A model generated the notes under the pieces. That model did not search any database. It was not told where the DNA came from and saw nothing but the letters and a program-made list of their open reading frames with translations. From Oceanispirochaeta crateris (lineage in GTDB: Bacteria > Spirochaetota > Spirochaetia > DSM-2461), in NCBI RefSeq assembly GCF_008329965.1, contig NZ_CP036150.1:3266439-3330438 (forward strand): a stretch of DNA of 64,000 bases, given 5' to 3'. Below, piece by piece: positions 1 to 64,000 of the stretch (position 1 is the stretch's first letter; the number at the start of each line of letters is the position of its first letter). The translations under genes and the position numbers were made by a program.

Positions 1-2
1 TT

Positions 3-890
3 CTGGCTCAGGCAGACATGGCCTTGAAAAAGGCCAAGGAAAGGAGGGTCCCTTTTCTGCTATACCATCACTCCATGGATATTCCCCGGGAGTATGAAGA
101 CAATATTTATTGGACTCATGAGGTGAAAAAAGCGATCAAAGAAGATCGTGTCGTTCCCTATTTTCAACCGATCGTCAATAATAAAACCGGAAATATAGAG
201 AAATATGAGAGCCTTATCAGAATCATTGATGATAGAGAAGAGGTGATTTATCCGGATACCTTTCTCAAAATATCGAGAAGATCTCGCTTGTATCCGACTC
301 TTTCACGCATTATGCTGAGGAAAATCATCAGGGAGATGAAGAACTCCTTTATGGATTATAGTTTTAATATTTCTGTAGAAGACATACAAAACAGAGACAC
401 CGTCCTTTTTATTAAAAGAATTTTGGATAATCACTGGAAAGAAGCGCCCCGAATCAGTTTTGAAATACTCGAAAGTGAGAGTATTGAGGGTATTCCAGAG
501 GTCCTTGAGTTTGTACGCATGGTAAAGGATTACGGATGTTCAATTGCCCTGGATGATTTTGGCACAGGGTATTCCAACTTCAATTATATGATGGCTCTGG
601 AGGCCGATTATATCAAAATAGATGCGTCCATTATCCGAAATCTGGATCATGATAAAAATGCAATGATCATTGCCGAAACCATTGTTGGTTTTGCCAAGAG
701 AACCGGTATAAGAACCATTGCAGAGTATGTTCACTCTAAAGAAATATACGAAACTGTGTGTTCCCTGGGAATTGATTTTTCACAGGGGTATTATCTGGGA
801 GTTCCAATGCCCGGTTCTTTCGGTAAAAAAAATCATTCTTCTATTCCAGAGGTATCTGAGAATTCCTTTTTCCCCAATCCAATAAAGTAG
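3..890 (+). CDS. GGDEF-EAL cyclic-di-GMP phosphodiesterase, 5'-partial
   Basis: The reading frame is open to the window edge. Its first residues (LAQADMALKKAKE) match the last helix of a GGDEF domain, so the gene begins outside the window and the ATG at 18 is internal. The rest is an EAL domain, which hydrolyses c-di-GMP to pGpG. Visible landmarks are YFQPIV followed by ESL in place of EAL, FNIS, FEILES, the metal-binding DDFGTG, IKID, IAEYV and the C-terminal QGYYLG. All usual catalytic acids and the lysine appear present, so the domain is probably active. The last 58 bp overlap convergently with rlmE. The domain call is secure; the state of the GGDEF half cannot be judged. Confidence 0.9.
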   Translation: MAQADMALKKAKERRVPFLLYHHSMDIPREYEDNIYWTHEVKKAIKEDRVVPYFQPIVNNKTGNIEKYESLIRIIDDREEVIYPDTFLKISRRSRLYPTLSRIMLRKIIREMKNSFMDYSFNISVEDIQNRDTVLFIKRILDNHWKEAPRISFEILESESIEGIPEVLEFVRMVKDYGCSIALDDFGTGYSNFNYMMALEADYIKIDASIIRNLDHDKNAMIIAETIVGFAKRTGIRTIAEYVHSKEIYETVCSLGIDFSQGYYLGVPMPGSFGKKNHSSIPEVSENSFFPNPIK

Positions 891-1453
891 TATTCAAAAG
901 ACTCTTTCCGTACGGCCTTAGGTTTTAATTTTTTGACTTGTTCAAATGAGTCTTTCATTCTGTCAAAAATCTCTGATTCATCGCCTCCCTGAAATACCTT
1001 GACCGTAAAGTTTCCTCCCGGTTTGAGCCAGATCAAGGCAAAGTCGAGGATCTGCTCAACAAGGTTGTAGGAGCGTCTCGTATCCATCAGTCTGTTTCCA
1101 GATGTAGAAGGAGCCGCATCGCTTATGATGACATCAAATGGCCCTAGTTCTGAAAGGCTCTCTCTGACTTCGGCTGAGAAGACATCTCCCTGGATAAAAT
1201 GGAGTTCCCCTTTTGCTTTAAACTGCCCCAGAGGTTTTAAGTCCGCCGCGACAACCATTCCCTGACCCTTGAGCAGGCGGAGGCAGTACTGTGTCCAGCT
1301 ACCTGGTGAGGCCCCAACGTCCAAAACTCGGTCTCCGGGCCTGATGAGGCGGTTTTTAGATTGAATCTCTTCCAGCTTGTATACTGAACGGGCCATAAAA
1401 CCTTCTTTTTTGGCTTTTTGAGCATAGAAATCAGGACGGCTCCTGTTGGACAT
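833..1453 (-). CDS. rlmE: 23S rRNA (uridine-2'-O-)-methyltransferase RlmE (FtsJ/RrmJ)
   Basis: A 206-residue SAM-dependent 2'-O-methyltransferase, the usual length for RlmE, which modifies U2552 of 23S rRNA in the large subunit. The SAM-binding motif LDVGASPGSWTQ lies near residue 45. The K-D-K-E tetrad of the family can be traced through YKLEEI near the N-terminus, IISDAAPS, FTVKVFQG and ESFEYYF. AGGAG sits about 8 nt before the ATG. The 3' end overlaps the end of the convergent EAL gene by 58 bp, so the last roughly 19 codons of both genes share DNA. It diverges from the prenyl synthase gene. Confidence 0.95.
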   Translation of the reverse strand: MSNRSRPDFYAQKAKKEGFMARSVYKLEEIQSKNRLIRPGDRVLDVGASPGSWTQYCLRLLKGQGMVVAADLKPLGQFKAKGELHFIQGDVFSAEVRESLSELGPFDVIISDAAPSTSGNRLMDTRRSYNLVEQILDFALIWLKPGGNFTVKVFQGGDESEIFDRMKDSFEQVKKLKPKAVRKESFEYYFIGLGKKEFSDTSGIEE

Positions 1454-1495
1454 GGCGGGTACTCCTTCTATAATGAATAAGGCGAGGTATAAAAC

Positions 1496-2533
1496 ATGGA
1501 TCAGTATAGTCAGAGATTAGAAAAAATTGAAGAGGCGCTTTTTACTCTCATGCCCGAGAAGGCTACCCGGGAATGGCTTCCTTCCATGACGGACTCTCTT
1601 TTCAGTCCGGTTCCTCCGGGTATGATTGATCACTTCCATGCTCCCGGTTTGGAGCTGCTGCGACGGGGCGGGAAACGGTGGCGTCCTCTTGTCATGGTTC
1701 TGTGCTGTGAAGCGGCCGGAGGGAAAGCTGAGGATGTTTATCCCCTGACTCCTCTTGTTGAGATGGCTCATAATGGAAGCCTCATTGTGGATGATATAGA
1801 AGATAAATCTGTAGAGCGTCGGGGAAAACCGGCCGTCCATCTGTTATTTGGTGAAGATCTGGCCATCAATACAGGAACATTGATGATGTTCAATGCCACC
1901 TCTCTTGTTCGGAAAGCCAGTGGCGATGATTCTCTGAAATTTTCCATATTGGACAGCTATTGTGAGAGCCTCAGGAGGCTGCATTTCGGCCAGGGTCTGG
2001 ATATTCAGTGGCATAATAATCATGACATTGTCCCGGAAGTCCCTGTTTATCTTCAAATGTGCCGTTTTAAAACCGGAGCTCTGGCTCGCTTTGCCGCCTA
2101 TTCGGGTTCTCTCATTGGAGGAGGGGCTAAGGCTCTTTGTGAAGGAGCAGCAGAAAGCTGGGAAAAGGCCGGAGTTGGCTTTCAAATCCTAGATGACGTC
2201 AAAAATCTTACAACTGGAAACCCGGGGAAAGATCGTGGAGATGACATCGTGGAAGGCAAGAAAAGTCTTCCTGTTATATTGTATTATCAGAGTCATCAAG
2301 AAAAAATCGGTCATTTCTCATCTTTAATGGAGGCGGCTGCCGAGAAGGGGATCAAAGAAGGCTCCCGAGAGGTGGAAGAGGCCATTGGCGTACTCGAGGA
2401 CTCGGGGTCCATTGCCCGCGCTGAAGAGATGGCCCTTTCAATGCTGGGAGAATCTGCTTCAGAGTTGAGAGAACTTTTTCCAGAATCCGCATCCCGGGAA
2501 CTGCAGTGCAGAATAATTGAATCCTTTCGTTAA
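1496..2533 (+). CDS. Polyprenyl diphosphate synthase (trans-isoprenyl synthase family)
   Basis: A 345-residue enzyme of the FPP/GGPP/octaprenyl synthase family, which condenses isopentenyl diphosphate onto an allylic primer. The first aspartate-rich motif is DDIED (about residue 98), after GGKRWRP. The second is DDVKN, with Asn replacing the last Asp, a variant also known in eukaryotic GGPP synthases. It is followed by the typical KDRGDDIVEGKKSLP stretch. Product chain length cannot be told from sequence alone; a GGPP or longer product is plausible. Supply of IPP fits the ispD/ispF genes elsewhere in the window. A GGCGAGG-like ribosome-binding site precedes the ATG. Confidence 0.88.
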   Translation: MDQYSQRLEKIEEALFTLMPEKATREWLPSMTDSLFSPVPPGMIDHFHAPGLELLRRGGKRWRPLVMVLCCEAAGGKAEDVYPLTPLVEMAHNGSLIVDDIEDKSVERRGKPAVHLLFGEDLAINTGTLMMFNATSLVRKASGDDSLKFSILDSYCESLRRLHFGQGLDIQWHNNHDIVPEVPVYLQMCRFKTGALARFAAYSGSLIGGGAKALCEGAAESWEKAGVGFQILDDVKNLTTGNPGKDRGDDIVEGKKSLPVILYYQSHQEKIGHFSSLMEAAAEKGIKEGSREVEEAIGVLEDSGSIARAEEMALSMLGESASELRELFPESASRELQCRIIESFR

Positions 2534-2565
2534 GAAAATGCTTTGATGTTCATTTTATTCAGGGT

Positions 2566-4134
2566 ATGATAAAAAATATGGCAACAATAGGTAAATCCCT
2601 TTGGCAAAGGCTTTCAGCAGGATCTTCACTGACTCCCGAGGACAAAGCAGTTGGTAAAAACCTGTTTAGAGAATTCACCCAGCATGGATATCTTCAGATC
2701 ACTCCAGCCCAAAGGATCACTATCTCTGCCGGTGCTGTTATCGATTTTTACCGGCGTCTGTCCCTTATTCGTTCCACTTCCAGTCCTGTGGGGCGGCGGA
2801 AAGATGACCGCTGGCTCCGAAATGGTGATTTTCAATTTCTCAATGTTCAGGATTACGGTTCTTTCTTCAGAATGTTCATGGAGCTGCCTCGCCTCAGGAC
2901 AGACAGTGTCATTTTCAATCCTGTTACCGAGTGTGATCGATCCAGAACCCTCTATCCCAGGAGCCATTCTCATTTAGATAAGAGCTATTCCGATCCTTTT
3001 CTCGACAGCCTCGGGCTGACCCTGGATGATCAGTTCAACCTCCTTCTCTGTGCCGCCCATCTCTGCGGTAAAAAAACAGGGTATACCCTGTCTCCTCTCA
3101 TTGACTCAGTCTCTGCCGTGGTTTACAGAAAGCCAGAATTTTTTAACTGGGATTCTCTGGACGGCAGAGATGAGCCCAAAGAAGTTCTTGTCCGTGCCAT
3201 TACCACCCTTGTGCAGGATCAGTTTGAAAAGAGCGGGACCTATGATTATGCACTCCTAGAAACACTAGCCTTTCAGAATCATATTGCCGTTAGGAAAGAA
3301 GCCAGTGGAGCCGTCTGTTTCGATTTTGAAGAAGAGGGAGCTCTTGCCTATTTCTCTGGCATATTCCCGGGGCTGCAATCCAGGTTTCCCCTTGATTTTG
3401 CATACCTTATGATCCCTCCGGATCTCTCAGATAAGCACATCCACACCCTGTATAAAGCATTGCGTACCTCGGGAGGATGTAAACGTTACACAGGCTGGGT
3501 ATTAGATCTCCCTGTTGATAAAACCCCTCCTGTCGAACCTGTAGAACCGGTAGTTCTGGTTCATCAGGGAAAAGACCGTTTTGATATGGATGAAGAGTTT
3601 ATTCATACCTGGTTTCATCGCCTTGGGAACCTTCAGGAGAAGAATAAAAAAAGATCTTATCCTGTGTCCCTGGGGATACCTCTGTCCCGGGACAAAGAAC
3701 ACTCTTCCATGGACCTTCTCAGCCAACTGTTTTTTTCCCGGTTCAGCTCGGTTTCCCTGTTTCGAAGGCCCCTTGTTCAAAAGGGTGATCTGACTGAAAT
3801 CCAGAACCGTATGGAAGACATTTACCAGAGGTACAAAGTTGTCCTGGAAAAAGGACAGCTGCTTCGGGTCGTGGCGGATGAGACTTTCGCATGGTGGATT
3901 ATTCGCGAAAAAGGCCGGCTACTGATTCCCTTGCTGGCACTCAAAAACCCGGATGGGAAACGCCCGGGTGTCGTAAAAATAGATTACAGCCTTATCACGG
4001 GCCGCAGCCGGATACTGTCTGTTGTCGACTATGATTTTTCATCAGCCCAGGGGAGTCTCTTTCTGTCTGCGGATCACTCCCTGACAGTTGTGGATCTGAA
4101 ACCGGGAAGTTTCAGACTGTTTTCATTACAATAA
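2566..4134 (+). CDS. Protein of unknown function, 522 aa
   Basis: I do not recognise a family. The protein has no signal peptide or obvious membrane segment and appears cytoplasmic. It begins MIKNMATIGKS; an alternative start lies 12 nt downstream. A proline/valine-rich stretch (PPVEPVEPVV, about residues 325-335) looks like a hinge between two halves. It follows the prenyl synthase by 32 bp on the same strand and may be cotranscribed with it. No catalytic motif could be assigned with confidence. Confidence 0.75.
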   Translation: MIKNMATIGKSLWQRLSAGSSLTPEDKAVGKNLFREFTQHGYLQITPAQRITISAGAVIDFYRRLSLIRSTSSPVGRRKDDRWLRNGDFQFLNVQDYGSFFRMFMELPRLRTDSVIFNPVTECDRSRTLYPRSHSHLDKSYSDPFLDSLGLTLDDQFNLLLCAAHLCGKKTGYTLSPLIDSVSAVVYRKPEFFNWDSLDGRDEPKEVLVRAITTLVQDQFEKSGTYDYALLETLAFQNHIAVRKEASGAVCFDFEEEGALAYFSGIFPGLQSRFPLDFAYLMIPPDLSDKHIHTLYKALRTSGGCKRYTGWVLDLPVDKTPPVEPVEPVVLVHQGKDRFDMDEEFIHTWFHRLGNLQEKNKKRSYPVSLGIPLSRDKEHSSMDLLSQLFFSRFSSVSLFRRPLVQKGDLTEIQNRMEDIYQRYKVVLEKGQLLRVVADETFAWWIIREKGRLLIPLLALKNPDGKRPGVVKIDYSLITGRSRILSVVDYDFSSAQGSLFLSADHSLTVVDLKPGSFRLFSLQ

Positions 4135-4189
4135 ATATTTGCACCTTTAAGAATTTGATCTTTTCTTATGAGAGCAGTATTTTATAAAG

Positions 4190-4843
4190 ATGCAAAGTAA
4201 AACCAGTGGAATCAGAAAGTCCTTTCCCTATACATTCAAAAATTTCTCACTCATCCTCATAGGGATCAATGTGACTGTTTTCTTTCTAACGAACATGTCT
4301 CAGGAACTGAAAATTTATTTGTCCTTGAACCCGGTTCTCTTTATGAGAGATCATTTTTACTGGACCCCTTTGACCTATATGTTTACCCATAGTGGCATGA
4401 ACCATATTCTGTTTAATATGCTGGGTCTCTTTTTCTTTGGACCCCAGTTGGAAGAGCGGATGGGGTCCTGGGAGTTTCTAAGCTATTATCTTGGAACCGG
4501 TCTGCTTTCCGGTGCGGCATCTCTTGTCATTTATTTGTTAACAGGAACTTATAATGTGTTTCTCATGGGTGCCTCCGGCGCTATTTTTGCTCTCCTGTTG
4601 GCATTCGCTGTCTATTTTCCCCATTCTAAGATCTATTTATTTGGAATCATTCCCATGCAGACAACCCTCATGGTGTCTCTCTATGCGGGAATTGAGGTCT
4701 TTTCTCTTCTGTTTTTCAGAGGGAATGTGGCTCATATGACGCATTTAGCAGGGCTCTTTTTCGGTTATCTGTACTTTATGATTCGTCTGGGATTGGACCC
4801 CATTAAGGTTTTTAAAGATTCCCGGAATAATCCCTGGCATTAG
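4190..4843 (+). CDS. Rhomboid family intramembrane serine protease
   Basis: A 217-residue polytopic membrane protein with about six hydrophobic segments. The catalytic serine lies in GASGAIFA (about residue 124) and the histidine in AHMTHLAGLFFGY (about residue 184). The N-terminal half carries the family pattern of a late-TM1 loop with HSGMNHILFNMLGLFFFG, corresponding to the conserved HxxxN oxyanion region. It would cleave substrates inside the inner membrane. Length and motifs fit the minimal bacterial GlpG-like core. It is followed after 9 bp by a secreted protein and probably shares a transcript with it. Confidence 0.92.
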   Translation: MQSKTSGIRKSFPYTFKNFSLILIGINVTVFFLTNMSQELKIYLSLNPVLFMRDHFYWTPLTYMFTHSGMNHILFNMLGLFFFGPQLEERMGSWEFLSYYLGTGLLSGAASLVIYLLTGTYNVFLMGASGAIFALLLAFAVYFPHSKIYLFGIIPMQTTLMVSLYAGIEVFSLLFFRGNVAHMTHLAGLFFGYLYFMIRLGLDPIKVFKDSRNNPWH

Positions 4844-4852
4844 GAGGGATAA

Positions 4853-5554
4853 TTGAAGAGGCTGACCTTTAGTTTCATCTTGTGTTCGATCCTCCTCTCT
4901 CCTCTTACTGCTTTGGATCCCTATCTTTCTTTGAACCTGGACATCAATTATTCCGCACTGGGCTTTGCCACCATGATGAAGCCCTATTCCGATGGCGTGC
5001 TGGTTATCCCTCAGGAATACGATGAAATTCGCGAAGAGGCTATAAAGATTCTTTTGGAAGACGCCCGGTGGATCTTTTCAGGGATGATTTATGGATTTTC
5101 ATTTCGTTATGTTCCCGGGAACAGAGAAGAAACTCTGGCTGAGGTCTTTGAATTGAGTCCCATTAAACAAATTCCTAACGGAGACCCGGCCATGAAGGTT
5201 CAACAGGTTCTGGATGATACTCAGTACCTGTCGGTGTTATTTTATTATTGGCCGGATGAGTATCAGAATCGAAGGCTCAAGGTCAGCCGGGGCGGCGGGT
5301 TCCATTCGTCTGCTGCCGCTGGTGTCGTTCCCATGATGTTGGAGGATGCCAGAACCCTGTCTTTGATCGAAGCGGTGAAACAGGCTATCAGAGCCGATCT
5401 CAGAGATCTTATATACAATAGGCCGCTGGAAGTCTCCGGGTCTGTTTATCTGTCCGGTCCTCCCCGGATCAATATCAGGTCCGGAGAATACCGAAGCAGC
5501 GTCAAGATCCTTTATCGCCGGGAAGATATGAAAACCTTCCCGATCAATTATTGA
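4853..5554 (+). CDS. Putative secreted protein, 233 aa
   Basis: The likely start is TTG, preceded by a strong AGGAGG 5-7 nt upstream. The first ~20 residues form a cleavable signal peptide (KRLTFSFILCSILLSPLTALD). The mature part has no domain I recognise. It is rich in aromatic and charged residues and contains a GGGFHSSAAAG loop (near residue 148). The export signal suggests a periplasmic or outer-membrane-associated protein. Gene order just after the rhomboid protease suggests coexpression, though not necessarily a substrate relationship. It is convergent with serA, with only a few bases between stop codons. Confidence 0.75.
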   Translation: MKRLTFSFILCSILLSPLTALDPYLSLNLDINYSALGFATMMKPYSDGVLVIPQEYDEIREEAIKILLEDARWIFSGMIYGFSFRYVPGNREETLAEVFELSPIKQIPNGDPAMKVQQVLDDTQYLSVLFYYWPDEYQNRRLKVSRGGGFHSSAAAGVVPMMLEDARTLSLIEAVKQAIRADLRDLIYNRPLEVSGSVYLSGPPRINIRSGEYRSSVKILYRREDMKTFPINY

Positions 5555-5557
5555 GGA

Positions 5558-6730
5558 TCAATCTCGTGGTGGAATTGCACGAACCATGATGATTCCCTCG
5601 ATCTTTTTGAGATCTGCAATCAATTTTTCCGTAGGAGCCTTGTCAGTGTCTATGATGTTATAGGCAATTCCTTCTTTGTGCTTATTCATCATATCCTGAA
5701 TATTGATCTCATTCTCCGCCAGGAGGGTAGATATCTGACCCACCATATTGGGGATATTCTTATTGGCGATGATCAACCTGTGGCCTCCCACATAATCCAT
5801 AGTACAGTTGGGGAAATTGACGGCATTCCGAATGTTTCCCGTTTCGAGGAATATCCTCAACTGATCGGCAGCCATGACGGCACAATTCTCTTCGGCTTCG
5901 GGAGAGGAGGCTCCCAGATGAGGTATGGTGATAATTTGGGGGTTTCCCAACAGTTCTCCTTCGGGGAAGTCGGTGATGTAATAACTGATCTTTCCCGATT
6001 CAATGGCTTTTTTGAGACTATCATTGTTTACAAGGCCCCCTCTTGCGAAGTTCAGGAGCCGTGTTCCTTCCTTCATCTGGTCAAATTGATGCTCATCGAT
6101 TACGGATCTGGTTTTATCATTTAAGGGGATATGGAGTGTAATATAGTCTGAGTTGGCAATCAAAGAGTCCATGGAGTTGGCTTTTTTTACTTCCGGTGAG
6201 AGTCCCCAGGCTGCGTTTATGGAGATAAAAGGGTCAAATCCGGTGACTTCCATACCAAGGGCCAATGCCGCATTTGCAACAAGGACTCCAATGGCTCCCA
6301 ATCCAATGATTCCCAATTTTTTGCCCTGAACCTCTGGACCTGAAAATCGTGATTTCTCTTTTTCTACAAGGCGAGAAACCTCCTCTGCCGGGTCCAGGCT
6401 TTGAACCCAGTTGATTCCGGCATTTATATTTCTAGAGGAAAGGAATAATCCAGTGAGCACTAATTCTTTTACACTATTGGCATTGGCTCCCGGAGTGTTA
6501 AATACTACGATCCCTTGGTCTGTGCAGTAGGACACAGGAATGTTGTTCACTCCGGCCCCAGCCCGGGCAATGGCCTTGACGGTGGGTGGGATGTCATCCT
6601 CTCCCACCTTGTAGCTACGAACAAGGATGGCGTCTGGATGAGACAGGCCGGAGGCTGTTTCATAGTCTTCTCTTGGCAATCTCTCCAGCCCCTTGGCAGA
6701 GATCTTATTCATCGTCTGTATGGTGTACAT
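5558..6730 (-). CDS. serA: D-3-phosphoglycerate dehydrogenase
   Basis: Catalyses the first step of serine biosynthesis, oxidising 3-phosphoglycerate with NAD+. The Rossmann motif is LGIIGLGAIG (about residue 142), followed by NFARGGLV and HLGASSPEAEEN, which carry the family's catalytic arginine/histidine region. A C-terminal ACT domain (PNMVGQISTLLAENEINI) suggests feedback by serine. I chose the ATG at 6730 because AAGGA lies 7 nt upstream; an in-frame GTG at 6736 is too close to that site. The gene starts 2 nt after the rex-like stop codon, so the two genes are almost certainly cotranscribed. This couples serine synthesis to the Rex-type operator. Confidence 0.95.
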   Translation of the reverse strand: MYTIQTMNKISAKGLERLPREDYETASGLSHPDAILVRSYKVGEDDIPPTVKAIARAGAGVNNIPVSYCTDQGIVVFNTPGANANSVKELVLTGLFLSSRNINAGINWVQSLDPAEEVSRLVEKEKSRFSGPEVQGKKLGIIGLGAIGVLVANAALALGMEVTGFDPFISINAAWGLSPEVKKANSMDSLIANSDYITLHIPLNDKTRSVIDEHQFDQMKEGTRLLNFARGGLVNNDSLKKAIESGKISYYITDFPEGELLGNPQIITIPHLGASSPEAEENCAVMAADQLRIFLETGNIRNAVNFPNCTMDYVGGHRLIIANKNIPNMVGQISTLLAENEINIQDMMNKHKEGIAYNIIDTDKAPTEKLIADLKKIEGIIMVRAIPPRD

Positions 6731-6732
6731 CT

Positions 6733-7407
6733 TCACTTCCTTTGTTCCGGTTCTACCGGGTTTTTATGTTCTGACCCGTTTATACGGGAGGCCATGCTAT
6801 AGAATCCCAGGCTCAGATCAGCCTGGTAGTAAAAGATCTCTTCCGGGACGATAAGGGGGCAGCTTGTCAGGTTTATGATGCCTTTGGCACCGCCCTCTAA
6901 CATTCTCATCATGTTTTTTTCGGGTAATGCGGTTTCGCTTGCCAGAATCCCTATGCGTATTTTCTCCCTTTCGAAGACTTCTCTGATTTCATAAGAGGGG
7001 TAGAGAGCCACCCTTGTCTCTGTTCTTTCGAGTCGGTTTTGGCTGCCATCGAAGGCGGCACAGATGCGAATCCCCTGAAATCCTTCCGATTCCCTTATGA
7101 GGATCGAACCCCAGCTATCCAGTCCGGCCATTCCTGCTCTAAGATTTTTCATGAGATATAATTTTTCTCTGAGTCCATTCTGTAAAGAGAGGGCTTTATA
7201 TCCTCTCCCGTCAGCCCGGCAGCCCAGTATATTCAGATCTTTACGGATCAATTCCGCAGAAGACCCTATGAGTTCTGCCAATTCTCCGGATGTATACCTG
7301 GGGGAGGCCCCCTCATCCTGAATTCTATTTAAGGAAATAAAGAGGCGGAGCATCCTGAAGTGTGCTGATTCTGAAAGGTTTTCCTTTGACATCCTGATTT
7401 GGATCAT
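6733..7407 (-). CDS. rex: Rex-like redox-sensing transcriptional repressor with altered NAD-binding motif
   Basis: An about 224-residue relative of Rex, the dimeric repressor that senses NADH/NAD+. The N-terminal winged helix is well preserved (LIRKDLNILG then GRGY, matching the Rex pattern VRKDLxxFG...GxGY). The NAD domain is recognisable through ICAAFD, GAKGIINLT and VPEEIFYYQADLS. The expected GxGxxG loop reads GLDSWG, so the second glycine is Asp; NADH response may be changed. The start is uncertain: ATG 7407, ATG 7392 and TTG 7431 are all in frame and none has a good ribosome-binding site. A Rex-type palindrome lies about 30 bp upstream, implying autoregulation of rex-serA. Confidence 0.82.
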   Translation of the reverse strand: MIQIRMSKENLSESAHFRMLRLFISLNRIQDEGASPRYTSGELAELIGSSAELIRKDLNILGCRADGRGYKALSLQNGLREKLYLMKNLRAGMAGLDSWGSILIRESEGFQGIRICAAFDGSQNRLERTETRVALYPSYEIREVFEREKIRIGILASETALPEKNMMRMLEGGAKGIINLTSCPLIVPEEIFYYQADLSLGFYSMASRINGSEHKNPVEPEQRK

Positions 7408-7436
7408 ATAGGCGGGAGAGGATCTGGACAAGCAAT

Positions 7437-7458
7437 ATCTGTGAAATATTTCACAGAT
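7437..7458. promoter_or_regulatory. Perfect 22-bp Rex-type operator palindrome
   Basis: A fully symmetric 22-bp sequence, with half-site ATCTGTGAAAT followed by its reverse complement. The core TGTGAAATATTTCACA matches the published Rex consensus of Gram-positive bacteria closely. It lies between the divergent rex-like gene and the sensor gene that begins near 7545, so it could control both promoters. Confidence 0.85.
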
Positions 7459-7544
7459 GGAATAAAAAAGATTGTGAGTGGGAAATTCTATTTCATTTTA
7501 TGGGTCTCAGGAGCGATATTTATGTCATAGGGCAAAAGAAACGA

Positions 7545-8879
7545 ATGAATACAATAGTAACGATTTGCAGCGACTCAATTATCAATCAGGGCATTGAACG
7601 GGTAATCCAAAATGAGTTCCCAGGTGATTATAACCTCCATTTTACCGACAACATCACCGAAGCCCTGGATATCCTGAATTTCGAACTCCCAGAACTGACG
7701 ATCCTCCATCTGTCCGATAAGAATCTGGATTTGACATTTCTAAAGGAAAAGATCATGGAAGATTCTTGGCTTCATAGTTCAGGAATCATCGGGGTATACG
7801 ATTTGGGACGGCATGAGGAGGCACGGCTCCTGGATCAATTCAGAAGCCTGAATTTATTGACTCTCCTTGATTACTCCAGAATCCGCACCCATTTTGCCAA
7901 GGTCCTTTCAATTGTTTATGCCAATAGGCAACTCATTTATCAGAATGAACTGGCGGACAATGTTCTTGGAAAATTTTCGGGTGCTTTCAATATCTCCAAC
8001 GCCGATTACCCCGTGGTTTCTGTGTATACAGGTTTGCTATCAATCAATATGGTGCGGGCGGGGCGGGTCTCGGATGAGGAACGGTTCAAGCTCCAGATGG
8101 CTCTTTCAGAGCTGGTTCTTAATGGAATTGAACATGGAAACTGTGGCATCAGCCGGGAAGACCGGGATCGTCATCTGGAGTCAGGCGGCAACCTCCTCGA
8201 ACTGATTAATGAAAGGAATCAAGACAAGGAAATCAGGAAAAAGCGGGTTCTTCTTGAGTGGATACTTTCTGAACAGGAATCCCGTTTTGTGATTCATGAT
8301 GACGGTGAAGGTTTTGATGTAAGCGCCTACAAGGCTTCTCTTCAGAATGTGAATTCAGAAAATTTGAAGGGCCGGGGAATCCTTCTGTCCAGGGTTGTGT
8401 CTGACAGGATTTTATTCAATAAGACGGGGAATCAGGTGACTCTGATCATGAATCACAGACATCTTCATGAACGACTCACTCCTGCAGGATTCTCTACGGA
8501 AGAGATGCTCATTGTCAAACCGGGAGATATTGTGGTTCGTGCAGGGGACCCTAGTGATTCAATTTTTTATATCTCAAGCGGTATTTACAAGGTTGTTAAC
8601 CATGGAAATATTGTCGGGAAGATATCACCAGAGGATGTTTTTCTAGGTGAAATGGCCTTTCTTTTGAACCGGGACCGTAGCGCATCTGTCATTGCCGAAA
8701 CAAAGGGGAAATTGATTCGAATTCCTAGAAAGTCTTTTATTAAAGTCTTGAAACTCTACCCCCAGTACGGGCTGTTTATCAGCAGGCTTTTGGCAACAAG
8801 GCTGAAACGGACCAATGATTTTATTGTGACCTCTCTCGGTGAAAAAGAAGATGATGAAGCTAAGGATTTGACAATATAG
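7545..8879 (+). CDS. Receiver-like / HATPase / cyclic-nucleotide-binding domain regulator
   Basis: A multidomain cytoplasmic signalling protein. Residues 1-115 resemble a response-regulator receiver fold. The middle (about 165-310) is an RsbW-type HATPase, with N-box ELVLNGIEHGN and G1 box HDDGEGFD, then a GRGILLSR loop. The C-terminal third is a cyclic-nucleotide-binding-type beta-roll (VKPGDIVVRAGDPSDSIF, then FLGEMAFL and RDRSASV). I preferred ATG 7545 because the receiver fold begins there; the frame opens at ATG 7500. The combination suggests an anti-sigma-factor-like kinase or switch modulated by a ligand or by partner binding. The gene lies divergent from rex across a shared palindrome. 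Its ligand and target are unknown. Confidence 0.8.
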   Translation: MNTIVTICSDSIINQGIERVIQNEFPGDYNLHFTDNITEALDILNFELPELTILHLSDKNLDLTFLKEKIMEDSWLHSSGIIGVYDLGRHEEARLLDQFRSLNLLTLLDYSRIRTHFAKVLSIVYANRQLIYQNELADNVLGKFSGAFNISNADYPVVSVYTGLLSINMVRAGRVSDEERFKLQMALSELVLNGIEHGNCGISREDRDRHLESGGNLLELINERNQDKEIRKKRVLLEWILSEQESRFVIHDDGEGFDVSAYKASLQNVNSENLKGRGILLSRVVSDRILFNKTGNQVTLIMNHRHLHERLTPAGFSTEEMLIVKPGDIVVRAGDPSDSIFYISSGIYKVVNHGNIVGKISPEDVFLGEMAFLLNRDRSASVIAETKGKLIRIPRKSFIKVLKLYPQYGLFISRLLATRLKRTNDFIVTSLGEKEDDEAKDLTI

Positions 8880-8920
8880 CGGGATGGACTGACTTAAAAA
8901 GACACTTTGAATGAGATATG

Positions 8921-8967
8921 ACCCCCTTTTGCCGATCATTAGACGGCAAAAGGGGGTATTCTTTATT
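8921..8967 (+). terminator. Rho-independent terminator after the HATPase-cNMP gene
   Basis: A perfect 14-bp stem (8921-8934 with 8944-8957) with a 9-nt loop, GC-rich at its base and followed by a T-rich tract. It ends the plus-strand gene upstream and abuts the 3' end of aspS on the other strand. Confidence 0.9.
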
Positions 8968-10744
8968 TTTCTTCCGGGGGCATAACAACCTGCAGATGCA
9001 GGTCCTGAAGCTGGTCGCCTTCCACACGGGCCGGGCTGTCGTCCATGGGAGACATACCTGCGCTGTTTTTAGGAAAAGGGATGACTTCTTTGATGGAGCT
9101 TTTACCGGCCATGATCATCACCAGTCTATCTACTCCGGCAGCAATTCCGCCATGAGGGGGAGCTCCATAGCGGAAAGATTCCAATAAAAATCCAAATCTT
9201 TCTTCTGCTATTTCTCTGGGAAATCCGACAATATTAAAAATCCTCTGCTGAAGTTCGGGGTCATGGACTCTTATGGAACCGCTGGCAAGCTCGTAGCCGT
9301 TGAGGACGAGGTCGTAGAGGTCGCCTTTGACGGCTCCAGGATCGGACTCCATTGTCTCAATAAATCTTTGCTGGGGCATGGAAAACATATGGTGAGCCGG
9401 CTCCCAGGATTTTTCTTCTTCGTTGTATTCAAAGAGTGGGAAATCTATGATCCAGACAAATTTGTACTGGCTCTCATCAATGAGTTTCAGATCTTTTCCT
9501 AACCGGGACCGCACGGCACCCAAAGATGTACAGGCTGTTTTCCAGTCTGCAGCCATAATCAGGATGAGGTCTCCCTCATTTGCATTCAAACCGTCTGTTA
9601 TCGCCTTGGCCTGTTCTGCAAAAAACTTGGAGATTCCTCCATCCAGTCCGTCGGCGGTCACTTTCATCCAGGCCAGACCCTTGGCTCCATAGGTTTTGGC
9701 TGTTTCTTCCAGATCGCTGATTTTCTTTCTGGAGTAGTCTGCAGCTGCTCCGGGTACAACCAGGGCTTTGATGGTTCCTTTTGATTCGAGGACCGATTTA
9801 AACACCGAGAAATCACTGCCGGGAACAAATGAGGCAAAATCCTGGAATGCCAGGCCGAATCTAAGGTCGGGTTTATCTGAACCATACAGGTTCATGGCAT
9901 CATCATAGGCAATGCGTTCAAAGGTCGCAGGAAGGTCGACTCCCAGAGATTCTTTAAACACATGACTCATCATTCCCTCAGTTACGGCAAAGATATCATC
10001 CTTGGATACAAAGCTCATTTCCATGTCGATTTGGGTGAATTCAAGCTGCCGGTCTCCCCGGGCATCTTCGTCTCTGTAGCATCGGGCTACCTGAAAATAC
10101 TTGTCGAATCCAGAGACCATGAGGAGCTGTTTGTAGAGCTGAGGAGATTGGGGAAGAGCAAAAAATTTCCCTGCATGGAGTCTTGAAGGCACAAGAAAGT
10201 CTCTGGCTCCTTCGGGGGTCGATTTGATCAGTGTAGGAGTTTCAATTTCAAGGAAATCATCTTTTTGCAGATAATCCCTGATGGCCCAGGTGACCTTGTT
10301 TCTGAGGATGATCCTGCTCTGCATTCCCCCGGACCTAAGGTCGAGGTAGCGGTATTTCAATCGGGCAGTTTCATTGGAATCAGTCTCATCTTCAATCATG
10401 AAAGGAAGAGTCAGACAGGTATTCAGTATTTCAATCTTTTTGACTGATACTTCTATTTCGCCGGTAGGCATATCAGGGTTGACCATGGTGTCCGGTCTTT
10501 TTCTGACAATCCCTTCAATGGCTATGCAATATTCAAATTTGAGGCTTCCTGCCAGCTCAGATAGTTCTGCGGGAGCATCTTCATCCACGACGATTTGTGT
10601 TTCACCGTAGCGGTCTCTCATATTGATAAAATGAATACCGCCGTGATCGCGGTTTCTGTGGACCCATCCATTGAGGATGATGCTTTTTCCGTCATCAGAA
10701 GCTCTGAGACTGCCGCATGTCGCGGTTCTTTTCATATTTTCCAT
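8963..10744 (-). CDS. aspS: Aspartyl-tRNA synthetase
   Basis: A 593-residue class II synthetase of bacterial AspRS length; it charges tRNA-Asp. It starts with an OB-fold anticodon-binding domain (NGWVHRNRDHGGIHFINMRD). Motif 1 (FLEIETPTLIKSTPEGARDF), motif 2 (FQVARCYRDEDARGDRQLEFTQ, shown as its start and end) and motif 3 (AAGVDRLVMI) follow in order, with the bacterial insertion domain between motifs 2 and 3. Whether it is discriminating or non-discriminating cannot be settled by eye. It lies downstream of the interrupted DUF2156 gene on the same strand. Confidence 0.97.
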   Translation of the reverse strand: MENMKRTATCGSLRASDDGKSIILNGWVHRNRDHGGIHFINMRDRYGETQIVVDEDAPAELSELAGSLKFEYCIAIEGIVRKRPDTMVNPDMPTGEIEVSVKKIEILNTCLTLPFMIEDETDSNETARLKYRYLDLRSGGMQSRIILRNKVTWAIRDYLQKDDFLEIETPTLIKSTPEGARDFLVPSRLHAGKFFALPQSPQLYKQLLMVSGFDKYFQVARCYRDEDARGDRQLEFTQIDMEMSFVSKDDIFAVTEGMMSHVFKESLGVDLPATFERIAYDDAMNLYGSDKPDLRFGLAFQDFASFVPGSDFSVFKSVLESKGTIKALVVPGAAADYSRKKISDLEETAKTYGAKGLAWMKVTADGLDGGISKFFAEQAKAITDGLNANEGDLILIMAADWKTACTSLGAVRSRLGKDLKLIDESQYKFVWIIDFPLFEYNEEEKSWEPAHHMFSMPQQRFIETMESDPGAVKGDLYDLVLNGYELASGSIRVHDPELQQRIFNIVGFPREIAEERFGFLLESFRYGAPPHGGIAAGVDRLVMIMAGKSSIKEVIPFPKNSAGMSPMDDSPARVEGDQLQDLHLQVVMPPEEK

Positions 10745-10832
10745 GGTAATGAATGTACCATTTCAAACCCGTGAAAATCAATGAGTCAATGAGGGAAAAG
10801 CCTTGAAAGGTCTCAAGAAAACTGGTCTTGAA

Positions 10833-11759
10833 TCAGAGGTGAAAATCCCAGGCGGGGAATCGATTCTTATTTTCTGGAATCACCGGAGCTTTTTTCTTGA
10901 AATAGACCCGGTTCTTGAGTCCCATTCTATCAGGCAGATAGGAACGTTTTGTCTTTCTCAGACCCTCTATCCCCATGTCCTGCTCCAGGTTGATCTCTTT
11001 GAATCCCCGGCAAAAATGCTCGGCATATCGATTGAACATAAACTGATAGATTCCCTTGTATTTCACATCACCCTTGGCAAAATGTATGGCAAAGACATCG
11101 GGACTGACCGCTTCTCCAATCATAAATCCGGCGGGTTCACAGTCGGCATAAAATACAGCACCTTTCAGGTTGAACTGGGTCCGTTTCTCCAGGGCTTCCC
11201 TGCACTGAAAGTAGTCCGAGTCGCCCATCTCCTGGGTGGATACTTCCTGCCAGCTTTCCAGCAGGGCTAAAGGACCCTTTGTGTTATCATCGGAGAGCTC
11301 TTCAACATGGGGTTGGTAGAGGTTCTGATACTGCTTGAGGAGATTCCTTTTCTTATGCATTTTTCTTCCGGGATAGTGCTACATCTTGTCAACGGTGTAG
11401 AGGTAGTCAGAATCCTGTTCCATATGGTCATAGTAGAAATCCCATTCTTTTAGGGAGTCCAACCATTCATCGGGAATTGGAAAGATCATATCATAGTCTT
11501 CTTCTTTCCCGATGCGGATCAGTTCCCGGGTATATTCGTCAGACTCAGTAAGATCCTGCAAAGGCATCAAGTAGCGCTGTTTATCATAACTAACACCCGA
11601 AAGAAAACAAAATTTTCCGGATGTAACAATTTCATATTTATGTGTGTTTCTGAAAAAGTAGAGGTTGGCAAAACAGTATTCCGACAGAGGAACTTTGATG
11701 TTCTGCAAAAGAGGGGCCAATAATGTTCTGTGACTGTAATCAAAAAATTCCCTCTGCAT
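10833..11759 (-). pseudogene. DUF2156 / phosphatidylglycerol lysyltransferase C-terminal-like gene, split by an in-frame TAG
   Basis: Two consecutive open frames (11759-11379 and 11360-10833) lie in the same reading frame and together match one DUF2156 protein of about 308 residues. The first ends YLYTVDKM, the second continues GRKMHKKRN, which is the continuous V-(x)9-GRKxHKKRN junction of the family. They are separated only by a TAG at 11381-11379 and five ordinary codons. No insertion or deletion is needed; one base change would restore the gene. Family members are GNAT-fold aminoacyl transferases related to the soluble domain of MprF. ATG 11360 has GGAAG upstream, so the C-terminal part might still be translated. 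TAG is a normal stop elsewhere in the window. Confidence 0.8.
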
Positions 11760-11841
11760 GCTTTCTCCAATATATAGAAATGATTTTCATAAAAACAAAA
11801 TATAATCATCTGGAAGGGATCAGACAAGAAAAAATCTTAAT

Positions 11842-11857
11842 TACTAGTAAATTAGTA
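11842..11857. promoter_or_regulatory. Possible operator dyad upstream of nifS
   Basis: A short dyad, TACTA-N6-TAGTA, in an AT-rich 150-bp stretch ahead of nifS. It loosely resembles Rrf2/IscR-type sites. Arms of five bases in AT-rich DNA are weak evidence. Confidence 0.25.
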
Positions 11858-11927
11858 GACTATATGAGGGTGAATTCTATTTTCAATTTATTAAAAATTA
11901 ATTATATTTATGAGACAGGAGTATGCA

Positions 11928-13094
11928 ATGGAAAGAATTTATCTCGACAGCAATGCGACAACCGTCGTGGATCCCCTGGTCAAGCAGGCCATGGATCCCT
12001 TCTACTGTCAGATGTATGGAAATCCCAACTCTCTTCATCGTTTCGGAACAGAAACCCATCCCGCCATGAGTATCGCCCTTGACCGGATGTATAAGGCCAT
12101 AGATGCCGATGATGAAGACGATATTATTATTAATGGCTGTGCTACAGAAGGGAACAACACGGTTCTTAAAAGTGTTTTTATGGATACTCTTGCAAAAGGG
12201 GAACCCTGCCATATTATTACAAGTCAAATAGAACACCCCAGTGTCCTGAAAACCTGTCAATATCTGGAAAAAGAACATGGTATTGAGGTGACCTACCTCC
12301 CTGTCAATAAAGATGGACTGGTAACGCTAGACAGCTTGAAAGCACATCTGGTTCCCGGAAAAACGTCATTGGTTTCTATCATGTGGGCCAACAATGAGAC
12401 CGGTTTGATAAATCCTATAAAAGAATTGGCCGAGTACACCAAACAGAATGGAGTTCTCTTTCATACAGATGCTGTTCAGGCTGTCGGGAAAATACCGGTT
12501 AGTCTCAAAGAGGTGCCGGCAGACTACCTCACATTCAGCGCCCATAAATTCCATGGCCCCATCGGTGTCGGCGGAATGTATATCAGGCACGGTAATACCA
12601 TAACTCCTCTTTTACATGGGGGCGAGCAGATGGGTCATAAACGGGCCGGAACAGTCAATGTTCCTTTTGTGGTTGGTATGGGTCTGGCTATTGAGCTGGC
12701 ATCACAGCATCTGGACTACATCGATTCTGATGTCCGGAGGCTTCGGAATAAACTGGAAGATGCCATACTGGCATTGCCTGATACAATAGTCATTGGAGAT
12801 CGTAAATACAGGACCCCCAATACCATCCTTGCAAGCTTCAAGGGGATTGAGGGAGAAGCCTTTCTCTGGGATTTAAACCAAAATGGTATTGCCGCCTCTA
12901 CGGGTAGTGCCTGTTCATCCGAGGAACTTGAAGCAGATGCTACTTTCCAGGCTATGGATATGGACAATAATCTTTCCCACACAGGAGTCCGTTTCAGTCT
13001 TTCCCGTTTTACAACAGAAGAAGAAATAGACGTGAGTATTGAAGTAATAAATAAAACGGTACAGAGGCTCAGAGCCATTTCTAGTACATATTAG
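11928..13094 (+). CDS. nifS: Cysteine desulfurase, NifS/IscS family
   Basis: A PLP enzyme that takes sulfur from cysteine and passes it as a persulfide to the scaffold NifU. The start at 11928 is chosen because AGGAG lies 6 nt upstream and the protein then opens MERIYLDSNATT, typical of the family. The PLP lysine is in FSAHKFHGP (about residue 205). The catalytic cysteine is in STGSACSSEE (about residue 325), the long mobile loop of group I desulfurases. NifU follows after 13 bp, so the two form a NIF-type Fe-S assembly operon. No adjacent iscA, hscBA or fdx is seen. Confidence 0.93.
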   Translation: MERIYLDSNATTVVDPLVKQAMDPFYCQMYGNPNSLHRFGTETHPAMSIALDRMYKAIDADDEDDIIINGCATEGNNTVLKSVFMDTLAKGEPCHIITSQIEHPSVLKTCQYLEKEHGIEVTYLPVNKDGLVTLDSLKAHLVPGKTSLVSIMWANNETGLINPIKELAEYTKQNGVLFHTDAVQAVGKIPVSLKEVPADYLTFSAHKFHGPIGVGGMYIRHGNTITPLLHGGEQMGHKRAGTVNVPFVVGMGLAIELASQHLDYIDSDVRRLRNKLEDAILALPDTIVIGDRKYRTPNTILASFKGIEGEAFLWDLNQNGIAASTGSACSSEELEADATFQAMDMDNNLSHTGVRFSLSRFTTEEEIDVSIEVINKTVQRLRAISSTY

Positions 13095-13107
13095 GGAGAA
13101 AATAATT

Positions 13108-14067
13108 ATGGCAAAGAATGATCTACTGGGAGGTTCGCTCTGGGACAACTATTCAAACAAAGTTGCGGATAGAATGGACCATCCCAAGTATTTAGGTGAG
13201 ATAAGCGAGAAAGAAGCCGAATCGATGAATGCCAGGCTTGTTATAGCCGACTGGGGGGCCGAATCCTGCGGTGATGCCGTTAGAATGTATTGGGCTGTAG
13301 ATAAGGACAGTGAAATTATTGTCAAGGCAACATTTAAAAGTTTCGGCTGTGGAACTGCCATCGCATCCAGTGACATGATGGTCGAGCTCTGTCTTGGGAA
13401 AACTGTGGATGAAGCCCTTCAGATCACCAACATAGATGTAGAAGCCTCTCTCCGGGATGAACCGGGTATTCCTGCTGTTCCTCCTCAGAAGATGCACTGC
13501 TCTGTCATGGCATACGATGTGATCAAGCAGGCTGCTGCTATCTATAAAGGTGTTGAAAAAGGAATCCTCGATGACGATGAAATGGTCTGTGAATGCGCCC
13601 GAGTAACACTCAAAACCATTCAGGAAGTGATTCGGATCAACGATCTGACAACAGTAGAAGAAATTACCGATTACACCAAAGCCGGTGCTTTCTGCAAATC
13701 CTGTATAAAACCCGGCGGGCATGAACAAAAGAAATATTACCTGGTAGATATCCTCAAAGAGACAAGAGCTCAGATGGATATGGAGAAGGAACAGAAGAAA
13801 GAAATCCCCTTTACCACCAGAACTCCTTTTCAGAAAATGCGTCTCATCGAAAACCATTTTGACGGAGAAATCCGGCCTCTTCTGCATAAAGATGGAGGAG
13901 ATGTGGAGATCCTTGATATTGCAGAGCGTGATGATCTGACATACGTCTCCATAAGCTATAAGGGAGCCTGTATGGGCTGCGGTAGTGCTTTGACAGGAAC
14001 TCTCAGCTTCATCGAGCAGGGGCTTAGAGAAAATGTTGACGAGTCTATTCGAGTCTCAGTTTCATAA
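13108..14067 (+). CDS. nifU: NifU Fe-S cluster assembly scaffold, three-domain form
   Basis: A 319-residue modular scaffold. The N-terminal IscU-like domain has its three cluster cysteines in SCGD (as GAESCGDAV), FGCGTA and HCSVMA. The central BFD-like [2Fe-2S] domain has CECARVT and CKSCIKPGG. The C-terminal NifU domain has the CMGCGSA pair of cysteines for a transient [4Fe-4S] cluster. A GGGAG site precedes the ATG. Full three-domain NifU occurs in diazotrophs but also as the housekeeping scaffold in several anaerobes. The nearby nifS makes a functional pair; whether it serves nitrogenase is not shown here. Confidence 0.95.
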   Translation: MAKNDLLGGSLWDNYSNKVADRMDHPKYLGEISEKEAESMNARLVIADWGAESCGDAVRMYWAVDKDSEIIVKATFKSFGCGTAIASSDMMVELCLGKTVDEALQITNIDVEASLRDEPGIPAVPPQKMHCSVMAYDVIKQAAAIYKGVEKGILDDDEMVCECARVTLKTIQEVIRINDLTTVEEITDYTKAGAFCKSCIKPGGHEQKKYYLVDILKETRAQMDMEKEQKKEIPFTTRTPFQKMRLIENHFDGEIRPLLHKDGGDVEILDIAERDDLTYVSISYKGACMGCGSALTGTLSFIEQGLRENVDESIRVSVS

Positions 14068-14078
14068 ATAGAAGAGCA

Positions 14079-15317
14079 TTATTCTTTTCTTTTAAATATG
14101 ATTTCTTCAATTTTATTATGATTGACCCGGGTCACCTTCAGTTCTCCTTCTGGAAGATTGACGGTGGCTCCAAGTCTGGGGATAATCCCTAGTTTTTCGG
14201 TCATATACCCGCTGATTGTCAGGGTTTTTATGTCGTGTTCAAGATCCAATCCAAGATGATCGTGAAGGTCGTAGAACGATGTGTCTCCCTGGATGATCCA
14301 TTCATTGTGTTGTCCATTGAGGATTTTGTCGTTTTCAGTCTCTTCATTTTCGTCGTACATTTCTCCGAAGATCTCTTCAATAACATCTTCTCTTGTCACG
14401 ATTCCCGTCAAGCCACCATATTCGTCAAGAACGATAGCCATATTGAGGTTTTCAATTTTAAATTGGTGAAAAAGGTCGTGGACCATGCGGGTTTCTGGGA
14501 CATAAAATGGTTCATTCATTATCTCTTTCAGCTTTACCCTGGTCTCTCCAGCACTCAGTGCCTTCATGATGTCTTTCGCCAGGATCACTCCGACTATATG
14601 CTCCGAATTATCCTGATAGACAGGAATCCTTGAAAAATCTTTTTGGAGGATCTGAGGGAGAACTTCATCTAGAAATGCTTCTTTATCCAGACAGAATACG
14701 TCAGTTCTGTAGGTCGTAATTCCCTTGACCGGGGTATCATTGATGCGGAAAACATTCTTAACCATCTGTTTTTCATAGCTCTCTACGATACCCATATTTT
14801 CGCCCAAAGAGACCATCTGCAATAGATTGTCCAGGGTAAATGCCTTCATAACCTGACCGGAAAACAATCCAGTAATGAAGGAACTGATCCCGGAAATAAC
14901 CCAGATGACAGGACGGAACAGATAACTCATGACTTGAATAGGATAGGCCATGAGTTTGCTGATAGCCTCATTTTTGGCGAGGGCGATCTGTTTGGGCGTC
15001 ACTTCTCCAAAAATCAAAATAAAGAGAGTGAGTATTCCTGTCATGTATCCCACAAACTGGTTTCCCAGAATTTGTATTGTTAGAGACGTTGAAAGAGCTG
15101 TGGCACCGATGTTTGCCAGGTTGTTGCCAATGAGCAGAGTCGTGAGCAGAACTTCCGGTTTTTTTGTCAGCCTAGCCGCGCAGCGGCTCCTTCGGTTTCG
15201 GCTCTTTTTCATGCTTTGTATTTGAAACATAGACAGGGAGGTATAGGCTGTTTCTGTAGATGAGAAAAGCCCTGACATCAAGAGGAGAAAAGATAGTAGT
15301 ATAATTTCGGAAATCAT
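14079..15317 (-). CDS. CNNM/CorC-family membrane protein (DUF21, CBS pair, CorC_HlyC domain)
   Basis: A 412-residue protein with the standard layout of the family once called hemolysin C. An N-terminal DUF21 domain has about four membrane segments, with IGNNLANIGATALST and FGEVTPKQIA as landmarks. A pair of CBS domains follows (SRIPVYQDNSEHIVGVILAKDI is the first, cut here to its core, and LDEYGGLTGIVTREDVIEEI the second, likewise). It ends with a CorC_HlyC domain. Such proteins are linked to Mg2+ efflux or homeostasis; haemolysis is not implied. It is convergent with nifU, 11 bp apart. Confidence 0.9.
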   Translation of the reverse strand: MISEIILLSFLLLMSGLFSSTETAYTSLSMFQIQSMKKSRNRRSRCAARLTKKPEVLLTTLLIGNNLANIGATALSTSLTIQILGNQFVGYMTGILTLFILIFGEVTPKQIALAKNEAISKLMAYPIQVMSYLFRPVIWVISGISSFITGLFSGQVMKAFTLDNLLQMVSLGENMGIVESYEKQMVKNVFRINDTPVKGITTYRTDVFCLDKEAFLDEVLPQILQKDFSRIPVYQDNSEHIVGVILAKDIMKALSAGETRVKLKEIMNEPFYVPETRMVHDLFHQFKIENLNMAIVLDEYGGLTGIVTREDVIEEIFGEMYDENEETENDKILNGQHNEWIIQGDTSFYDLHDHLGLDLEHDIKTLTISGYMTEKLGIIPRLGATVNLPEGELKVTRVNHNKIEEIIFKRKE

Positions 15318-15451
15318 AAGGATACAGATCCATGATCAGATAGGTCTTGTCTGATTTTAAGAGTTAAGGTACATAAAAACGGGTCGGGGTCATCCATGGG
15401 AAAATTATTCACAAATCGGCCAGGTTATGCAATAACTGAATAAGAAGTAAT

Positions 15452-15479
15452 TTGGGTATAAACATTTCATGCATATAAT
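15452..15479 (+). promoter_or_regulatory. Candidate sigma-70-type promoter for htpG
   Basis: TTGGGT, a 16-nt spacer and a perfect TATAAT. It would give a leader of roughly 310 nt before htpG, so a nearer heat-shock promoter may also exist. Confidence 0.4.
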
Positions 15480-15737
15480 AATATCAGTAAAAAGGGGAAG
15501 AATTTCCACCAGAAGATTTTTTATGTTGATAAATAGAAAACAATTGCCCCTAACCGTTTTCCAGCATTGAAGGCAGATTCTCTTCCCCGCAGAAATGAAA
15601 GTAATTCAATACTAATAATACTCCATTAATGAGGGACTTTCCTGATTTTTGTGTGAATTTAATCTAAAGGGTGCAAAAAAACATAAAGAGATTCATCTGT
15701 TTCTTGCCGTCTGAAATTAAAATTATTACCTTAGAGA

Positions 15738-15773
15738 AGGAGAATCCAATTCAATCCTCAACCGGATTCTTTT
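15738..15773 (+). promoter_or_regulatory. Candidate hairpin in the htpG leader
   Basis: AGAATCC and GGATTCT form a 7-bp stem, extended by G-U pairs to about 10 bp, with a 16-nt loop. It ends about 14 nt before the AAGGAG ribosome-binding site of htpG. Confidence 0.3.
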
Positions 15774-15800
15774 GATTATCTGCGCCAAGGAGACATAGAC

Positions 15801-17675
15801 GTGTCAAAAAGAAAATTTAAAACAGAAGTGAATCAATTACTAGAACTACTGATTCACTCCCTTTATTCTCACAGTGAAATCTTCCTCAGGGAGTTGATTT
15901 CAAACTCTTCCGATGCCCTGGACAAGCTTAAATACCTGACTCTTACTGATGAGTCGTTGAAAAATTTGGAATGGGATCCCCGGATTGACATTGTCATAGA
16001 TAAAAATGACAAGAAGACTTTGACTATCAAAGACAATGGAATTGGTATGAGCGATGAGGATCTGGTGGATTCTCTGGGAACAATTGCCCGGTCAGGAACT
16101 AAAAATTTCCTTAGTAAATTATCCGGTGATGCCCGAAAAGATTCAAACCTTATCGGTCAGTTTGGAGTTGGATTTTATTCCATTTTCATGGTGGCAGACA
16201 AAGTGGATGTCATTACGAGAAAAGCAGGAGAAGAAAATGCTTGGAAGTGGAGTAGTGATGGACGGGAAGGATACTCTCTGGATCCGGTGGAACGAAAGGA
16301 AGGACAGGGAACCTCTGTTGTCCTTCATCTGAATGATACAGGAAAAGAGTACGCTAACCGCTATGATCTGGAACAGATTATAAAAAAATATTCCAACCAT
16401 ATTGCCTTTCCTATTTACCTTCATTATGAATCAAGCAGGTATGAGGGCGAAGGTGATGACAAGAAGGAGATCAAAGAGGATAAAGTTGAGCAGATCAATA
16501 CAGCTTCGGCTCTCTGGAAAAGATCTGCCAAAGAAATCAAAGACGAAGAATACAATGAGTTTTATAAGTCCATTTCAAACGATATGGATGATCCTCTTCA
16601 TAAAATCCATACCAGAGCAGAAGGTACATTGGAGTATAACACCCTCTTTTTTATTCCTAAAAAGGCACCTTTCGACATGTATCAGGCCGATTACAAGCCT
16701 GGAGTAAAACTCTATGTCCGACGTGTATTTATCACCGACGATGACAAGGAACTCCTGCCTACCTACTTGCGATTTGTCAGAGGAGTTATCGATTCAGAAG
16801 ACCTTCCTCTGAATGTCAGCCGTGAAATCCTGCAAAAGAATAAGGTCCTTTCAAGCATCAAGAATGCGTCTGTCAAGAAGATTCTGGGTGAGTTGAAGAA
16901 GCTATCAGAAAAAGAAGATGTATATAACGAGTTTATTGAACAGTACAATCGCCCTCTGAAAGAAGGGGTTTATTCAGATTACGCGAATAAAGAGGATCTC
17001 ATGGAGCTCATCCGCTTCAAGTCTACCTCCGTTGAGAGCTGGACCAGTCTTGCCTCCTATCTGGATCGCATGACAGATGATCAGAAATCCATCTACTACA
17101 TTACGGGTGACAATGAAACGACTCTCAGAACGTCTCCCCTTCTGGAAGCCTATAGAAAGAAAGGTATTGAAGTCCTGATTATGGACGATGATATCGATGA
17201 GATTGTGGCTCCAATGATGGGAACCTACAAAGAAAAAGAAATGAAAGCTGTCAACAAAAGTGGCAGTGCAGATGATTTGAAAACTGAAGAAGATAAGGAA
17301 AAAGAAAAATCAATCAAACCTCTTCTGAAAAAGATCAAAGACATTTTGGGTGAAGACGTTAAAGATGTTGTTTCTTCCAGCAGACTTCACGAGTCTCCCA
17401 GCTGTATTGTTGCTGATGAGAATGATCCTACGGCTCAGATGCAGCAAATGCTCAAGGCCATGGGACAGACTGAGATGCCCGAGATTAAGCCTATTTTGGA
17501 AGTGAATCCCGATCATGCTATTGTGAAGCAGCTTCTGGATTCATCAGACAAGGCTCTATTGGAAGATATAAGTTTTCTTCTTCTGGGGCAGGCCATTCTC
17601 GCGGAGGGAGCTCCTTTAAAAGATCCTCATACTTTTGCACAGAGGTTGAATAGAGTTATGGAGAAGGCTCTTTAG
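15801..17675 (+). CDS. htpG: Molecular chaperone HtpG (Hsp90)
   Basis: A 624-residue bacterial Hsp90, the usual length. The ATP-binding GHKL domain shows ELISNSSDALDKL, DNGIGMS and GQFGVGFYS in order. The middle domain follows (VRGVIDSEDLPLNVSRE) with the catalytic-loop arginine region near NVSRE, then the C-terminal dimerisation domain. The start is GTG, with AAGGAG 8 nt upstream. A low-complexity charged stretch (DDLKTEEDKEKEKS, about residues 492-505) joins the middle and C-terminal parts. It acts as a cytosolic stress chaperone. A clear terminator follows, so it is probably monocistronic. Confidence 0.98.
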   Translation: MSKRKFKTEVNQLLELLIHSLYSHSEIFLRELISNSSDALDKLKYLTLTDESLKNLEWDPRIDIVIDKNDKKTLTIKDNGIGMSDEDLVDSLGTIARSGTKNFLSKLSGDARKDSNLIGQFGVGFYSIFMVADKVDVITRKAGEENAWKWSSDGREGYSLDPVERKEGQGTSVVLHLNDTGKEYANRYDLEQIIKKYSNHIAFPIYLHYESSRYEGEGDDKKEIKEDKVEQINTASALWKRSAKEIKDEEYNEFYKSISNDMDDPLHKIHTRAEGTLEYNTLFFIPKKAPFDMYQADYKPGVKLYVRRVFITDDDKELLPTYLRFVRGVIDSEDLPLNVSREILQKNKVLSSIKNASVKKILGELKKLSEKEDVYNEFIEQYNRPLKEGVYSDYANKEDLMELIRFKSTSVESWTSLASYLDRMTDDQKSIYYITGDNETTLRTSPLLEAYRKKGIEVLIMDDDIDEIVAPMMGTYKEKEMKAVNKSGSADDLKTEEDKEKEKSIKPLLKKIKDILGEDVKDVVSSSRLHESPSCIVADENDPTAQMQQMLKAMGQTEMPEIKPILEVNPDHAIVKQLLDSSDKALLEDISFLLLGQAILAEGAPLKDPHTFAQRLNRVMEKAL

Positions 17676-17701
17676 GCAATTTATTTCCGATTTTTAAAAA
17701 G

Positions 17702-17729
17702 GCTGTTCCATTTTGGAGCAGCTTTTTTT
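17702..17729 (+). terminator. Rho-independent terminator after htpG
   Basis: GCTGTTCC pairs with GGAGCAGC (one G-U pair) around a short loop and is followed directly by seven T. Confidence 0.88.
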
Positions 17730-17839
17730 GATTAATTTTGATTCATGAGAAATACTTGTAATATAATAATTTTCCGGGAGACAATATTGAGCATCATTCC
17801 AGGGCTTCAAATACTTATCAGTCAAAGTTTCGGGAAAAT

Positions 17840-19135
17840 ATGAAAATCCTGATCGGTCACACCAATATGGATCTGGATTGCCTGGGTTCTCTGGTTTTAG
17901 GAAAGTATCTGTACCCCGACGCCCTTTGTGTTAGGAGCAGACTAATACATCCTGTTGCCAAATCGCTCTATAATCTTTATAAAACACACCTTGATTTTCT
18001 CCCTTCTAAAGAGCTAATTGATTGCCCTGTGGATGAGATGATTATCTTTGATACGCGCAGCAGTGCTAGAGTTCGTGAATATTTTGAATATTTACCAGAT
18101 TTTAAGGGGAAGATCACCGTATATGACCATCATAGCAACGACAGCTGTGATTTGGAAAATGCCGAAGTGATCTCGGCTGATTTTGGTTCCAATACTTCAA
18201 TCGTAACCCTACTTTTGAAAGAGGAGGGGATCTCTCTCGATCCGGTAGATGCCACAATTGCCCTGACTGGCATATTTGCTGATACAGGGAACTTCACTCA
18301 TGAAAATGTCTGCCTTGAAGACTTCAGGGCATCATCGTGGCTGATGCAACAAGGGGCCAGTATGAAGCTTGTCAGTCAGTTTCTTAAGCCTCTAAAGCAG
18401 GATTATCAAATTTCCCTGTTCCATCAGGTTTTAAACCGCCTCGTGTACAAGAATATTCATGGTCACACAATTATTCTCAGCTATTATGAGATGAAGGAAC
18501 AGGTCAGCGGACTGGCATCCATAGTAGAAAAGGTTTTTGAAGTTGAAAATGCGGATGCCCTTTTTGTTCTGTTCGGCCTGGAAAAGGCAAATAAAACACT
18601 AATCATCGGCCGGAGTCAGAAAGAAACTGTCGATGTAAGCAGCATTCTGGCGCCCTGGGGCGGTGGGGGACACACCAGAGCCGCTTCTGCTCAGCTGAAG
18701 GGAAAATTCGGGGAAGAAATATACAAATCTTTCCTCCTCTCCCTCAAACGCTCTCTTTTACCGGCCATTACGGCCCGTGACCTGATGACGGATAAGGTCG
18801 ATGTCATCAGGGAGTCCTGGTCCGTTCTGGATGCCTCTCTTTTCCTTGAGAAGATCAGCCATACGGGTGCTCCGGTTTTAAATGACCTGGATGAGCTGGT
18901 TGGCTTTATGACTCTCCGGGATATCAGCAAAGCCCGAAAGTCCCGTCAGATGAAGGGACCCGTGAGGAGTTATATGACTCATAAGGTGCACAGCTGTAGT
19001 GGCGATGCCAGTGTAAAGGAATTGGAGTCATTTTTTCTAAAGTGGAATATCGGTCATATTCCTGTCGCAAAAGAGAAGAAATTGTTGGGTATTGTGACCA
19101 GGGCAGACTATCTGAACTACCTGGAATCCAGATAG
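17840..19135 (+). CDS. DHH-family phosphoesterase with DHHA1-like and two CBS domains
   Basis: A 431-residue protein. The DHH domain has GHTNMDLDCLGS at residues 6-17, FDTR near 70 and the DHH signature near 99. A DHHA1-type substrate-binding region ends with GGGGHTRAASAQ (about residue 275). Two CBS motifs follow, starting at ARDLMT (about 313) and again near MTHKVHS (about 375). This order equals the N-terminal half of the long tRNA nucleotidyltransferases of some deep-branching bacteria, but the nucleotidyltransferase half is absent. It is therefore a stand-alone phosphoesterase, perhaps acting on small nucleotides or short RNAs with adenine-nucleotide control through CBS. The substrate is unknown. 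Confidence 0.85.
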   Translation: MKILIGHTNMDLDCLGSLVLGKYLYPDALCVRSRLIHPVAKSLYNLYKTHLDFLPSKELIDCPVDEMIIFDTRSSARVREYFEYLPDFKGKITVYDHHSNDSCDLENAEVISADFGSNTSIVTLLLKEEGISLDPVDATIALTGIFADTGNFTHENVCLEDFRASSWLMQQGASMKLVSQFLKPLKQDYQISLFHQVLNRLVYKNIHGHTIILSYYEMKEQVSGLASIVEKVFEVENADALFVLFGLEKANKTLIIGRSQKETVDVSSILAPWGGGGHTRAASAQLKGKFGEEIYKSFLLSLKRSLLPAITARDLMTDKVDVIRESWSVLDASLFLEKISHTGAPVLNDLDELVGFMTLRDISKARKSRQMKGPVRSYMTHKVHSCSGDASVKELESFFLKWNIGHIPVAKEKKLLGIVTRADYLNYLESR

Positions 19136-19153
19136 TTCAAATCTATTTCGTCC

Positions 19154-20179
19154 TTATGAGGAAATTTTCAGTTCCCGGAAAATTCGGCAGGCTGAATTGA
19201 TTTCTTCAGCTGAAACTGAGAGGCTGGTGACCAGACGAATTTCCTGGTCCGCTGTGGCTATAACCCGAACTCCCTTCTCTAATAACAGGGCTTCTACTTT
19301 CCGGGCATCCAGTCCGGGGGTTTCAATAAAAATGATGTTTGTTTCAACCCGGTTGATGTCGACCTGCGCCCAGGAGCATTGTTTCAGACATTCGGCCAGT
19401 ACTCGTGCGTTGTGATGATCTTCAGCCAGGCGCTGTATGTTATGCTCCAATGCGTAAAGGCCAGCTGCAGCCAGCACTCCTGCCTGTCTCATGCCTCCCC
19501 CCAGTATCTTCCTCCACCGTCTTGATTCTTCAATGATGTCTTTGGGCCCGACAATCATGGAACCCACCGGGGCTCCCAGGCCCTTGGACAGGCAAAGATT
19601 TGCGGTGGTGCAGTGGGAAAAAATTTCAGACAGGGATATTCCCGTCGAGACAGAAGCATTGAAGCAACGGGCTCCATCCATATGAATCGGGAGGTTTTTG
19701 CTGCGGGCAAAGGCCGAGAGTTCTTCCAATTGTTCCTTCTTCCAGCAGCTTCCCCCTTCAAAATTATGGGTATTTTCTATGGCTATAAGACTTGTATGTG
19801 CCATGTCGTAATCATTTTCTTTGATTCTGCTTTTTACTGCGGCGGCACTCAGGATGCCCCGCTCTCCAGGGGTGGCAATGGGCAGTGTTCCTGCTACCGC
19901 CGCGACGCCTCCCACTTCATGCTGAAGAATATGGGCATTTTCATGTAGTATTACCTCTTTTCCACGCCCTCCTAAGATGATCAGGGGGAGGAGGTTTCCC
20001 ATGGTGCCGGAGCTGACAAAAAGAGAGGCTTCTGCTTCGCAGAGTTCGGCCATTTTGGCTTCCAGGGCATTGACGCTGGGATCTTCTCCGTAGACATCGT
20101 CTCCCAGTTCGGCGTCGTACATCGCCTGCCGCATGGCCTTGTCCGGTTTTGTAAAGGTATCGCTTCTTAATTCAATCAT
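19154..20179 (-). CDS. ltaE: Low-specificity L-threonine aldolase
   Basis: A 341-residue PLP enzyme that cleaves threonine or allo-threonine to glycine and acetaldehyde. It opens with the family signature LRSDTFTKP and has GDDVYGEDPSVNALE near residue 30. HMDGARCFNA marks the cofactor-aspartate region, and the PLP lysine is in CLSKGLGAPVGS (about residue 200). The gene starts within the ATGA overlap at the end of aroA and has GAGGAAG upstream, so translation is coupled. The pairing with aroA and the nearby serA points to amino-acid metabolism, but no direct pathway link is seen. Confidence 0.93.
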   Translation of the reverse strand: MIELRSDTFTKPDKAMRQAMYDAELGDDVYGEDPSVNALEAKMAELCEAEASLFVSSGTMGNLLPLIILGGRGKEVILHENAHILQHEVGGVAAVAGTLPIATPGERGILSAAAVKSRIKENDYDMAHTSLIAIENTHNFEGGSCWKKEQLEELSAFARSKNLPIHMDGARCFNASVSTGISLSEIFSHCTTANLCLSKGLGAPVGSMIVGPKDIIEESRRWRKILGGGMRQAGVLAAAGLYALEHNIQRLAEDHHNARVLAECLKQCSWAQVDINRVETNIIFIETPGLDARKVEALLLEKGVRVIATADQEIRLVTSLSVSAEEINSACRIFRELKISS

Positions 20180-21477
20180 CTGGCTTCCTCTTTTAATGTT
20201 TCCAATTGCTTAAAAAATCCCGGATAGGTGATATTCACAGCATCTGCCGTTTCGATCTGGGTGTTCCCGAGGGCTCCCAGGGAGGCCAGAGCCAGGCTCA
20301 TGACCACACGGTGATCTCCATGTCCATTTAAACGGGCGCCATGGAGGGGTGAACCCTGGATGATCATGCCCTCTGGAGTTTCTTGAATATCCGCCCCCAT
20401 TTTTTTCAACTCTGCTGTCATCACGGCAATTCTGTCGGTTTCTTTCATCCTAGCCTGTGGTACGTTGACTATTCTTGTCTCTCCCCGGGCGTAGCAAGCC
20501 GTCACGGCCATGGCAGGAAGGGCATCAGGAGTATCATTCAGATCCAGAACACGGCCATTCAGCGCCTCTGGAATCACCTGTATGCCGTCTAAGCTGTGCT
20601 CAAATCTGCATCCCATGGATTCCAGGTAGTTAAGGACGGCCTTATCACCCTGACTGTCCTTCATATCCAATCCGGTTAGGGTCAGAGGGCTTCTGCTGAT
20701 GGCGGCGGCACAAAAAAAGAAGGTAGCCGAAGAGAAGTCGGCGGCTATGGAGGCATCAAAGGGCTGGTACGCCTGAGCTCCCAAAATTTGAAACTCTTTC
20801 ATCCCCTCCTGTTTCCAGGAAATACCTCTTTCTTCCATCCACTTCAGGGTCATTTCGGCATAGGGCTGTTCCATCAACAGGGGAACTCTTATCAGTGTAG
20901 AATTATTCGAAGAGGGCAGAAGGGGTGCGGCCAGCAGTAAGGCCGAAAGGTATTGACTGGTGGGGCAGCTTATGGAGGTTTCCCCCCCCATCAATGGACC
21001 CTGCACCGAGTAGGGGGCGCATCCCCCTGGAGATGACAGCACTGTCGCTCCCAAATCTTCCAGGGCTTTCAACAGGTTTGCCGCCGAGCGGCTTCTTATT
21101 TGCTCATCTCCGTCAAATGATACTCTTGGCCCTAGGGCTGCGGCTATGGCTGTGAGAAGGTAGAGCGATGTTCCCGAATTCCCCACATTGATATGTATTT
21201 CTTTGTTTTGATTCCTTGGAATCGGGCTGAGGACTTCCCAGCCATAGTCTCTGTCTTCTATATGAGCCCCCAGCTTTCTGCAGGCTTTGAGACATGAGAG
21301 GGTGTCGTCAGAGTATAAAGGATTTCTGATCCGGCTTGTTCCTTCGGCCAATGAGGCGATCAGCAAAGCTCTGATGGTGTGAGATTTGGAAGCTGGAATC
21401 TTTATATTGCCCTTGAGGGGGATTGGTCCGTCTGTGGGATTTTCTAACCCTGATAGTGTGACTGTATTCATTGTCAT
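20176..21477 (-). CDS. aroA: 3-phosphoshikimate 1-carboxyvinyltransferase (EPSP synthase)
   Basis: Joins PEP to shikimate 3-phosphate in the shikimate pathway. At 433 residues it has the typical length. Landmarks are IPASKSHTIRALL (substrate-binding Lys-Ser near residue 28), NVGNSGTSLYLL (phosphate loop near residue 97), DFSSATFFFCAA and NVPQARMKETDRI, followed by HGDHRVVMSLALA. Two ATGs lie six bases apart at the start (21477 and 21471), neither with a strong ribosome-binding site. It overlaps ltaE by 4 bp and lies about 55 bp downstream of the ATL gene. Confidence 0.97.
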   Translation of the reverse strand: MTMNTVTLSGLENPTDGPIPLKGNIKIPASKSHTIRALLIASLAEGTSRIRNPLYSDDTLSCLKACRKLGAHIEDRDYGWEVLSPIPRNQNKEIHINVGNSGTSLYLLTAIAAALGPRVSFDGDEQIRSRSAANLLKALEDLGATVLSSPGGCAPYSVQGPLMGGETSISCPTSQYLSALLLAAPLLPSSNNSTLIRVPLLMEQPYAEMTLKWMEERGISWKQEGMKEFQILGAQAYQPFDASIAADFSSATFFFCAAAISRSPLTLTGLDMKDSQGDKAVLNYLESMGCRFEHSLDGIQVIPEALNGRVLDLNDTPDALPAMAVTACYARGETRIVNVPQARMKETDRIAVMTAELKKMGADIQETPEGMIIQGSPLHGARLNGHGDHRVVMSLALASLGALGNTQIETADAVNITYPGFFKQLETLKEEAR

Positions 21478-21532
21478 TAGAGGATATCAGATCTGGATGG
21501 AATCTGTCCAAGGGTTCGGTCGTTTATCGATC

Positions 21533-21835
21533 TTATGGGTTCCATAGAAAAGAGGAAAGAATGACCTTCCCGTCCTTTGAGAAACCGACACCCTCAGACT
21601 CAAGTAGGGCTCTTTGAAGCTCTCCGGATTCTCCGCCAAGAGAAATACCTCCTGCCGCGTTGACAACCCTGTGCCAGGGTAGTCCTCGTTTCCTACTGGA
21701 GCTGTAAAGGAGACGGGAGACCTGCCTTGCCCCGCGTGAAGATCCGGCCATGGCTGCAATCCGGCCGTAGGTACAGACCCTGCCCTGGGGGATGTCTCGG
21801 ATGATTGCACAGACTCGGAGAGAAAAGTCTTCCAT
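21533..21835 (-). CDS. Alkyltransferase-like protein (ATL), MGMT family without the acceptor cysteine
   Basis: A 100-residue protein of the O6-alkylguanine-DNA alkyltransferase fold. The active-site motif PCHRV is replaced by PWHRVVN, the hallmark of ATL proteins, which bind alkylated guanine in DNA and recruit nucleotide excision repair instead of removing the alkyl group. The DNA-binding helix-turn-helix with VCTYGRIAAMAG and the RQVSRLL arginine-finger region are present. I chose the ATG at 21835, with AAGGA 7 nt upstream, which places it 2 nt after the stop of the zinc-ribbon gene. The two are therefore likely cotranscribed. Confidence 0.9.
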   Translation of the reverse strand: MEDFSLRVCAIIRDIPQGRVCTYGRIAAMAGSSRGARQVSRLLYSSSRKRGLPWHRVVNAAGGISLGGESGELQRALLESEGVGFSKDGKVILSSFLWNP

Positions 21836-21837
21836 CT

Positions 21838-22266
21838 CTAGTCCTTGTGCCTGCACACCGGGCAACCCAGTACATGAACATGCATTTTACGCCCCGGGCG
21901 TTCAAAGACTCTGGCAATGGCAAAGTTTCCCTCTTTAAAGAGTACTTTACAGGAGGGACAACGGCGATCTCTCAGAGGTTCCCGGCACCCGGCAGGATGA
22001 TCACTATAACACCAGGGACAACCATAGATATTCATCAATCGATCTTCTCCCCGGTTGTAGATGACCGAGTGTACCCTTTCTCCTTTCCGGAGTGCTTTTT
22101 CACAAAGAGGGCAGGGATGGGTATCTTCACCAATGTCATCGTCATCATCAAAACTGAAGCCTTCCAATAGGGAATCCTCCACAGTGTGCTTGTTCTTAAG
22201 GGTGGAAATAATGAGAAAGATGAGGATGCCAAAAAGGATGACAATAATCAGAATTTCAGGAAACAC
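21838..22266 (-). CDS. Membrane-anchored zinc-ribbon protein of unknown function, 142 aa
   Basis: An N-terminal hydrophobic helix (EILIIVILFGILIFLIIST) is followed by an acidic FDDDDDIGED stretch. Four CPxC-type knuckles follow: CPLC, CPWC, CPSC and CPVC. These could form two zinc ribbons facing the cytoplasm. No enzyme motif is seen. Its stop codon is 2 nt before the chosen ATL start, so coexpression with that DNA-damage protein is likely. It is divergent from rsmI. Confidence 0.75.
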   Translation of the reverse strand: MFPEILIIVILFGILIFLIISTLKNKHTVEDSLLEGFSFDDDDDIGEDTHPCPLCEKALRKGERVHSVIYNRGEDRLMNIYGCPWCYSDHPAGCREPLRDRRCPSCKVLFKEGNFAIARVFERPGRKMHVHVLGCPVCRHKD

Positions 22267-22323
22267 CGGGGAACCGCCTCGTCAATCTGGTCACAAACCA
22301 TGGTTTCATATATCCTACATCTT

Positions 22324-23004
22324 ATGGCAATATTGTATATGGTGGCAACGCCTGTGGGTAATCTTCAGGATATGACATACCGGGCTGTAGAAGTCCTTAA
22401 AGAAGTCGATATCATCGCATGTGAAGATACGAGGCTGAGTGCGAAGCTTCTCAATCATTATGGAATTCAGAAGCATTTGATCAGCTGCCGGGCTAGGAAT
22501 GAGAAGCAGAGCGCTCCAGGGATTGTGAAGCTTTTGGATGAGGGGAAAAACATCGCCTATGTTTCAGACGCCGGAACTCCTGTCATGAGCGATCCAGGCA
22601 GGCTTTTGGTCAGGCAGTGTCGGGATGCCGGACACGAAATATTTCCCATTCCAGGGGCCTCTGCCTTTACGACTCTGGTCTCGGTCTGCGGATTCCATGG
22701 CAAATCCTTTCATTTTGAGGGGTTCTTATCTCCTAAATCGGGGAAACGGAAAAAAAGGCTCCAGGAGCTCCTGAACCGTGAGGAATCATTTATGATTTAT
22801 GAGTCTCCCTATCGGGTTGTTAAGGTTCTGGAAGAAATCAGAGAGATGGAACCTGAGAGAGAAATTTTGCTGGGACGAGAAATGACAAAAAAATTTGAAG
22901 AATATATAGAAGGAACTGCCGATAAGTTGATTAATCACCTTGAAACAGGAAATCATTCAAAAGGTGAGTTTGCTTTACTTGTTTCGGCAGAGAAAAAAGG
23001 TTAA
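22324..23004 (+). CDS. rsmI: 16S rRNA (cytidine-1402-2'-O)-methyltransferase
   Basis: A SAM-dependent tetrapyrrole-methylase-fold enzyme that modifies C1402 of 16S rRNA. The start at 22324 gives MAILYMVATPVGNLQDMTYR, the conserved opening of RsmI; upstream in-frame ATGs would add unrelated residues. CEDTRLSAKLLNHY, YVSDAGTPVMSDPG and PIPGASAFTTLVS are diagnostic. At about 226 residues it lacks most of the C-terminal extension seen in E. coli RsmI (286). The divergent zinc-ribbon gene begins 57 bp upstream. Confidence 0.93.
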   Translation: MAILYMVATPVGNLQDMTYRAVEVLKEVDIIACEDTRLSAKLLNHYGIQKHLISCRARNEKQSAPGIVKLLDEGKNIAYVSDAGTPVMSDPGRLLVRQCRDAGHEIFPIPGASAFTTLVSVCGFHGKSFHFEGFLSPKSGKRKKRLQELLNREESFMIYESPYRVVKVLEEIREMEPEREILLGREMTKKFEEYIEGTADKLINHLETGNHSKGEFALLVSAEKKG

Positions 23005-23054
23005 CATTATGGCAGGCTTGTCGATATTTATTAATGGAGAGCAAAGGAGCTGAC

Positions 23055-23339
23055 ATGACAATAGATAGAATAGGTTCGGTAGATCCATTATCTCGTCTGA
23101 ATAAGACAGAGAAAGCGGTCCGGACTGAAGTAAAAGATAAATCCGATTCCATCGATGTCTCCATCGAAGCTAAGAAAAGCTCAGAGCTGCTTATGGCAAT
23201 GGAAAGTGTGAAGGTTGCTCCCGATGTCAGAGAAGATCGTATAGCTGAGGTAAAGGCTCGCCTGCAGGATCCGAATTATATAAACGACACGGTGGTTAAC
23301 TCCGTTGCGGATAAGCTGATGGATCTATTTGGAATTTAA
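23055..23339 (+). CDS. flgM: Anti-sigma-28 factor FlgM
   Basis: A small protein of about 94 residues. AAGGAG lies 6-7 nt before the ATG at 23055, which selects this start over an in-frame ATG 21 nt upstream. It opens MTIDRIGSVDPLSR, matching the FlgM N-terminus (often MxIdrxgxxdp). The C-terminal half (VREDRIAEVKARLQDPNYIN, then VADKLMDLFG) is the sigma-28-binding helix region. FlgM holds the flagellar sigma factor inactive until the hook is complete, so the organism is flagellated. A terminator follows immediately. Confidence 0.9.
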   Translation: MTIDRIGSVDPLSRLNKTEKAVRTEVKDKSDSIDVSIEAKKSSELLMAMESVKVAPDVREDRIAEVKARLQDPNYINDTVVNSVADKLMDLFGI

Positions 23340-23360
23340 GAGATTTTCAGTGTATATTAC

Positions 23361-23389
23361 AGGCAGTGCTTCGGCTCTGCCTTTTTTTT
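23361..23389 (+). terminator. Rho-independent terminator after flgM
   Basis: AGGCAG and CTGCCT enclose GC-TTCG-GC, with one T-T mismatch, and are followed by eight T. The UUCG-type loop is a stabilising tetraloop. Confidence 0.9.
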
Positions 23390-23470
23390 GATCTAAACTT
23401 TCAGGCCCTGTGGCCCTGAGTGAAAAATCACTGAGGCTGTACACAGCCTTGGTCGTAAATTGGAGTCATT

Positions 23471-24595
23471 ATGGCTGAAATTTTCTTGAAGGTCCCTTCC
23501 CGTATTCTCCTTGGGGTAAATGAAACGAATCGTCTTGGTATTGAAATAAGCAAGCTAGGAAAACGGGTCCTCCTTATTTCAGAGCCTATTCTGAAAGAAC
23601 CTGTACGAAAACTTCAAAAGCTTTTAGAGGGTCACGGAATTGGGACGATTGTTTTTGATGAAGAACCTTTAAAAGGCACCAGCTTTACCATAGAAACCTG
23701 CCAGAATATTGCTCGGGGGAGTCATGTCGAAACCATCCTTGGTTTTGGAGGAGGGCGTACCCTGTCTATTGCCAGGGCTGTTGCCTCTTCAGTACCGGAG
23801 CATCTGCACCCCGATACCCTGATGGAACGGGGTAGGGGTGGTATTTCATTACCCTGTATAGAGTTAATCAGTGACTTCTGGTCCCCCCTTTTTCTTCAGC
23901 CCCGGTTCAGTCTTACAGATAGTCGAAATGGTATTTCAAGATTCATAGACTACTCTACCCATTCTTCATGTCTGCAGGTGTGTGATCCGGTTCAGTCTCT
24001 TGCTCTGCCCGAGAGGTATAGGACACCTTTGTATTTCGAACTAATCCTGAATACTCTCGTTTGTGCCGCCATTCCTTCCAGATCTTTTTTATCAGAAGTT
24101 CACAGCCTTTCCTCCTTCAGGCGGCTCTGGTATAGGAGAAAATCGCTTGTAGGCTCATGGGATCTAAACTGTGCCACAGATTTGATGGAAGCAGGTTTTC
24201 TCACTGCCATGGCGCATCAGGAGACCGGATCCTATTGGTCAGGTATTCTCATTGAATCGGTGAGTGGTCACTTTCAGGTTTCAAGATCGGTTATAGCAAT
24301 GATTTTAGCACCCTATATTGTGGACTACCTCTGCAGTATTGCTACCAGTGAAATCAGTCACTTCCTGGGGCAATTGTTAGATCTGGAAGATGCTCCCAGG
24401 AGTCCCGAGGAATTAAAGGATGCTCTGCGGGAACTCATCGGCTGGTATTCCATGCCTTCACAGCTTCGTAATACAGGTATCGCCCAGGATTCTCTGGCCT
24501 TAGCCGCAGAGACTGCAGGCCAAATGCTGATTCATTCTGGAAGGGGAGGCATCACCGTAGATCAGATGTTCTCTATTCTGAAAAGTAGCTGGTAA
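23471..24595 (+). CDS. Iron-containing alcohol dehydrogenase-like protein with degenerate metal site
   Basis: A 374-residue protein of the Fe-ADH/glycerol dehydrogenase superfamily. The N-terminal half aligns well (RILLGVNETNRLG opening, GFGGGRTLSIARAVA as the nucleotide-binding GGGS-like loop). In the C-terminal half the usual histidine ligand motif (HGxANAxLLP) is replaced by QVSRSVIAMILAP, so at least one metal-binding histidine appears lost. It may be a non-catalytic or altered family member. Its TAA overlaps the ATG of the methyltransferase gene (TAATG), giving tight translational coupling. Confidence 0.75.
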   Translation: MAEIFLKVPSRILLGVNETNRLGIEISKLGKRVLLISEPILKEPVRKLQKLLEGHGIGTIVFDEEPLKGTSFTIETCQNIARGSHVETILGFGGGRTLSIARAVASSVPEHLHPDTLMERGRGGISLPCIELISDFWSPLFLQPRFSLTDSRNGISRFIDYSTHSSCLQVCDPVQSLALPERYRTPLYFELILNTLVCAAIPSRSFLSEVHSLSSFRRLWYRRKSLVGSWDLNCATDLMEAGFLTAMAHQETGSYWSGILIESVSGHFQVSRSVIAMILAPYIVDYLCSIATSEISHFLGQLLDLEDAPRSPEELKDALRELIGWYSMPSQLRNTGIAQDSLALAAETAGQMLIHSGRGGITVDQMFSILKSSW

Positions 24596-25344
24596 TGATC
24601 ACAGTCAGAAAGTTATTCTCACTTAAACCGGGTACGAGAGAGAGAAAGATCATTAAAATTTTAGGAGAGTGGGAACAGGGGCTGCAAGAGGGGCAGATGC
24701 CCGATCTTTTGTATTTAAAAGATTTTTTCAGGTCCATGACTCTCAACGGTTTTTCAGTCTCTTCCTCTGTCTTGGAAAATCCGCTCCAGTTGAGACGAGA
24801 AATAAATAGGATCCGGCATGAATTACTCCTGTCTGTGGGTTCGACTCCTGCCGAATGGGACCTGATTCATAGACCGGATGAGGGTGGTTCCGAACGTCAA
24901 AAATTTCCTTTGAAAATTTATCTTGATGATATTAGATCACCCTTTAATGTTGGTTCAATATTCAGAACAGCCGAATGTTTTGGAGTTTCCGAAATCCTTT
25001 TATCTCCCGGTACTGCGGATCCCGACCATCAAAGGGCGAGGCGTACTTCAATGGGTTGTACCGAGATGATTCCCTGGAAACGTATGGATATAGGGGAACT
25101 CAAAAATCTGGATCAATCTGTTTTTGCCATGGAGTTAGGTGGTATCGGTCTGGATGAATTCTCTTTCCCGGAAGAAGGGATTCTGGTTCTGGGATCTGAA
25201 GAGTTGGGTGTCTCCCCTGAGTGCCTTGCCTTGGCAAGGTCGTCTAGGGGAGTTGTCACGATTCCCTTATATGGCCATAAGACATCTCTCAATATTTCAG
25301 TGGCATTTGGAGTGGTTATGAATGCCTGGTGCGGGAATTTCTAA
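24595..25344 (+). CDS. SpoU/TrmH-family RNA 2'-O-methyltransferase
   Basis: A 249-residue SPOUT methyltransferase. Motif 1 is LDDIRSPFNVGSIFRTAE (about residue 105), with the catalytic-asparagine/arginine region in it. Motif 2 is LVLGSEELGVSPE (about residue 198) and motif 3 is IPLYGHKTSLNISVAFGV (about residue 222). These form the trefoil-knot SAM site. The N-terminal 95 residues are less conserved and could bind substrate RNA. The exact target (tRNA Gm18 or an rRNA position) cannot be assigned. It is translationally coupled to the Fe-ADH-like gene and convergent with the glutaredoxin gene. Confidence 0.9.
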   Translation: MITVRKLFSLKPGTRERKIIKILGEWEQGLQEGQMPDLLYLKDFFRSMTLNGFSVSSSVLENPLQLRREINRIRHELLLSVGSTPAEWDLIHRPDEGGSERQKFPLKIYLDDIRSPFNVGSIFRTAECFGVSEILLSPGTADPDHQRARRTSMGCTEMIPWKRMDIGELKNLDQSVFAMELGGIGLDEFSFPEEGILVLGSEELGVSPECLALARSSRGVVTIPLYGHKTSLNISVAFGVVMNAWCGNF

Positions 25345-25351
25345 GAGGATC

Positions 25352-25582
25352 TCAGCGGTGGAGGGCATTTTCAATGGCAGCCTGATTGAAGCCGACGATA
25401 ACTTTGCCGTTCACATCGATGACCGGGACTCCCATTTGCCCTGATTTTTTTACCATCTCTTCTGCTTTTGAAGAATTGACGGCAACATTATAATCTGTAA
25501 AAGCGATATTATTCTTTTTGAAATAGTCTTTCGCCAGAGTACAGTACCCGCAGCTGGGGGTGGAATAAACAATCACAGACAT
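25352..25582 (-). CDS. Glutaredoxin-like protein (CGYC)
   Basis: A 76-residue thioredoxin-fold protein with the dithiol motif SCGYC at residues 10-14, the cis-proline GVPVI near 53 and the C-terminal GFNQAAIENAL. It resembles the short glutaredoxin/NrdH type. It would reduce disulfides in the cytoplasm using glutathione or thioredoxin reductase. GGAG stands 7 nt before the ATG. The promoter is unusually clear and an inverted repeat overlaps the start of the transcript, suggesting control by a repressor. Confidence 0.92.
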   Translation of the reverse strand: MSVIVYSTPSCGYCTLAKDYFKKNNIAFTDYNVAVNSSKAEEMVKKSGQMGVPVIDVNGKVIVGFNQAAIENALHR

Positions 25583-25593
25583 ATTTAATCTCC

Positions 25594-25621
25594 TTGTATA
25601 TATGAAAACTTATATATACAA
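25594..25621. promoter_or_regulatory. Inverted repeat in the glutaredoxin promoter/leader
   Basis: Ten-base arms TTGTATATAT and ATATATACAA separated by 8 nt, lying between the -10 box and the ribosome-binding site of the glutaredoxin gene. Suitable for a dimeric repressor or a leader hairpin; the AT alternation makes a chance match possible. Confidence 0.5.
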
Positions 25622-25648
25622 TATATTCATTACTCGGGCTTCCGTCAA
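25620..25648 (-). promoter_or_regulatory. Sigma-70-type promoter of the glutaredoxin gene
   Basis: On the minus strand TTGACG (25648-25643), a 17-nt spacer and TATATT (25625-25620). Close to consensus in both boxes and spacing. Confidence 0.7.
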
Positions 25649-25673
25649 GAGGGATGATTGTTCTTTTTTAGAA

Positions 25674-27152
25674 TCACATCATCAGTTCTGATTTGAAAGC
25701 CTGCGCCAGTATGTCCTTCATCCGATCCAACTGTACTTCTGATGTGATCCTGAAGAATTTGAGGACGTCTTTATCCAGTTGATCGTAAACAATATTTTGT
25801 TTTTCCAGGTCGCAGAGGGCATTGGCCAGGTAGACACAATTGACTACTTTTCTATACTCGGGTTTGGAGAAATGAGGTTCATGATGATAGCGAATCGCTT
25901 GTACAAGCGATTCAGAAAAATTCCACTTTTCGGCGATTTTTGCTCCAATCTGGGCATGGTTGAAACCACCAGCCAAATTCTCAAAAAGGCCGGCCGAAAG
26001 AGATTTCTCTGTGGCAAATTCTTGAATCTTCTCTAAGAGTTCCGGATGAATGCTGGAAAAGACGATCTTACCCATGTCGTGAAGGATACCGCCGACATAA
26101 GCATCATCGATGAAGTCCTTGGTCAGTTTGACATTCCTGGCCAGGCTGAATGAATAAAAGGCAGTTCTGTGGGCATGGTCCCAGAGCTCTTTTTTCTGAG
26201 GAAGGTTCAGGATCTTTTCTGATCCATAAGAGTATAGGAGGTTTTTCAATCCTCTTAATCCAACCATCTTAACCGCATCGGCTATATTATCGACCCTGTT
26301 GGGCAGCATAAATTTCGCCGAGTTTACAACACGCAGAAGGTCGGCCGTCAGAGACGGGTCGGTACTGATGCGCCGGGCAATCTCGTTGATATCTGAATTG
26401 GGGTCATTGATGAGCTGCTGTATGACTGTGATATTTTCTGGAAATTGAGGCAGAGCTTCAATCTCAGAAACAATTCTGGATGTCAGCATGTCCATCTCGT
26501 CCAATTTGACCTGGGCTATGGGGATGGTCAAAGAGGCGATTGTTTCTCCGCTGTTTCCATCTATTTCAAAGGCCTCCTCATCAAGGCCCATTTTCTTTAA
26601 CATGAGGATTAGAATGACGATACCCAGTCCCGCCCCTTCTGAGTCATCCAATACTTCTGAGAACGCCTCTTCCATGCTGTCAAATGCTCTGGATCTGGCT
26701 ATGCGGTCGTAAATACGCATCTGTTCTTTTCTTGTAATTTGTACGTTGTTTCGGATGGCTATTCGGAAGTTCGAGCTAAAGGTGTGAAAAGTAACCTTTA
26801 CATAGAGGCCTTTTTGTTTTTGGAGTTCCAGGTAATGGTCAATCCTATCCATCGTTTCGGATTTGAAGTTTTTCATTCCTTCCTGATAGTCGTCTTTGCT
26901 GTCTAAAGAAAGGCCTTTCTCTTCAAAGTACACTCTTTTGGTGTTGGCTTTTTTGGCGTTAACCGCCAGCTCTTTCAGGCAATAGGCTAATCTATCTACC
27001 AAAGTCTCTTGACCCAATTCTCTCAGGTACACTCCAAGAATATCCTCAAGGTAGACCTCTGTATCATGATTAAGTTTATAAGACGTGACGGTGACGGGCA
27101 CCGATTTTTGTATGGCAATTTTGATCTTATCTGAAATGTTGGTAGGAGGCAT
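25674..27152 (-). CDS. HATPase-like and HDOD domain signalling protein
   Basis: A 492-residue fusion. The N-terminal ~215 residues hold a histidine-kinase-type ATPase remnant: an N-box-like CLKELAVNAKKAN (about residue 63) and a glycine box GAGLGIVILILMLKKMG (about residue 173). Residues ~225-440 form an HDOD domain, with DPSLTADLLRVVNSAKF, the HD signature GGILHDMGKIV and HHEPHF. HDOD proteins act in signalling without known phosphohydrolase activity. Fusion with a HATPase is unusual outside spirochetes as far as I know. AAGGA precedes the ATG. The output and partner are unknown. Confidence 0.85.
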   Translation of the reverse strand: MPPTNISDKIKIAIQKSVPVTVTSYKLNHDTEVYLEDILGVYLRELGQETLVDRLAYCLKELAVNAKKANTKRVYFEEKGLSLDSKDDYQEGMKNFKSETMDRIDHYLELQKQKGLYVKVTFHTFSSNFRIAIRNNVQITRKEQMRIYDRIARSRAFDSMEEAFSEVLDDSEGAGLGIVILILMLKKMGLDEEAFEIDGNSGETIASLTIPIAQVKLDEMDMLTSRIVSEIEALPQFPENITVIQQLINDPNSDINEIARRISTDPSLTADLLRVVNSAKFMLPNRVDNIADAVKMVGLRGLKNLLYSYGSEKILNLPQKKELWDHAHRTAFYSFSLARNVKLTKDFIDDAYVGGILHDMGKIVFSSIHPELLEKIQEFATEKSLSAGLFENLAGGFNHAQIGAKIAEKWNFSESLVQAIRYHHEPHFSKPEYRKVVNCVYLANALCDLEKQNIVYDQLDKDVLKFFRITSEVQLDRMKDILAQAFKSELMM

Positions 27153-27345
27153 GGCCGGTCCTTATGTGTACTTTATTTTATAGTAAATGATTTAACCATT
27201 ATTGAGAATAAATCAATACTAAAATTATAGTTCTCAATACTCTCTTGTCAAGTCGCCATTTATTATTGAATTATTGCCCGACTGTTTTGTGAAAATCTAT
27301 CGGCAAAAACTCGCAGATAAAATTTTTTTCGAATATAATGGAGCC

Positions 27346-28107
27346 ATGAATATTTTTGAATTTGATAAGTGGTGCAGGTCTTTCTTGGCGATCGAAGACA
27401 TGGCAAGAGTGGATGCTTCTTTGAATGGGCTCCAGATTGGAGATAAGACGAATCAGATAAAAAAGATTGTTTTTGCTGTGGATGCCTGCCTTGAGACTCT
27501 GCAGAAAGCCGCCTCTATGGAGGCAGACCTCCTTTTTGTTCATCATGGGCTTTTTTGGGGACGTCCACTGGCCATCACTGATGATCATTACAAGCGTGTA
27601 AAGTTGGCATTGGATCATAATCTGGCCCTTTATGCGGTGCATCTTCCCTTGGATATGCATCCGGTTTATGGGAATAATGCCCGTTTGGCAGATATTCTGG
27701 GACTGGAAGAGCGGGAAGGGTTTTCGGATTACAAGGGCTATAAAATTGGTATAAAAGGGCGGTTGAGCTCTCCTTTGAAGAGAGATGAAGTTGTCAGGAC
27801 CCTCTTTGCTGGATGGGAAAGCAGTCCTCGGATGTTGCCCTTCGGTCCCTCTGAGATCCAAACCGTCGGAGTCATCTCAGGAGGCGGAATCCATCAGGTC
27901 AGTGATGCCATTAGCGAAGGGCTGGACTTGTATATAACAGGTGATGCTTCCCATAATATATATCATCAAAGCCTTGAAGCGGGGATAAATGTCCTTTTTG
28001 GCGGACACTATATGACGGAAATCTGCGGTGTTCAGGCTGTGCAGGCAAAGGTTTCCAAAGAACTGGGAATAGAAGCGGAATTCATTGATGTTCCCACCGG
28101 TCTTTGA
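27346..28107 (+). CDS. Nif3-like dinuclear metal-centre protein (DUF34)
   Basis: A 253-residue member of the Nif3/YbgI family, hexameric proteins with a two-metal centre. Ligand motifs VHHGLFW (about residue 64), AVHLPLDMHP (about residue 101), and GDASHNIYHQS and GGHYMTE in the C-terminal half are in place. The ATG at 27346 follows TGGAG and gives the expected MNIFEFDKWC start; the frame is open 72 nt further upstream. Roles in tRNA modification or GTP cyclohydrolase-like chemistry have been proposed for the family, without consensus. lspA follows at once. Confidence 0.92.
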   Translation: MNIFEFDKWCRSFLAIEDMARVDASLNGLQIGDKTNQIKKIVFAVDACLETLQKAASMEADLLFVHHGLFWGRPLAITDDHYKRVKLALDHNLALYAVHLPLDMHPVYGNNARLADILGLEEREGFSDYKGYKIGIKGRLSSPLKRDEVVRTLFAGWESSPRMLPFGPSEIQTVGVISGGGIHQVSDAISEGLDLYITGDASHNIYHQSLEAGINVLFGGHYMTEICGVQAVQAKVSKELGIEAEFIDVPTGL

Positions 28108-28108
28108 T

Positions 28109-28639
28109 ATGGTAGCAGCTATGACTCTTCAAACTCATTTTCAATCGTGGAAATATTTAATCTTGACTCTGGTTTTGATCTTTGTGGATCAGCTGAGCAA
28201 ACTGCTGGTTGTTGCCTTGATTCCCCTCAGAACCATCGGGTTCACCTTAGGGAACGATTTCTTCAGATTGATTCATGTCAGGAATACGGGTGTGGCTTTC
28301 AGTCTGGGAGATTCTCTGCCCCTACCCTTGAGAAAAGCTCTTTTCATTCTGATGCCCCTGGTTGTTCTCATCTATCTGGCTGTTCATATTGTCAGAACCA
28401 AAGAGGAAACCGGTTTTCAGAAATACTGTCTGGCTGGTATTCTGGGAGGAGGGTTTGGAAATCTGATTGATAGAATTTTCCGTCCCGAGGGAGTTGTTGA
28501 TTTTCTGGATGTGAGATTTTATGGTCTGTTCGGACTCGAACGATGGCCCACCTTTAATGTTGCAGACTCCTCTGTTGTTGTCTGTGGTATCCTCCTGTTT
28601 CTATCGTTCTGGAGGAAGGAGAAAATAACTGATGAATAA
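28109..28639 (+). CDS. lspA: Lipoprotein signal peptidase II
   Basis: An inner-membrane aspartyl protease that removes signal peptides from diacylglyceryl-prolipoproteins. Four membrane segments are visible. The catalytic aspartates lie in the conserved blocks GNLIDRIF (first Asp) and FNVADSSVV (second Asp), with VRNTGVAFS upstream. The start is uncertain: ATG 28109 and 28121 are both plausible and neither has a strong ribosome-binding site. It begins 1 nt after the Nif3 stop and its last codons overlap the next small gene by 8 bp, so all three are cotranscribed. Confidence 0.93.
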   Translation: MVAAMTLQTHFQSWKYLILTLVLIFVDQLSKLLVVALIPLRTIGFTLGNDFFRLIHVRNTGVAFSLGDSLPLPLRKALFILMPLVVLIYLAVHIVRTKEETGFQKYCLAGILGGGFGNLIDRIFRPEGVVDFLDVRFYGLFGLERWPTFNVADSSVVVCGILLFLSFWRKEKITDE

Positions 28640-28904
28640 AAAATTGAATACGGTCCTGTTTATGTTGGCCGGAACGATCCTGAATATTTTTCTTATGCTG
28701 GGATTGTTTTTGCTGTTCCTGTACCTTGGAAATCTGGTGCTTACACCCGAAACGGACAGCAGCCTCAAAATGCTTGTTTTTCTGCTGATTATCGGGTTTT
28801 CGGTTGTGGGGTCCTTTTTCCTCTATTCGAGGATTGTGAAAATTATCAATAAGAGATGGAATCTTGAAAACTACATGCATCCTTTCTTTACTAGGAAACG
28901 CTAA
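28632..28904 (+). CDS. Small two-helix membrane protein of unknown function
   Basis: A 90-residue protein with two strong hydrophobic helices (about residues 8-33 and 46-66) and a basic tail ending FFTRKR. It overlaps the 3' end of lspA by 8 bp, so expression is coupled to lipoprotein processing. I recognise no family. It may be a spirochete-specific accessory membrane protein; a function cannot be inferred. Confidence 0.75.
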   Translation: MNKKLNTVLFMLAGTILNIFLMLGLFLLFLYLGNLVLTPETDSSLKMLVFLLIIGFSVVGSFFLYSRIVKIINKRWNLENYMHPFFTRKR

Positions 28905-28944
28905 AAATTCTGTCTCTCTTATAGTTTGAATAGAGCGGGAACGA

Positions 28945-30585
28945 TCAATAGCCGTCTGAAGCAGCTCTGTTCACATCTTTTTTGTACAGTTCATTGTAAA
29001 CAAACCCTCTTTTCCTCAGGTTCTCTTTTAATTCCTGAGGAAAGGGCATATCTCGCCAGAAAATACCCCGGACTTCCTTATCCAGCTTTTGAACTCCTTC
29101 GCCTTCTTTTGTGATCCAGAGTATATAGTCTTCTATAAATTTTATCCTCACATCGCCCCGCATTTTTCTATCGGAGAAGTACTGATAGTAATGACCCGTG
29201 AGCCCCTCTTCCATCCAGTAGTGCTGTGCCTTTTCCTTAGCCACTTGCCACCGTAGATCCGCTACTGCATAGAGCACTGCTGTTTTCAGGTCTTTGGGGA
29301 ATAAGGGTATAGCAATCCTACCACGGCTGGTAGCTCGGTTATACCGTTCAAAGGGTTCCCAGCAAATCCCGTAATCACCATAACAGGGAATTAAAATGAT
29401 GTGGGGGATAATTCTATTGGTTTTTTGACGGAATGTTCTACGGAACAGACCTGGGTCCAGTGCTTCGATATCATAAAGAAGGCGGATGACATTTTCCCTA
29501 GTCCCTATGGACTGAAGGCGGGAGGTGAAAAACTGGTTCATGAGGATGGGGAAGTGGTTCCCCTGTCTTCCGACACACAGTTTTGCCATCTGTCTGATAC
29601 TGCTCGCTTCTTTTTCCAACTCTGAGGGATCTACATCAGAGATAGCACCGGAATCTTTTGCCTTTTTTTCAAGCCTTCGAAAGTCCTGATCGGCGCTGTT
29701 CAGCTGGTTGTAGTGGAGCGACATGTCTTTGTGGAGGGATAATAGCTCTCTAATTGTATTCAATGACGCAGATAAACTCTGATTCTGGCCTTCAGTATAG
29801 AGGCTTTCCAGTTCGCTGAATATTGAATTTCTTGTATGTTTTCCCAGTTCGTTGACACGTGTGCTTAGCTGTGATTCCAGAGAGCGGCGCTTATTTTGAA
29901 GGCTTAGGAGTGTGCTGAGGTGGGCCTCTCTACTCCCTTTTGCCTTATCCAGCTGCATCTTGATTTTCTGATCACCCGAACGTTTCGTGGGTTTCAGATC
30001 ATCTGTTGCCAGGGGGGATACCATGCCGGAAGCAACTCTCTCCATCCATTCATCTACATAATAAATGGGTTCTCCCGTATCATTGTCTTCAATGATGCTT
30101 CCCAGCATAGCCCTTTGGTCTGCAGAAACAATGTTTGGCAGAAGAAGGCCAAAACGGAGGAGCATTCTCTTTGGTTCATGTTGCAGTTTTCTGATCTGGG
30201 ATGATAAAAGACCATAGAGTTCCCAATACTGACTTATGAGCCTGGTTCTGAATTTTAATTTATCCTGAGGGTCGGTCGCTTTCAGGAACTGAGACATATT
30301 TTCATGTATATTGTGGGCCAGCTCTCCCACTCCATTGAGGATGGATTTGTAATAATTTGCATTGGAAAACAGGGGGTTGGGTTCCTGCTTTTCTTTTTCT
30401 GGAATGTAGAAGACTTCTTTGCTGATATCATCAAGAGGATTTTCTTGAGGTTCTTGTGCTGTTTCCCCTCCTTCATTGAAGAGGTTTTCATAATCTGGTG
30501 CATCATGAGCCGAAGGTTCATCAAGACCAAGTAGTGAAGCTATCTCCGGATCGATGTCTCCGGAAAAAATGTCGTCTACTGCCAT
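28945..30585 (-). CDS. Large cytoplasmic protein of unknown function with coiled-coil region, 546 aa
   Basis: The N-terminus is acidic and probably disordered (AVDDIFSGDIDPEIASLLGLDE, then an acidic linker to about residue 60). A heptad-like charged segment spans about residues 210-330 and is likely coiled coil. The C-terminal 190 residues are more globular, with GRIAIPLFPKDLKTAV and an HYWMEEGLTGHYYQYF block. No enzyme motif is evident. I do not recognise a family, though the composition suggests a structural or adaptor protein. tRNA-Ala with its own terminator lies just upstream. Confidence 0.8.
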   Translation of the reverse strand: MAVDDIFSGDIDPEIASLLGLDEPSAHDAPDYENLFNEGGETAQEPQENPLDDISKEVFYIPEKEKQEPNPLFSNANYYKSILNGVGELAHNIHENMSQFLKATDPQDKLKFRTRLISQYWELYGLLSSQIRKLQHEPKRMLLRFGLLLPNIVSADQRAMLGSIIEDNDTGEPIYYVDEWMERVASGMVSPLATDDLKPTKRSGDQKIKMQLDKAKGSREAHLSTLLSLQNKRRSLESQLSTRVNELGKHTRNSIFSELESLYTEGQNQSLSASLNTIRELLSLHKDMSLHYNQLNSADQDFRRLEKKAKDSGAISDVDPSELEKEASSIRQMAKLCVGRQGNHFPILMNQFFTSRLQSIGTRENVIRLLYDIEALDPGLFRRTFRQKTNRIIPHIILIPCYGDYGICWEPFERYNRATSRGRIAIPLFPKDLKTAVLYAVADLRWQVAKEKAQHYWMEEGLTGHYYQYFSDRKMRGDVRIKFIEDYILWITKEGEGVQKLDKEVRGIFWRDMPFPQELKENLRKRGFVYNELYKKDVNRAASDGY

Positions 30586-30619
30586 TTTTCTTTCCCTGTC
30601 GATTGTAATCTCTATGGAT

Positions 30620-30666
30620 AAAAAAAAGAGCTGAAGTTAACTGTATTCCAGTAAATCTTCAGCTCT
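30620..30666 (-). terminator. Rho-independent terminator of tRNA-Ala
   Basis: On the minus strand, GAGCTGAAG (30665-30657 side) pairs with CTTCAGCTC (30636-30628 side) over a 20-nt loop, followed by a run of T. It lies just downstream of the tRNA. Confidence 0.85.
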
Positions 30667-30670
30667 CAAA

Positions 30671-30744
30671 TGGAGGTGGTGGGAATCGAACCCATGACCT
30701 CGTGAATGCCATTCACGCGCTCTAGCCAACTGAGCTACACCCCC
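30671..30744 (-). tRNA. tRNA-Ala (GGC)
   Basis: A full cloverleaf of 74 nt: acceptor stem GGGGGTG/CACCTCC with one G-U pair, D arm GCTC...GAGC, anticodon stem CGTGA/TCACG with loop ATGGCAT giving anticodon GGC, and T loop TTCGAAT. Discriminator base A. The 3' CCA is not encoded. Confidence 0.95.
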
Positions 30745-30840
30745 GTAAAGGTAAAGCCATATTAATGGCTTAACTGAAAGCTGTCAATATCTTCTTAGAA
30801 TTTAAATTTATTGTATTCTATTCCTCCGATCAATATAATA

Positions 30841-31806
30841 ATGGTAATGGAAAAACCCTCTGAGTACAGCCCCTTACTTGAAAAATTACATGAAATTCCT
30901 GAACTTCTGTATCAGGGAATGAAAAAAGTAATCAAAGGGCAAGATGAATTGTTAAGAATCTTTTGTGCAGGAATTCTTTCGGGAGGACATATCCTGCTGG
31001 AGGGATTGCCCGGGACGGGTAAAACGACCCTGGCTCAGACTCTTTCAGCCCTCATCAGTTCTTCAGAGTTCTCCCGTATCCAGTTTACTCCGGATCTCCT
31101 TCCCTATGATATTACAGGGGTTGATGTCTGGAACAGGGAACTTTCAGATTTTGAATTCAGACCAGGTCCTGTTTTTACTCATATCCTTTTGGCCGATGAG
31201 ATTAACAGAACGACTCCCAAGGTTCAGGCGGCTTTATTGGAAGTCATGGCTGAGCAGCAGGTTTCTCTAGGTAGAAAAACATATCCCCTCAGGGATTTTT
31301 TTCTTGTCCTGGCCACTCAAAATCCTCTGGATCATGAGGGAACCTATGCTCTCCCTGAGGCTCAGAAAGACAGGTTTATGCTCCGATTGACTCCGGGATA
31401 TCCCGATCTTGAGTCCGAGCTTTCTATACTAAAAGGGGATCCTTCCCGTTCTGTTCTACCAGAGCTCCAGGGTGTCTGTTCTGTCCAGGAGTTCCTGGAC
31501 TGCCGAAATTCTGTGTCTCATGTCTTTTGTGATGAACGCCTTATGCGGGCCATTGTCAGAATCGCCGTCGCCACAAGAGAGCATCAGGATTTGAAATCCG
31601 GTGTTTCTCCCAGGGGAGGACTGATGCTGCTGGCAGCCTGCCGTGGTCTGGCATGGCTGTCGGGTCGAGATTATGTCAGTGATCAGGATATAAGGGATAT
31701 GGCAGTTCCTGTGTTGGCCCATAGGGTCAATCCCGTTTCTTCTGAGGTGGACAGTTCCTCTATTATCAGGGATATTACTTGGAATGAGTGTGATGGGATT
31801 CTTTAG
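30841..31806 (+). CDS. MoxR-family AAA+ ATPase
   Basis: A AAA+ ATPase of the MoxR group, usually a chaperone for assembling or activating partner complexes. Walker A is EGLPGTGKTT (about residue 55), Walker B is LLADEINRTTPK (about residue 117), and sensor-1 ATQNPLDHEGTYALPEAQ is near residue 160. The frame opens at a TTG at 30811; I prefer ATG 30841, though no clear ribosome-binding site marks either. DUF58, transglutaminase and TPR genes follow on the same strand. This is the common MoxR/DUF58/transglutaminase module, here without a VWA protein. Confidence 0.93.
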   Translation: MVMEKPSEYSPLLEKLHEIPELLYQGMKKVIKGQDELLRIFCAGILSGGHILLEGLPGTGKTTLAQTLSALISSSEFSRIQFTPDLLPYDITGVDVWNRELSDFEFRPGPVFTHILLADEINRTTPKVQAALLEVMAEQQVSLGRKTYPLRDFFLVLATQNPLDHEGTYALPEAQKDRFMLRLTPGYPDLESELSILKGDPSRSVLPELQGVCSVQEFLDCRNSVSHVFCDERLMRAIVRIAVATREHQDLKSGVSPRGGLMLLAACRGLAWLSGRDYVSDQDIRDMAVPVLAHRVNPVSSEVDSSSIIRDITWNECDGIL

Positions 31807-31879
31807 TCGTTTGTTCTGGTTCCGCCGATTCCGACCGAATTCTGGAGGCCTCTCTTTTTTTTTGTCTCCCTGGGAGTGA
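31793..31879 (+). other. Short frame ahead of DUF58: displaced N-terminus or coupled leader peptide
   Basis: A 28-codon ATG frame begins inside the moxR end and reads MGFFSRLFWFRRFRPNSGG, then enters a T9 run (31855-31863) and stops at TGA 31877-31879. The TGA overlaps the ATG (31879) of the DUF58 frame as TGATG. If the run held one more T, this peptide would join the DUF58 frame and supply a longer N-terminal membrane segment. Confidence 0.5.
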
Positions 31880-32910
31880 TGCTTTGGTCCTCCCTGTGGG
31901 GTCTCTCAGTTCCCTTTGTCTCGGCAATGTCATTTCTTCTTCTCTACATCACACAGTTTTTTTCTTTTCTCTTCCTTCTTTTAAGAAAAAAAAATCAATT
32001 GATCTGTCCACGCTTACCCATGAGGATTTCTGATACAGAGGATGTTTTTTCATTCCTGAAAGGGTTAGCACAGATTCAAAATCTTAAGACTCTTATTTTT
32101 CTGGACCTTCAGTGGCAAGATTTCCGGCGGATGAAATTAAAAATATCCTGGAGTGGACAGCCCTATAGTTTGCCTCGGGGAGTGTATGATCTTTTGGCGT
32201 ATCGTTTAGAAATAACCGATTGGGCAGGCTTTTTCTCATATCAAATTCACGGAGATTTTCCCGCACAATTGACCGTATTTCCTGGTGTAGAGAAAGGGGT
32301 CTCCCGTTCTTTAGAGACTTCCCTAAGGTTTTCGGAAAAGGATACCGTTTTTTCCTCCCTGAAAAACCAGGATTTTTTTGAGGCCCGGCCTTACTACCCA
32401 GGTGATGACCCCAGGCGAATCCACTGGAAAATGCTGGCCCGCCATGAGGAACTCTTTATCAGGGAGGGTAGTGGACTGAAACCTTTTAAAGAGTCTTGTC
32501 TTATTGTGGCAGAACCCGCTTTGGTGAGACAAAAAAAGTGGTTTCGATCCATTGAATCCTTCGATCGGGGAGACTCAGTTTTGAGAAGTTTATCGGGAGT
32601 GATGGAGTCTCTTCTTGAAAAGGATCTGAGGGTATCCGGGTTCTTTTCCGGGGACGGGGAGATCTCTGATTTATGGAAACTGAACAAAGAAGAAAGACAA
32701 GACCTCCTGGCCTCACTTCCTCCAGTGCCCCTTGGAACAACTCCTAAGATCCCCGATGTGGGAATCCTGCTTTGTTTCTTTTCTTCTCCTCCCAATTCCG
32801 ATTTTATGCTCTATCTGGAGAATCAGTACCCCCAGGCAGTCAAATTTCTTTTTCTTCCCTTCTTGAACCGGGAAGAGAGAAGGGAGGGGTGGACCTTTGT
32901 TGAGGCTTAA
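31879..32910 (+). CDS. DUF58 domain protein, N-terminus uncertain
   Basis: A protein of about 343 residues with two hydrophobic N-terminal segments and the DUF58 signature RPYYPGDDPRRIHWK (about residue 170), followed by the expected ARHEELFIRE. DUF58 proteins usually sit beside MoxR ATPases and carry a VWA-like fold. GTG 31876 or ATG 31879 are the only starts in this frame before an upstream stop that is the moxR TAG itself. The first helix then looks clipped compared with the family. The displaced short frame just upstream offers a fuller N-terminus, via frameshifting or an indel at the T9 run. It overlaps the transglutaminase gene by 14 bp. Confidence 0.85.
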   Translation: MLWSSLWGLSVPFVSAMSFLLLYITQFFSFLFLLLRKKNQLICPRLPMRISDTEDVFSFLKGLAQIQNLKTLIFLDLQWQDFRRMKLKISWSGQPYSLPRGVYDLLAYRLEITDWAGFFSYQIHGDFPAQLTVFPGVEKGVSRSLETSLRFSEKDTVFSSLKNQDFFEARPYYPGDDPRRIHWKMLARHEELFIREGSGLKPFKESCLIVAEPALVRQKKWFRSIESFDRGDSVLRSLSGVMESLLEKDLRVSGFFSGDGEISDLWKLNKEERQDLLASLPPVPLGTTPKIPDVGILLCFFSSPPNSDFMLYLENQYPQAVKFLFLPFLNREERREGWTFVEA

Positions 32911-35017
32911 CCCTTCTATTCTGCATCTTTTGCAGCAGTATCTGCTGTTCTCCATCTTCTGGATGAATTTTTCGGCTGTTCTCTCCTTTCCGGCGGGGAT
33001 ACTCCTCATGGTTATCCTCGATTTCTTTCTGTTTTTTTCAGTTCATGGAATTCGTAAAATCTTGCCGGACCGGTTTGGGAGGTTTTTGGGAGTCCTGATT
33101 CCCCCCTTGTTTCTCCTCTTGTTTCCATTGATCCATGTCCTGTCTTATGCCGGGAAGGTCCTTCCTCTTCCCTATGATCTTCTTTTGTTGCAATTCCAAA
33201 GTTATTTGATACCTGTTCTCCCCTGTCTTCTTCTGGCAAGAGGACTTTCAGCTTTGGCTCGGAAGGGAAGGCTTGGACAGCTGTTTGTTCTGACGGCATA
33301 TATCCTTATTCTTTCTCTCCTTATGGGCCGTTCTGATTGGAGGATGGTCCTCCCGTTGGAGAGTCTGACCCTGGCCTATGGGGCTCTGTTTTTATTTATA
33401 TGCATACAGATTCTTCTCGTGTTGACCGGAGGAGAAAAGGGACGAGGTCTTTCTATTTTTCCCTCTATGCTGATTGTACTCTGTATACCAATTCTTGCCC
33501 TCCTGCCGCTGAGCAGGCATTACAGAAATGAGTCCAGGAGAGAAGGTGGCGGATTACTGGAGTCCTCTCTGTTTCGTTTCGATTTTTCTGATTTTCTCAG
33601 CCTTGAAAGCTCAATTTCCATGAAAGACGACCTTGTGTTTGTGATGAAACAAGAGGGCCTCCGGGATGACTTTCTGGTCCGGCGATTTGTCCTGCCGGAA
33701 TATGAGGTCGAAAAAGGCTTTTTCCGCGTTCCCGGAGAAACTCTGGAGGCTCCTGGGTCTTTACAGGATGAACTCCTTGTGGGAGAACAATCGGGCAGTT
33801 GGAAGGCTCCTGACGCTACTTTGACCCGGAGAATTTCCCAGGAGTACTTTCTTGTGAACTTTGATTCTTCCGCATTTTTAGGGATGAACAGTCCGGTTTC
33901 TCTGACTCCTTTTGAAGCATGGGATCAGTCTTCTTTCTCCAGGATCTATGCTGTGGAATCCAAGGTCAGTCAAGCCTGGGGTTGGGATCTTCTGGAGTCT
34001 CAACCTCCAAAGGCGGTTTCAGGTGCAGATCGGGAATTCCTGGATTATTATACGAATTTTGGCTCCCAAAATGATATCCGGGATCTTGCCAGAAGCATCA
34101 TAGCGGGTAAGAGTTCTTACTATGAGAGGGTGAACGCCATAGAAGAGTACCTGCAGCAGAATTATTTTTATTCTCTCAATCCAGGAGAATCTGCTGATGG
34201 AGATCCGCTAAGAAACTTTCTATTTGAATCTAAGAAGGGATATTGTTCATATTTTGCCTTCTCCATGGCTCTTTTATGCCGTAGTGCAGGAATCCCTGCC
34301 CGGGTGGCCTTGGGGTTTTGGGTAGATGAATCCAGTGCTGTCTTAGCTTATTATCCTGTGAAGGCTAATCAGGCCCATGCCTGGGTAGAGGTCTATTTTC
34401 CCGGGTTCGGCTGGATCGAATTTGATCCCACATCACAGACTCTTGCAGCTGGTGAAGATTTTCAAATTGCTCCTTTTTCAACTCAGGAACTTGAACCTTT
34501 TCTGAAGGAAATTTTGGAGAATCGGGATCAGTTAAAGATCGCAGAGGCCTCCGGGAGTTCTCCAGAAGAGGATAAAAAGCAAGGATTGTGGAATCGCCTT
34601 GGTTCCCGCCCGATCCTTTTAGGACTTCATGGTTTTATTATCCTGCTGGTTCTGCTTGCTCTTCATAAGTTGATCCGGAGAATTTTAGTTCTTAGACGAC
34701 CTCCGGCTTCCAGAAAAAAGGCTTCTGTTTACTATCATCTCCATCTCATGCTGATAGAAACCACGATTAAAAGAAGACGGGAGAACCTTGAATCTATTCA
34801 GGATTATGTGCGTTCCCTGGACAAGGTGAAGGACGACGGGATCATTGAAATGACCGGATTGTATGAAAAGATCAGTTTAGGCCAGTCTTCTCTTGAGGAC
34901 CTGCAAACACTATTTTGGCAGGGTGTTACCATGAGAAAATCCCTGTATTCAAAAAGCAGCAGGATCGGGAAAATTGAGTACTTGTATGCTCTTTTTTTGA
35001 AAGGGAGAATCTTGTGA
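32897..35017 (+). CDS. Transglutaminase-like membrane protein (TgpA-type)
   Basis: A 706-residue protein with about six N-terminal membrane segments, then a periplasmic region holding a transglutaminase-like fold. The catalytic triad can be traced as Cys in KGYCSYFAF (about residue 450), His in NQAHAWVEVYF (about residue 493) and Asp in EFDPTSQ (about residue 510). A further membrane helix (PILLGLHGFIILLVLLALHK) precedes a cytoplasmic tail. The start is TTG, within the DUF58 end. Such proteins pair with MoxR and DUF58 as a cell-envelope module of unknown substrate. A four-base overlap leads into the TPR gene. Confidence 0.9.
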   Translation: MLRLNPSILHLLQQYLLFSIFWMNFSAVLSFPAGILLMVILDFFLFFSVHGIRKILPDRFGRFLGVLIPPLFLLLFPLIHVLSYAGKVLPLPYDLLLLQFQSYLIPVLPCLLLARGLSALARKGRLGQLFVLTAYILILSLLMGRSDWRMVLPLESLTLAYGALFLFICIQILLVLTGGEKGRGLSIFPSMLIVLCIPILALLPLSRHYRNESRREGGGLLESSLFRFDFSDFLSLESSISMKDDLVFVMKQEGLRDDFLVRRFVLPEYEVEKGFFRVPGETLEAPGSLQDELLVGEQSGSWKAPDATLTRRISQEYFLVNFDSSAFLGMNSPVSLTPFEAWDQSSFSRIYAVESKVSQAWGWDLLESQPPKAVSGADREFLDYYTNFGSQNDIRDLARSIIAGKSSYYERVNAIEEYLQQNYFYSLNPGESADGDPLRNFLFESKKGYCSYFAFSMALLCRSAGIPARVALGFWVDESSAVLAYYPVKANQAHAWVEVYFPGFGWIEFDPTSQTLAAGEDFQIAPFSTQELEPFLKEILENRDQLKIAEASGSSPEEDKKQGLWNRLGSRPILLGLHGFIILLVLLALHKLIRRILVLRRPPASRKKASVYYHLHLMLIETTIKRRRENLESIQDYVRSLDKVKDDGIIEMTGLYEKISLGQSSLEDLQTLFWQGVTMRKSLYSKSSRIGKIEYLYALFLKGRIL

Positions 35018-36744
35018 AAAAGAGATGCCTGGTTCTGCTGCTTTTCATCAGCGCTCAGTTTCTGCTCTATGCTCAAGAGGAGCCTTCCGATCTTCTTGAA
35101 AGGATTCAGGAAGCTGTGGAAGAAGATTTCTTTGATAAGGCCCTGGACCTCATGGAAGAGGGCAGGAGGGAGTATCCAGAAGATTTTCGTTTCCCCATGG
35201 TTCGGGGAGACCTGTATCTGAGCCGGGAACTCTATTCTCTGGCCTTAGATTCCTACGTTCTAGCCGAGAATCAGAACCCGGATGACTGGGCTCTCAGGTA
35301 TAACATTGCATCGACTCTGGGATACCTTGATCAAAATTTTCAGGCTCTTGAGTACTTGGAGAGTCTTCACCAGGAAGGCAAAGAGGGACTATTGGATGAC
35401 ATGGGTTGGATGTATTACAAAACCCACCAGCCTGAGAAGGGGATTCTCCTTATCCGGGAGGCTCTGGAAAATAATTTCGATCGAAACCTTTCTCTTACCC
35501 TGGGGACCCTTTATTCAGAAACAAATGAACCGGAGCTGTGTAGGCATTACTACCTCGAGGCTATTCATGACGCCCTTGAAGCACAGGATTCTTATTTTGC
35601 TTCCGTCGGTTATTACAATTTGTCATTGGCAGAAAAATCTTTCTATGACTACGATGCCGCCATAGAATACGCGTCTCACTCTCTAAAGCTGATGGATCGG
35701 TCGGGGGGACATCTGGCCTTGGGTGATTTGAACATGATGAGGCTGAATTTTTCAAGGGTGGAAGAGGAGTTTCTGAAGGCTATTGAGCTGGATAAAACTC
35801 CCTTATCCAGAAGCAATCTAGCCGCATTGTACCAAATGCGGGGACTCTTGCCCGAAGCCTTAAACCAGTTACAGAAGATAGATGAAAACAAGGAAAAATC
35901 CTGGATGTACTACTATGGTCTGAACCAGGAGCAGTTTACTCTTGATCTGTACAGGCAGTTTTATCAGGTATACCGGGGATTATTTCAGCAAACGAAGATC
36001 CTTGGAGAGTGGGGATTCAAGGAGAAAATCAACAGAAGCCTGCATGTCCTCTCCTATGGTCTCAAATCAGAGTATTATAAGATCTTGTATAGGATTATGG
36101 CTTTCAAAGAAGGACAGTCTCAGCTGGACGGGGGAAGTGCTCTGAGGGGAAGTCTTACATTGGCCGCTGCTGCCGAGGGATTTCCACCCCTATCCGATAA
36201 GTACTACGGCAATGCCTTTGCTCTAGAGGTATTTCCTCAGGCCTCTCCCTGGTACGATTTAGAAATAGGGCGTGAAAGACGAGACATTTCACGCCTCCAA
36301 AGAGCCTCTGAAACGTTTGATCCCCTCTGGGAAGTTGAGGCATTGGAGGAATCTTTCAGAGAAATGGCCCTTCTTTTGCAAGCGGGTAAATCAATGAAAA
36401 GAGACGATCTGATACTCCGTATCTATGATAAAAATCCTGGAGGCTTACTGCAGTATGGTCTTAGATTACCTTTGTCGCTCAAAATGAGCGGGTCCGAGCT
36501 TTCTCCTGGGGCTAAACGAAAAATTCGCCGTCTGTTAAAAGAAAGCGGATTTTCACTCCGGTCAGACAACAGGGGAATAGAGGGGAGATTCCTGACTCTA
36601 AGGATTAACATGGGCGATGCCTTTGCCTACACCCTTTCAGACAATGAGGGCTCAGTCCTTATCTCTGGTTCTGAGATCCTTCAGGAAGGCCATTCTCTGG
36701 AAGACTGGGTCTTGTCATTCCGCTCAGGGGTTTTCTTCCCCTGA
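35014..36744 (+). CDS. Exported TPR-repeat protein
   Basis: A 576-residue secreted protein. The GTG start overlaps the TGA of the transglutaminase gene. The first 21 residues (KKRCLVLLLFISAQFLLYAQ) form a signal peptide with probable cleavage after YAQ. About residues 28-300 hold tetratricopeptide helices (for example ALDLMEEGRREYPEDFRFP, YNIASTLGYLDQNFQALEYL). The C-terminal part is not recognisable. It is the last gene of the MoxR module and could scaffold the complex in the periplasm. Its stop region overlaps the convergent U32 gene by 21 bp. Confidence 0.85.
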   Translation: MKKRCLVLLLFISAQFLLYAQEEPSDLLERIQEAVEEDFFDKALDLMEEGRREYPEDFRFPMVRGDLYLSRELYSLALDSYVLAENQNPDDWALRYNIASTLGYLDQNFQALEYLESLHQEGKEGLLDDMGWMYYKTHQPEKGILLIREALENNFDRNLSLTLGTLYSETNEPELCRHYYLEAIHDALEAQDSYFASVGYYNLSLAEKSFYDYDAAIEYASHSLKLMDRSGGHLALGDLNMMRLNFSRVEEEFLKAIELDKTPLSRSNLAALYQMRGLLPEALNQLQKIDENKEKSWMYYYGLNQEQFTLDLYRQFYQVYRGLFQQTKILGEWGFKEKINRSLHVLSYGLKSEYYKILYRIMAFKEGQSQLDGGSALRGSLTLAAAAEGFPPLSDKYYGNAFALEVFPQASPWYDLEIGRERRDISRLQRASETFDPLWEVEALEESFREMALLLQAGKSMKRDDLILRIYDKNPGGLLQYGLRLPLSLKMSGSELSPGAKRKIRRLLKESGFSLRSDNRGIEGRFLTLRINMGDAFAYTLSDNEGSVLISGSEILQEGHSLEDWVLSFRSGVFFP

Positions 36745-38859
36745 AAAAATCCATGTGAGACAATCCTCCAGGATAACTTTGTATTTCTTATCTTTTTGAT
36801 CCAGGTCATATTCGAAGGACCGTTTGCACTCATGGCAGCTTCCGCCCAGGCTGTGTTTTTTAAAGCAGTTCCGGCTTATGAATAGGGGTGGTTTGAATTC
36901 TTTTCCGGCTTTGTTGAAAAAAACAGGGATCTCTGAGCTGCTATATTCTATCCAGGCGTAAGATCCCGCTGTCTCAGAACCCATCAACTCTTCCATAAGG
37001 AGCTGGGCCTGGCTGTTTGCCAGGAGCATGCCGCTGTCTCCATACCAACGAAGGCTTGTATTCTTCTGAACCAGCTCCTGGTACATTCCTATATGGCCCC
37101 AGTTTCCAATTCCGATCAAGGCTCCCTCCGTACCAGTGGACTCAGAGATTTCCTTTAGGAATGATTTCTCATCAGATGGGAAAACAAGGGGACTCAAGGG
37201 CAGATAGGGGAGGCCATCTCTGGCAGAAAGCTTGGCTTTTTTGATATTCCCCGGAGTTAGAACGGGGAGGCGTGAGTCCTTCGGATTCAGCTCTATTCTG
37301 GGGGGCAGACTGCCTCTGTTAGAACTCAGCTTTGCTGCATCCTCAAGAAGGGATTCTCTTAGTTTCCGGAGTTTGTCTTCTTTTTGTGACCGTCGGACTT
37401 CATCCAGAGTCTTGTATATCTCCCGCCTGAGGTTCTTCAGTGAGCTCGGCGGAATAAATCGTGTGCTCAGATCCACACCATCCCCTTCCAGCTGCAGGGA
37501 AGACAGGCAGAAGTCATACTGTGCCGACTTCATGAATTCATTTCTGATTTTATCTTCAGGACCTCTGCTTCCGGTTGATTCTTCGGATTGAAAAGGGAGT
37601 GTCTTGCTGAATTGATACTCTGCAACCTTGAGAGTTACCTTCTCTGATGAAAGGAGAAGCGTCGCTGATACGGGTTTTTTGTATAAAGGGAGACTTAGCT
37701 CATTCAAGGACTTCGAATGAAGATCATGGGACTGGATCTGGAACAGATCCGTTCCTTTGGGTGGTGCCTGAAAGGGAATCGGAATCGTCACTTTCCCAGG
37801 TTCTAAGCTTGTTTTTCCTTTTATATCGAGTGAGAATGACCTGGCTTCGCCGCTGGAGGTGACAAACATCAGTCCATCCCTCTTATGAAGAGTTCTAGAT
37901 GTCTCTATGGTGAGAGAATGACCACTGCCTCCAAGGGTCTTTCCCAGAAAAAGGCCTCTGTGTCCCGGATACTCTCTGTCTACCATGGACTGACCCTTGG
38001 TGGACTTCAGGTGTCCTATTCCGGAATTCCTTGAAAATGCAACTCTCAAGTTGTCTTCCAATGAGCTTATTTCTTCCGGGGAGCGCCTCTCCAGTATGGC
38101 TCTGTAATAACTGGCTGCGGCTGCTGCGTAGGCCGGAGACTTCATGCGGCCTTCTATTTTCAGGGATGAGATTCCTATCTCTTCCAGTTCCAATATACGT
38201 GTTCCAGCCCAGAGATCTGTGGATGAGAGGAAATATCCCCTGTCTTTCTCCCTTTCAAACCAGGTCCGGCAGACCTGGCCGCATTCGCCCCTATTGGCGG
38301 AACGTCCCAACAACATACCTGAGGCAAGGCACATCCCCGAGAAGCCATAGCATTGGGCTCCGTGAATAAAGACTTCAATCTCAAGATCGGGGAAGGCTGT
38401 CTTGAAGGCAGCCATCTCAGATATGGTCATCTCTCTGGGGAGAACTACCCGTGAAAATCCTAAGTCTTTGAGGACCCGAAGACCAGACAGGTTATGAACA
38501 GCCATTTGAGTAGATCCATGGAGGATTAAATGGGGAAAATTCCTCTTAATCATCCTGGCCAATCCTGGATCCTGCAGGATGATGCTGTCTACACCCAGGT
38601 CTTCCAACTGGTATAGGATCTCCATTATCCCGGCTAACTCTTCTTCCTTCAAAATTGTATTGAGGGTCATATAAATCTTTTTAGAATTCTGAAGGGTCCA
38701 TTCACGGAGACGGCTTATCTGATCCAGAGAGAAGTTTTTGGCGCTTTTCCTGGCAGAAAATTCTTGGAGACCGCAGTATACTGCATCGGCTCCATTTTCC
38801 AGAGCGGCCATGGCGCTATCCAGGTTTCCTCCCGGAGCCAGGAGTTCAATTTTATTCAT
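36724..38859 (-). CDS. U32 family peptidase / RlhA-like protein
   Basis: A protein of about 711 residues of the U32 family. It begins NKIELLAPGGNLDSAMAAL, with GADAVYCGL a few residues on, both characteristic. The U32 signature region is EVFIHGAQCYGFSGMC (about residue 160), with GRSANRGECGQVC, holding the cysteines. This long version also has the C-terminal collagenase-like domain, ending in a cysteine group CFKKHSLGGSCHEC. U32 proteins include RlhA (23S hydroxylation) and TrhP (tRNA hydroxylation). Which reaction this one supports is unknown. I use the second in-frame ATG because it gives the conserved start. Confidence 0.88.
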   Translation of the reverse strand: MNKIELLAPGGNLDSAMAALENGADAVYCGLQEFSARKSAKNFSLDQISRLREWTLQNSKKIYMTLNTILKEEELAGIMEILYQLEDLGVDSIILQDPGLARMIKRNFPHLILHGSTQMAVHNLSGLRVLKDLGFSRVVLPREMTISEMAAFKTAFPDLEIEVFIHGAQCYGFSGMCLASGMLLGRSANRGECGQVCRTWFEREKDRGYFLSSTDLWAGTRILELEEIGISSLKIEGRMKSPAYAAAAASYYRAILERRSPEEISSLEDNLRVAFSRNSGIGHLKSTKGQSMVDREYPGHRGLFLGKTLGGSGHSLTIETSRTLHKRDGLMFVTSSGEARSFSLDIKGKTSLEPGKVTIPIPFQAPPKGTDLFQIQSHDLHSKSLNELSLPLYKKPVSATLLLSSEKVTLKVAEYQFSKTLPFQSEESTGSRGPEDKIRNEFMKSAQYDFCLSSLQLEGDGVDLSTRFIPPSSLKNLRREIYKTLDEVRRSQKEDKLRKLRESLLEDAAKLSSNRGSLPPRIELNPKDSRLPVLTPGNIKKAKLSARDGLPYLPLSPLVFPSDEKSFLKEISESTGTEGALIGIGNWGHIGMYQELVQKNTSLRWYGDSGMLLANSQAQLLMEELMGSETAGSYAWIEYSSSEIPVFFNKAGKEFKPPLFISRNCFKKHSLGGSCHECKRSFEYDLDQKDKKYKVILEDCLTWIFSGEENP

Positions 38860-38928
38860 GATGAAATCTACCATTGGAGAGGCAACAGTGTATAGTTTTC
38901 TTATCGTCTAATCTGATAGAATCCTAAT

Positions 38929-39669
38929 ATGAGGATTTTGGCACAACCCCGGCTCTCTCAGCATGAACCTTGTCCCTATTTAGCAGATGAGATGTTTCAA
39001 CAGGAGTATTTTGTCGGAACAGAGCTGGATAGGAGTGAATTCCAGTCCTATCTGGATCAACGGTGGAGACGTTTCGGGATTGTTTTTTTCAGACCGGTAT
39101 GTCCATCCTGTAGAAAGTGCCGGCCCATCAGGGTTCTCGCCCGGTCATTTCTTCCGACGAAGAGCCAGAAACGCGTACTCAATAAAAACAGGGATACAAA
39201 GGTCATTTTCAGTCCCCTGAATTTCAAAGAAGAATTTTTCCGCATCTATGAGAAACACAGCCTCCAGAAATTCGGCCAGGAAAGCAGTCGGGAAGAGTTC
39301 ATCAGAAATTTTTATAATCCCGGAGTTCCCTCATTTCAATCAGAGTACTATATCGATGGTGTTCCCGCAGGATTTGGTATCTTGGATGTCTCCTCCAATG
39401 GACTCAGCTCCGTATATTTCTGCTATGATCCTGATTTTTCGGAATACAGCCTGGGAAGTTTCAGTGTCATAGAGGAAATCAAACAGACCGTTTCTTTAGA
39501 CTTGGAGTATTACTACCTAGGGTATTATATCGAAGAGGCTCCCAGAATGGCTTATAAGGGACGTTTCCATCCCCATGAAATACTGGTAGATGGTGTCTGG
39601 ACGCCTTCGGAAATGTTAAAAAAATCCGTAGGAACTACCCAGGAAGTAAATATAGAACAGGAGCAGTAA
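38929..39669 (+). CDS. bpt: Aminoacyl-tRNA--protein transferase of the Bpt/ATE family
   Basis: A 246-residue enzyme of the N-end rule pathway, transferring leucine (bacterial Bpt) or arginine (eukaryotic ATE1) from tRNA to protein N-termini. ATE_N features are seen in CPYLADE, FFRPVCPSCRKCRPIRV (Cys cluster) near residue 52 and the ATE_C region SSVYFCYDPDF, LGYYIEEAPRMAYKGRFHP. The length matches Bpt. No clpS or aat is in the window. The last 54 bp overlap the convergent antiporter gene. Confidence 0.9.
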   Translation: MRILAQPRLSQHEPCPYLADEMFQQEYFVGTELDRSEFQSYLDQRWRRFGIVFFRPVCPSCRKCRPIRVLARSFLPTKSQKRVLNKNRDTKVIFSPLNFKEEFFRIYEKHSLQKFGQESSREEFIRNFYNPGVPSFQSEYYIDGVPAGFGILDVSSNGLSSVYFCYDPDFSEYSLGSFSVIEEIKQTVSLDLEYYYLGYYIEEAPRMAYKGRFHPHEILVDGVWTPSEMLKKSVGTTQEVNIEQEQ

Positions 39670-40572
39670 GACTCCTTCGAAACGGAAAACTTTCTTATCC
39701 TGAACAATGAAATAAGCCATGATTGTGGCTCCTATAAAAATAGGTAGAGTTTGAATACGATAGCTTTCGGGAATCTTCAAGGGGCCGAAAAGAGCACTAA
39801 CTCCCATGACGGCAAAGGTGTTGAATATGTTGGAACCAATCACATTCCCAACGGCAATGTCTCCCTTGCCTTTCCGGGCTGCCTGAATGGATACCATGAC
39901 CTCCGGAAGGGAGGTTCCAAGGGCTACGGCGGTGACCGCTATGATTTCGGTTCCTATCATTAAAATTTCTGAAATGTTCACTACGGACTTCACCGTTACA
40001 CTGGCCCCCACTGTGATCAGTGCAGGGCTGATTATGAGGATCAGCCAGTTGGAAAGGGATGGCTTTTTCAAATCCTCCGATTCTATTTCACTTTTTTGTT
40101 CTAAAATTTGTTCTGATATCTGCCCCTGTGTGATGGACCTGTACAGATAGAGGCCCAGGGCCACAAGACAGATCAGAGCCTCAACAAGAGAGAAGCTCAA
40201 GTCATAGGTCATCAGAGATATGAGGATGGCAGATCCGGCCAGAAAAGGCATATCTGTCTGAAAAATATCATGATTTATGGAGTAGGAACCGGCAAATAGA
40301 GCACTAACCCCCAAAACGAGGAAAATATTGGTGATATTGGAGCCTATGGCATTGGCAATGACAATTTCCGACTGATCATGCAGGACAGAGACAATGCTCG
40401 AAGCCAGTTCGGGAAGGGAGGTTCCAAATCCGATGATGACAACACCGATAATAAAAGCCGGCAGGTGGAAGTATATTCCTATTTTCTCTGCAGAAGACAC
40501 AAACCAGTCAGAACTGAGGGTGAGAATCAGCAAACCTCCCGACAAAGCCAGAAGCCAGATTAGAAGTACCAT
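39616..40572 (-). CDS. Calcium/sodium antiporter, CaCA superfamily
   Basis: A 318-residue membrane protein with about ten helices in two inverted repeats. Each repeat carries the alpha motif: GFGTSLPELASSIVSV (about residue 50) with NAIGSNITNIFLVLG, and ALGTSLPEVMVSIQAA (about residue 218) with NVIGSNIFNTFAVMG. These hold the acidic and Asn residues that bind Ca2+ and Na+. It likely exports Ca2+ or imports Na+ in an ion-driven exchange. It overlaps bpt by 54 bp at the 3' end and is 137 bp from tRNA-Gly on the other side. Confidence 0.93.
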   Translation of the reverse strand: MVLLIWLLALSGGLLILTLSSDWFVSSAEKIGIYFHLPAFIIGVVIIGFGTSLPELASSIVSVLHDQSEIVIANAIGSNITNIFLVLGVSALFAGSYSINHDIFQTDMPFLAGSAILISLMTYDLSFSLVEALICLVALGLYLYRSITQGQISEQILEQKSEIESEDLKKPSLSNWLILIISPALITVGASVTVKSVVNISEILMIGTEIIAVTAVALGTSLPEVMVSIQAARKGKGDIAVGNVIGSNIFNTFAVMGVSALFGPLKIPESYRIQTLPIFIGATIMAYFIVQDKKVFRFEGVLLLLFYIYFLGSSYGFF

Positions 40573-40709
40573 GAAACCACCTGTTTTCGTTTTTTATTTA
40601 TAATACTCACTGGACTCGATTTGGGGAAGTTCTGGGGAGATCAAATCAAAAATTTCCTATAAGGTCTTGATTATAAAGAAATTTCGGGTATTATATTGTT
40701 TCAGTAATT

Positions 40710-40781
40710 GCGAAAGTAGCTCAGTGGTAGAGCTCGACCTTGCCAAGGTCGATGTCGCGGGTTCAAGTCCCGTCTTTCGCT
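40710..40781 (+). tRNA. tRNA-Gly (GCC)
   Basis: A 72-nt cloverleaf: acceptor GCGAAAG/CTTTCGC, D arm GCTC...GAGC, anticodon stem CGACC/GGTCG with loop TTGCCAA giving anticodon GCC, T loop TTCAAGT. Discriminator base is T, as expected for tRNA-Gly. CCA is not encoded. Confidence 0.96.
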
Positions 40782-40783
40782 TC

Positions 40784-40820
40784 AAAAAAAAGTCGCATCC
40801 CCTTAGGTTGCGACTTTTTT
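40784..40820 (+). terminator. Terminator after tRNA-Gly, possibly bidirectional
   Basis: AAAGTCGCA pairs with TGCGACTTT over an 11-nt loop, with A and T tracts on the two sides. It can stop the tRNA transcript and the opposing FHA-LuxR transcript. Confidence 0.88.
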
Positions 40821-40867
40821 ATTTATAACTCAAATAGAGTTTCACCCGGAAGAAGCTGTCTGACTCT

Positions 40868-41416
40868 TTAGAAGTCCTGATATTTCCGGGCGATCTCAAT
40901 TCTGCTATGACAATCCGTTTTTGTATAAATACTGAGGACATGGTTCTTAGCCGTCCCCTGTGAAATGAACAGACGCCGGGCAATTTCTTTTGTTTTTAAG
41001 CCTTTGATTAAAAGATAGAGAACCTCTTCTTCTCGGCTTGATAGACCATAGAGGCGGATAAAGTCCGTTTCTTGCTGCTTCTCCATGTCTATTTGGGTCT
41101 TCTCGTCTTCTTCTTCCAGTTCGCGAAGGCAGAACTCAAGCTCTCCAAAACGGATAATGTCGTTGATGCTCAATTTTTTTTCATCAACGATCCTGACTCC
41201 GTTTATATACGTTCCATTGCGGCTACCCAGGTCTTTCAGGTATACACCATCAGCGAATATTTTGATTATGCCGTGTATCCTTGAAACCGAGGGCGCCTGC
41301 AGTATGAGGTCACACTCAGTGCTGCGGCCAATCTGTGTTTCTCCCTTGTCAATGGGGATGTTCCATCGGGAGTCTCCTTTTATTAATCCCTCAAGAAACC
41401 ATTTTGTTTTCTGCAT
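40868..41416 (-). CDS. FHA domain fused to LuxR-type helix-turn-helix
   Basis: A 182-residue regulator. Residues 20-95 form an FHA domain (IGRSTECDLIL, PSVSRIHGII, DLGSRNGTYING), which binds phosphothreonine. Residues ~125-180 form a LuxR/GerE DNA-binding helix-turn-helix (LSSREEEVLYLLIKGLKTKE, then ISQGTAKNHVLSIYTKT). The linker is acidic. The protein has no receiver domain; it would link Ser/Thr phosphorylation to transcription. No Ser/Thr kinase is in the window. It stands alone between tRNA-Gly and an unknown gene. Confidence 0.92.
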   Translation of the reverse strand: MQKTKWFLEGLIKGDSRWNIPIDKGETQIGRSTECDLILQAPSVSRIHGIIKIFADGVYLKDLGSRNGTYINGVRIVDEKKLSINDIIRFGELEFCLRELEEEDEKTQIDMEKQQETDFIRLYGLSSREEEVLYLLIKGLKTKEIARRLFISQGTAKNHVLSIYTKTDCHSRIEIARKYQDF

Positions 41417-41536
41417 ATCCCATTATATACAGCAGAAAATGCTTTTTTCCATTACTGAATATGCCAAACGGTCTATACCGGAAGTAATACAGGGGTGATA
41501 GGATCAAAACATCTCCGCAGGAAGGAAGTAATTTGA

Positions 41537-42070
41537 ATGAATACTGTAGTACAGACAGTTCCGGATATTGTTTCGGCTCACCTTAAGGAAGCGGCAACCA
41601 GGTTTGGATTGGAGAAGAATCCGGAGGTAGACCAGGCATTAGAACAATGCTGGACCGAAAAGATGGAAGTTTTCGAACAGGAAATGATCGACCTTGGTAT
41701 GGATGAGGTTGATGATTTTGATCCTCTTGACGAAAGAGCGGCTCTTTTTCTGACTTATTCAGGATCTCTTCTGTCATTAAGCCCTCTCAGCCAGGGTGAG
41801 CGGGAAGTTTACTATACAAGTATCGGTCTTCGAAAAGATGTTCCCGAATCATTGAAGGTTGACCATGCAAATATCGCAGAGACAGCCTGTTTGGGTCGTT
41901 CCCTGTCATTCAAGGAAGGGCCCTTAAAACAGACCTCTCCTCTTTATAAGATCGTCGTGCCCCCGATGAGCCTTACCAAAGAGGATCAAACCTGTTTGAT
42001 AGAAGATGCGGTTACGGTGATTACCGAAAAATTTGTAAACATGAATCACGATGCTATGGATGATCTTTAA
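41537..42070 (+). CDS. Protein of unknown function, 177 aa
   Basis: An acidic cytoplasmic protein with no signal peptide or membrane segment. AGGAAG precedes the ATG by a short spacer. It contains SAHLKEAATRFGLEKN near the start and a LYKIVVPPMSLTKEDQ block (about residue 135) but no motif I can assign. It diverges from the FHA-LuxR regulator across about 120 bp and might be its target; this is only a positional inference. Two hairpins follow it. Confidence 0.72.
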   Translation: MNTVVQTVPDIVSAHLKEAATRFGLEKNPEVDQALEQCWTEKMEVFEQEMIDLGMDEVDDFDPLDERAALFLTYSGSLLSLSPLSQGEREVYYTSIGLRKDVPESLKVDHANIAETACLGRSLSFKEGPLKQTSPLYKIVVPPMSLTKEDQTCLIEDAVTVITEKFVNMNHDAMDDL

Positions 42071-42076
42071 TCCTCT

Positions 42077-42143
42077 CTCTTTTGCCCGGACCTGAGGTCC
42101 TTCTAAGATGAGATGAATATCCCTTAAGGTCCGTGCAAAAGAG
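42077..42143. repeat. Inverted repeat downstream of the 177-aa gene
   Basis: Seventeen-base arms (42077-42093 and 42127-42143) match in 16 positions and are separated by 33 nt. It lies 6 nt after the stop codon. No T-run follows, so it is not a standard terminator. Confidence 0.6.
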
Positions 42144-42148
42144 TATGA

Positions 42149-42182
42149 TATGGCATTCTTCAGGAATGTCATGATTTTTTTT
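42149..42182 (+). terminator. Likely Rho-independent terminator
   Basis: TGGCATTC pairs with GAATGTCA (one G-U) over a five-base loop and the stem is followed within three bases by eight T. Confidence 0.65.
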
Positions 42183-42237
42183 ATGAAATAATCTTTTTGT
42201 ATTGCCTTTGTTAGATCAGGTCTGATAGTTTTCCTCT

Positions 42238-43116
42238 ATGAATAAGCCCAGAAAAGCCGAGTTTTTTTTAATCTTAGTCACCATCGTCTGGGGCGGAACT
42301 TTTATCTCCATTAAGGTGGCTTTAGAATATGTTTCTCCACTGCTTTTGATGGGACTCCGCTTTTTTTCGGCTTTTGTTTTTTTCCTCATTATCAACCCTG
42401 TCAAAATCTCCAGTCTTCACAAGGGAATGTTCATCAAAGGGAGCTGTCTGGGCGTCCTGATGTTTCTGGGATATGGTCTCCAGACTGTGGGGCTTCAGTA
42501 TACAACGGCCTCACGATCCGGGTTTATTACCTATTTTTATGCACTCCTTGTCCCTGTTTTTCAGTTTCTTATTCTGAAGAAGAAGCCTCTGTGGGCTAAT
42601 CTGGGAGGATTGGCTCTTGCCTTTCTGGGGCTCACCCTGATTACCGGAGGGCTGGGGAAGGGGTCTATGAACTCCGGTGACATGCTGACTCTCATCTCGG
42701 CTGGCTCCTACAGCATCTATATTGTCTGCCTGAATCTCTGGTCAACAGATGAAAATCCGGCGACTCTCACAGCCCTTCAGCTGCTGGTTACGGCTGTCCT
42801 GGCCTTTGTCTTTATTCCGGTCTTTGAAACACCCTTTCTGATTTCTCATCCTCTGCTTTGGTTTAACCTGCTCTACCTGAGTCTTCTGGGGAGCGTTGTC
42901 GCCGTCTACGTCATGACCCGGTTTCAGAATAGCCTGACTCCCACAAGGGCTGCTATCCTTTACTCTTTAGAGCCTGTCTTTTCGGTGATTCTGGCTGTGC
43001 TCATTCTGCAGGAATTGTTTTCTTCTCTACAGGTGATTGGCGCTGTTTTGATCATATCTGGTGTTCTTTTTTCCGAAATTATGGCTATTCATAAAGGAGT
43101 CCGTCAGGAAACCTAA
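42238..43116 (+). CDS. EamA/DMT-family membrane transporter
   Basis: A 292-residue inner-membrane protein with ten hydrophobic helices in two EamA repeats. The first begins ILVTIVWGGTFISIKVAL and the second ends with LEPVFSVILAVLILQE, the usual repeat landmarks. This superfamily exports amino acids, nucleotides or drugs; the substrate cannot be assigned. The gene stands 32 bp before the cNMP/PH-like gene on the same strand and could share a transcript. Confidence 0.9.
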   Translation: MNKPRKAEFFLILVTIVWGGTFISIKVALEYVSPLLLMGLRFFSAFVFFLIINPVKISSLHKGMFIKGSCLGVLMFLGYGLQTVGLQYTTASRSGFITYFYALLVPVFQFLILKKKPLWANLGGLALAFLGLTLITGGLGKGSMNSGDMLTLISAGSYSIYIVCLNLWSTDENPATLTALQLLVTAVLAFVFIPVFETPFLISHPLLWFNLLYLSLLGSVVAVYVMTRFQNSLTPTRAAILYSLEPVFSVILAVLILQELFSSLQVIGAVLIISGVLFSEIMAIHKGVRQET

Positions 43117-43159
43117 TTGACGATTCTACTTCTGCCGATAATGAAGTGTGGAAACTACA

Positions 43160-44710
43160 ATGTTCGATTCCTATCATAATTCCGTATTCTCCCATCCTCT
43201 CTTTCGAAGCTTGAAGCTGAGAGAAAAGGAAGGGTTAAAAGAGTTTTACATCATTCAGGAATACCTGAAAGGTGAGCGGATCCTTTTTGAGGGAGATATC
43301 CTTGAGAGTCTCTACCTTGTTCTAGAAGGCTCTGTTTCGCATCTCAATGAAAAAAACGGCAGTCATAGCTACTTTACAGGTGATTTTTGGGGAATGGAAG
43401 CCATACTCCATCCCTGTCAGGAAAATGGTTCCTACAGAGCAAGAGAGGATACCATTATCCTCCGTTTGCGCTCTGAGGGATTTCGGCGGTTTTTGAAGCA
43501 ATTTCCCCAGAGCCGTTACGGGTTGAAACCCCGGATAGATAAAGAGGGCCATCTCCTTTCCGGTTTTCCTGAATCCCTCTGGAAAGACTTAGGCAAGAAT
43601 AAATCCGAGCTTGTATATCGGGGGAGAACCAGCAAGAAGAGTTTCTCCCTTTTTCTCCTGTTGCCCCTGAGTTTTTGTGTGACCGGACTCCTTCTGGCTC
43701 AGATCTCTCCATGGATGATTCTCATTAGTCTTGCCGGGTTGATTTTGGCCGGATGTGAGCTCTTTTTAAGGAGCATGATTCTTTATAGTGTCTCAGAGAA
43801 AACAGCGGTGAGGCGGTTCTTCAACTGGAGGAATTTTAGGTTGGATCAGGAGGAGGTCCCTCTGGATCAGGTTAAGAGTGTTCATATCAATGTAAAAGGT
43901 GTTGTCAGACAGATCCTGAATATGGGGGATCTCAGTATCCAGACGGCGGGAAAGGGACTTTTATTCAAAAATATCGACGATCCAAAAGGGTTGCAGAAGA
44001 AACTGATGGAGTTGAAGTCCAGGAGAGACTTTGAACAGCAGGGAGAACAACGGGAGGAGTTTCGAAAATTGGTTCGTCAGAATCTGATGGAGAACGTCGC
44101 AGAACACTATGCGGGGAGTCAAAGCCGTCGGAAAGGAGAACCTCTTCCTCAGCGAAGGGTGTTCAGAAAGTCTCCAGCCATTCTGATTTTTCAACTCTTT
44201 ATTCCATTCTCTCTTCTGACTCTCAGCTTCTTCCCCTCCTTGCTGCTGTCTGAAGGCCCGGGGCGGGGCTTATCCCTCTTCTTCTGGATTATCCGGGGAG
44301 CCCTTCTCCTTAGAGCCCTCTGGATCAGCCTGGACTGGTGGAACGATATTTATAAAATAGAGCTTCCCTTTATCTGGGATATTGAACGGAAGCCTTTTGG
44401 TTCAGAAGAGGTTCGAACCCAGACAGATCTGGCAGGAGTTCTAAATGTGAGGGTTTCGCAAAAAGGATTGATTAGACTGATTTTGAATTACGGTGATGTT
44501 ATCATCGAAACACCGGGGAACAGCGGGACCCTGGAATTCTATTCTGTTTGGAATCCTATGATGGTCCAGTCGGAAATCTTTCAGTACAGGAGTCAAATCT
44601 TGCTGAATAAGGAAAAAAATCAGCAAGTACAATCTATGAAACAGTTTGGAGAGTTCGCTCAAATTCTGAAACAGGTTCAAGGTCACCCCAGCTCTGTGAT
44701 GCATGGTTAA
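43160..44710 (+). CDS. Cyclic-nucleotide-binding-like and PH-like membrane protein
   Basis: A protein of about 516 residues. Residues 30-120 resemble a cNMP-binding beta-roll (YLKGERILFEGDILESLYLV, GDFWGMEAIL), although the phosphate-cassette residues are not clearly conserved. Two membrane helices (about 170-215) precede a PH-like beta domain (VPLDQVKSVHINVKGVVRQI, MGDLSIQTAG). A second helix pair and a second copy of that domain (LAGVLNVRVSQKGLIRLILN, YGDVIIET) follow. So the membrane/PH-like unit is duplicated. The start is uncertain: ATG 43160 is chosen over GTG 43148. The ligand and role are unknown. Confidence 0.78.
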   Translation: MFDSYHNSVFSHPLFRSLKLREKEGLKEFYIIQEYLKGERILFEGDILESLYLVLEGSVSHLNEKNGSHSYFTGDFWGMEAILHPCQENGSYRAREDTIILRLRSEGFRRFLKQFPQSRYGLKPRIDKEGHLLSGFPESLWKDLGKNKSELVYRGRTSKKSFSLFLLLPLSFCVTGLLLAQISPWMILISLAGLILAGCELFLRSMILYSVSEKTAVRRFFNWRNFRLDQEEVPLDQVKSVHINVKGVVRQILNMGDLSIQTAGKGLLFKNIDDPKGLQKKLMELKSRRDFEQQGEQREEFRKLVRQNLMENVAEHYAGSQSRRKGEPLPQRRVFRKSPAILIFQLFIPFSLLTLSFFPSLLLSEGPGRGLSLFFWIIRGALLLRALWISLDWWNDIYKIELPFIWDIERKPFGSEEVRTQTDLAGVLNVRVSQKGLIRLILNYGDVIIETPGNSGTLEFYSVWNPMMVQSEIFQYRSQILLNKEKNQQVQSMKQFGEFAQILKQVQGHPSSVMHG

Positions 44711-44728
44711 ATTAAGGCAGGTAATAAT

Positions 44729-46345
44729 ATGAAAATATATCGATATATATCCAACAATTATAGGAAAAAGATGTGTCTCTCCCTCCTGGGACTCTGTCTC
44801 ATGATCCAGGGCTTGTCCGCACAGGAGGAAATCTCCTATTTCAGAAAAATTAGAGTCGGCCAGGATGAACGTATTCAGGGAGTCTATCCATTGGCGGACT
44901 CAGAGGCTCATTTTGTAAATTGCTATAGGATTTCATCTCTCCCAGATGGAAGAATCAGCAGGATAGAGTACAAGAGAAGGGGAACCTCCCTGAAGGACCC
45001 CCTTTTAGGTGTCCCGGTCATACAGTTCGGTTACAATGGAAATTATATCCGCAGAACTTATCTTGATTCGAGGGGGAAGCCTGTCCCTGATGAACAGGGC
45101 GTTTACTCTGTCCGGCTCAGACAGAACTCTTCTGGGAATGTCACCGCCATCTTCAATTATGACCGTTATGGAAACCTGAAGGCGAACAGCAAAGGGATTG
45201 CTTCGATCATGTGGGATGTCGATAAGAAGGGTAAAAAAGTTTCTGAACTCTATTTTGATCCCGAGGGAAACCGCGTTAGTGATAATGGGGTCTTTGAACT
45301 CCGTTATATCTATGATGAGCGGGGATTTCTTATTATGACTCTTCAGCTGGATGACCAGGGTATTCCTTTTGATTCGGGAGGGCGTCCGGCGGCCGTCCGC
45401 CGAGAGTGGGATGATGATGGTAATCTCGTTCGTGAAAGCTGGTATGACAGCTCGGAGAGGCCTGTCTTAAATGAAGATGGAGTTTCATCCACTGTCTACC
45501 ATTGGGATGAACTGGGAAACAAAGTTTCAACCGTCAATTTCGGCATATCAGCTGAGCTGAAGGCCGATAGTAATTTGGTCGTTAGGTATCAATGGTTTTA
45601 TGATGAGATGGGAAACCGCATCCGGGAAGAACACTATTCTGCCGAAGGAAATCTGACTGAAGATGCAAACGGAGTCGCCGTCTATCAGTGGATACATTAT
45701 CCTCAGGGGAATGAGTTGGAGCAGAAAAACTTTGGAACAGCCCTGGAGAAGGTTCTGGACAATGACGGCTTTTCCTCATATCGATGGGTCTTTGATGAGC
45801 GGGGGAATATTGTCGAACAGAAATATTATGATGTTGATGACTCTCTTAAAGAGGACTATTGGGGCATTTCCATGTACCGGTACAAGTATGATGATTTTGG
45901 CAATATGATCGAGTCTCGGAGTTATTCCGATTATGATCAGTTGAAGGAGGATCATCTGGGAGTCGCCCTTTACCGTTGGAACTATGATTTGAAAGGGAAC
46001 AAGCTGGAAGAGCTGCATTACGACGATGAAGAACGCCCTTCTGAGAACAGCCAGGGTATTGCTTCCTATACCTGGGAGTATGATGACGAGAATAATGCTG
46101 TCAGCCAGAGTCAGTTTGGGCTCTACGGCCAGTACAAGGCAAACAATGATGGTGTTGCCATTTACAATTGGAGTTATGATAAGTACGGTAATCCTCTGAC
46201 CGAAACCTATTACGGCATTGATGAGCAGCCCGTAGAAAATAGGGAAGGGACCGCCGGAGCTGTCTGGGTGTATGATGACCGGGGAAATCCTCTGAAGACA
46301 TCCCGGTTCAGCAGGAAAAAGCTGCCTGCCGAGCTAACAGATTAG
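44729..46345 (+). CDS. Secreted protein of ~32-residue YD-like tandem repeats
   Basis: A 538-residue exported protein. A basic N-terminus and hydrophobic stretch end in GLSAQEE, a signal peptide. From about residue 95 to the end, roughly fourteen repeats of about 32 residues follow the pattern Y.W.YD..GN..E..YY........G[VI]A, for example RWVFDERGNIVEQKYYD and RYKYDDFGNMIESRSYS. They recall RHS/YD repeats but lack the core cage and toxin domain, and are shorter than Rhs proteins. A beta-rich rod or solenoid on the cell surface or in the periplasm is likely. It lies 18 bp after the cNMP/PH-like gene on the same strand. Confidence 0.85.
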   Translation: MKIYRYISNNYRKKMCLSLLGLCLMIQGLSAQEEISYFRKIRVGQDERIQGVYPLADSEAHFVNCYRISSLPDGRISRIEYKRRGTSLKDPLLGVPVIQFGYNGNYIRRTYLDSRGKPVPDEQGVYSVRLRQNSSGNVTAIFNYDRYGNLKANSKGIASIMWDVDKKGKKVSELYFDPEGNRVSDNGVFELRYIYDERGFLIMTLQLDDQGIPFDSGGRPAAVRREWDDDGNLVRESWYDSSERPVLNEDGVSSTVYHWDELGNKVSTVNFGISAELKADSNLVVRYQWFYDEMGNRIREEHYSAEGNLTEDANGVAVYQWIHYPQGNELEQKNFGTALEKVLDNDGFSSYRWVFDERGNIVEQKYYDVDDSLKEDYWGISMYRYKYDDFGNMIESRSYSDYDQLKEDHLGVALYRWNYDLKGNKLEELHYDDEERPSENSQGIASYTWEYDDENNAVSQSQFGLYGQYKANNDGVAIYNWSYDKYGNPLTETYYGIDEQPVENREGTAGAVWVYDDRGNPLKTSRFSRKKLPAELTD

Positions 46346-46370
46346 TCAGAAAGAGGGACTTCGTTTCCTT

Positions 46371-47024
46371 TTATCTTGATTGCTCTACACCGCATCTACG
46401 GCAATGCTCATGAAGGGGACATTGAGAGCATTTCGGACTCCTGGGAGTGCATATCTGTTGACCAAAGAGAACCAGAAGTTCGTTGATGGGTATCCAGTAC
46501 TCCCGGGGCAGTATTTTTTCAAGGGCAGGAACAGAATCATCAGGTTTGTTCGTCTTTACCCAGCCCATGCGGTTTGCAATCCTATGGACATGAATATCCA
46601 CACAGATAGCAGGAATGGCAAACCCGAGGCTAAGCACTAAATTAGCAGTCTTTAAGCCTACTCCGGGAAGAGCCAGCAGGCCTTCCTTGCTGGAGGGAAC
46701 CTGGCCGCCCAGGTTCTGGACGATCTCTTTGCTGATTGTGAGAATATTTCCTGATTTGACCCTGAAAAACCCGCAGGGATAGATGAGTGCTTCAATTTCT
46801 TCCTGACTCAGTTTCATCATGGCTTCAGCTGTGTCCGCGGATTCAAAGAGCCTGCGAGAGGCTTCAAGGGTTACCTCATCCCTGGTTCTCAGAGAAATGA
46901 GTGTGGATATGAGGATTTTAAAGGGAGATCCCTCCTCATTCCCGATAAGAGAGACCGATGGGAGGTCGTATCCCGTCTGAAAGTCTTCCAGAATCTTAAA
47001 AATTTCAATCCACTTGATTTTCAT
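46371..47024 (-). CDS. nth: Endonuclease III (DNA glycosylase/AP lyase)
   Basis: A protein of about 217 residues of the HhH-GPD superfamily that excises oxidised pyrimidines and nicks at AP sites. The helix-hairpin-helix with the catalytic lysine is LPGVGLKTANLVL (about residue 112) and the catalytic aspartate is in CVDIHVHR (about residue 137). The [4Fe-4S] cluster cysteines have the canonical C-X6-C-X2-C-X5-C spacing near the C-terminus. ATG 47024 is preferred; a TTG six bases upstream directly follows the ispF stop. It ends the carD-ispD-ispF-nth operon. Confidence 0.95.
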   Translation of the reverse strand: MKIKWIEIFKILEDFQTGYDLPSVSLIGNEEGSPFKILISTLISLRTRDEVTLEASRRLFESADTAEAMMKLSQEEIEALIYPCGFFRVKSGNILTISKEIVQNLGGQVPSSKEGLLALPGVGLKTANLVLSLGFAIPAICVDIHVHRIANRMGWVKTNKPDDSVPALEKILPREYWIPINELLVLFGQQICTPRSPKCSQCPLHEHCRRCGVEQSR

Positions 47025-47030
47025 TTTCAA

Positions 47031-47504
47031 TCAGAGGGGTAGAAGCAGAACGGTGGCCAGGGCTTCGATGGCGAGGTCCTTTCCGGTGGCATCCTGTTTC
47101 TCTTTGGTCTTGGCTTTAAAGGAGATACAGTCCAGTGGAATCTGGAGATCTTCTTGTAATGAGGCTCTAATCGATTCCCTAAAAGGCCCTAGTTTTGGCT
47201 TTTCCAGAATAACCGTGCAATCAATATTTCCAGGTTTGAATCCGGCCGCAGTCACTCTCTCCAGGGTTTCCCGGAGTAATTTCCGACTGGAAACATTTTT
47301 CCATTTTGGATCAGAAGGAGGGTAATGAGTCCCTATGTCTCCCTGGGCAATCGCTCCCAACAGGGCGTCGATCAGGGCATGGAGGAGGACGTCTCCATCG
47401 GAATGGGCATCTTCACCTCGTTCGCTGGGGATGGTGACTCCAGCGAGGATGAGAGGACGGTGTTCCACCAGGCGGTGGATGTCGTAGCCCATTCCTATTC
47501 TCAT
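47031..47504 (-). CDS. ispF: 2-C-methyl-D-erythritol 2,4-cyclodiphosphate synthase
   Basis: A 157-residue enzyme of the non-mevalonate pathway, forming the cyclodiphosphate. The zinc and substrate region is seen in GMGYDIHRLVEHRPLILAGV near residue 5 and AHSDGDVLLHALIDALLGA near residue 33, together with GDIGTHYPPSDP. The start overlaps the ispD end by 4 bp. Its stop codon is 7 nt before the nth ATG. The operon with ispD makes consecutive pathway steps, though ispE is not adjacent. Confidence 0.97.
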   Translation of the reverse strand: MRIGMGYDIHRLVEHRPLILAGVTIPSERGEDAHSDGDVLLHALIDALLGAIAQGDIGTHYPPSDPKWKNVSSRKLLRETLERVTAAGFKPGNIDCTVILEKPKLGPFRESIRASLQEDLQIPLDCISFKAKTKEKQDATGKDLAIEALATVLLLPL

Positions 47505-48160
47505 TTTCCTTTCAGGTCTCCCGGATAGGTGATCTTTATGTTTTCAGGATCTCCCTTGACTGTGTGTGCGGGACCGATATAGCGGGACCATATTTCAGAA
47601 TCATCTATGTAGGAATCATCATCGGCATTTGCCTTCTCATGGGCTTCTAAAATTTCCTGAAAGGAGAATCCTTGAGGAGTCTGGGCGCTCACTGTGGATT
47701 TTCTGACGAGATGCTGCTCAATATCCCCGTGGGAATTCAGGATCTTCATGGCGCTGACCGAGGGGATGACAGGTGTGCTGTTGCCCCGTTCAATGGTTCC
47801 AGTTAGAACCCTCTCAATCAACTCTTCACTGATATGCGGTCTGGCTCCGTCATGGATGAGGACAAGGTCGCTATATGTTTCTCTGAGGGTGATCAGAGCG
47901 TTATAGACCGAGGCTTGTCTACTATCTCCACCCTGGACATAGCTGATGGGAAAATTAATCCTTTTTAAGGCTTTTTCCATCTCCTCTTTGTTTCCCGCGG
48001 GATAGGTGACGCAGATGTGATCAAACTGTTCAGAGAGAACAAAAGGAAGAACGGCCCGTTCAAGCACTGTTCTTCCTTTTAATACTTTCAGCTCTTTTTT
48101 ACCCTTGCCTTTCATGCGGCTGCTAGAACCCGCGGCGGTAATAATTACGGCTTTTATCAT
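47501..48160 (-). CDS. ispD: 2-C-methyl-D-erythritol 4-phosphate cytidylyltransferase
   Basis: A 219-residue nucleotidyltransferase that makes CDP-ME from MEP and CTP. The N-terminal CTP loop is ITAAGSSSRMKGKGKKE, with the family's glycine/arginine and lysine. VLIHDGARPHIS (about residue 100) is the second block and KITYPGDLKG the C-terminal one. It overlaps ispF by 4 bp and follows the CarD gene by 1 nt, so three genes form a tight unit. Confidence 0.96.
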   Translation of the reverse strand: MIKAVIITAAGSSSRMKGKGKKELKVLKGRTVLERAVLPFVLSEQFDHICVTYPAGNKEEMEKALKRINFPISYVQGGDSRQASVYNALITLRETYSDLVLIHDGARPHISEELIERVLTGTIERGNSTPVIPSVSAMKILNSHGDIEQHLVRKSTVSAQTPQGFSFQEILEAHEKANADDDSYIDDSEIWSRYIGPAHTVKGDPENIKITYPGDLKGK

Positions 48161-48161
48161 A

Positions 48162-48665
48162 TCATTCTGATTCTAGTTTGCTGAAGATCAGCTGCTCCAC
48201 ATCATCCTTGGATTTTCCGAGAGAAAATGAGATTTCATCGATGAGAAGTTTTAATGCACTGTCATAGAGTTTTCTTTCCAGGATGGGAAGTTCCTTGATT
48301 TTGCTTCTATGATAGAGAGTGGTAACAACCGTGGCTATGTCGGTGACATCTCCCTTTTTGAGGAGGTCAACATTCATCTGATAGCGCATTTTCCAATCTG
48401 TAGGAACTGGTTCATACTCTTTTGTGATTATTTCCAGAGCTTTTTTAGATTCCGCAGGGGATACAATCGCCCGGAGTCCCAGCTCTACGGCTTTATCAAC
48501 AGGAACCATGACAGTCATGTCTGATACTTCAAGATAGATCTCATAGTAGAGAATCTTTTTACCCTTGAACTCTTTCTCTTCTATCTTCTCTACACGGCCG
48601 ACACCCTGAGTGGGATAAACAACTTCCTGTTTAGCTTTGAATAGAGTCTTCACATTTTTTTCCAT
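48162..48665 (-). CDS. CarD-family RNA-polymerase-binding regulator
   Basis: A 167-residue protein of the CarD/CdnL family, which binds the RNA polymerase beta subunit and stabilises promoter complexes. The RNAP-interaction domain is VVYPTQGVGRVEKIEEKEF (about residues 15-33), ending in a MVPVDKAVELGLR block. The C-terminal half is helical (VVTTLYHRSKIKELPILERK). CarD homologues are general in spirochetes. It heads the carD-ispD-ispF-nth operon. A 17-bp-arm dyad ends 11 nt before its ATG and no Shine-Dalgarno is evident, an arrangement that could restrain translation. Confidence 0.93.
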   Translation of the reverse strand: MEKNVKTLFKAKQEVVYPTQGVGRVEKIEEKEFKGKKILYYEIYLEVSDMTVMVPVDKAVELGLRAIVSPAESKKALEIITKEYEPVPTDWKMRYQMNVDLLKKGDVTDIATVVTTLYHRSKIKELPILERKLYDSALKLLIDEISFSLGKSKDDVEQLIFSKLESE

Positions 48666-48675
48666 AGCCGACAGT

Positions 48676-48716
48676 ATACCCTGCTGAGGTTTTTAAAGTA
48701 AACCGTAGCAGGGTAT
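48676..48716. promoter_or_regulatory. Long imperfect hairpin directly upstream of the carD start
   Basis: Arms 48676-48692 and 48700-48716 match at 15 of 17 positions, with a 7-nt loop. No T-run follows on either strand, so it is not a clear terminator. It lies in the gap between the gnd stop and the carD start, both on the minus strand. Confidence 0.7.
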
Positions 48717-48750
48717 TTGAAAGGCATAATTTATTGAATTTTAAAGAAAA

Positions 48751-50199
48751 TCAGACGCTGTAGGTAGAGGCTGCCACTCCGCCACCCTGGCCGGTCCAAT
48801 CTGTGTGAAAAAACTCTCCTGCAGGTTTGTCCAGTCGTTCGTAACTATGGGCCCCAAAGTAGTCTCTTTGAGCCTGGAGTAGGGATGCTGGAAGGCGTGC
48901 GCTCCTGTATCCGTCAAAAAATGCCAGGGCTGAAGACATGGCAGGAAGGGGAATTCCCCAATTGACGGCCTGAACAACGACCCTCCGCCATGCGGCCTGG
49001 CTGTTTTCTATGATGTCTTTGAAATAGGGGGCTTGCAGGAGGTTTTCAAGGTCCGGTTTATCATCAAAAGCGGTCTTGATTGCTCCTAGGAATGTACTCC
49101 GAATAATGCATCCTCCTCTCCACATCAAGGCGATGGCTCCGTAATTCAGGTTCCATCCAAATTCCGCCGCAGCCTGTCTCAGCAACATGAATCCCTGGGC
49201 ATAGGATATCAACTTTGATGCCAGCAGAGCCTGTTCCAGGTCTTTCAGGAAGGCCTCTTGGTCGGAGAGAGGTTTTTTTTCCGGAGCCGCATAGACTTTT
49301 GATGCCTTGACTCTTTCGTCTTTGAGGGATGACAGGCACCGGCTGAAAACTGCTTCGGCAATCAATGTCAGGGGTATCCCCGCATCCAAGGCGGCAATCC
49401 CTGTCCACTTTCCTGTTCCTTTCTGCCCCGCACTGTCTTTAATCTTCTCAACCAGAGGAAGACCGTCAGTATCTTTGAAGGCCAGGATTTCACCTGTTAT
49501 TTCAATGAGGTAACTGTCTAAAGCACCCGTGTTCCATTCCTTGAAGATGCTGCTCATCTTGTCGTGATCCAGGTTCAAGCCTTCGGCCAGGAGCTGGTAG
49601 GCCTCGCCGATGAGCTGCATATCGCCGTACTCTATGCCGTTATGAACCATTTTCACATAGTGACCGGCTCCTTCTTCTCCCACCCAGTCACAGCAGGGGT
49701 CCCCATCGGCCTTGGCAGAGATCGCCTGGAGGATCTCTTTGATGTGAGGCCAGGCCTCAGGGTTTCCTCCCGGCATCAGTGAGGGGCCTCTTCTGGCTCC
49801 CTCTTCTCCTCCGGAGACACCGCTCCCCACAAAGAGTATTCCTTTTTGGGAGAGTTCTTTCATGCGTCGTGTGGAATCTGGATAGTGGGAGTTCCCTCCG
49901 TCGATGATGATGTCGCCTTTTTCAAGAAAGGGAAGGAGTTGTGAGATAACGCTGTCAACAACCATCCCTGCTTTGACCATGATCATGATCTTCCGGGGGC
50001 GTTTGAGGGTTCGGCAGAGTTCTTCCAGACTGGTCATTCCCAGGATTGTGTCCCTCCCTGAAGCATTTCCAGATAGAAAATCTTTTGTCACTTTTTCTGT
50101 TCTATTGTATACGGCCACTGTAAAGCCGTGGTCATTCATATTGAGGACAAGGTTTTGCCCCATCACCGCTAGTCCAATTAATCCTATATCTGCTTTCAT
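48751..50199 (-). CDS. gnd: 6-phosphogluconate dehydrogenase, decarboxylating
   Basis: Oxidative pentose-phosphate enzyme producing ribulose 5-phosphate, NADPH and CO2. At 482 residues it has the long, E. coli-like form. The NADP loop is IGLIGLAVMGQNLVLNM, with YNRT nearby. The catalytic region shows VGSGVSGGEEGARRGPSLMPGG, quoted in part, with HYVKMVHNGIEYGDMQLIGE (Lys and Asn). AGGAGG stands 6 nt before the ATG. nadE lies upstream on the same strand by 46 bp, so NADPH supply and NAD synthesis may be coexpressed. Confidence 0.97.
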   Translation of the reverse strand: MKADIGLIGLAVMGQNLVLNMNDHGFTVAVYNRTEKVTKDFLSGNASGRDTILGMTSLEELCRTLKRPRKIMIMVKAGMVVDSVISQLLPFLEKGDIIIDGGNSHYPDSTRRMKELSQKGILFVGSGVSGGEEGARRGPSLMPGGNPEAWPHIKEILQAISAKADGDPCCDWVGEEGAGHYVKMVHNGIEYGDMQLIGEAYQLLAEGLNLDHDKMSSIFKEWNTGALDSYLIEITGEILAFKDTDGLPLVEKIKDSAGQKGTGKWTGIAALDAGIPLTLIAEAVFSRCLSSLKDERVKASKVYAAPEKKPLSDQEAFLKDLEQALLASKLISYAQGFMLLRQAAAEFGWNLNYGAIALMWRGGCIIRSTFLGAIKTAFDDKPDLENLLQAPYFKDIIENSQAAWRRVVVQAVNWGIPLPAMSSALAFFDGYRSARLPASLLQAQRDYFGAHSYERLDKPAGEFFHTDWTGQGGGVAASTYSV

Positions 50200-50245
50200 T
50201 TCATCCTCCTGTTCTCTTTTATAACTCTCTTTTAGTCTTGTATAT

Positions 50246-52192
50246 TTACTCAGTTTCTTCCAGTTCTTTTAACCATATTTCAGGATCGCTGTCACTGGGC
50301 ATTCGCCAGTCTCCCCGGGGAGAAAGAGCAATGGTTCCCACCTTGGGCCCATCGGGCAGACAGGATCGTTTGAACTGCTGGCTGAAAAATCGCTGGATAA
50401 ATTTTTTCAACCAGTCCTTGATGACCCTTGGCTCATAATGATCTTCAAAGGCCTTCTTTGCTAGGTAATAGGTCTTTGAAGGACCGAAGCCGCAGCGGAC
50501 AAATTGATAAAGGAAGAAGTCATGAAGCTCATAAGGGCCGATGACGTCTTCGGTTTTCTGGGCAATCTGTCCCTGCCTGTCGGGGGGCAGCAGCTCGGGG
50601 CTGATGGGTGTGTCAATGATGTCATAAAGGATTTCCGCTGCCTTCCTGTTTTTCTGTCTGTCCGCGACAAACTGCACCAGGTATCGAACCAGGGTCTTGG
50701 GGACTCCGGTGTTGACAGCATACATGGACATGTGGTCGCCGTTGTAAGTACACCAGCCCAAGGCCAGTTCCGAGAGGTCCCCCGTACCGATGACGATGCC
50801 GCCCATCATATTCGCCTTATTCATGAGATACATGGTTCTTTGACGGGCCTGAACGTTTTCATAGGCCACATCCGAGGGTTCTCCGCTGTGATTCAGGTCT
50901 TTTAGCTGATGGGTGCATATGTCTTGAATATCCATGACTTCCATGGGAATCCCCATTTCCTCACAGAGGAGCTGCGCGTTGCTTTTTGTCCGTTTTGTTG
51001 TCCCGAAACCAGGCATTGTATAGCATTGGAGCCCTGTCTGCGGGAGGCCTGCTCTTGTGAAGGCCTCCTGGGCAACCAGTAGAGCCAATGTGGAGTCCAA
51101 CCCTCCCGAAAGGCCGAGAACGGCCGTTTTGCACCCTATATGCATCAACCGGGCGGCTAGGGCTGTGCTCTGTATTGAGAAAATTTCTCTGCAACGGATT
51201 TCCCTGTCCTCTTCGGATGAGGGAACAAAGGGATGGGAATCCACCAGGCGCTGCAGTCCTTCCTCATCTCTTGAGGATGCTGTCCCCTTATAAGGGATGG
51301 TCCGGAAGGGGAGGGATTCAAAGTCGATGGTTTGGGAGTAGGAAGGAGAGCTGATCCTCTGATGCTCCAGGAATTCAAGATCGACATCGCTGCAAATCCA
51401 GCTGTTTTGTGTTTGAAAACGGTCTCCCTCCTTTAAAAGTCTTCCGTTTTCATAAATCAGGGTATGTCCACCATAGACTGTGTCTGTTGTGGATTCTCCG
51501 GGTCCTGCTGAGGCATAGATATAGCTGCCGATGGTCCGGGCGGACTGCTGAGAGGTCACTTGTTTCCGATAGTCAGCTTTGCCGACCAGCTCATTACTGG
51601 CGGAGGGGTTCGCTATGATCAGGGCTCCTGCCAGGGACAAAAAGGTGCTGGGGGGAAGAGGTGACCAGAGGTCCTCACAGATTTCAATGCCGAATCGCAT
51701 AAGCGGGTTGTTCTCATCCTGGAAAATTAAATCTGTACCAAAGGGGATGATTTCATGATTCAGGGAAATTGTGTTTTCTCTGATGTTCCGGCCCGAACTA
51801 AACCAGCGTTGCTCATAAAACTCGTTGCTATTGGGGAGGTAGATCTTTGGAACAATTCCAAGGATCTGCCCGCCAGATAGAACCGCGGCACAGTTGTAAA
51901 GGGCGCTATGCACTAAAAGAGGGACGCCGACGATGATCGGAAAATCCAGTTGGAGAGTTTCTTCCGTAAGGGACTGTAGGACTTTTTTAGACTTCTCAAG
52001 AAGAGTGTTCTGCCTGAAAAGATCGCTGCAGCTATATCCGCTTATTGCCAGTTCCGGTAGGAGAAGAAGGTCCGGCCTGTCGCTTTTGGCTTTATGGATC
52101 AATTCCAAAATAGCTGAGAGGTTTTTTTCTACAGAAGCTGGTTTTACAACGGGGACGGCGGCGCAAATACGGGCAAAGCCATGTTTCTTCAA
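50246..52192 (-). CDS. nadE: Glutamine-dependent NAD+ synthetase
   Basis: A 648-residue two-domain enzyme making NAD+ from deamido-NAD+. The N-terminal half is a nitrilase-type glutaminase: ELAISGYSCSDLF (Glu), VPKIYLPNSNEFYEQRWF (Lys) and EICEDLWSP (Cys). The C-terminal half has the ATP pyrophosphatase loop LGLSGGLDSTLALL (about residue 365). The start is TTG, supported by GAGGAG 6 nt upstream; the product then opens MKKHGFARI. gnd follows 46 bp downstream on the same strand. Confidence 0.96.
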   Translation of the reverse strand: MKKHGFARICAAVPVVKPASVEKNLSAILELIHKAKSDRPDLLLLPELAISGYSCSDLFRQNTLLEKSKKVLQSLTEETLQLDFPIIVGVPLLVHSALYNCAAVLSGGQILGIVPKIYLPNSNEFYEQRWFSSGRNIRENTISLNHEIIPFGTDLIFQDENNPLMRFGIEICEDLWSPLPPSTFLSLAGALIIANPSASNELVGKADYRKQVTSQQSARTIGSYIYASAGPGESTTDTVYGGHTLIYENGRLLKEGDRFQTQNSWICSDVDLEFLEHQRISSPSYSQTIDFESLPFRTIPYKGTASSRDEEGLQRLVDSHPFVPSSEEDREIRCREIFSIQSTALAARLMHIGCKTAVLGLSGGLDSTLALLVAQEAFTRAGLPQTGLQCYTMPGFGTTKRTKSNAQLLCEEMGIPMEVMDIQDICTHQLKDLNHSGEPSDVAYENVQARQRTMYLMNKANMMGGIVIGTGDLSELALGWCTYNGDHMSMYAVNTGVPKTLVRYLVQFVADRQKNRKAAEILYDIIDTPISPELLPPDRQGQIAQKTEDVIGPYELHDFFLYQFVRCGFGPSKTYYLAKKAFEDHYEPRVIKDWLKKFIQRFFSQQFKRSCLPDGPKVGTIALSPRGDWRMPSDSDPEIWLKELEETE

Positions 52193-52409
52193 TTCGTACT
52201 CCTCATCTTCAGGATGAATTTATCTCTCATGAGATCCTCTGTCAACAGAAACAGTAGGAGTGGACACTCTAATTCCCTACAATTTTGTATATATTGAGCG
52301 ATTTCATACTTTTGTGTAGACCTCTCTCAAAAAAAGTAATTTCAGAATTGAGATGGTGAAATAAGCTAAGTTTTTACTGTAAAATAACTAATTCCTCATA
52401 ATATTCACA

Positions 52410-52425
52410 TGGCATAGCATTTGCA
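52410..52425 (+). promoter_or_regulatory. Sigma-54 (-24/-12) promoter
   Basis: TGGCATA, four bases, TTGCA. The GG and GC dinucleotides have the exact 10-bp separation and the flanks match the consensus TGGCACG-N4-TTGCA closely. Transcription would begin near 52436, about 65 nt before the NifV-like ATG. Confidence 0.8.
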
Positions 52426-52443
52426 TATAGGCATATAGGTAGT

Positions 52444-52479
52444 TGCAAAGATCCTCGAGTTGTATTGACACTCTTTGCA
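52444..52479 (+). promoter_or_regulatory. Leader hairpin before the NifV-like gene
   Basis: TGCAAAGA and TCTTTGCA are perfect 8-base arms around a 20-nt loop. It lies between the predicted sigma-54 start and the AGGAGG ribosome-binding site. Confidence 0.45.
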
Positions 52480-52500
52480 GGCTGACAGGAGGAATAGTAT

Positions 52501-53349
52501 ATGGCAACCTTTGACAGAAATAAATCCATCTGGGTCGTTGATTCAACCCTGAGAGAACGAAGTATGATGAGAGGCCGCGAATACAGTGAAGCTGAGAAAC
52601 TTAAAATTGCTCAGCTTCTAGCCCTTTCCGGAGTAAATGAGATAGAGGCCGGCATCCCTGCCAGAGGCCCCCATGAATGCCGAGCTATCAGACAGATTAA
52701 GATTGATAACCCCGGGACCCTGGTGACCTGCTGGGTAAAGGCTTCAATGGCCTCCATTGAGCTGGCGACTCGCTGTTCAGTCAAGAGTATTCATATTTGT
52801 TTTCCAGAAGAAACCATTTCTCACAATATCTCTTCTACACAGTTTGAGAAGGCATTGGCTGAGATGAAGAGCATGATTGATAAGTGCTTTGAATCTTTTG
52901 ATCTTGTCAGTGTGGGGATCTCCAATCCATTCAGTGGTGATCTTACTAAGCTCAATCGGTTCATATCCAAAGCCTCTGATTATGGAGCACATAGAGTCCG
53001 CCTCGCCGATTCTGAAAATGCTGTGTCTGCGGAAAATGTGAAATCCTTCTTTGAAACCGTCAAAACCAGAACCAGTGCCTCCCTGGAGTTCCATGGTCAT
53101 AATGCCGGAGGTCTGGGAATAGAAAATACTCTCAGCTCCATATACGGCGGGGCTGATGCTGTCAGTCTGACAGTCAATGGTTTGGGAGGGAATGGCGGTG
53201 TCGCCTGTTTAGAAGATGTAGGCCCGGCGCTGCTGAGTGCCTTTCAATACACGGATCTCAATTTCTATAAACTGAAGGAAGTGGCCAGAATGGTTACCAC
53301 TCTAGAAAATAGAAGGAAAGTGAGAAGAAAAAGCGTCAATGCGGCTTGA
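52501..53349 (+). CDS. Short NifV/HMGL-like protein (homocitrate or isopropylmalate synthase family)
   Basis: A 282-residue TIM-barrel protein, about 100 residues shorter than typical NifV. The opening DSTLRERSMM replaces the usual DTTLRDGEQ, so the metal-ligand Asp is Glu. The next block EIEAGIPARGPHE and the metal site EFHGHNAGGLG (HxH) are retained. The conserved GERAGN is altered to GGNGGV. Homology to homocitrate synthase is clear; activity is not. AGGAGG precedes the ATG. A near-consensus sigma-54 promoter upstream suggests nitrogen-responsive or enhancer-dependent control. No other nif structural genes are in the window. Confidence 0.8.
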   Translation: MATFDRNKSIWVVDSTLRERSMMRGREYSEAEKLKIAQLLALSGVNEIEAGIPARGPHECRAIRQIKIDNPGTLVTCWVKASMASIELATRCSVKSIHICFPEETISHNISSTQFEKALAEMKSMIDKCFESFDLVSVGISNPFSGDLTKLNRFISKASDYGAHRVRLADSENAVSAENVKSFFETVKTRTSASLEFHGHNAGGLGIENTLSSIYGGADAVSLTVNGLGGNGGVACLEDVGPALLSAFQYTDLNFYKLKEVARMVTTLENRRKVRRKSVNAA

Positions 53350-53406
53350 TAAGGATTAAGGCTGGTTAAACCCGTCGGAAAAATTCTATAATCCCGACGA
53401 GGTTTT

Positions 53407-55215
53407 ATGAAGTTTCGAAGTCCATCAGCCAGAATGCCCAAGGCGGGAATGACACTGATTTTCCTGCCGATCCTTTTCTTGTTCCTTTTATATACTGTCC
53501 TCAGTGTTCAATCTATTCATAAAATCTGTTCTCTGGATCGAGCCTTCGAGGTCCTCTTCGCAGGGGATGCTCTTTCCGAACAGAATCTTGAAGTCTTTCA
53601 ATCTCTCAATTCAGATACTCTTTTCTCATACATGGCCGGCTGGAGGGAGTCCAAACAGGAGGCCGCTCTGCTCCTCTTGGGATATCAGGGGATTTTTCTG
53701 GAAAAAAGGATGTCCGAAGCAGCTTTCCCCCATGCTGTAGCCGGGCTGGAAGGAAGAGATCGGGCGAATGAAGAATCCCAGTTCTCCGCAATAGATCAGT
53801 TGGTCCGTAATGATCCCGAAGCTGCTGAAGAACTCCTGAAAGAACAGTGGTTACATTATTCTTTAAATCCCGAGTTGCCCCCCCAGGATGGATTTTTCAG
53901 CCGTATCAGAACTGTAGTTTTAAGGACTAATACCAGTGATTTTTGGATTGAGGCTCTATTGGGCTGGAGTGGTTTACCAGATTCCGGTTTTGACGCAGCC
54001 TTTTTACTGGCAACCTGCTATGAATCAGTCGGGTCCTGGGAAGATGCTCTGTTTTGGTATGAACAGGCTGGAAGCAGAGGGAATCACTGGAAGGAAACGC
54101 GGCGGAGTCAATGGTACAGGATGAGGATCATCATTCGGAATTCTCCGGAGAGATTGCCGAATTTTCTGGTTACACTGGGCACAGTCAGAAACGAGGATGC
54201 TTATTTTGATGATATCCTTGATGATTACTTCAGTGTTCTGGTGAGACGCCGCGGTTGGACTGAGTTGGCCCAGCTCCTCCCCCTTCTCAATAAGGCGGGA
54301 TTGTCAGGTCCTGCCTCTCAGGGGATGTTTCTACTAAACCGGGCCAGGAAAGAAGGTTCTCTCTTTTTGGGGGACTCTGTATTTTCAAAGGACGATCTTG
54401 TACTAGACCCGAAAGGCTATTACGCATTGAGAGTGTTTCCGGAAACCTGGCCGTATATTCTGAATTCTGAGAATCAAGATTCCATGCAGGACCCCAATGA
54501 TAGCTCCTACATGGATGAACTCCTGATGTATCTGATTCATGCAGGTTATGAGGTCGAAGCGTACCGGCTGTGGATGGAGGACAAACCATCGCTTTCGCCT
54601 GAGACGGTTATGACTCTCTGCCGGTATTTGGAAGACCGGGGAGACCTGTATGACCTGATTACTTTCGCCGGCTACTGGTACTATAATTTTTCAATAGAGA
54701 CTGCGCTCAAACTTCTTCCCTGGGTCTTCCCGGGGGCAGAACGTTATGATTTTACTGAAGGCGATGTCCCGGAAGAACTGATTTTGGGTATCATCAGGAG
54801 AGAGAGTGCCTTCCATGAAACCATTTCTTCCAGAGCCGGGGCTGGAGGCTTGATGCAGTTAATGCCTTCCACAGCGGGGGATTTAGCGCATAAACACAGG
54901 ATGGAAGACTGGGATCTTATGAAGGCTGAAGATAATATCCTCCTGGGAACTCTTTATCTTGAATGGCTTCAGGAGAGACCCTGGACAAGCTCTTTTATCG
55001 ATGTCCTGGCAGCCTATAATGGCGGTGGAGGCAACCTCCGCAGTTGGAAGAGGCTGCATCCTTTTGAGGATCCCGATCTTTTTATCCAGAGCATTCCCTT
55101 TCGGGAAACCCGTGATTATGTGCGCAAAGTCATTGTCGCAGCGGCTTCTTACAGGTATCTTGAAACAGGTGATCCTCCGGGAGAATGGCTGGATCAGTTT
55201 TATCGTTTATTTTGA
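53407..55215 (+). CDS. Soluble lytic murein transglycosylase-like protein (Slt)
   Basis: A 602-residue exported enzyme that cuts peptidoglycan glycan strands. A hydrophobic N-terminal segment (MTLIFLPILFLFLLYTVLS, residues ~15-33) acts as signal anchor. A long helical superhelix follows, as in Slt70. The C-terminal SLT domain has the catalytic Glu in IRRESAFHE (about residue 463), then AGAGGLMQLMPSTA and LAAYNGGGGNLRSW, all canonical. The gene precedes uppP, another cell-wall gene, by 39 bp. Confidence 0.94.
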   Translation: MKFRSPSARMPKAGMTLIFLPILFLFLLYTVLSVQSIHKICSLDRAFEVLFAGDALSEQNLEVFQSLNSDTLFSYMAGWRESKQEAALLLLGYQGIFLEKRMSEAAFPHAVAGLEGRDRANEESQFSAIDQLVRNDPEAAEELLKEQWLHYSLNPELPPQDGFFSRIRTVVLRTNTSDFWIEALLGWSGLPDSGFDAAFLLATCYESVGSWEDALFWYEQAGSRGNHWKETRRSQWYRMRIIIRNSPERLPNFLVTLGTVRNEDAYFDDILDDYFSVLVRRRGWTELAQLLPLLNKAGLSGPASQGMFLLNRARKEGSLFLGDSVFSKDDLVLDPKGYYALRVFPETWPYILNSENQDSMQDPNDSSYMDELLMYLIHAGYEVEAYRLWMEDKPSLSPETVMTLCRYLEDRGDLYDLITFAGYWYYNFSIETALKLLPWVFPGAERYDFTEGDVPEELILGIIRRESAFHETISSRAGAGGLMQLMPSTAGDLAHKHRMEDWDLMKAEDNILLGTLYLEWLQERPWTSSFIDVLAAYNGGGGNLRSWKRLHPFEDPDLFIQSIPFRETRDYVRKVIVAAASYRYLETGDPPGEWLDQFYRLF

Positions 55216-55254
55216 GCTATATTTTAATTCTTGACGTTTATTAAGGTGGTATGA

Positions 55255-56049
55255 ATGACATATTTACAGGGTATCGTACTGGGGCTTATTCAAGGGCTGA
55301 CTGAATTCCTGCCAGTTTCCAGTTCGGGGCATCTTCTGATGGTGAGAAACCTGATGGGGCTGGGTGATATTCCCATCCTTTTTGATGTGGTTCTCCATGT
55401 GGCGACACTGATTGTCGTACTGGTGATGTTTAGGAAAAAAATCATTGAGCTTCTCCTGTCTCTGGCAAACTGGCTGCTCCGAAGGGCAGATGACCGGGAT
55501 AAACGGAATATGAAGCTCATAGGCATCATCCTTATCGCCGTATTTATTACGGGAGTTCTTGGAATCTTTATTAGCAATTTAAATATTGCCGACTCTCCCA
55601 AGATTGTCTTTCCCCTGTATCTCATCACAGCCTTACTTCTTTTGACCACGATCAAGTCAAAAGGTGGCAGAGAGTATGGGGATCTGGACTATAAAGATGG
55701 GATTTTCACAGGCATTGCTCAGGGATTGGGTGTCTTTCCTGGAATCTCCCGCTCCGGAATCACCATTTCAGCCGGCTTATATCGGAAAATGAATCGTGAT
55801 GTTGCAGCAGAGTATTCCTTTCTTATTTCCATACCAGCCATACTGGGAGCTCTCCTTTTAGACCTTAAGGATGGTGGAGAGCTTATGAGCAGTATTTCTG
55901 CTCCGGTTCTCACAACTTCATTTTTGGCCGCCTTGATTTCAGGGTTTCTTGCCCTCTGGATGCTGGTTCGCCTCATCAACAGCGGGAAATTTTATTACTT
56001 CAGTTTTTACCTGATTCCCCTGGGAATTCTGGGGTTGATATTCTTCTGA
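55255..56049 (+). CDS. uppP: Undecaprenyl-diphosphatase (BacA/UppP)
   Basis: An integral membrane phosphatase that recycles the lipid carrier for peptidoglycan. 264 residues with about eight helices. The conserved block GLTEFLPVSSSGHLLM (about residue 13) holds the glutamates and the serine-rich motif, and PGISRSGITISAGLY (about residue 163) is the second signature. It belongs to the same wall-related stretch as slt and ftsK. Confidence 0.97.
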   Translation: MTYLQGIVLGLIQGLTEFLPVSSSGHLLMVRNLMGLGDIPILFDVVLHVATLIVVLVMFRKKIIELLLSLANWLLRRADDRDKRNMKLIGIILIAVFITGVLGIFISNLNIADSPKIVFPLYLITALLLLTTIKSKGGREYGDLDYKDGIFTGIAQGLGVFPGISRSGITISAGLYRKMNRDVAAEYSFLISIPAILGALLLDLKDGGELMSSISAPVLTTSFLAALISGFLALWMLVRLINSGKFYYFSFYLIPLGILGLIFF

Positions 56050-56148
56050 TCATGAAAACCGGTGTCTTCTCCCCAACAAATGTTCAGGGTTCTCTGTTCA
56101 GTGGAGGGAAGTCTTTTCCGATAATCTTAGATACTAGGAGATCTTTTT

Positions 56149-58785
56149 TTGAATAAACATGCACGAATACTTTCAACAATTCTGGCAGCAATGGCAGGCC
56201 TGCTGTTCCTCTTAACCATCCTTGCCGTTTTCGGTGTCTCTGCGGGAGGAGTTGCATTTTTATTCAATACTTTTCATCTGGCGGCTTTTTATGTTCCCCT
56301 GTATCTGGCAATCTGCGCCCTTATTCTTTATCTGCCTAAGGGGACGGAAAAACTGCTCCTGACCCTCAACCTGTCTCTCCTTCCTTTTCTGAATGTGGCT
56401 CTTTTGCTGCATGTTTTGACCGGGAATCAATCCATATTTATATCCAGGTACCTTATTACAGAAGTCGGAGTGGGACTTTCTGTACCCTTCCTGCTGCTCC
56501 TGCTTTTGGTGGAATGTGCTCTTATTTATAAACTTGTGGCCTTCATTTTTCCAGAGGCCCCCTGGTTTCCTGCCGGATCTGATCTCTCTCTCTGGTTTGT
56601 TAAGCAGAAGATTGCACTTAGGCAGAAGTTTTCAAAGCCGTCATTTAAAGATCCTGTCCGGAATGAAATATTTTCAGAGGACCCTGTTGAAGAAGATGCT
56701 GAGGAAGGGGAAGGGTCTTTTTTCATTCCCGATATCCCCAGCCCCATTCCGCCGGTGGAAGTGGTCGATGACAGCGAAATCCAGTCCCTCATCTCTTCTG
56801 TTCTCAAGCCGGAACAGTCCAGCAAGAATGCCTTTCACCCCAATGGTTCTCCCCAGAAGCCTTCAGAGGTCAAACCCTTCAATCCCAATAAGACTTTGAG
56901 CATTGATGATGTGGTCAACCCCATGTATGAAGATGACAGTGATCTTTCGCCTAAAGGCAGCAGTGGCTCAGAGGAATTGCCTTTGCCCGAGGAGGACCCT
57001 GGAATCGATTTTTTGATAGATCATGAGAAGAATGACAAATCAGAAAACATTCAATACGGCGACGAGGAGCAATCTGAAGAAGAACAATCTGAAGAAGAAG
57101 AGCAATCCGAAGTAGAAGAGTCTCCTGAGGTTGATGAAGGTTTTGAGGAAGAAGAGGATTACGAAGAACAGGGATATATCACAGACAGCTATGATGACTT
57201 GGAGGCCTGGCGTGATGATCCTCCTCTTGAGGATGAACTCCCTGTTTCTATAGAGGATAAACTCTCTCCTGCTGGTGAAAGTGAAAAACTCGGCGTTCTC
57301 AATCCAGGATTGCTTCCTAAGCATAAGAGGAAAAAGGAATACAAGGTTCCTGTAGCTGGGTTGCTGAAAGAGTATCCTGATGACTCCTTTAGTGAGGTAG
57401 ACGATTTCACCCGGAGGCAGGGACGTGCTCTGGAAGAGACATTGAAGGAATTCCGGATAGAGGCCAGTGTTGTGGGTATATCCCGGGGACCTGTGATTAC
57501 CATGTTTGAGATCCAACCGGCTCCGGGAGTCAAGGTTTCCAGCATCGTCAATCTGCAGGATAATCTTGCGCTCCGTCTGGCTGCATCCCGTATCCGTATC
57601 GTAGCACCCATTCCTGGAAAGCAGGCCATCGGAATTGAAGTCCCTAACAAGAAACGCTCCATCGTCTCCTATAGCGGACTGGTTTCCTCTGGAGAGTTTT
57701 TAGATGCAGACTTCGAGATACCAGTTATTCTAGGGAAAGATATCAGTGGTGGGAATCAAGTCATTGATTTGACGAGAACACCCCATCTTCTAATTGCCGG
57801 TTCTACCGGGTCTGGTAAGTCGGTTTGCGTCAATTCTCTGATCTGCTCAATTCTTTACCAGAGATCCCCCCAGGAAGTAAAGCTCATCATGGTCGATCCC
57901 AAGATTGTTGAGCTGAAGTTATATAACGATATTCCCCACCTCCTGACCCAGGTTATCACAGAATCCAAGAAAGCCTTTCAGGCGGTTCAGTGGTGTCTCT
58001 ACGAAATGGAGCGGCGGTATTCACTCCTGGATGCCATGGGTGTGCGTGATATTAAAAGCTATAATAAAAGGATCAAAGAACGGGACATTGCTACAACCCA
58101 TTTGCCCTACATCGTCCTTGTTATCGATGAGTTTGCCGACCTGATGGCTACATCCGGGAAGGAGCTGGAGGCTATTGTCGCCCGTTTGGCCGCCATGTCC
58201 CGAGCGGTTGGTATCCACCTGGTTCTGGCGACACAGAGGCCGTCTATTGATGTCATTACTGGCTTAATCAAGGCGAACTTTCCCTCTAGAATTGCCTTTA
58301 TGGTGGCCAGTAAGACCGACTCCCGCATCATCATTGATATGATGGGGGCAGAAAAGCTTCTGGGTAAGGGGGATATGCTTTTTACCTCCGCCTGGGATCC
58401 ATTCCCCTCCCGTGTTCAGGGGGCCTTCCTGTCAGAGGATGAAGTGGAACGGGTTGTTTCTTACGTTAAAACTTTGGGAGAGCCGGATTATATTGATGAT
58501 GAGATTTTTCTGGATGACGATGACTATGAGGGAGGCTCCGACTCCGGACCCAGTTCTTTTTCAGATCCCCTGTATGATAAGGCTCTGGATATCGTTATTT
58601 CTGCCGGAAAAGCCTCGGCTTCCTACCTTCAAAGGCGGTTGCAAATTGGATATAACAGGGCGGCCCGCCTCGTAGAAGAAATGGAAATTAGGGGCATTGT
58701 GGGACCTCAGAACGGGAGTAAGCCCCGGGAAGTCGTTCATATTCCCGATAGGCCCGGTAAGGAGATGTTAAACACGGATGAATGA
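56149..58785 (+). CDS. ftsK: DNA translocase FtsK/SpoIIIE
   Basis: An 878-residue hexameric DNA pump for chromosome segregation at the septum. The TTG start is set by AGGAG 8 nt upstream. Four membrane helices span residues ~8-135. An acidic linker follows, including a Glu-rich low-complexity stretch near residues 300-350. The motor has Walker A STGSGKSVCVNS (about residue 557), Walker B YIVLVIDEFADLM (about residue 650), and the gamma winged helix that reads oriented sequences at the C-terminus (ASASYLQRRLQIGYNRAARL). Confidence 0.97.
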   Translation: MNKHARILSTILAAMAGLLFLLTILAVFGVSAGGVAFLFNTFHLAAFYVPLYLAICALILYLPKGTEKLLLTLNLSLLPFLNVALLLHVLTGNQSIFISRYLITEVGVGLSVPFLLLLLLVECALIYKLVAFIFPEAPWFPAGSDLSLWFVKQKIALRQKFSKPSFKDPVRNEIFSEDPVEEDAEEGEGSFFIPDIPSPIPPVEVVDDSEIQSLISSVLKPEQSSKNAFHPNGSPQKPSEVKPFNPNKTLSIDDVVNPMYEDDSDLSPKGSSGSEELPLPEEDPGIDFLIDHEKNDKSENIQYGDEEQSEEEQSEEEEQSEVEESPEVDEGFEEEEDYEEQGYITDSYDDLEAWRDDPPLEDELPVSIEDKLSPAGESEKLGVLNPGLLPKHKRKKEYKVPVAGLLKEYPDDSFSEVDDFTRRQGRALEETLKEFRIEASVVGISRGPVITMFEIQPAPGVKVSSIVNLQDNLALRLAASRIRIVAPIPGKQAIGIEVPNKKRSIVSYSGLVSSGEFLDADFEIPVILGKDISGGNQVIDLTRTPHLLIAGSTGSGKSVCVNSLICSILYQRSPQEVKLIMVDPKIVELKLYNDIPHLLTQVITESKKAFQAVQWCLYEMERRYSLLDAMGVRDIKSYNKRIKERDIATTHLPYIVLVIDEFADLMATSGKELEAIVARLAAMSRAVGIHLVLATQRPSIDVITGLIKANFPSRIAFMVASKTDSRIIIDMMGAEKLLGKGDMLFTSAWDPFPSRVQGAFLSEDEVERVVSYVKTLGEPDYIDDEIFLDDDDYEGGSDSGPSSFSDPLYDKALDIVISAGKASASYLQRRLQIGYNRAARLVEEMEIRGIVGPQNGSKPREVVHIPDRPGKEMLNTDE

Positions 58786-58794
58786 GAAATCTTC

Positions 58795-60135
58795 TCACTT
58801 TTTCTTTTGTTTTTCTTCCGTTTCTGCGCGACGTTTTTCTGCCATCTCCCGTATTTTCTCGGCAAATTCGGGAAAACGAACTAGGATCTGATCGAAGGTT
58901 TCTTTGTCCAGAGAGTAGCAGTCGCAATAATCTTTAGCCTTGATCGTGGCATTCCGGGGGGCGCTCAATAAAAGGGCAATCTCTCCAAAGAAAGAACCGG
59001 CCCCCAAAGTTGCATAAACAATGGATTCGTCTTCGGAGACAACATCCACCGATCCCCGGCTGATAAAGTACATCTCATAACCTATCTCACCCTTGATGAC
59101 CACATAGTCACCGGGGGTAAACACCACTGGATTTAAATTGAGAATGACTTCCTTGATGAACTCTTCGTTGGCACCCTTGAAAATGGGAACCTTCTGTATG
59201 ATTCCTCTGTTTAGAAAGAGGGATACAGAGGTCTTCAGAGGTTTGGGAAGGTCCTGGAGGATCGAAGATTCGTCGTAGCCCCTTCTGCTTTCCCACAAGT
59301 AATCATAGTAGTCACTGATCTTTACCTTCAGGTCATGAGGAATGTTCTTATACCTTAAAAAGGTTGTGACTTTCTCCATTTTCTCCTGATATTGTGACTT
59401 GGCAATGTCAATATTGGCTATGATATTGGCAATGTTACCAATGATGAAACCGTACATACCGGCACCGATGAGTTCAATGATAATTACAAAAATGGTTTCC
59501 AGATTGGTGCTGGGAGAAATATCTCCGTAACCGATGGTTGTCAGGGTTGTGACGGTCCAATAAAAGGAACGGAGATACATGGATTCTGCATTGAGGGGGT
59601 TCAAGGCGGCAGGGTCTTCCCAAATGGCCATCCAGGCGCATGAGATAAGATGAGCCGCGATGAGTATCCAGAAAATAAGGAGTGACATCCTGATAAAACT
59701 CGGATTCAGTCGCTTGCTGTTCCTGATTCGTCCAATAGTCCTTTTTACCCTGAAGAGTTTCAGGAGTCTTAAAATATTACTCAAGAGGGCTATCCGGAGC
59801 AGGAGAGGATTCTGAAAAAATGAAAGGATCATAAAAAAAGGAAACGCCGCCAGCAGGTCTGTGACAAAAGCCATCCCCATGTAGCGGTTCATTATCTTTT
59901 CTTTATCCCGGATCAACTCTCGCTGATCAGAATAGGCAGTATGTGATTCTATCAGAATATCCGCTATAAAAATGAGTGATATAAGAATATCAAAAACAAG
60001 TAGAAATCCAGACAGTGGAAGATGGTAGACCATGATGAGGGGGATTATGATCGTAATGGCAATTGTCAGTATCAGGATAAGTATATCCCAGCCGATCTTG
60101 CTGTGTGAATCGGGGTTCAATATGGGAATCTTCAT
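58795..60135 (-). CDS. Cyclic-nucleotide-gated potassium-type channel
   Basis: A 446-residue six-helix ion channel. The voltage-sensor-like helix has spaced basic residues (LLKLFRVKRTIGRIRNSKR, about residue 130). The pore has the selectivity filter TTIGYGDIS (about residue 215), typical of K+ channels. A C-linker leads to a cyclic-nucleotide-binding domain (FTPGDYVVIKGEIGYEMYFI, GSFFGEIALLLSAPRNATIK), whose GE-hydrophobic-A and R-N-A phosphate-cassette residues are intact, so cAMP or cGMP binding is likely. It is convergent with ftsK (10 bp gap). Confidence 0.93.
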   Translation of the reverse strand: MKIPILNPDSHSKIGWDILILILTIAITIIIPLIMVYHLPLSGFLLVFDILISLIFIADILIESHTAYSDQRELIRDKEKIMNRYMGMAFVTDLLAAFPFFMILSFFQNPLLLRIALLSNILRLLKLFRVKRTIGRIRNSKRLNPSFIRMSLLIFWILIAAHLISCAWMAIWEDPAALNPLNAESMYLRSFYWTVTTLTTIGYGDISPSTNLETIFVIIIELIGAGMYGFIIGNIANIIANIDIAKSQYQEKMEKVTTFLRYKNIPHDLKVKISDYYDYLWESRRGYDESSILQDLPKPLKTSVSLFLNRGIIQKVPIFKGANEEFIKEVILNLNPVVFTPGDYVVIKGEIGYEMYFISRGSVDVVSEDESIVYATLGAGSFFGEIALLLSAPRNATIKAKDYCDCYSLDKETFDQILVRFPEFAEKIREMAEKRRAETEEKQKKK

Positions 60136-60279
60136 AATCCCCTTATCGGTCCTCTTATTTATGAACTGTATTATTAAATCTTTTCTGGCATTTAACAGAA
60201 AAAGAAGTATTATTTATGACTGGCATGGATGTTCCTTCCGGGTTACGATTGATGCTACCGCAAGAAAGGAGTTGATCAA

Positions 60280-60789
60280 ATGAAGGTAATGGAAAAAGAG
60301 ATCTTTGATTTGGTGGATGAGAATGATATTGTCATCGGCAGCGCGGATAGAGAGGATTTTCATGGTGATCCTAGAATGATTCACAGGGTTGCACATGTTC
60401 TAATTTTTGACAGTTCTGGAGAGTTGTATCTTCAAAAAAGGAGTATCAAGAAAGACGTTCAGCCCGGCAAATGGGATACTTCTGTGGGAGGACATGTCAA
60501 CAGTGGCGAATCCTATGAAGAAGCTGCTTACAGAGAGTTGAAGGAAGAGCTGGGAATCGAAGGTACTGTCATCGAGTTTCTCTACCGCTATCTTCATAAG
60601 AACGATTACGAATCGGAATTTGTCTCAACATACCGATGTTTCTGGAACGGTGCCATAGATATTGAAAAGGATGAAATTGATGACGGTCGCTTCTGGTCGC
60701 TGAAGGCCATCAGTGAAGCGGACCCCCGGAAATTTACGCCCAACTTTCTGGATGAGCTGGAACGATATGAAAAGCTAGCAGGAAGATAA
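60280..60789 (+). CDS. Nudix hydrolase, IPP-isomerase-like (YfcD group)
   Basis: A 169-residue protein with the Nudix box GHVNSGESYEEAAYRELKEE (GX5EX7REUXEEXGU, about residues 71-93, with ELGIEG completing it). The N-terminal DLVDENDIVIG and YLQKRSIKKDVQPGKWDTS resemble the YfcD/isopentenyl-diphosphate-isomerase-like subgroup, but the isomerase cysteine was not identified, so hydrolysis of a nucleoside diphosphate compound is more likely. Divergent from the channel gene. Confidence 0.88.
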   Translation: MKVMEKEIFDLVDENDIVIGSADREDFHGDPRMIHRVAHVLIFDSSGELYLQKRSIKKDVQPGKWDTSVGGHVNSGESYEEAAYRELKEELGIEGTVIEFLYRYLHKNDYESEFVSTYRCFWNGAIDIEKDEIDDGRFWSLKAISEADPRKFTPNFLDELERYEKLAGR

Positions 60790-60860
60790 TCCTATGATGT
60801 CCTGACCGTTGCGGCTCTTCTGCCGTGATCAGAAATGATTGTCAAAGTTTATGTCAAATA

Positions 60861-60888
60861 AAAAAAGGCCGCCCATTGAGGCGGCCTT
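60861..60888 (-). terminator. Rho-independent terminator of the oad genes
   Basis: A perfect 9-bp stem AAGGCCGCC/GGCGGCCTT with a six-base loop. On the minus strand it is followed by six T, downstream of oadB. Confidence 0.92.
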
Positions 60889-60909
60889 GATTATTTATAA
60901 AGCTATAGA

Positions 60910-62139
60910 TTAGCCGAGTACAGGAACCAGTGCCAATAGAACACCGGCTGCAACTGCCGATCCAATTACACCAGCAACATTTGGTCCCATGGCATGCATG
61001 AGAAGGTAGTTGTTGGGATTTTCTTCCAGACCCACCTTATTAGCAACACGGGCTGCCATAGGCACTGCAGAAACTCCGGCAGCTCCTATCAGTGGATTGA
61101 TCTGGCTTTTTGAAACTTTGTTCATTAATTTGGCCAACATAACTCCTGTTGATGTTCCTAAGCAGAAGGCTATCAAACCAAGAGCTAGAATACCCAATGT
61201 ATTCAGGTTCAAGAATTGGTCTGCCTGCATTTTTGAACCAACAGCCAGACCCAGCATGATTGTAACAATGTTGATCAGAGCATTCTGCATGGTGTCAGAA
61301 AGTCTGTCTGTAACACCGCACTCTTTTGCCAGGTTTCCAAACATCAGCGCTCCCAGGAGAGGTGTGGCTGATGGCAGAAGAAGAATACAGGCTCCCAAGA
61401 CAGTCAGAGGGAAAATTATCTTTTCTGTCTTTGTAACATGTCTGAGCTGTTCCATTTTGATCTGACGCTCTTCTTTGGTTGTCAGGGCTCTCATGATGGG
61501 AGGCTGAATAATGGGAACCAAGGCCATATAGGAATAGGCCGCCACCGCAATGGCTCCCAACAGGCTTGGCGAAAGTTTGGAGGCTACAAATATTGCTGTA
61601 GGTCCATCCGCTCCCCCGATGATTCCAATGGAGGCTGCATCGTAAAGATTGAAGGTGATTCCGGGAACGTAGTTACCCAGGGCCACTGCACCCAGAAGTG
61701 CAATGAAAATACCAAACTGAGCAGAGGCACCCAAGAGCAGAGTCTTGGGGTTTGCCAGTAGAGGACCAAAGTCTGTCATGGCTCCCACTCCCATAAAGAT
61801 CAGGAGGGGAAACAGGCCGCTGGTGACTCCCATGTCGTAAAACATACCAATAAAACCACCGGCTATTCCGTGAAGAAGCAAGGCCCCTTCGGTGAATTCT
61901 CCGTGGAAACTCGTATGTGCTGCAATTTCCGCAAAGGGAATATTGCTCAATATTGCTCCCATTCCGATAGGAACGAGCAAAAGTGGTTCAAATTCTTTTT
62001 TGATGGCCAAATAGAGCAGGATAAAACCTACAGCTATCATGACCAGATTACCCCAGCCACCTTCCTGCAAAAAGCCGAAGATACCGGTGGTCAGCCAAAG
62101 CTCCCGAAAGGAAGCCACTATTGTCTGTCCAAATGTCAT
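60910..62139 (-). CDS. oadB: Na+-translocating decarboxylase beta subunit
   Basis: A 409-residue integral membrane subunit that couples decarboxylation of a carboxybiotin to Na+ export. Around nine to eleven helices are seen. [15 protein letters not shown] (about residue 196) is the essential Asp-bearing region IIIa, and [20 protein letters not shown] (about residue 350) is region VIII. The protein works with a carboxyltransferase/biotin subunit (the next gene upstream) and a small gamma subunit, which is not in the window. Confidence 0.95.
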
Positions 62140-62160
62140 AGTTTATTACTCCTAGCGTCT

Positions 62161-62188
62161 ACCAGGGCAAGAAATTTTCTGCCCTGGT
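62161..62188. promoter_or_regulatory. Hairpin between oadA and oadB
   Basis: ACCAGGGCA pairs perfectly with TGCCCTGGT, extended by two to three inner pairs. It has no following T-run in the direction of transcription, so it probably marks an RNA processing or stability site between the cotranscribed genes. Confidence 0.55.
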
Positions 62189-62213
62189 GATTTCCCGTTA
62201 AAGCCACCGGGAC

Positions 62214-64000
62214 TTAGCCTATTTCAATCAGGGTCTGTCCGGCAGTGACCTGATCTCCCTGTTTTACAGAAATAGCTTTCACCGTACCGGAAACGGGAGA
62301 GGAAACAGGAGTCTCCATCTTCATGGCTTCCAGAACAATGACTTCGTCCCCTTCTGAAACACTGTCGCCGACGGCAACAGGAATTCTAAGAACGAGGCCG
62401 GGCATGGGGGCTTTTATTGCCTCTGATGCACCACTGGATGCAGGAGCTGCTGCCGAAGCATCAATTCCGTCTGCGATAGCGATGTCATAGCTTGTACCAT
62501 TGACCACAGCTTTATCACCATCCAGTTTAACACCGTAGGATTTTCCATTGACTGTGACTGTATAACCTTCAGCTGAGGATGCTCCGGAAGAGGCGGCTTT
62601 CTTTGCATTCTTCATGATGTTGACTTTCGCTTCACCCTTGAGGAACATAATACCCTTGTCCTGGCAGGCCGCGGCGATGAAGATGTTTTCATCAGAAAGA
62701 TCGGTGATTCCGTTATCTGTGAGCATCTTTTTAGCTGCTTCAATTCCCAGTTTTTCATTTTTATCGTTGATGTCGACAACGAGTTCTGTTGTGGGTTCGA
62801 GTCCCAACTGTTCCTGACAGATTTTTACAATCTCTGCGTCTGGAGCCAGAGGTGTTTTTCCAAAATAACCGAGAACCATTTTACCGTATCCATCGGCGAT
62901 CTTTTTGTAAGGACCGAACATGACATTGTTAAAAGCCTGCTGGAAGTAGAACTGTGAAACAGGTGTTACAGAAGTTCCGTAACCACCCTTCATAACAACA
63001 TCACCCATGGCTTTGGTGATTTCGGGGAATTTATCCATCAGGCCGTTGTCTCTCAACATCTGGGTATTGGCTGTTAGAGCTCCACCAGGGAGAGGAGAGA
63101 AGGGGATGATGGGGTTTACCATGGTGGCTTCAGGGGGTAGGAAGTAATCGGCCATACATTCGGTAAAAACATCTTCTACTTCCATGATTTCATTAGGGTC
63201 GATTCCAAGGTCAAAATCAGTACCGCGGAGAGCATGCCACATGGTCATAAGGTCTGGCTGGCATGTACCGCCGGATACGGGAGCCAGAGACAGGTCTACC
63301 TGGCTTGCACCGGCTTCTAGAGCTGTAACGTACTGCTGGATGGAAACTCCCGCTGTTTCATGGGAATGGAAAACGATATTCATATCGGGTCCCAGGAGCT
63401 CTCTGGCTGCCTTGATGGTTTCTCCAACAATCTTAGGTGTAGATGTACCGGAGGCATCTTTGAAACAGACTGAGTCATAGGGGATTCCCGCTTCCAGGAT
63501 GGCTTTTAATACACCAATGTAGAATTCTTTGTCATGTGCTCCAGTTACCCCAGGAGGAAGAGCCATCATGGAAACAACAACTTCGTGTCGCAGTCCCGCA
63601 TCATGGATACACTGTCCGGAATAGATCAGGTTGTTAACGTCATTGAGGGCATCAAAGTTCCTGATGGTGGTCATACCATGTTTTTTAAACATTTTGGCAT
63701 GCAGGTTGATGATGTCTCTGGGCTGTGAACTCAGGCCGACAACATTGACACCTCTTGCAAGAGTCTGAAGGTCGGCATCAGGGCCAGCGGCTTTTCTGAA
63801 TTCGTCCATCATGTCGAAGGCACTTTCATTTCCATAGAAGAAGGGGGCTTGAAAACGGGCACCACCACCAGCTTCGAAATGATTGATACCTGCTTTGGAT
63901 GCTGCTTCGACGGCAGGCAGGAAGTCTTTGGTAAGGACACGGGCCCCGTATACGGACTGGAATCCGTCACGGAAGGCTGTACACATAAATTTTACGCGTT
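62214..64000 (-). CDS. oadA: Oxaloacetate/carboxyltransferase alpha subunit with biotinyl domain, 5'-partial
   Basis: Carboxyltransferase and biotin carrier of a decarboxylase pump. The N-terminal TIM-barrel begins CTAFRDGFQSVYGARVLTKD, with catalytic landmarks SVCFKDASGTSTP and IVFHSHETAGVS (two metal His). A central conserved domain follows, then an Ala/Ser-rich linker and the C-terminal biotinyl domain (LEAMKMETPVSS, Lys for biotin). The frame stays open to the window edge, reading RVKF before the first ATG (63986), so a few residues and the true start lie outside. Genes oadA and oadB are cotranscribed across 74 bp. The specific substrate (oxaloacetate, pyruvate carboxylation or glutaconyl-CoA-like) is inferred from family only. 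Confidence 0.9.
   Translation of the reverse strand, partial: RVKFMCTAFRDGFQSVYGARVLTKDFLPAVEAASKAGINHFEAGGGARFQAPFFYGNESAFDMMDEFRKAAGPDADLQTLARGVNVVGLSSQPRDIINLHAKMFKKHGMTTIRNFDALNDVNNLIYSGQCIHDAGLRHEVVVSMMALPPGVTGAHDKEFYIGVLKAILEAGIPYDSVCFKDASGTSTPKIVGETIKAARELLGPDMNIVFHSHETAGVSIQQYVTALEAGASQVDLSLAPVSGGTCQPDLMTMWHALRGTDFDLGIDPNEIMEVEDVFTECMADYFLPPEATMVNPIIPFSPLPGGALTANTQMLRDNGLMDKFPEITKAMGDVVMKGGYGTSVTPVSQFYFQQAFNNVMFGPYKKIADGYGKMVLGYFGKTPLAPDAEIVKICQEQLGLEPTTELVVDINDKNEKLGIEAAKKMLTDNGITDLSDENIFIAAACQDKGIMFLKGEAKVNIMKNAKKAASSGASSAEGYTVTVNGKSYGVKLDGDKAVVNGTSYDIAIADGIDASAAAPASSGASEAIKAPMPGLVLRIPVAVGDSVSEGDEVIVLEAMKMETPVSSPVSGTVKAISVKQGDQVTAGQTLIEIG

Follow-up and report, generated by a model that had tools for sequence, protein, structure and literature searches.

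The window, a 64,000-nucleotide stretch of the Oceanispirochaeta crateris genome, contains at 6733-7392 on the reverse strand a gene for a 219-residue Rex-family protein, the putative repressor of a serine operon ('serRex'). This length is counted from ATG 7392, which is probably the translation start rather than TTG 7431 (6733-7431, 232 residues), because relatives begin there, at a similar distance from the operator. The stop codon (TGA, 6735-6733) is separated by 2 nt from the ATG (6730) of serA (5558-6730, reverse strand), which encodes a D-3-phosphoglycerate dehydrogenase-like protein. The serA product matched Pfam 2-Hacid_dh_C (6.5e-38) and TIGR01327 (4.2e-80, though under the cut-off of the model), and its match to the ACT domain was weak. 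A perfect 22-bp palindrome, ATCTGTGAAATATTTCACAGAT, lies at 7437-7458, 44 bp upstream of the probable rex start; its 18-bp core, CTGTGAAATATTTCACAG (7439-7456), is found about 64 bp upstream of ATG 7392. A divergent gene on the forward strand (7545-8879; probable start 7545, longer open reading frame from 7500) encodes a HATPase_c_2 domain joined to a C-terminal cyclic-nucleotide-binding domain.

Sequence comparison supported the proposal of the first-pass annotation that the gene encodes a Rex-family repressor, though a divergent one. Nine NCBIfam Rex models matched across the protein (E down to 2.5e-21), with a score (76 bits) below every curated cut-off (at least 126), and the Rex N-terminal domain PF06971 scored 18.9 bits, its cut-off being 27. 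No match to the CoA_binding domain was found with Pfam. The only PDB matches were Rex chains (E down to 2.7e-10). The contacts made with DNA and NAD in the ternary complex of Thermotoga maritima Rex have been listed (PMC8836258), and we mapped them onto the lineage by alignment. All six DNA contacts considered (R12, S33, R48, K49, G61, and Y64, T. maritima numbering) were kept in the six genomes of the genus. Like the Rex proteins of T. maritima, T. thermophilus, and B. subtilis, the window protein combines a winged-helix N-terminus with an RKDL recognition motif and a Rossmann-type C-terminus, and a Rex-type palindromic operator is present at its own promoter. A model made with AlphaFold2 from three sequences was poor (pLDDT 46.7).

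The perfect symmetry of the palindrome over 22 bp and its resemblance to a Rex operator, both pointed out previously, were borne out. When the window was shuffled 20 times by mononucleotides, no perfect palindrome with arms of at least 11 arose, while the real window held one more, GAATCGCTTGTACAAGCGATTC, at 25892-25913. The latter lies within a coding frame (25674-27152, reverse strand) that by eye specifies a protein of the HDOD type, which includes a kinase-like ATPase portion. Without mismatch, TGTGAAANNTTTCACA occurred once in the 4.01-Mb single-contig genome, at the window palindrome. A search of the genome for a wider regulon gave one-mismatch sites at 609926, beside a transposase gene, and at 2785084, inside a coding sequence; no convincing second target emerged among these one-mismatch sites.

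We sought relatives of the protein in 60 related genomes and then in 297 genomes of the class. While a search of genome contigs with the single sequence found no relative, a search with the genus alignment found two loci. In both genome sets, the best-scoring relatives headed an operon with serA or serC-serA. Among the 72 lineage loci fetched, sampled by similarity to the serA-linked alignment and not by linkage, 66 had serC or serA directly after rex, as compared with none of 12 canonical Rex loci with either gene in the fetched stretch. Eight further loci with a lineage Rex were found in other classes of the phylum, where serC and/or serA followed in seven and a contig end cut the eighth; three more loci from these classes carried a canonical-type Rex unlinked to serine genes. 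Spirochaetia and other classes of the phylum thus share a separate Rex lineage, whose gene comes first in operons of the type rex-serC-serA or rex-serA. Its members share a signature, FDxxxN(R/K)xE, after the second strand (AAFDGSQNRLE in the window protein), which canonical Rex proteins do not have. In a tree, the window genus formed a clade (SH-aLRT 100) that grouped with the serA-linked rows, apart from the 12 canonical rows. It sits in a group (support 98) that also holds genera of the same family with intact loops, and whose internal branching order this quick tree does not settle. The operon with serA proposed in the first-pass annotation is supported, but serA is not the unusual partner that it was taken to be.

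The operator was also a property of the lineage. A scan of the region between -300 and +150 bp relative to the called start, with TTGTGAANNNNTTCACAA as the consensus and a threshold of 12/14, found a site before 46 of the 71 lineage loci tested. The lineage operator reads YTGTGAA-W4-TTCACAR, its four centre bases being A or T nearly always, and it stands ahead of most rex-(serC)-serA operons. The window operator matched the consensus at 12 of 14 positions, and an operator was found at the equivalent place in each of the six genus members (at least 12/14 in five, 11 in the sixth), reading CTGTGA...TCACAG in five of them and CTGTGA...TCACAC in one. The serC gene of the window's genome lies elsewhere, at genome position 1080781, and no operator was found there.

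The genome contains three further Rex genes above the Pfam cut-off, with intact loops (GTGNLG, GVGNLG, and GCGNLG), and the window site resembles the general Rex consensus. One of these paralogues might thus bind the palindrome while the altered gene drifts, an explanation that we consider highly improbable. One of the paralogues adjoins a nuoE-like gene, and throughout the six genomes of the genus its orthologues are accompanied by a different conserved site, TTGTGA-N6-TCACAA (with a single deviation in one), with T/A outer bases and a mixed centre as opposed to the C outer base and A/T centre of the serine-linked site. In three genomes that were 98-99% complete and yielded just one Rex gene, the serine-linked one, the operator was kept before rex-serC-serA. 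The dN/dS of the window rex ranged from 0.07 to 0.31 where it could be calculated, with dS near saturation; such purifying selection indicates that the gene does not look like a decaying one.

Further evidence against binding by a paralogue came from a change of residue and operator within the lineage. In eight proteins of one other family, His replaces Lys49 in the recognition helix (RHD for RKD), and the operator reads TGTTA for TGTGA on at least one arm in all eight cases and on both arms in five. Any change at this base was seen in 11 of 60 other loci (Fisher 1e-5 against 8 of 8), though about 2 changes from Lys49 to His suffice to explain the tree, and the number of events is therefore small. 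As Lys49 of T. maritima Rex contacts this very G (PMC8836258), the base that changed is the one predicted from the contact, which ties the protein to the operator. Together with the distinct site of the paralogue and the operators of single-Rex genomes, this favours binding by the serine-linked protein itself, as judged from sequence.

The loop that is GxGxxG in canonical Rex reads GLDSWG in the window protein (codons at 7108-7125, reverse strand), with Asp at the second glycine (Asp105 when counted from TTG 7431), as noticed in the first-pass annotation. This sequence was found in five of the six genomes of the genus, among which it is invariant at 57-71% protein identity, and the sixth has GLEPWG. 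The annotation had taken intact loops in related spirochaetes as an argument against its proposal, and this argument holds in part: at the equivalent locus, the sister genera do have intact loops (GLGPLG, GLGSLG, or GLGILG), while the altered loop is fixed in the window genus. The link with serA is thus independent of the altered loop. The second glycine is also replaced by Asp in four members of another genus (GLDMLG, GLDMFG), by Asp or Glu in two members of a third family (GLDDWA, GLEEWV), and by Asn or Ser in four others; the tree requires at least seven (about seven) changes at this position. Because the intact loop is commoner and spread over the phylum, it is probably the ancestral state, and its retention in most lineages, including the sister genera, indicates that the altered loop is derived. 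The rex-serC-serA loci with intact loops, of which nine were taken as examples, share the locus, the operator, and FDxxxNxxE with the window, but differ from it by GxGxxG, replaced by the Asp/Glu loop in the window genus, and by the presence of serC in the operon.

Other parts of the NAD pocket had changed as well. Equivalents of the NAD contacts G91, Y100, V153, and P154 were found in none of the six genus members (the alignment being uncertain by a residue around Y100), whereas G89, G94, D115, and K120 (the latter as Arg or Lys) were found in all six. The window protein keeps D128, the Asp that binds ribose, as well as the basic R133; in the genus, D128, N132, and E135 are retained, and position 133 is Arg or Lys. 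P154 and Y100 were both absent in all 16 proteins with another residue than Gly at the second position, as compared with 17 (P154) and 33 (Y100) of the 56 proteins with a Gly loop. On raw counts that ignore kinship, loss of Gly was associated with loss of P154 (Fisher 2.8e-7) and of Y100 (Fisher 0.0015), but a phylogenetically controlled test of co-loss was not significant, the second trait rarely differing in 6 independent pairs. This fits with a loss of the glycine on a background that already lacked P154 and Y100.

The textbook example of a bacterial sensor for the NADH/NAD+ ratio is Rex. We consider it fairly probable that the window protein is an autoregulator dedicated to serine synthesis, descended from an NADH-responsive Rex, and that canonical NADH sensing has been given up in this genus. 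It would be a dedicated repressor from the old lineage that heads rex-serC-serA operons; its dimer would bind the palindrome at 7437-7458 and repress its own rex-serA operon, as suggested by the conserved residues, the position, the operator, and the analogy with Rex. The ancestor most likely released DNA upon binding NADH. In the genus, the NAD pocket appears to have been remodelled, with replacement of the second loop glycine by Asp or Glu and loss of residues on the nicotinamide side, so that canonical NADH sensing has most likely been lost. Release would then be controlled by another small ligand, perhaps one containing adenosine because the contact residues on the adenosine side remain, or by no ligand. 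A more daring version of this explanation, which we put forward only tentatively, is that serine-tied Rex proteins lost the NADH site several times while keeping the operator, and that in this genus the protein was repurposed as a non-redox Rex responding to a different metabolite, one connected with serine or one-carbon metabolism and possibly containing adenosine. The earlier suggestion that the protein may have departed from the usual response to NADH was supported, in that the altered loop is shared by the whole genus and accompanied by the absence of further NAD contacts.

A changed second glycine alone is compatible with dinucleotide binding, and the Asp loop could be tolerated in a protein that still senses NADH/NAD+ and controls serA according to redox state with a changed affinity or ratio response. 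SerA makes NADH, so that control of serine synthesis by NADH makes sense, and this explanation also agrees with the GLGxLG loops of relatives at the same locus and with the retention of D128 and R133. We nevertheless find it unlikely in view of the replacement of the second glycine and the disappearance of the equivalents of Tyr100, Val153, and Pro154 in all six genus members; in a Rossmann fold, a carboxylate would be expected to sit where the diphosphate packs. The loss of NAD contacts with retention of DNA contacts, and an operator that is the sole exact copy in the genome, would also be expected of a constitutive autorepressor that holds rex-serA at a constant low level without any ligand, which is one branch of the explanation that we prefer. 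We give this branch somewhat less credit still than persistent NADH sensing, since GLDSWG is invariant in five such diverged genomes, and the retention of D128, N132, E135, and Arg/Lys at 133 suggests a remaining function for the pocket.

The window protein thus differs from canonical Rex by GLDSWG instead of GxGxxG, the lack of equivalents of Tyr100, Val153, and Pro154, the FDxxxNRxE signature, its apparent dedication to rex-serA, and its scores under the curated Rex cut-offs. Control of serine genes by a Rex protein is not as new as the first-pass annotation had thought. In Caldicellulosiruptor bescii, Rex was shown by gel shift to bind ahead of a unit (ATHE_RS10680) that comprises a class V aminotransferase and a phosphoglycerate dehydrogenase (PMC6391272). 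Both systems have a Rex site upstream of a serine-type unit, but the C. bescii protein is a global, NADH-responsive regulator of many operons, whereas the window protein would be a dedicated paralogue within the operon, with a remodelled NAD pocket. No paper on a link between Rex and serA in spirochaetes was found in the searchable literature, which is weak evidence of novelty because most subscription papers fall outside such a search. A conserved serine-operon branch of Rex would tie serine synthesis to the redox state across the phylum, and its altered versions would represent natural experiments on the loss or exchange of the ligand by a dinucleotide sensor whose DNA target stays the same. 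For such proteins, the automatic annotation 'redox-sensing repressor Rex' may be wrong.

Two observations were made on neighbouring genes. At genome positions 3357000-3371000, a nuoE-like gene and a small HATPase gene are transcribed away from a canonical Rex gene, and the region between them contains a conserved site, TTGTGACTTCTGTCACAA, that belongs to this paralogue. Control of the HATPase-cyclic-nucleotide-binding gene from the rex operator, suggested in the first-pass annotation, is a candidate link only. Among the loci fetched, this neighbour was seen next to rex in the window genus alone, and the operator occurs elsewhere without it. Within the genus, the HATPase-cyclic-nucleotide-binding protein shows 74-87% identity and is encoded divergently from rex-serA in all six genomes.
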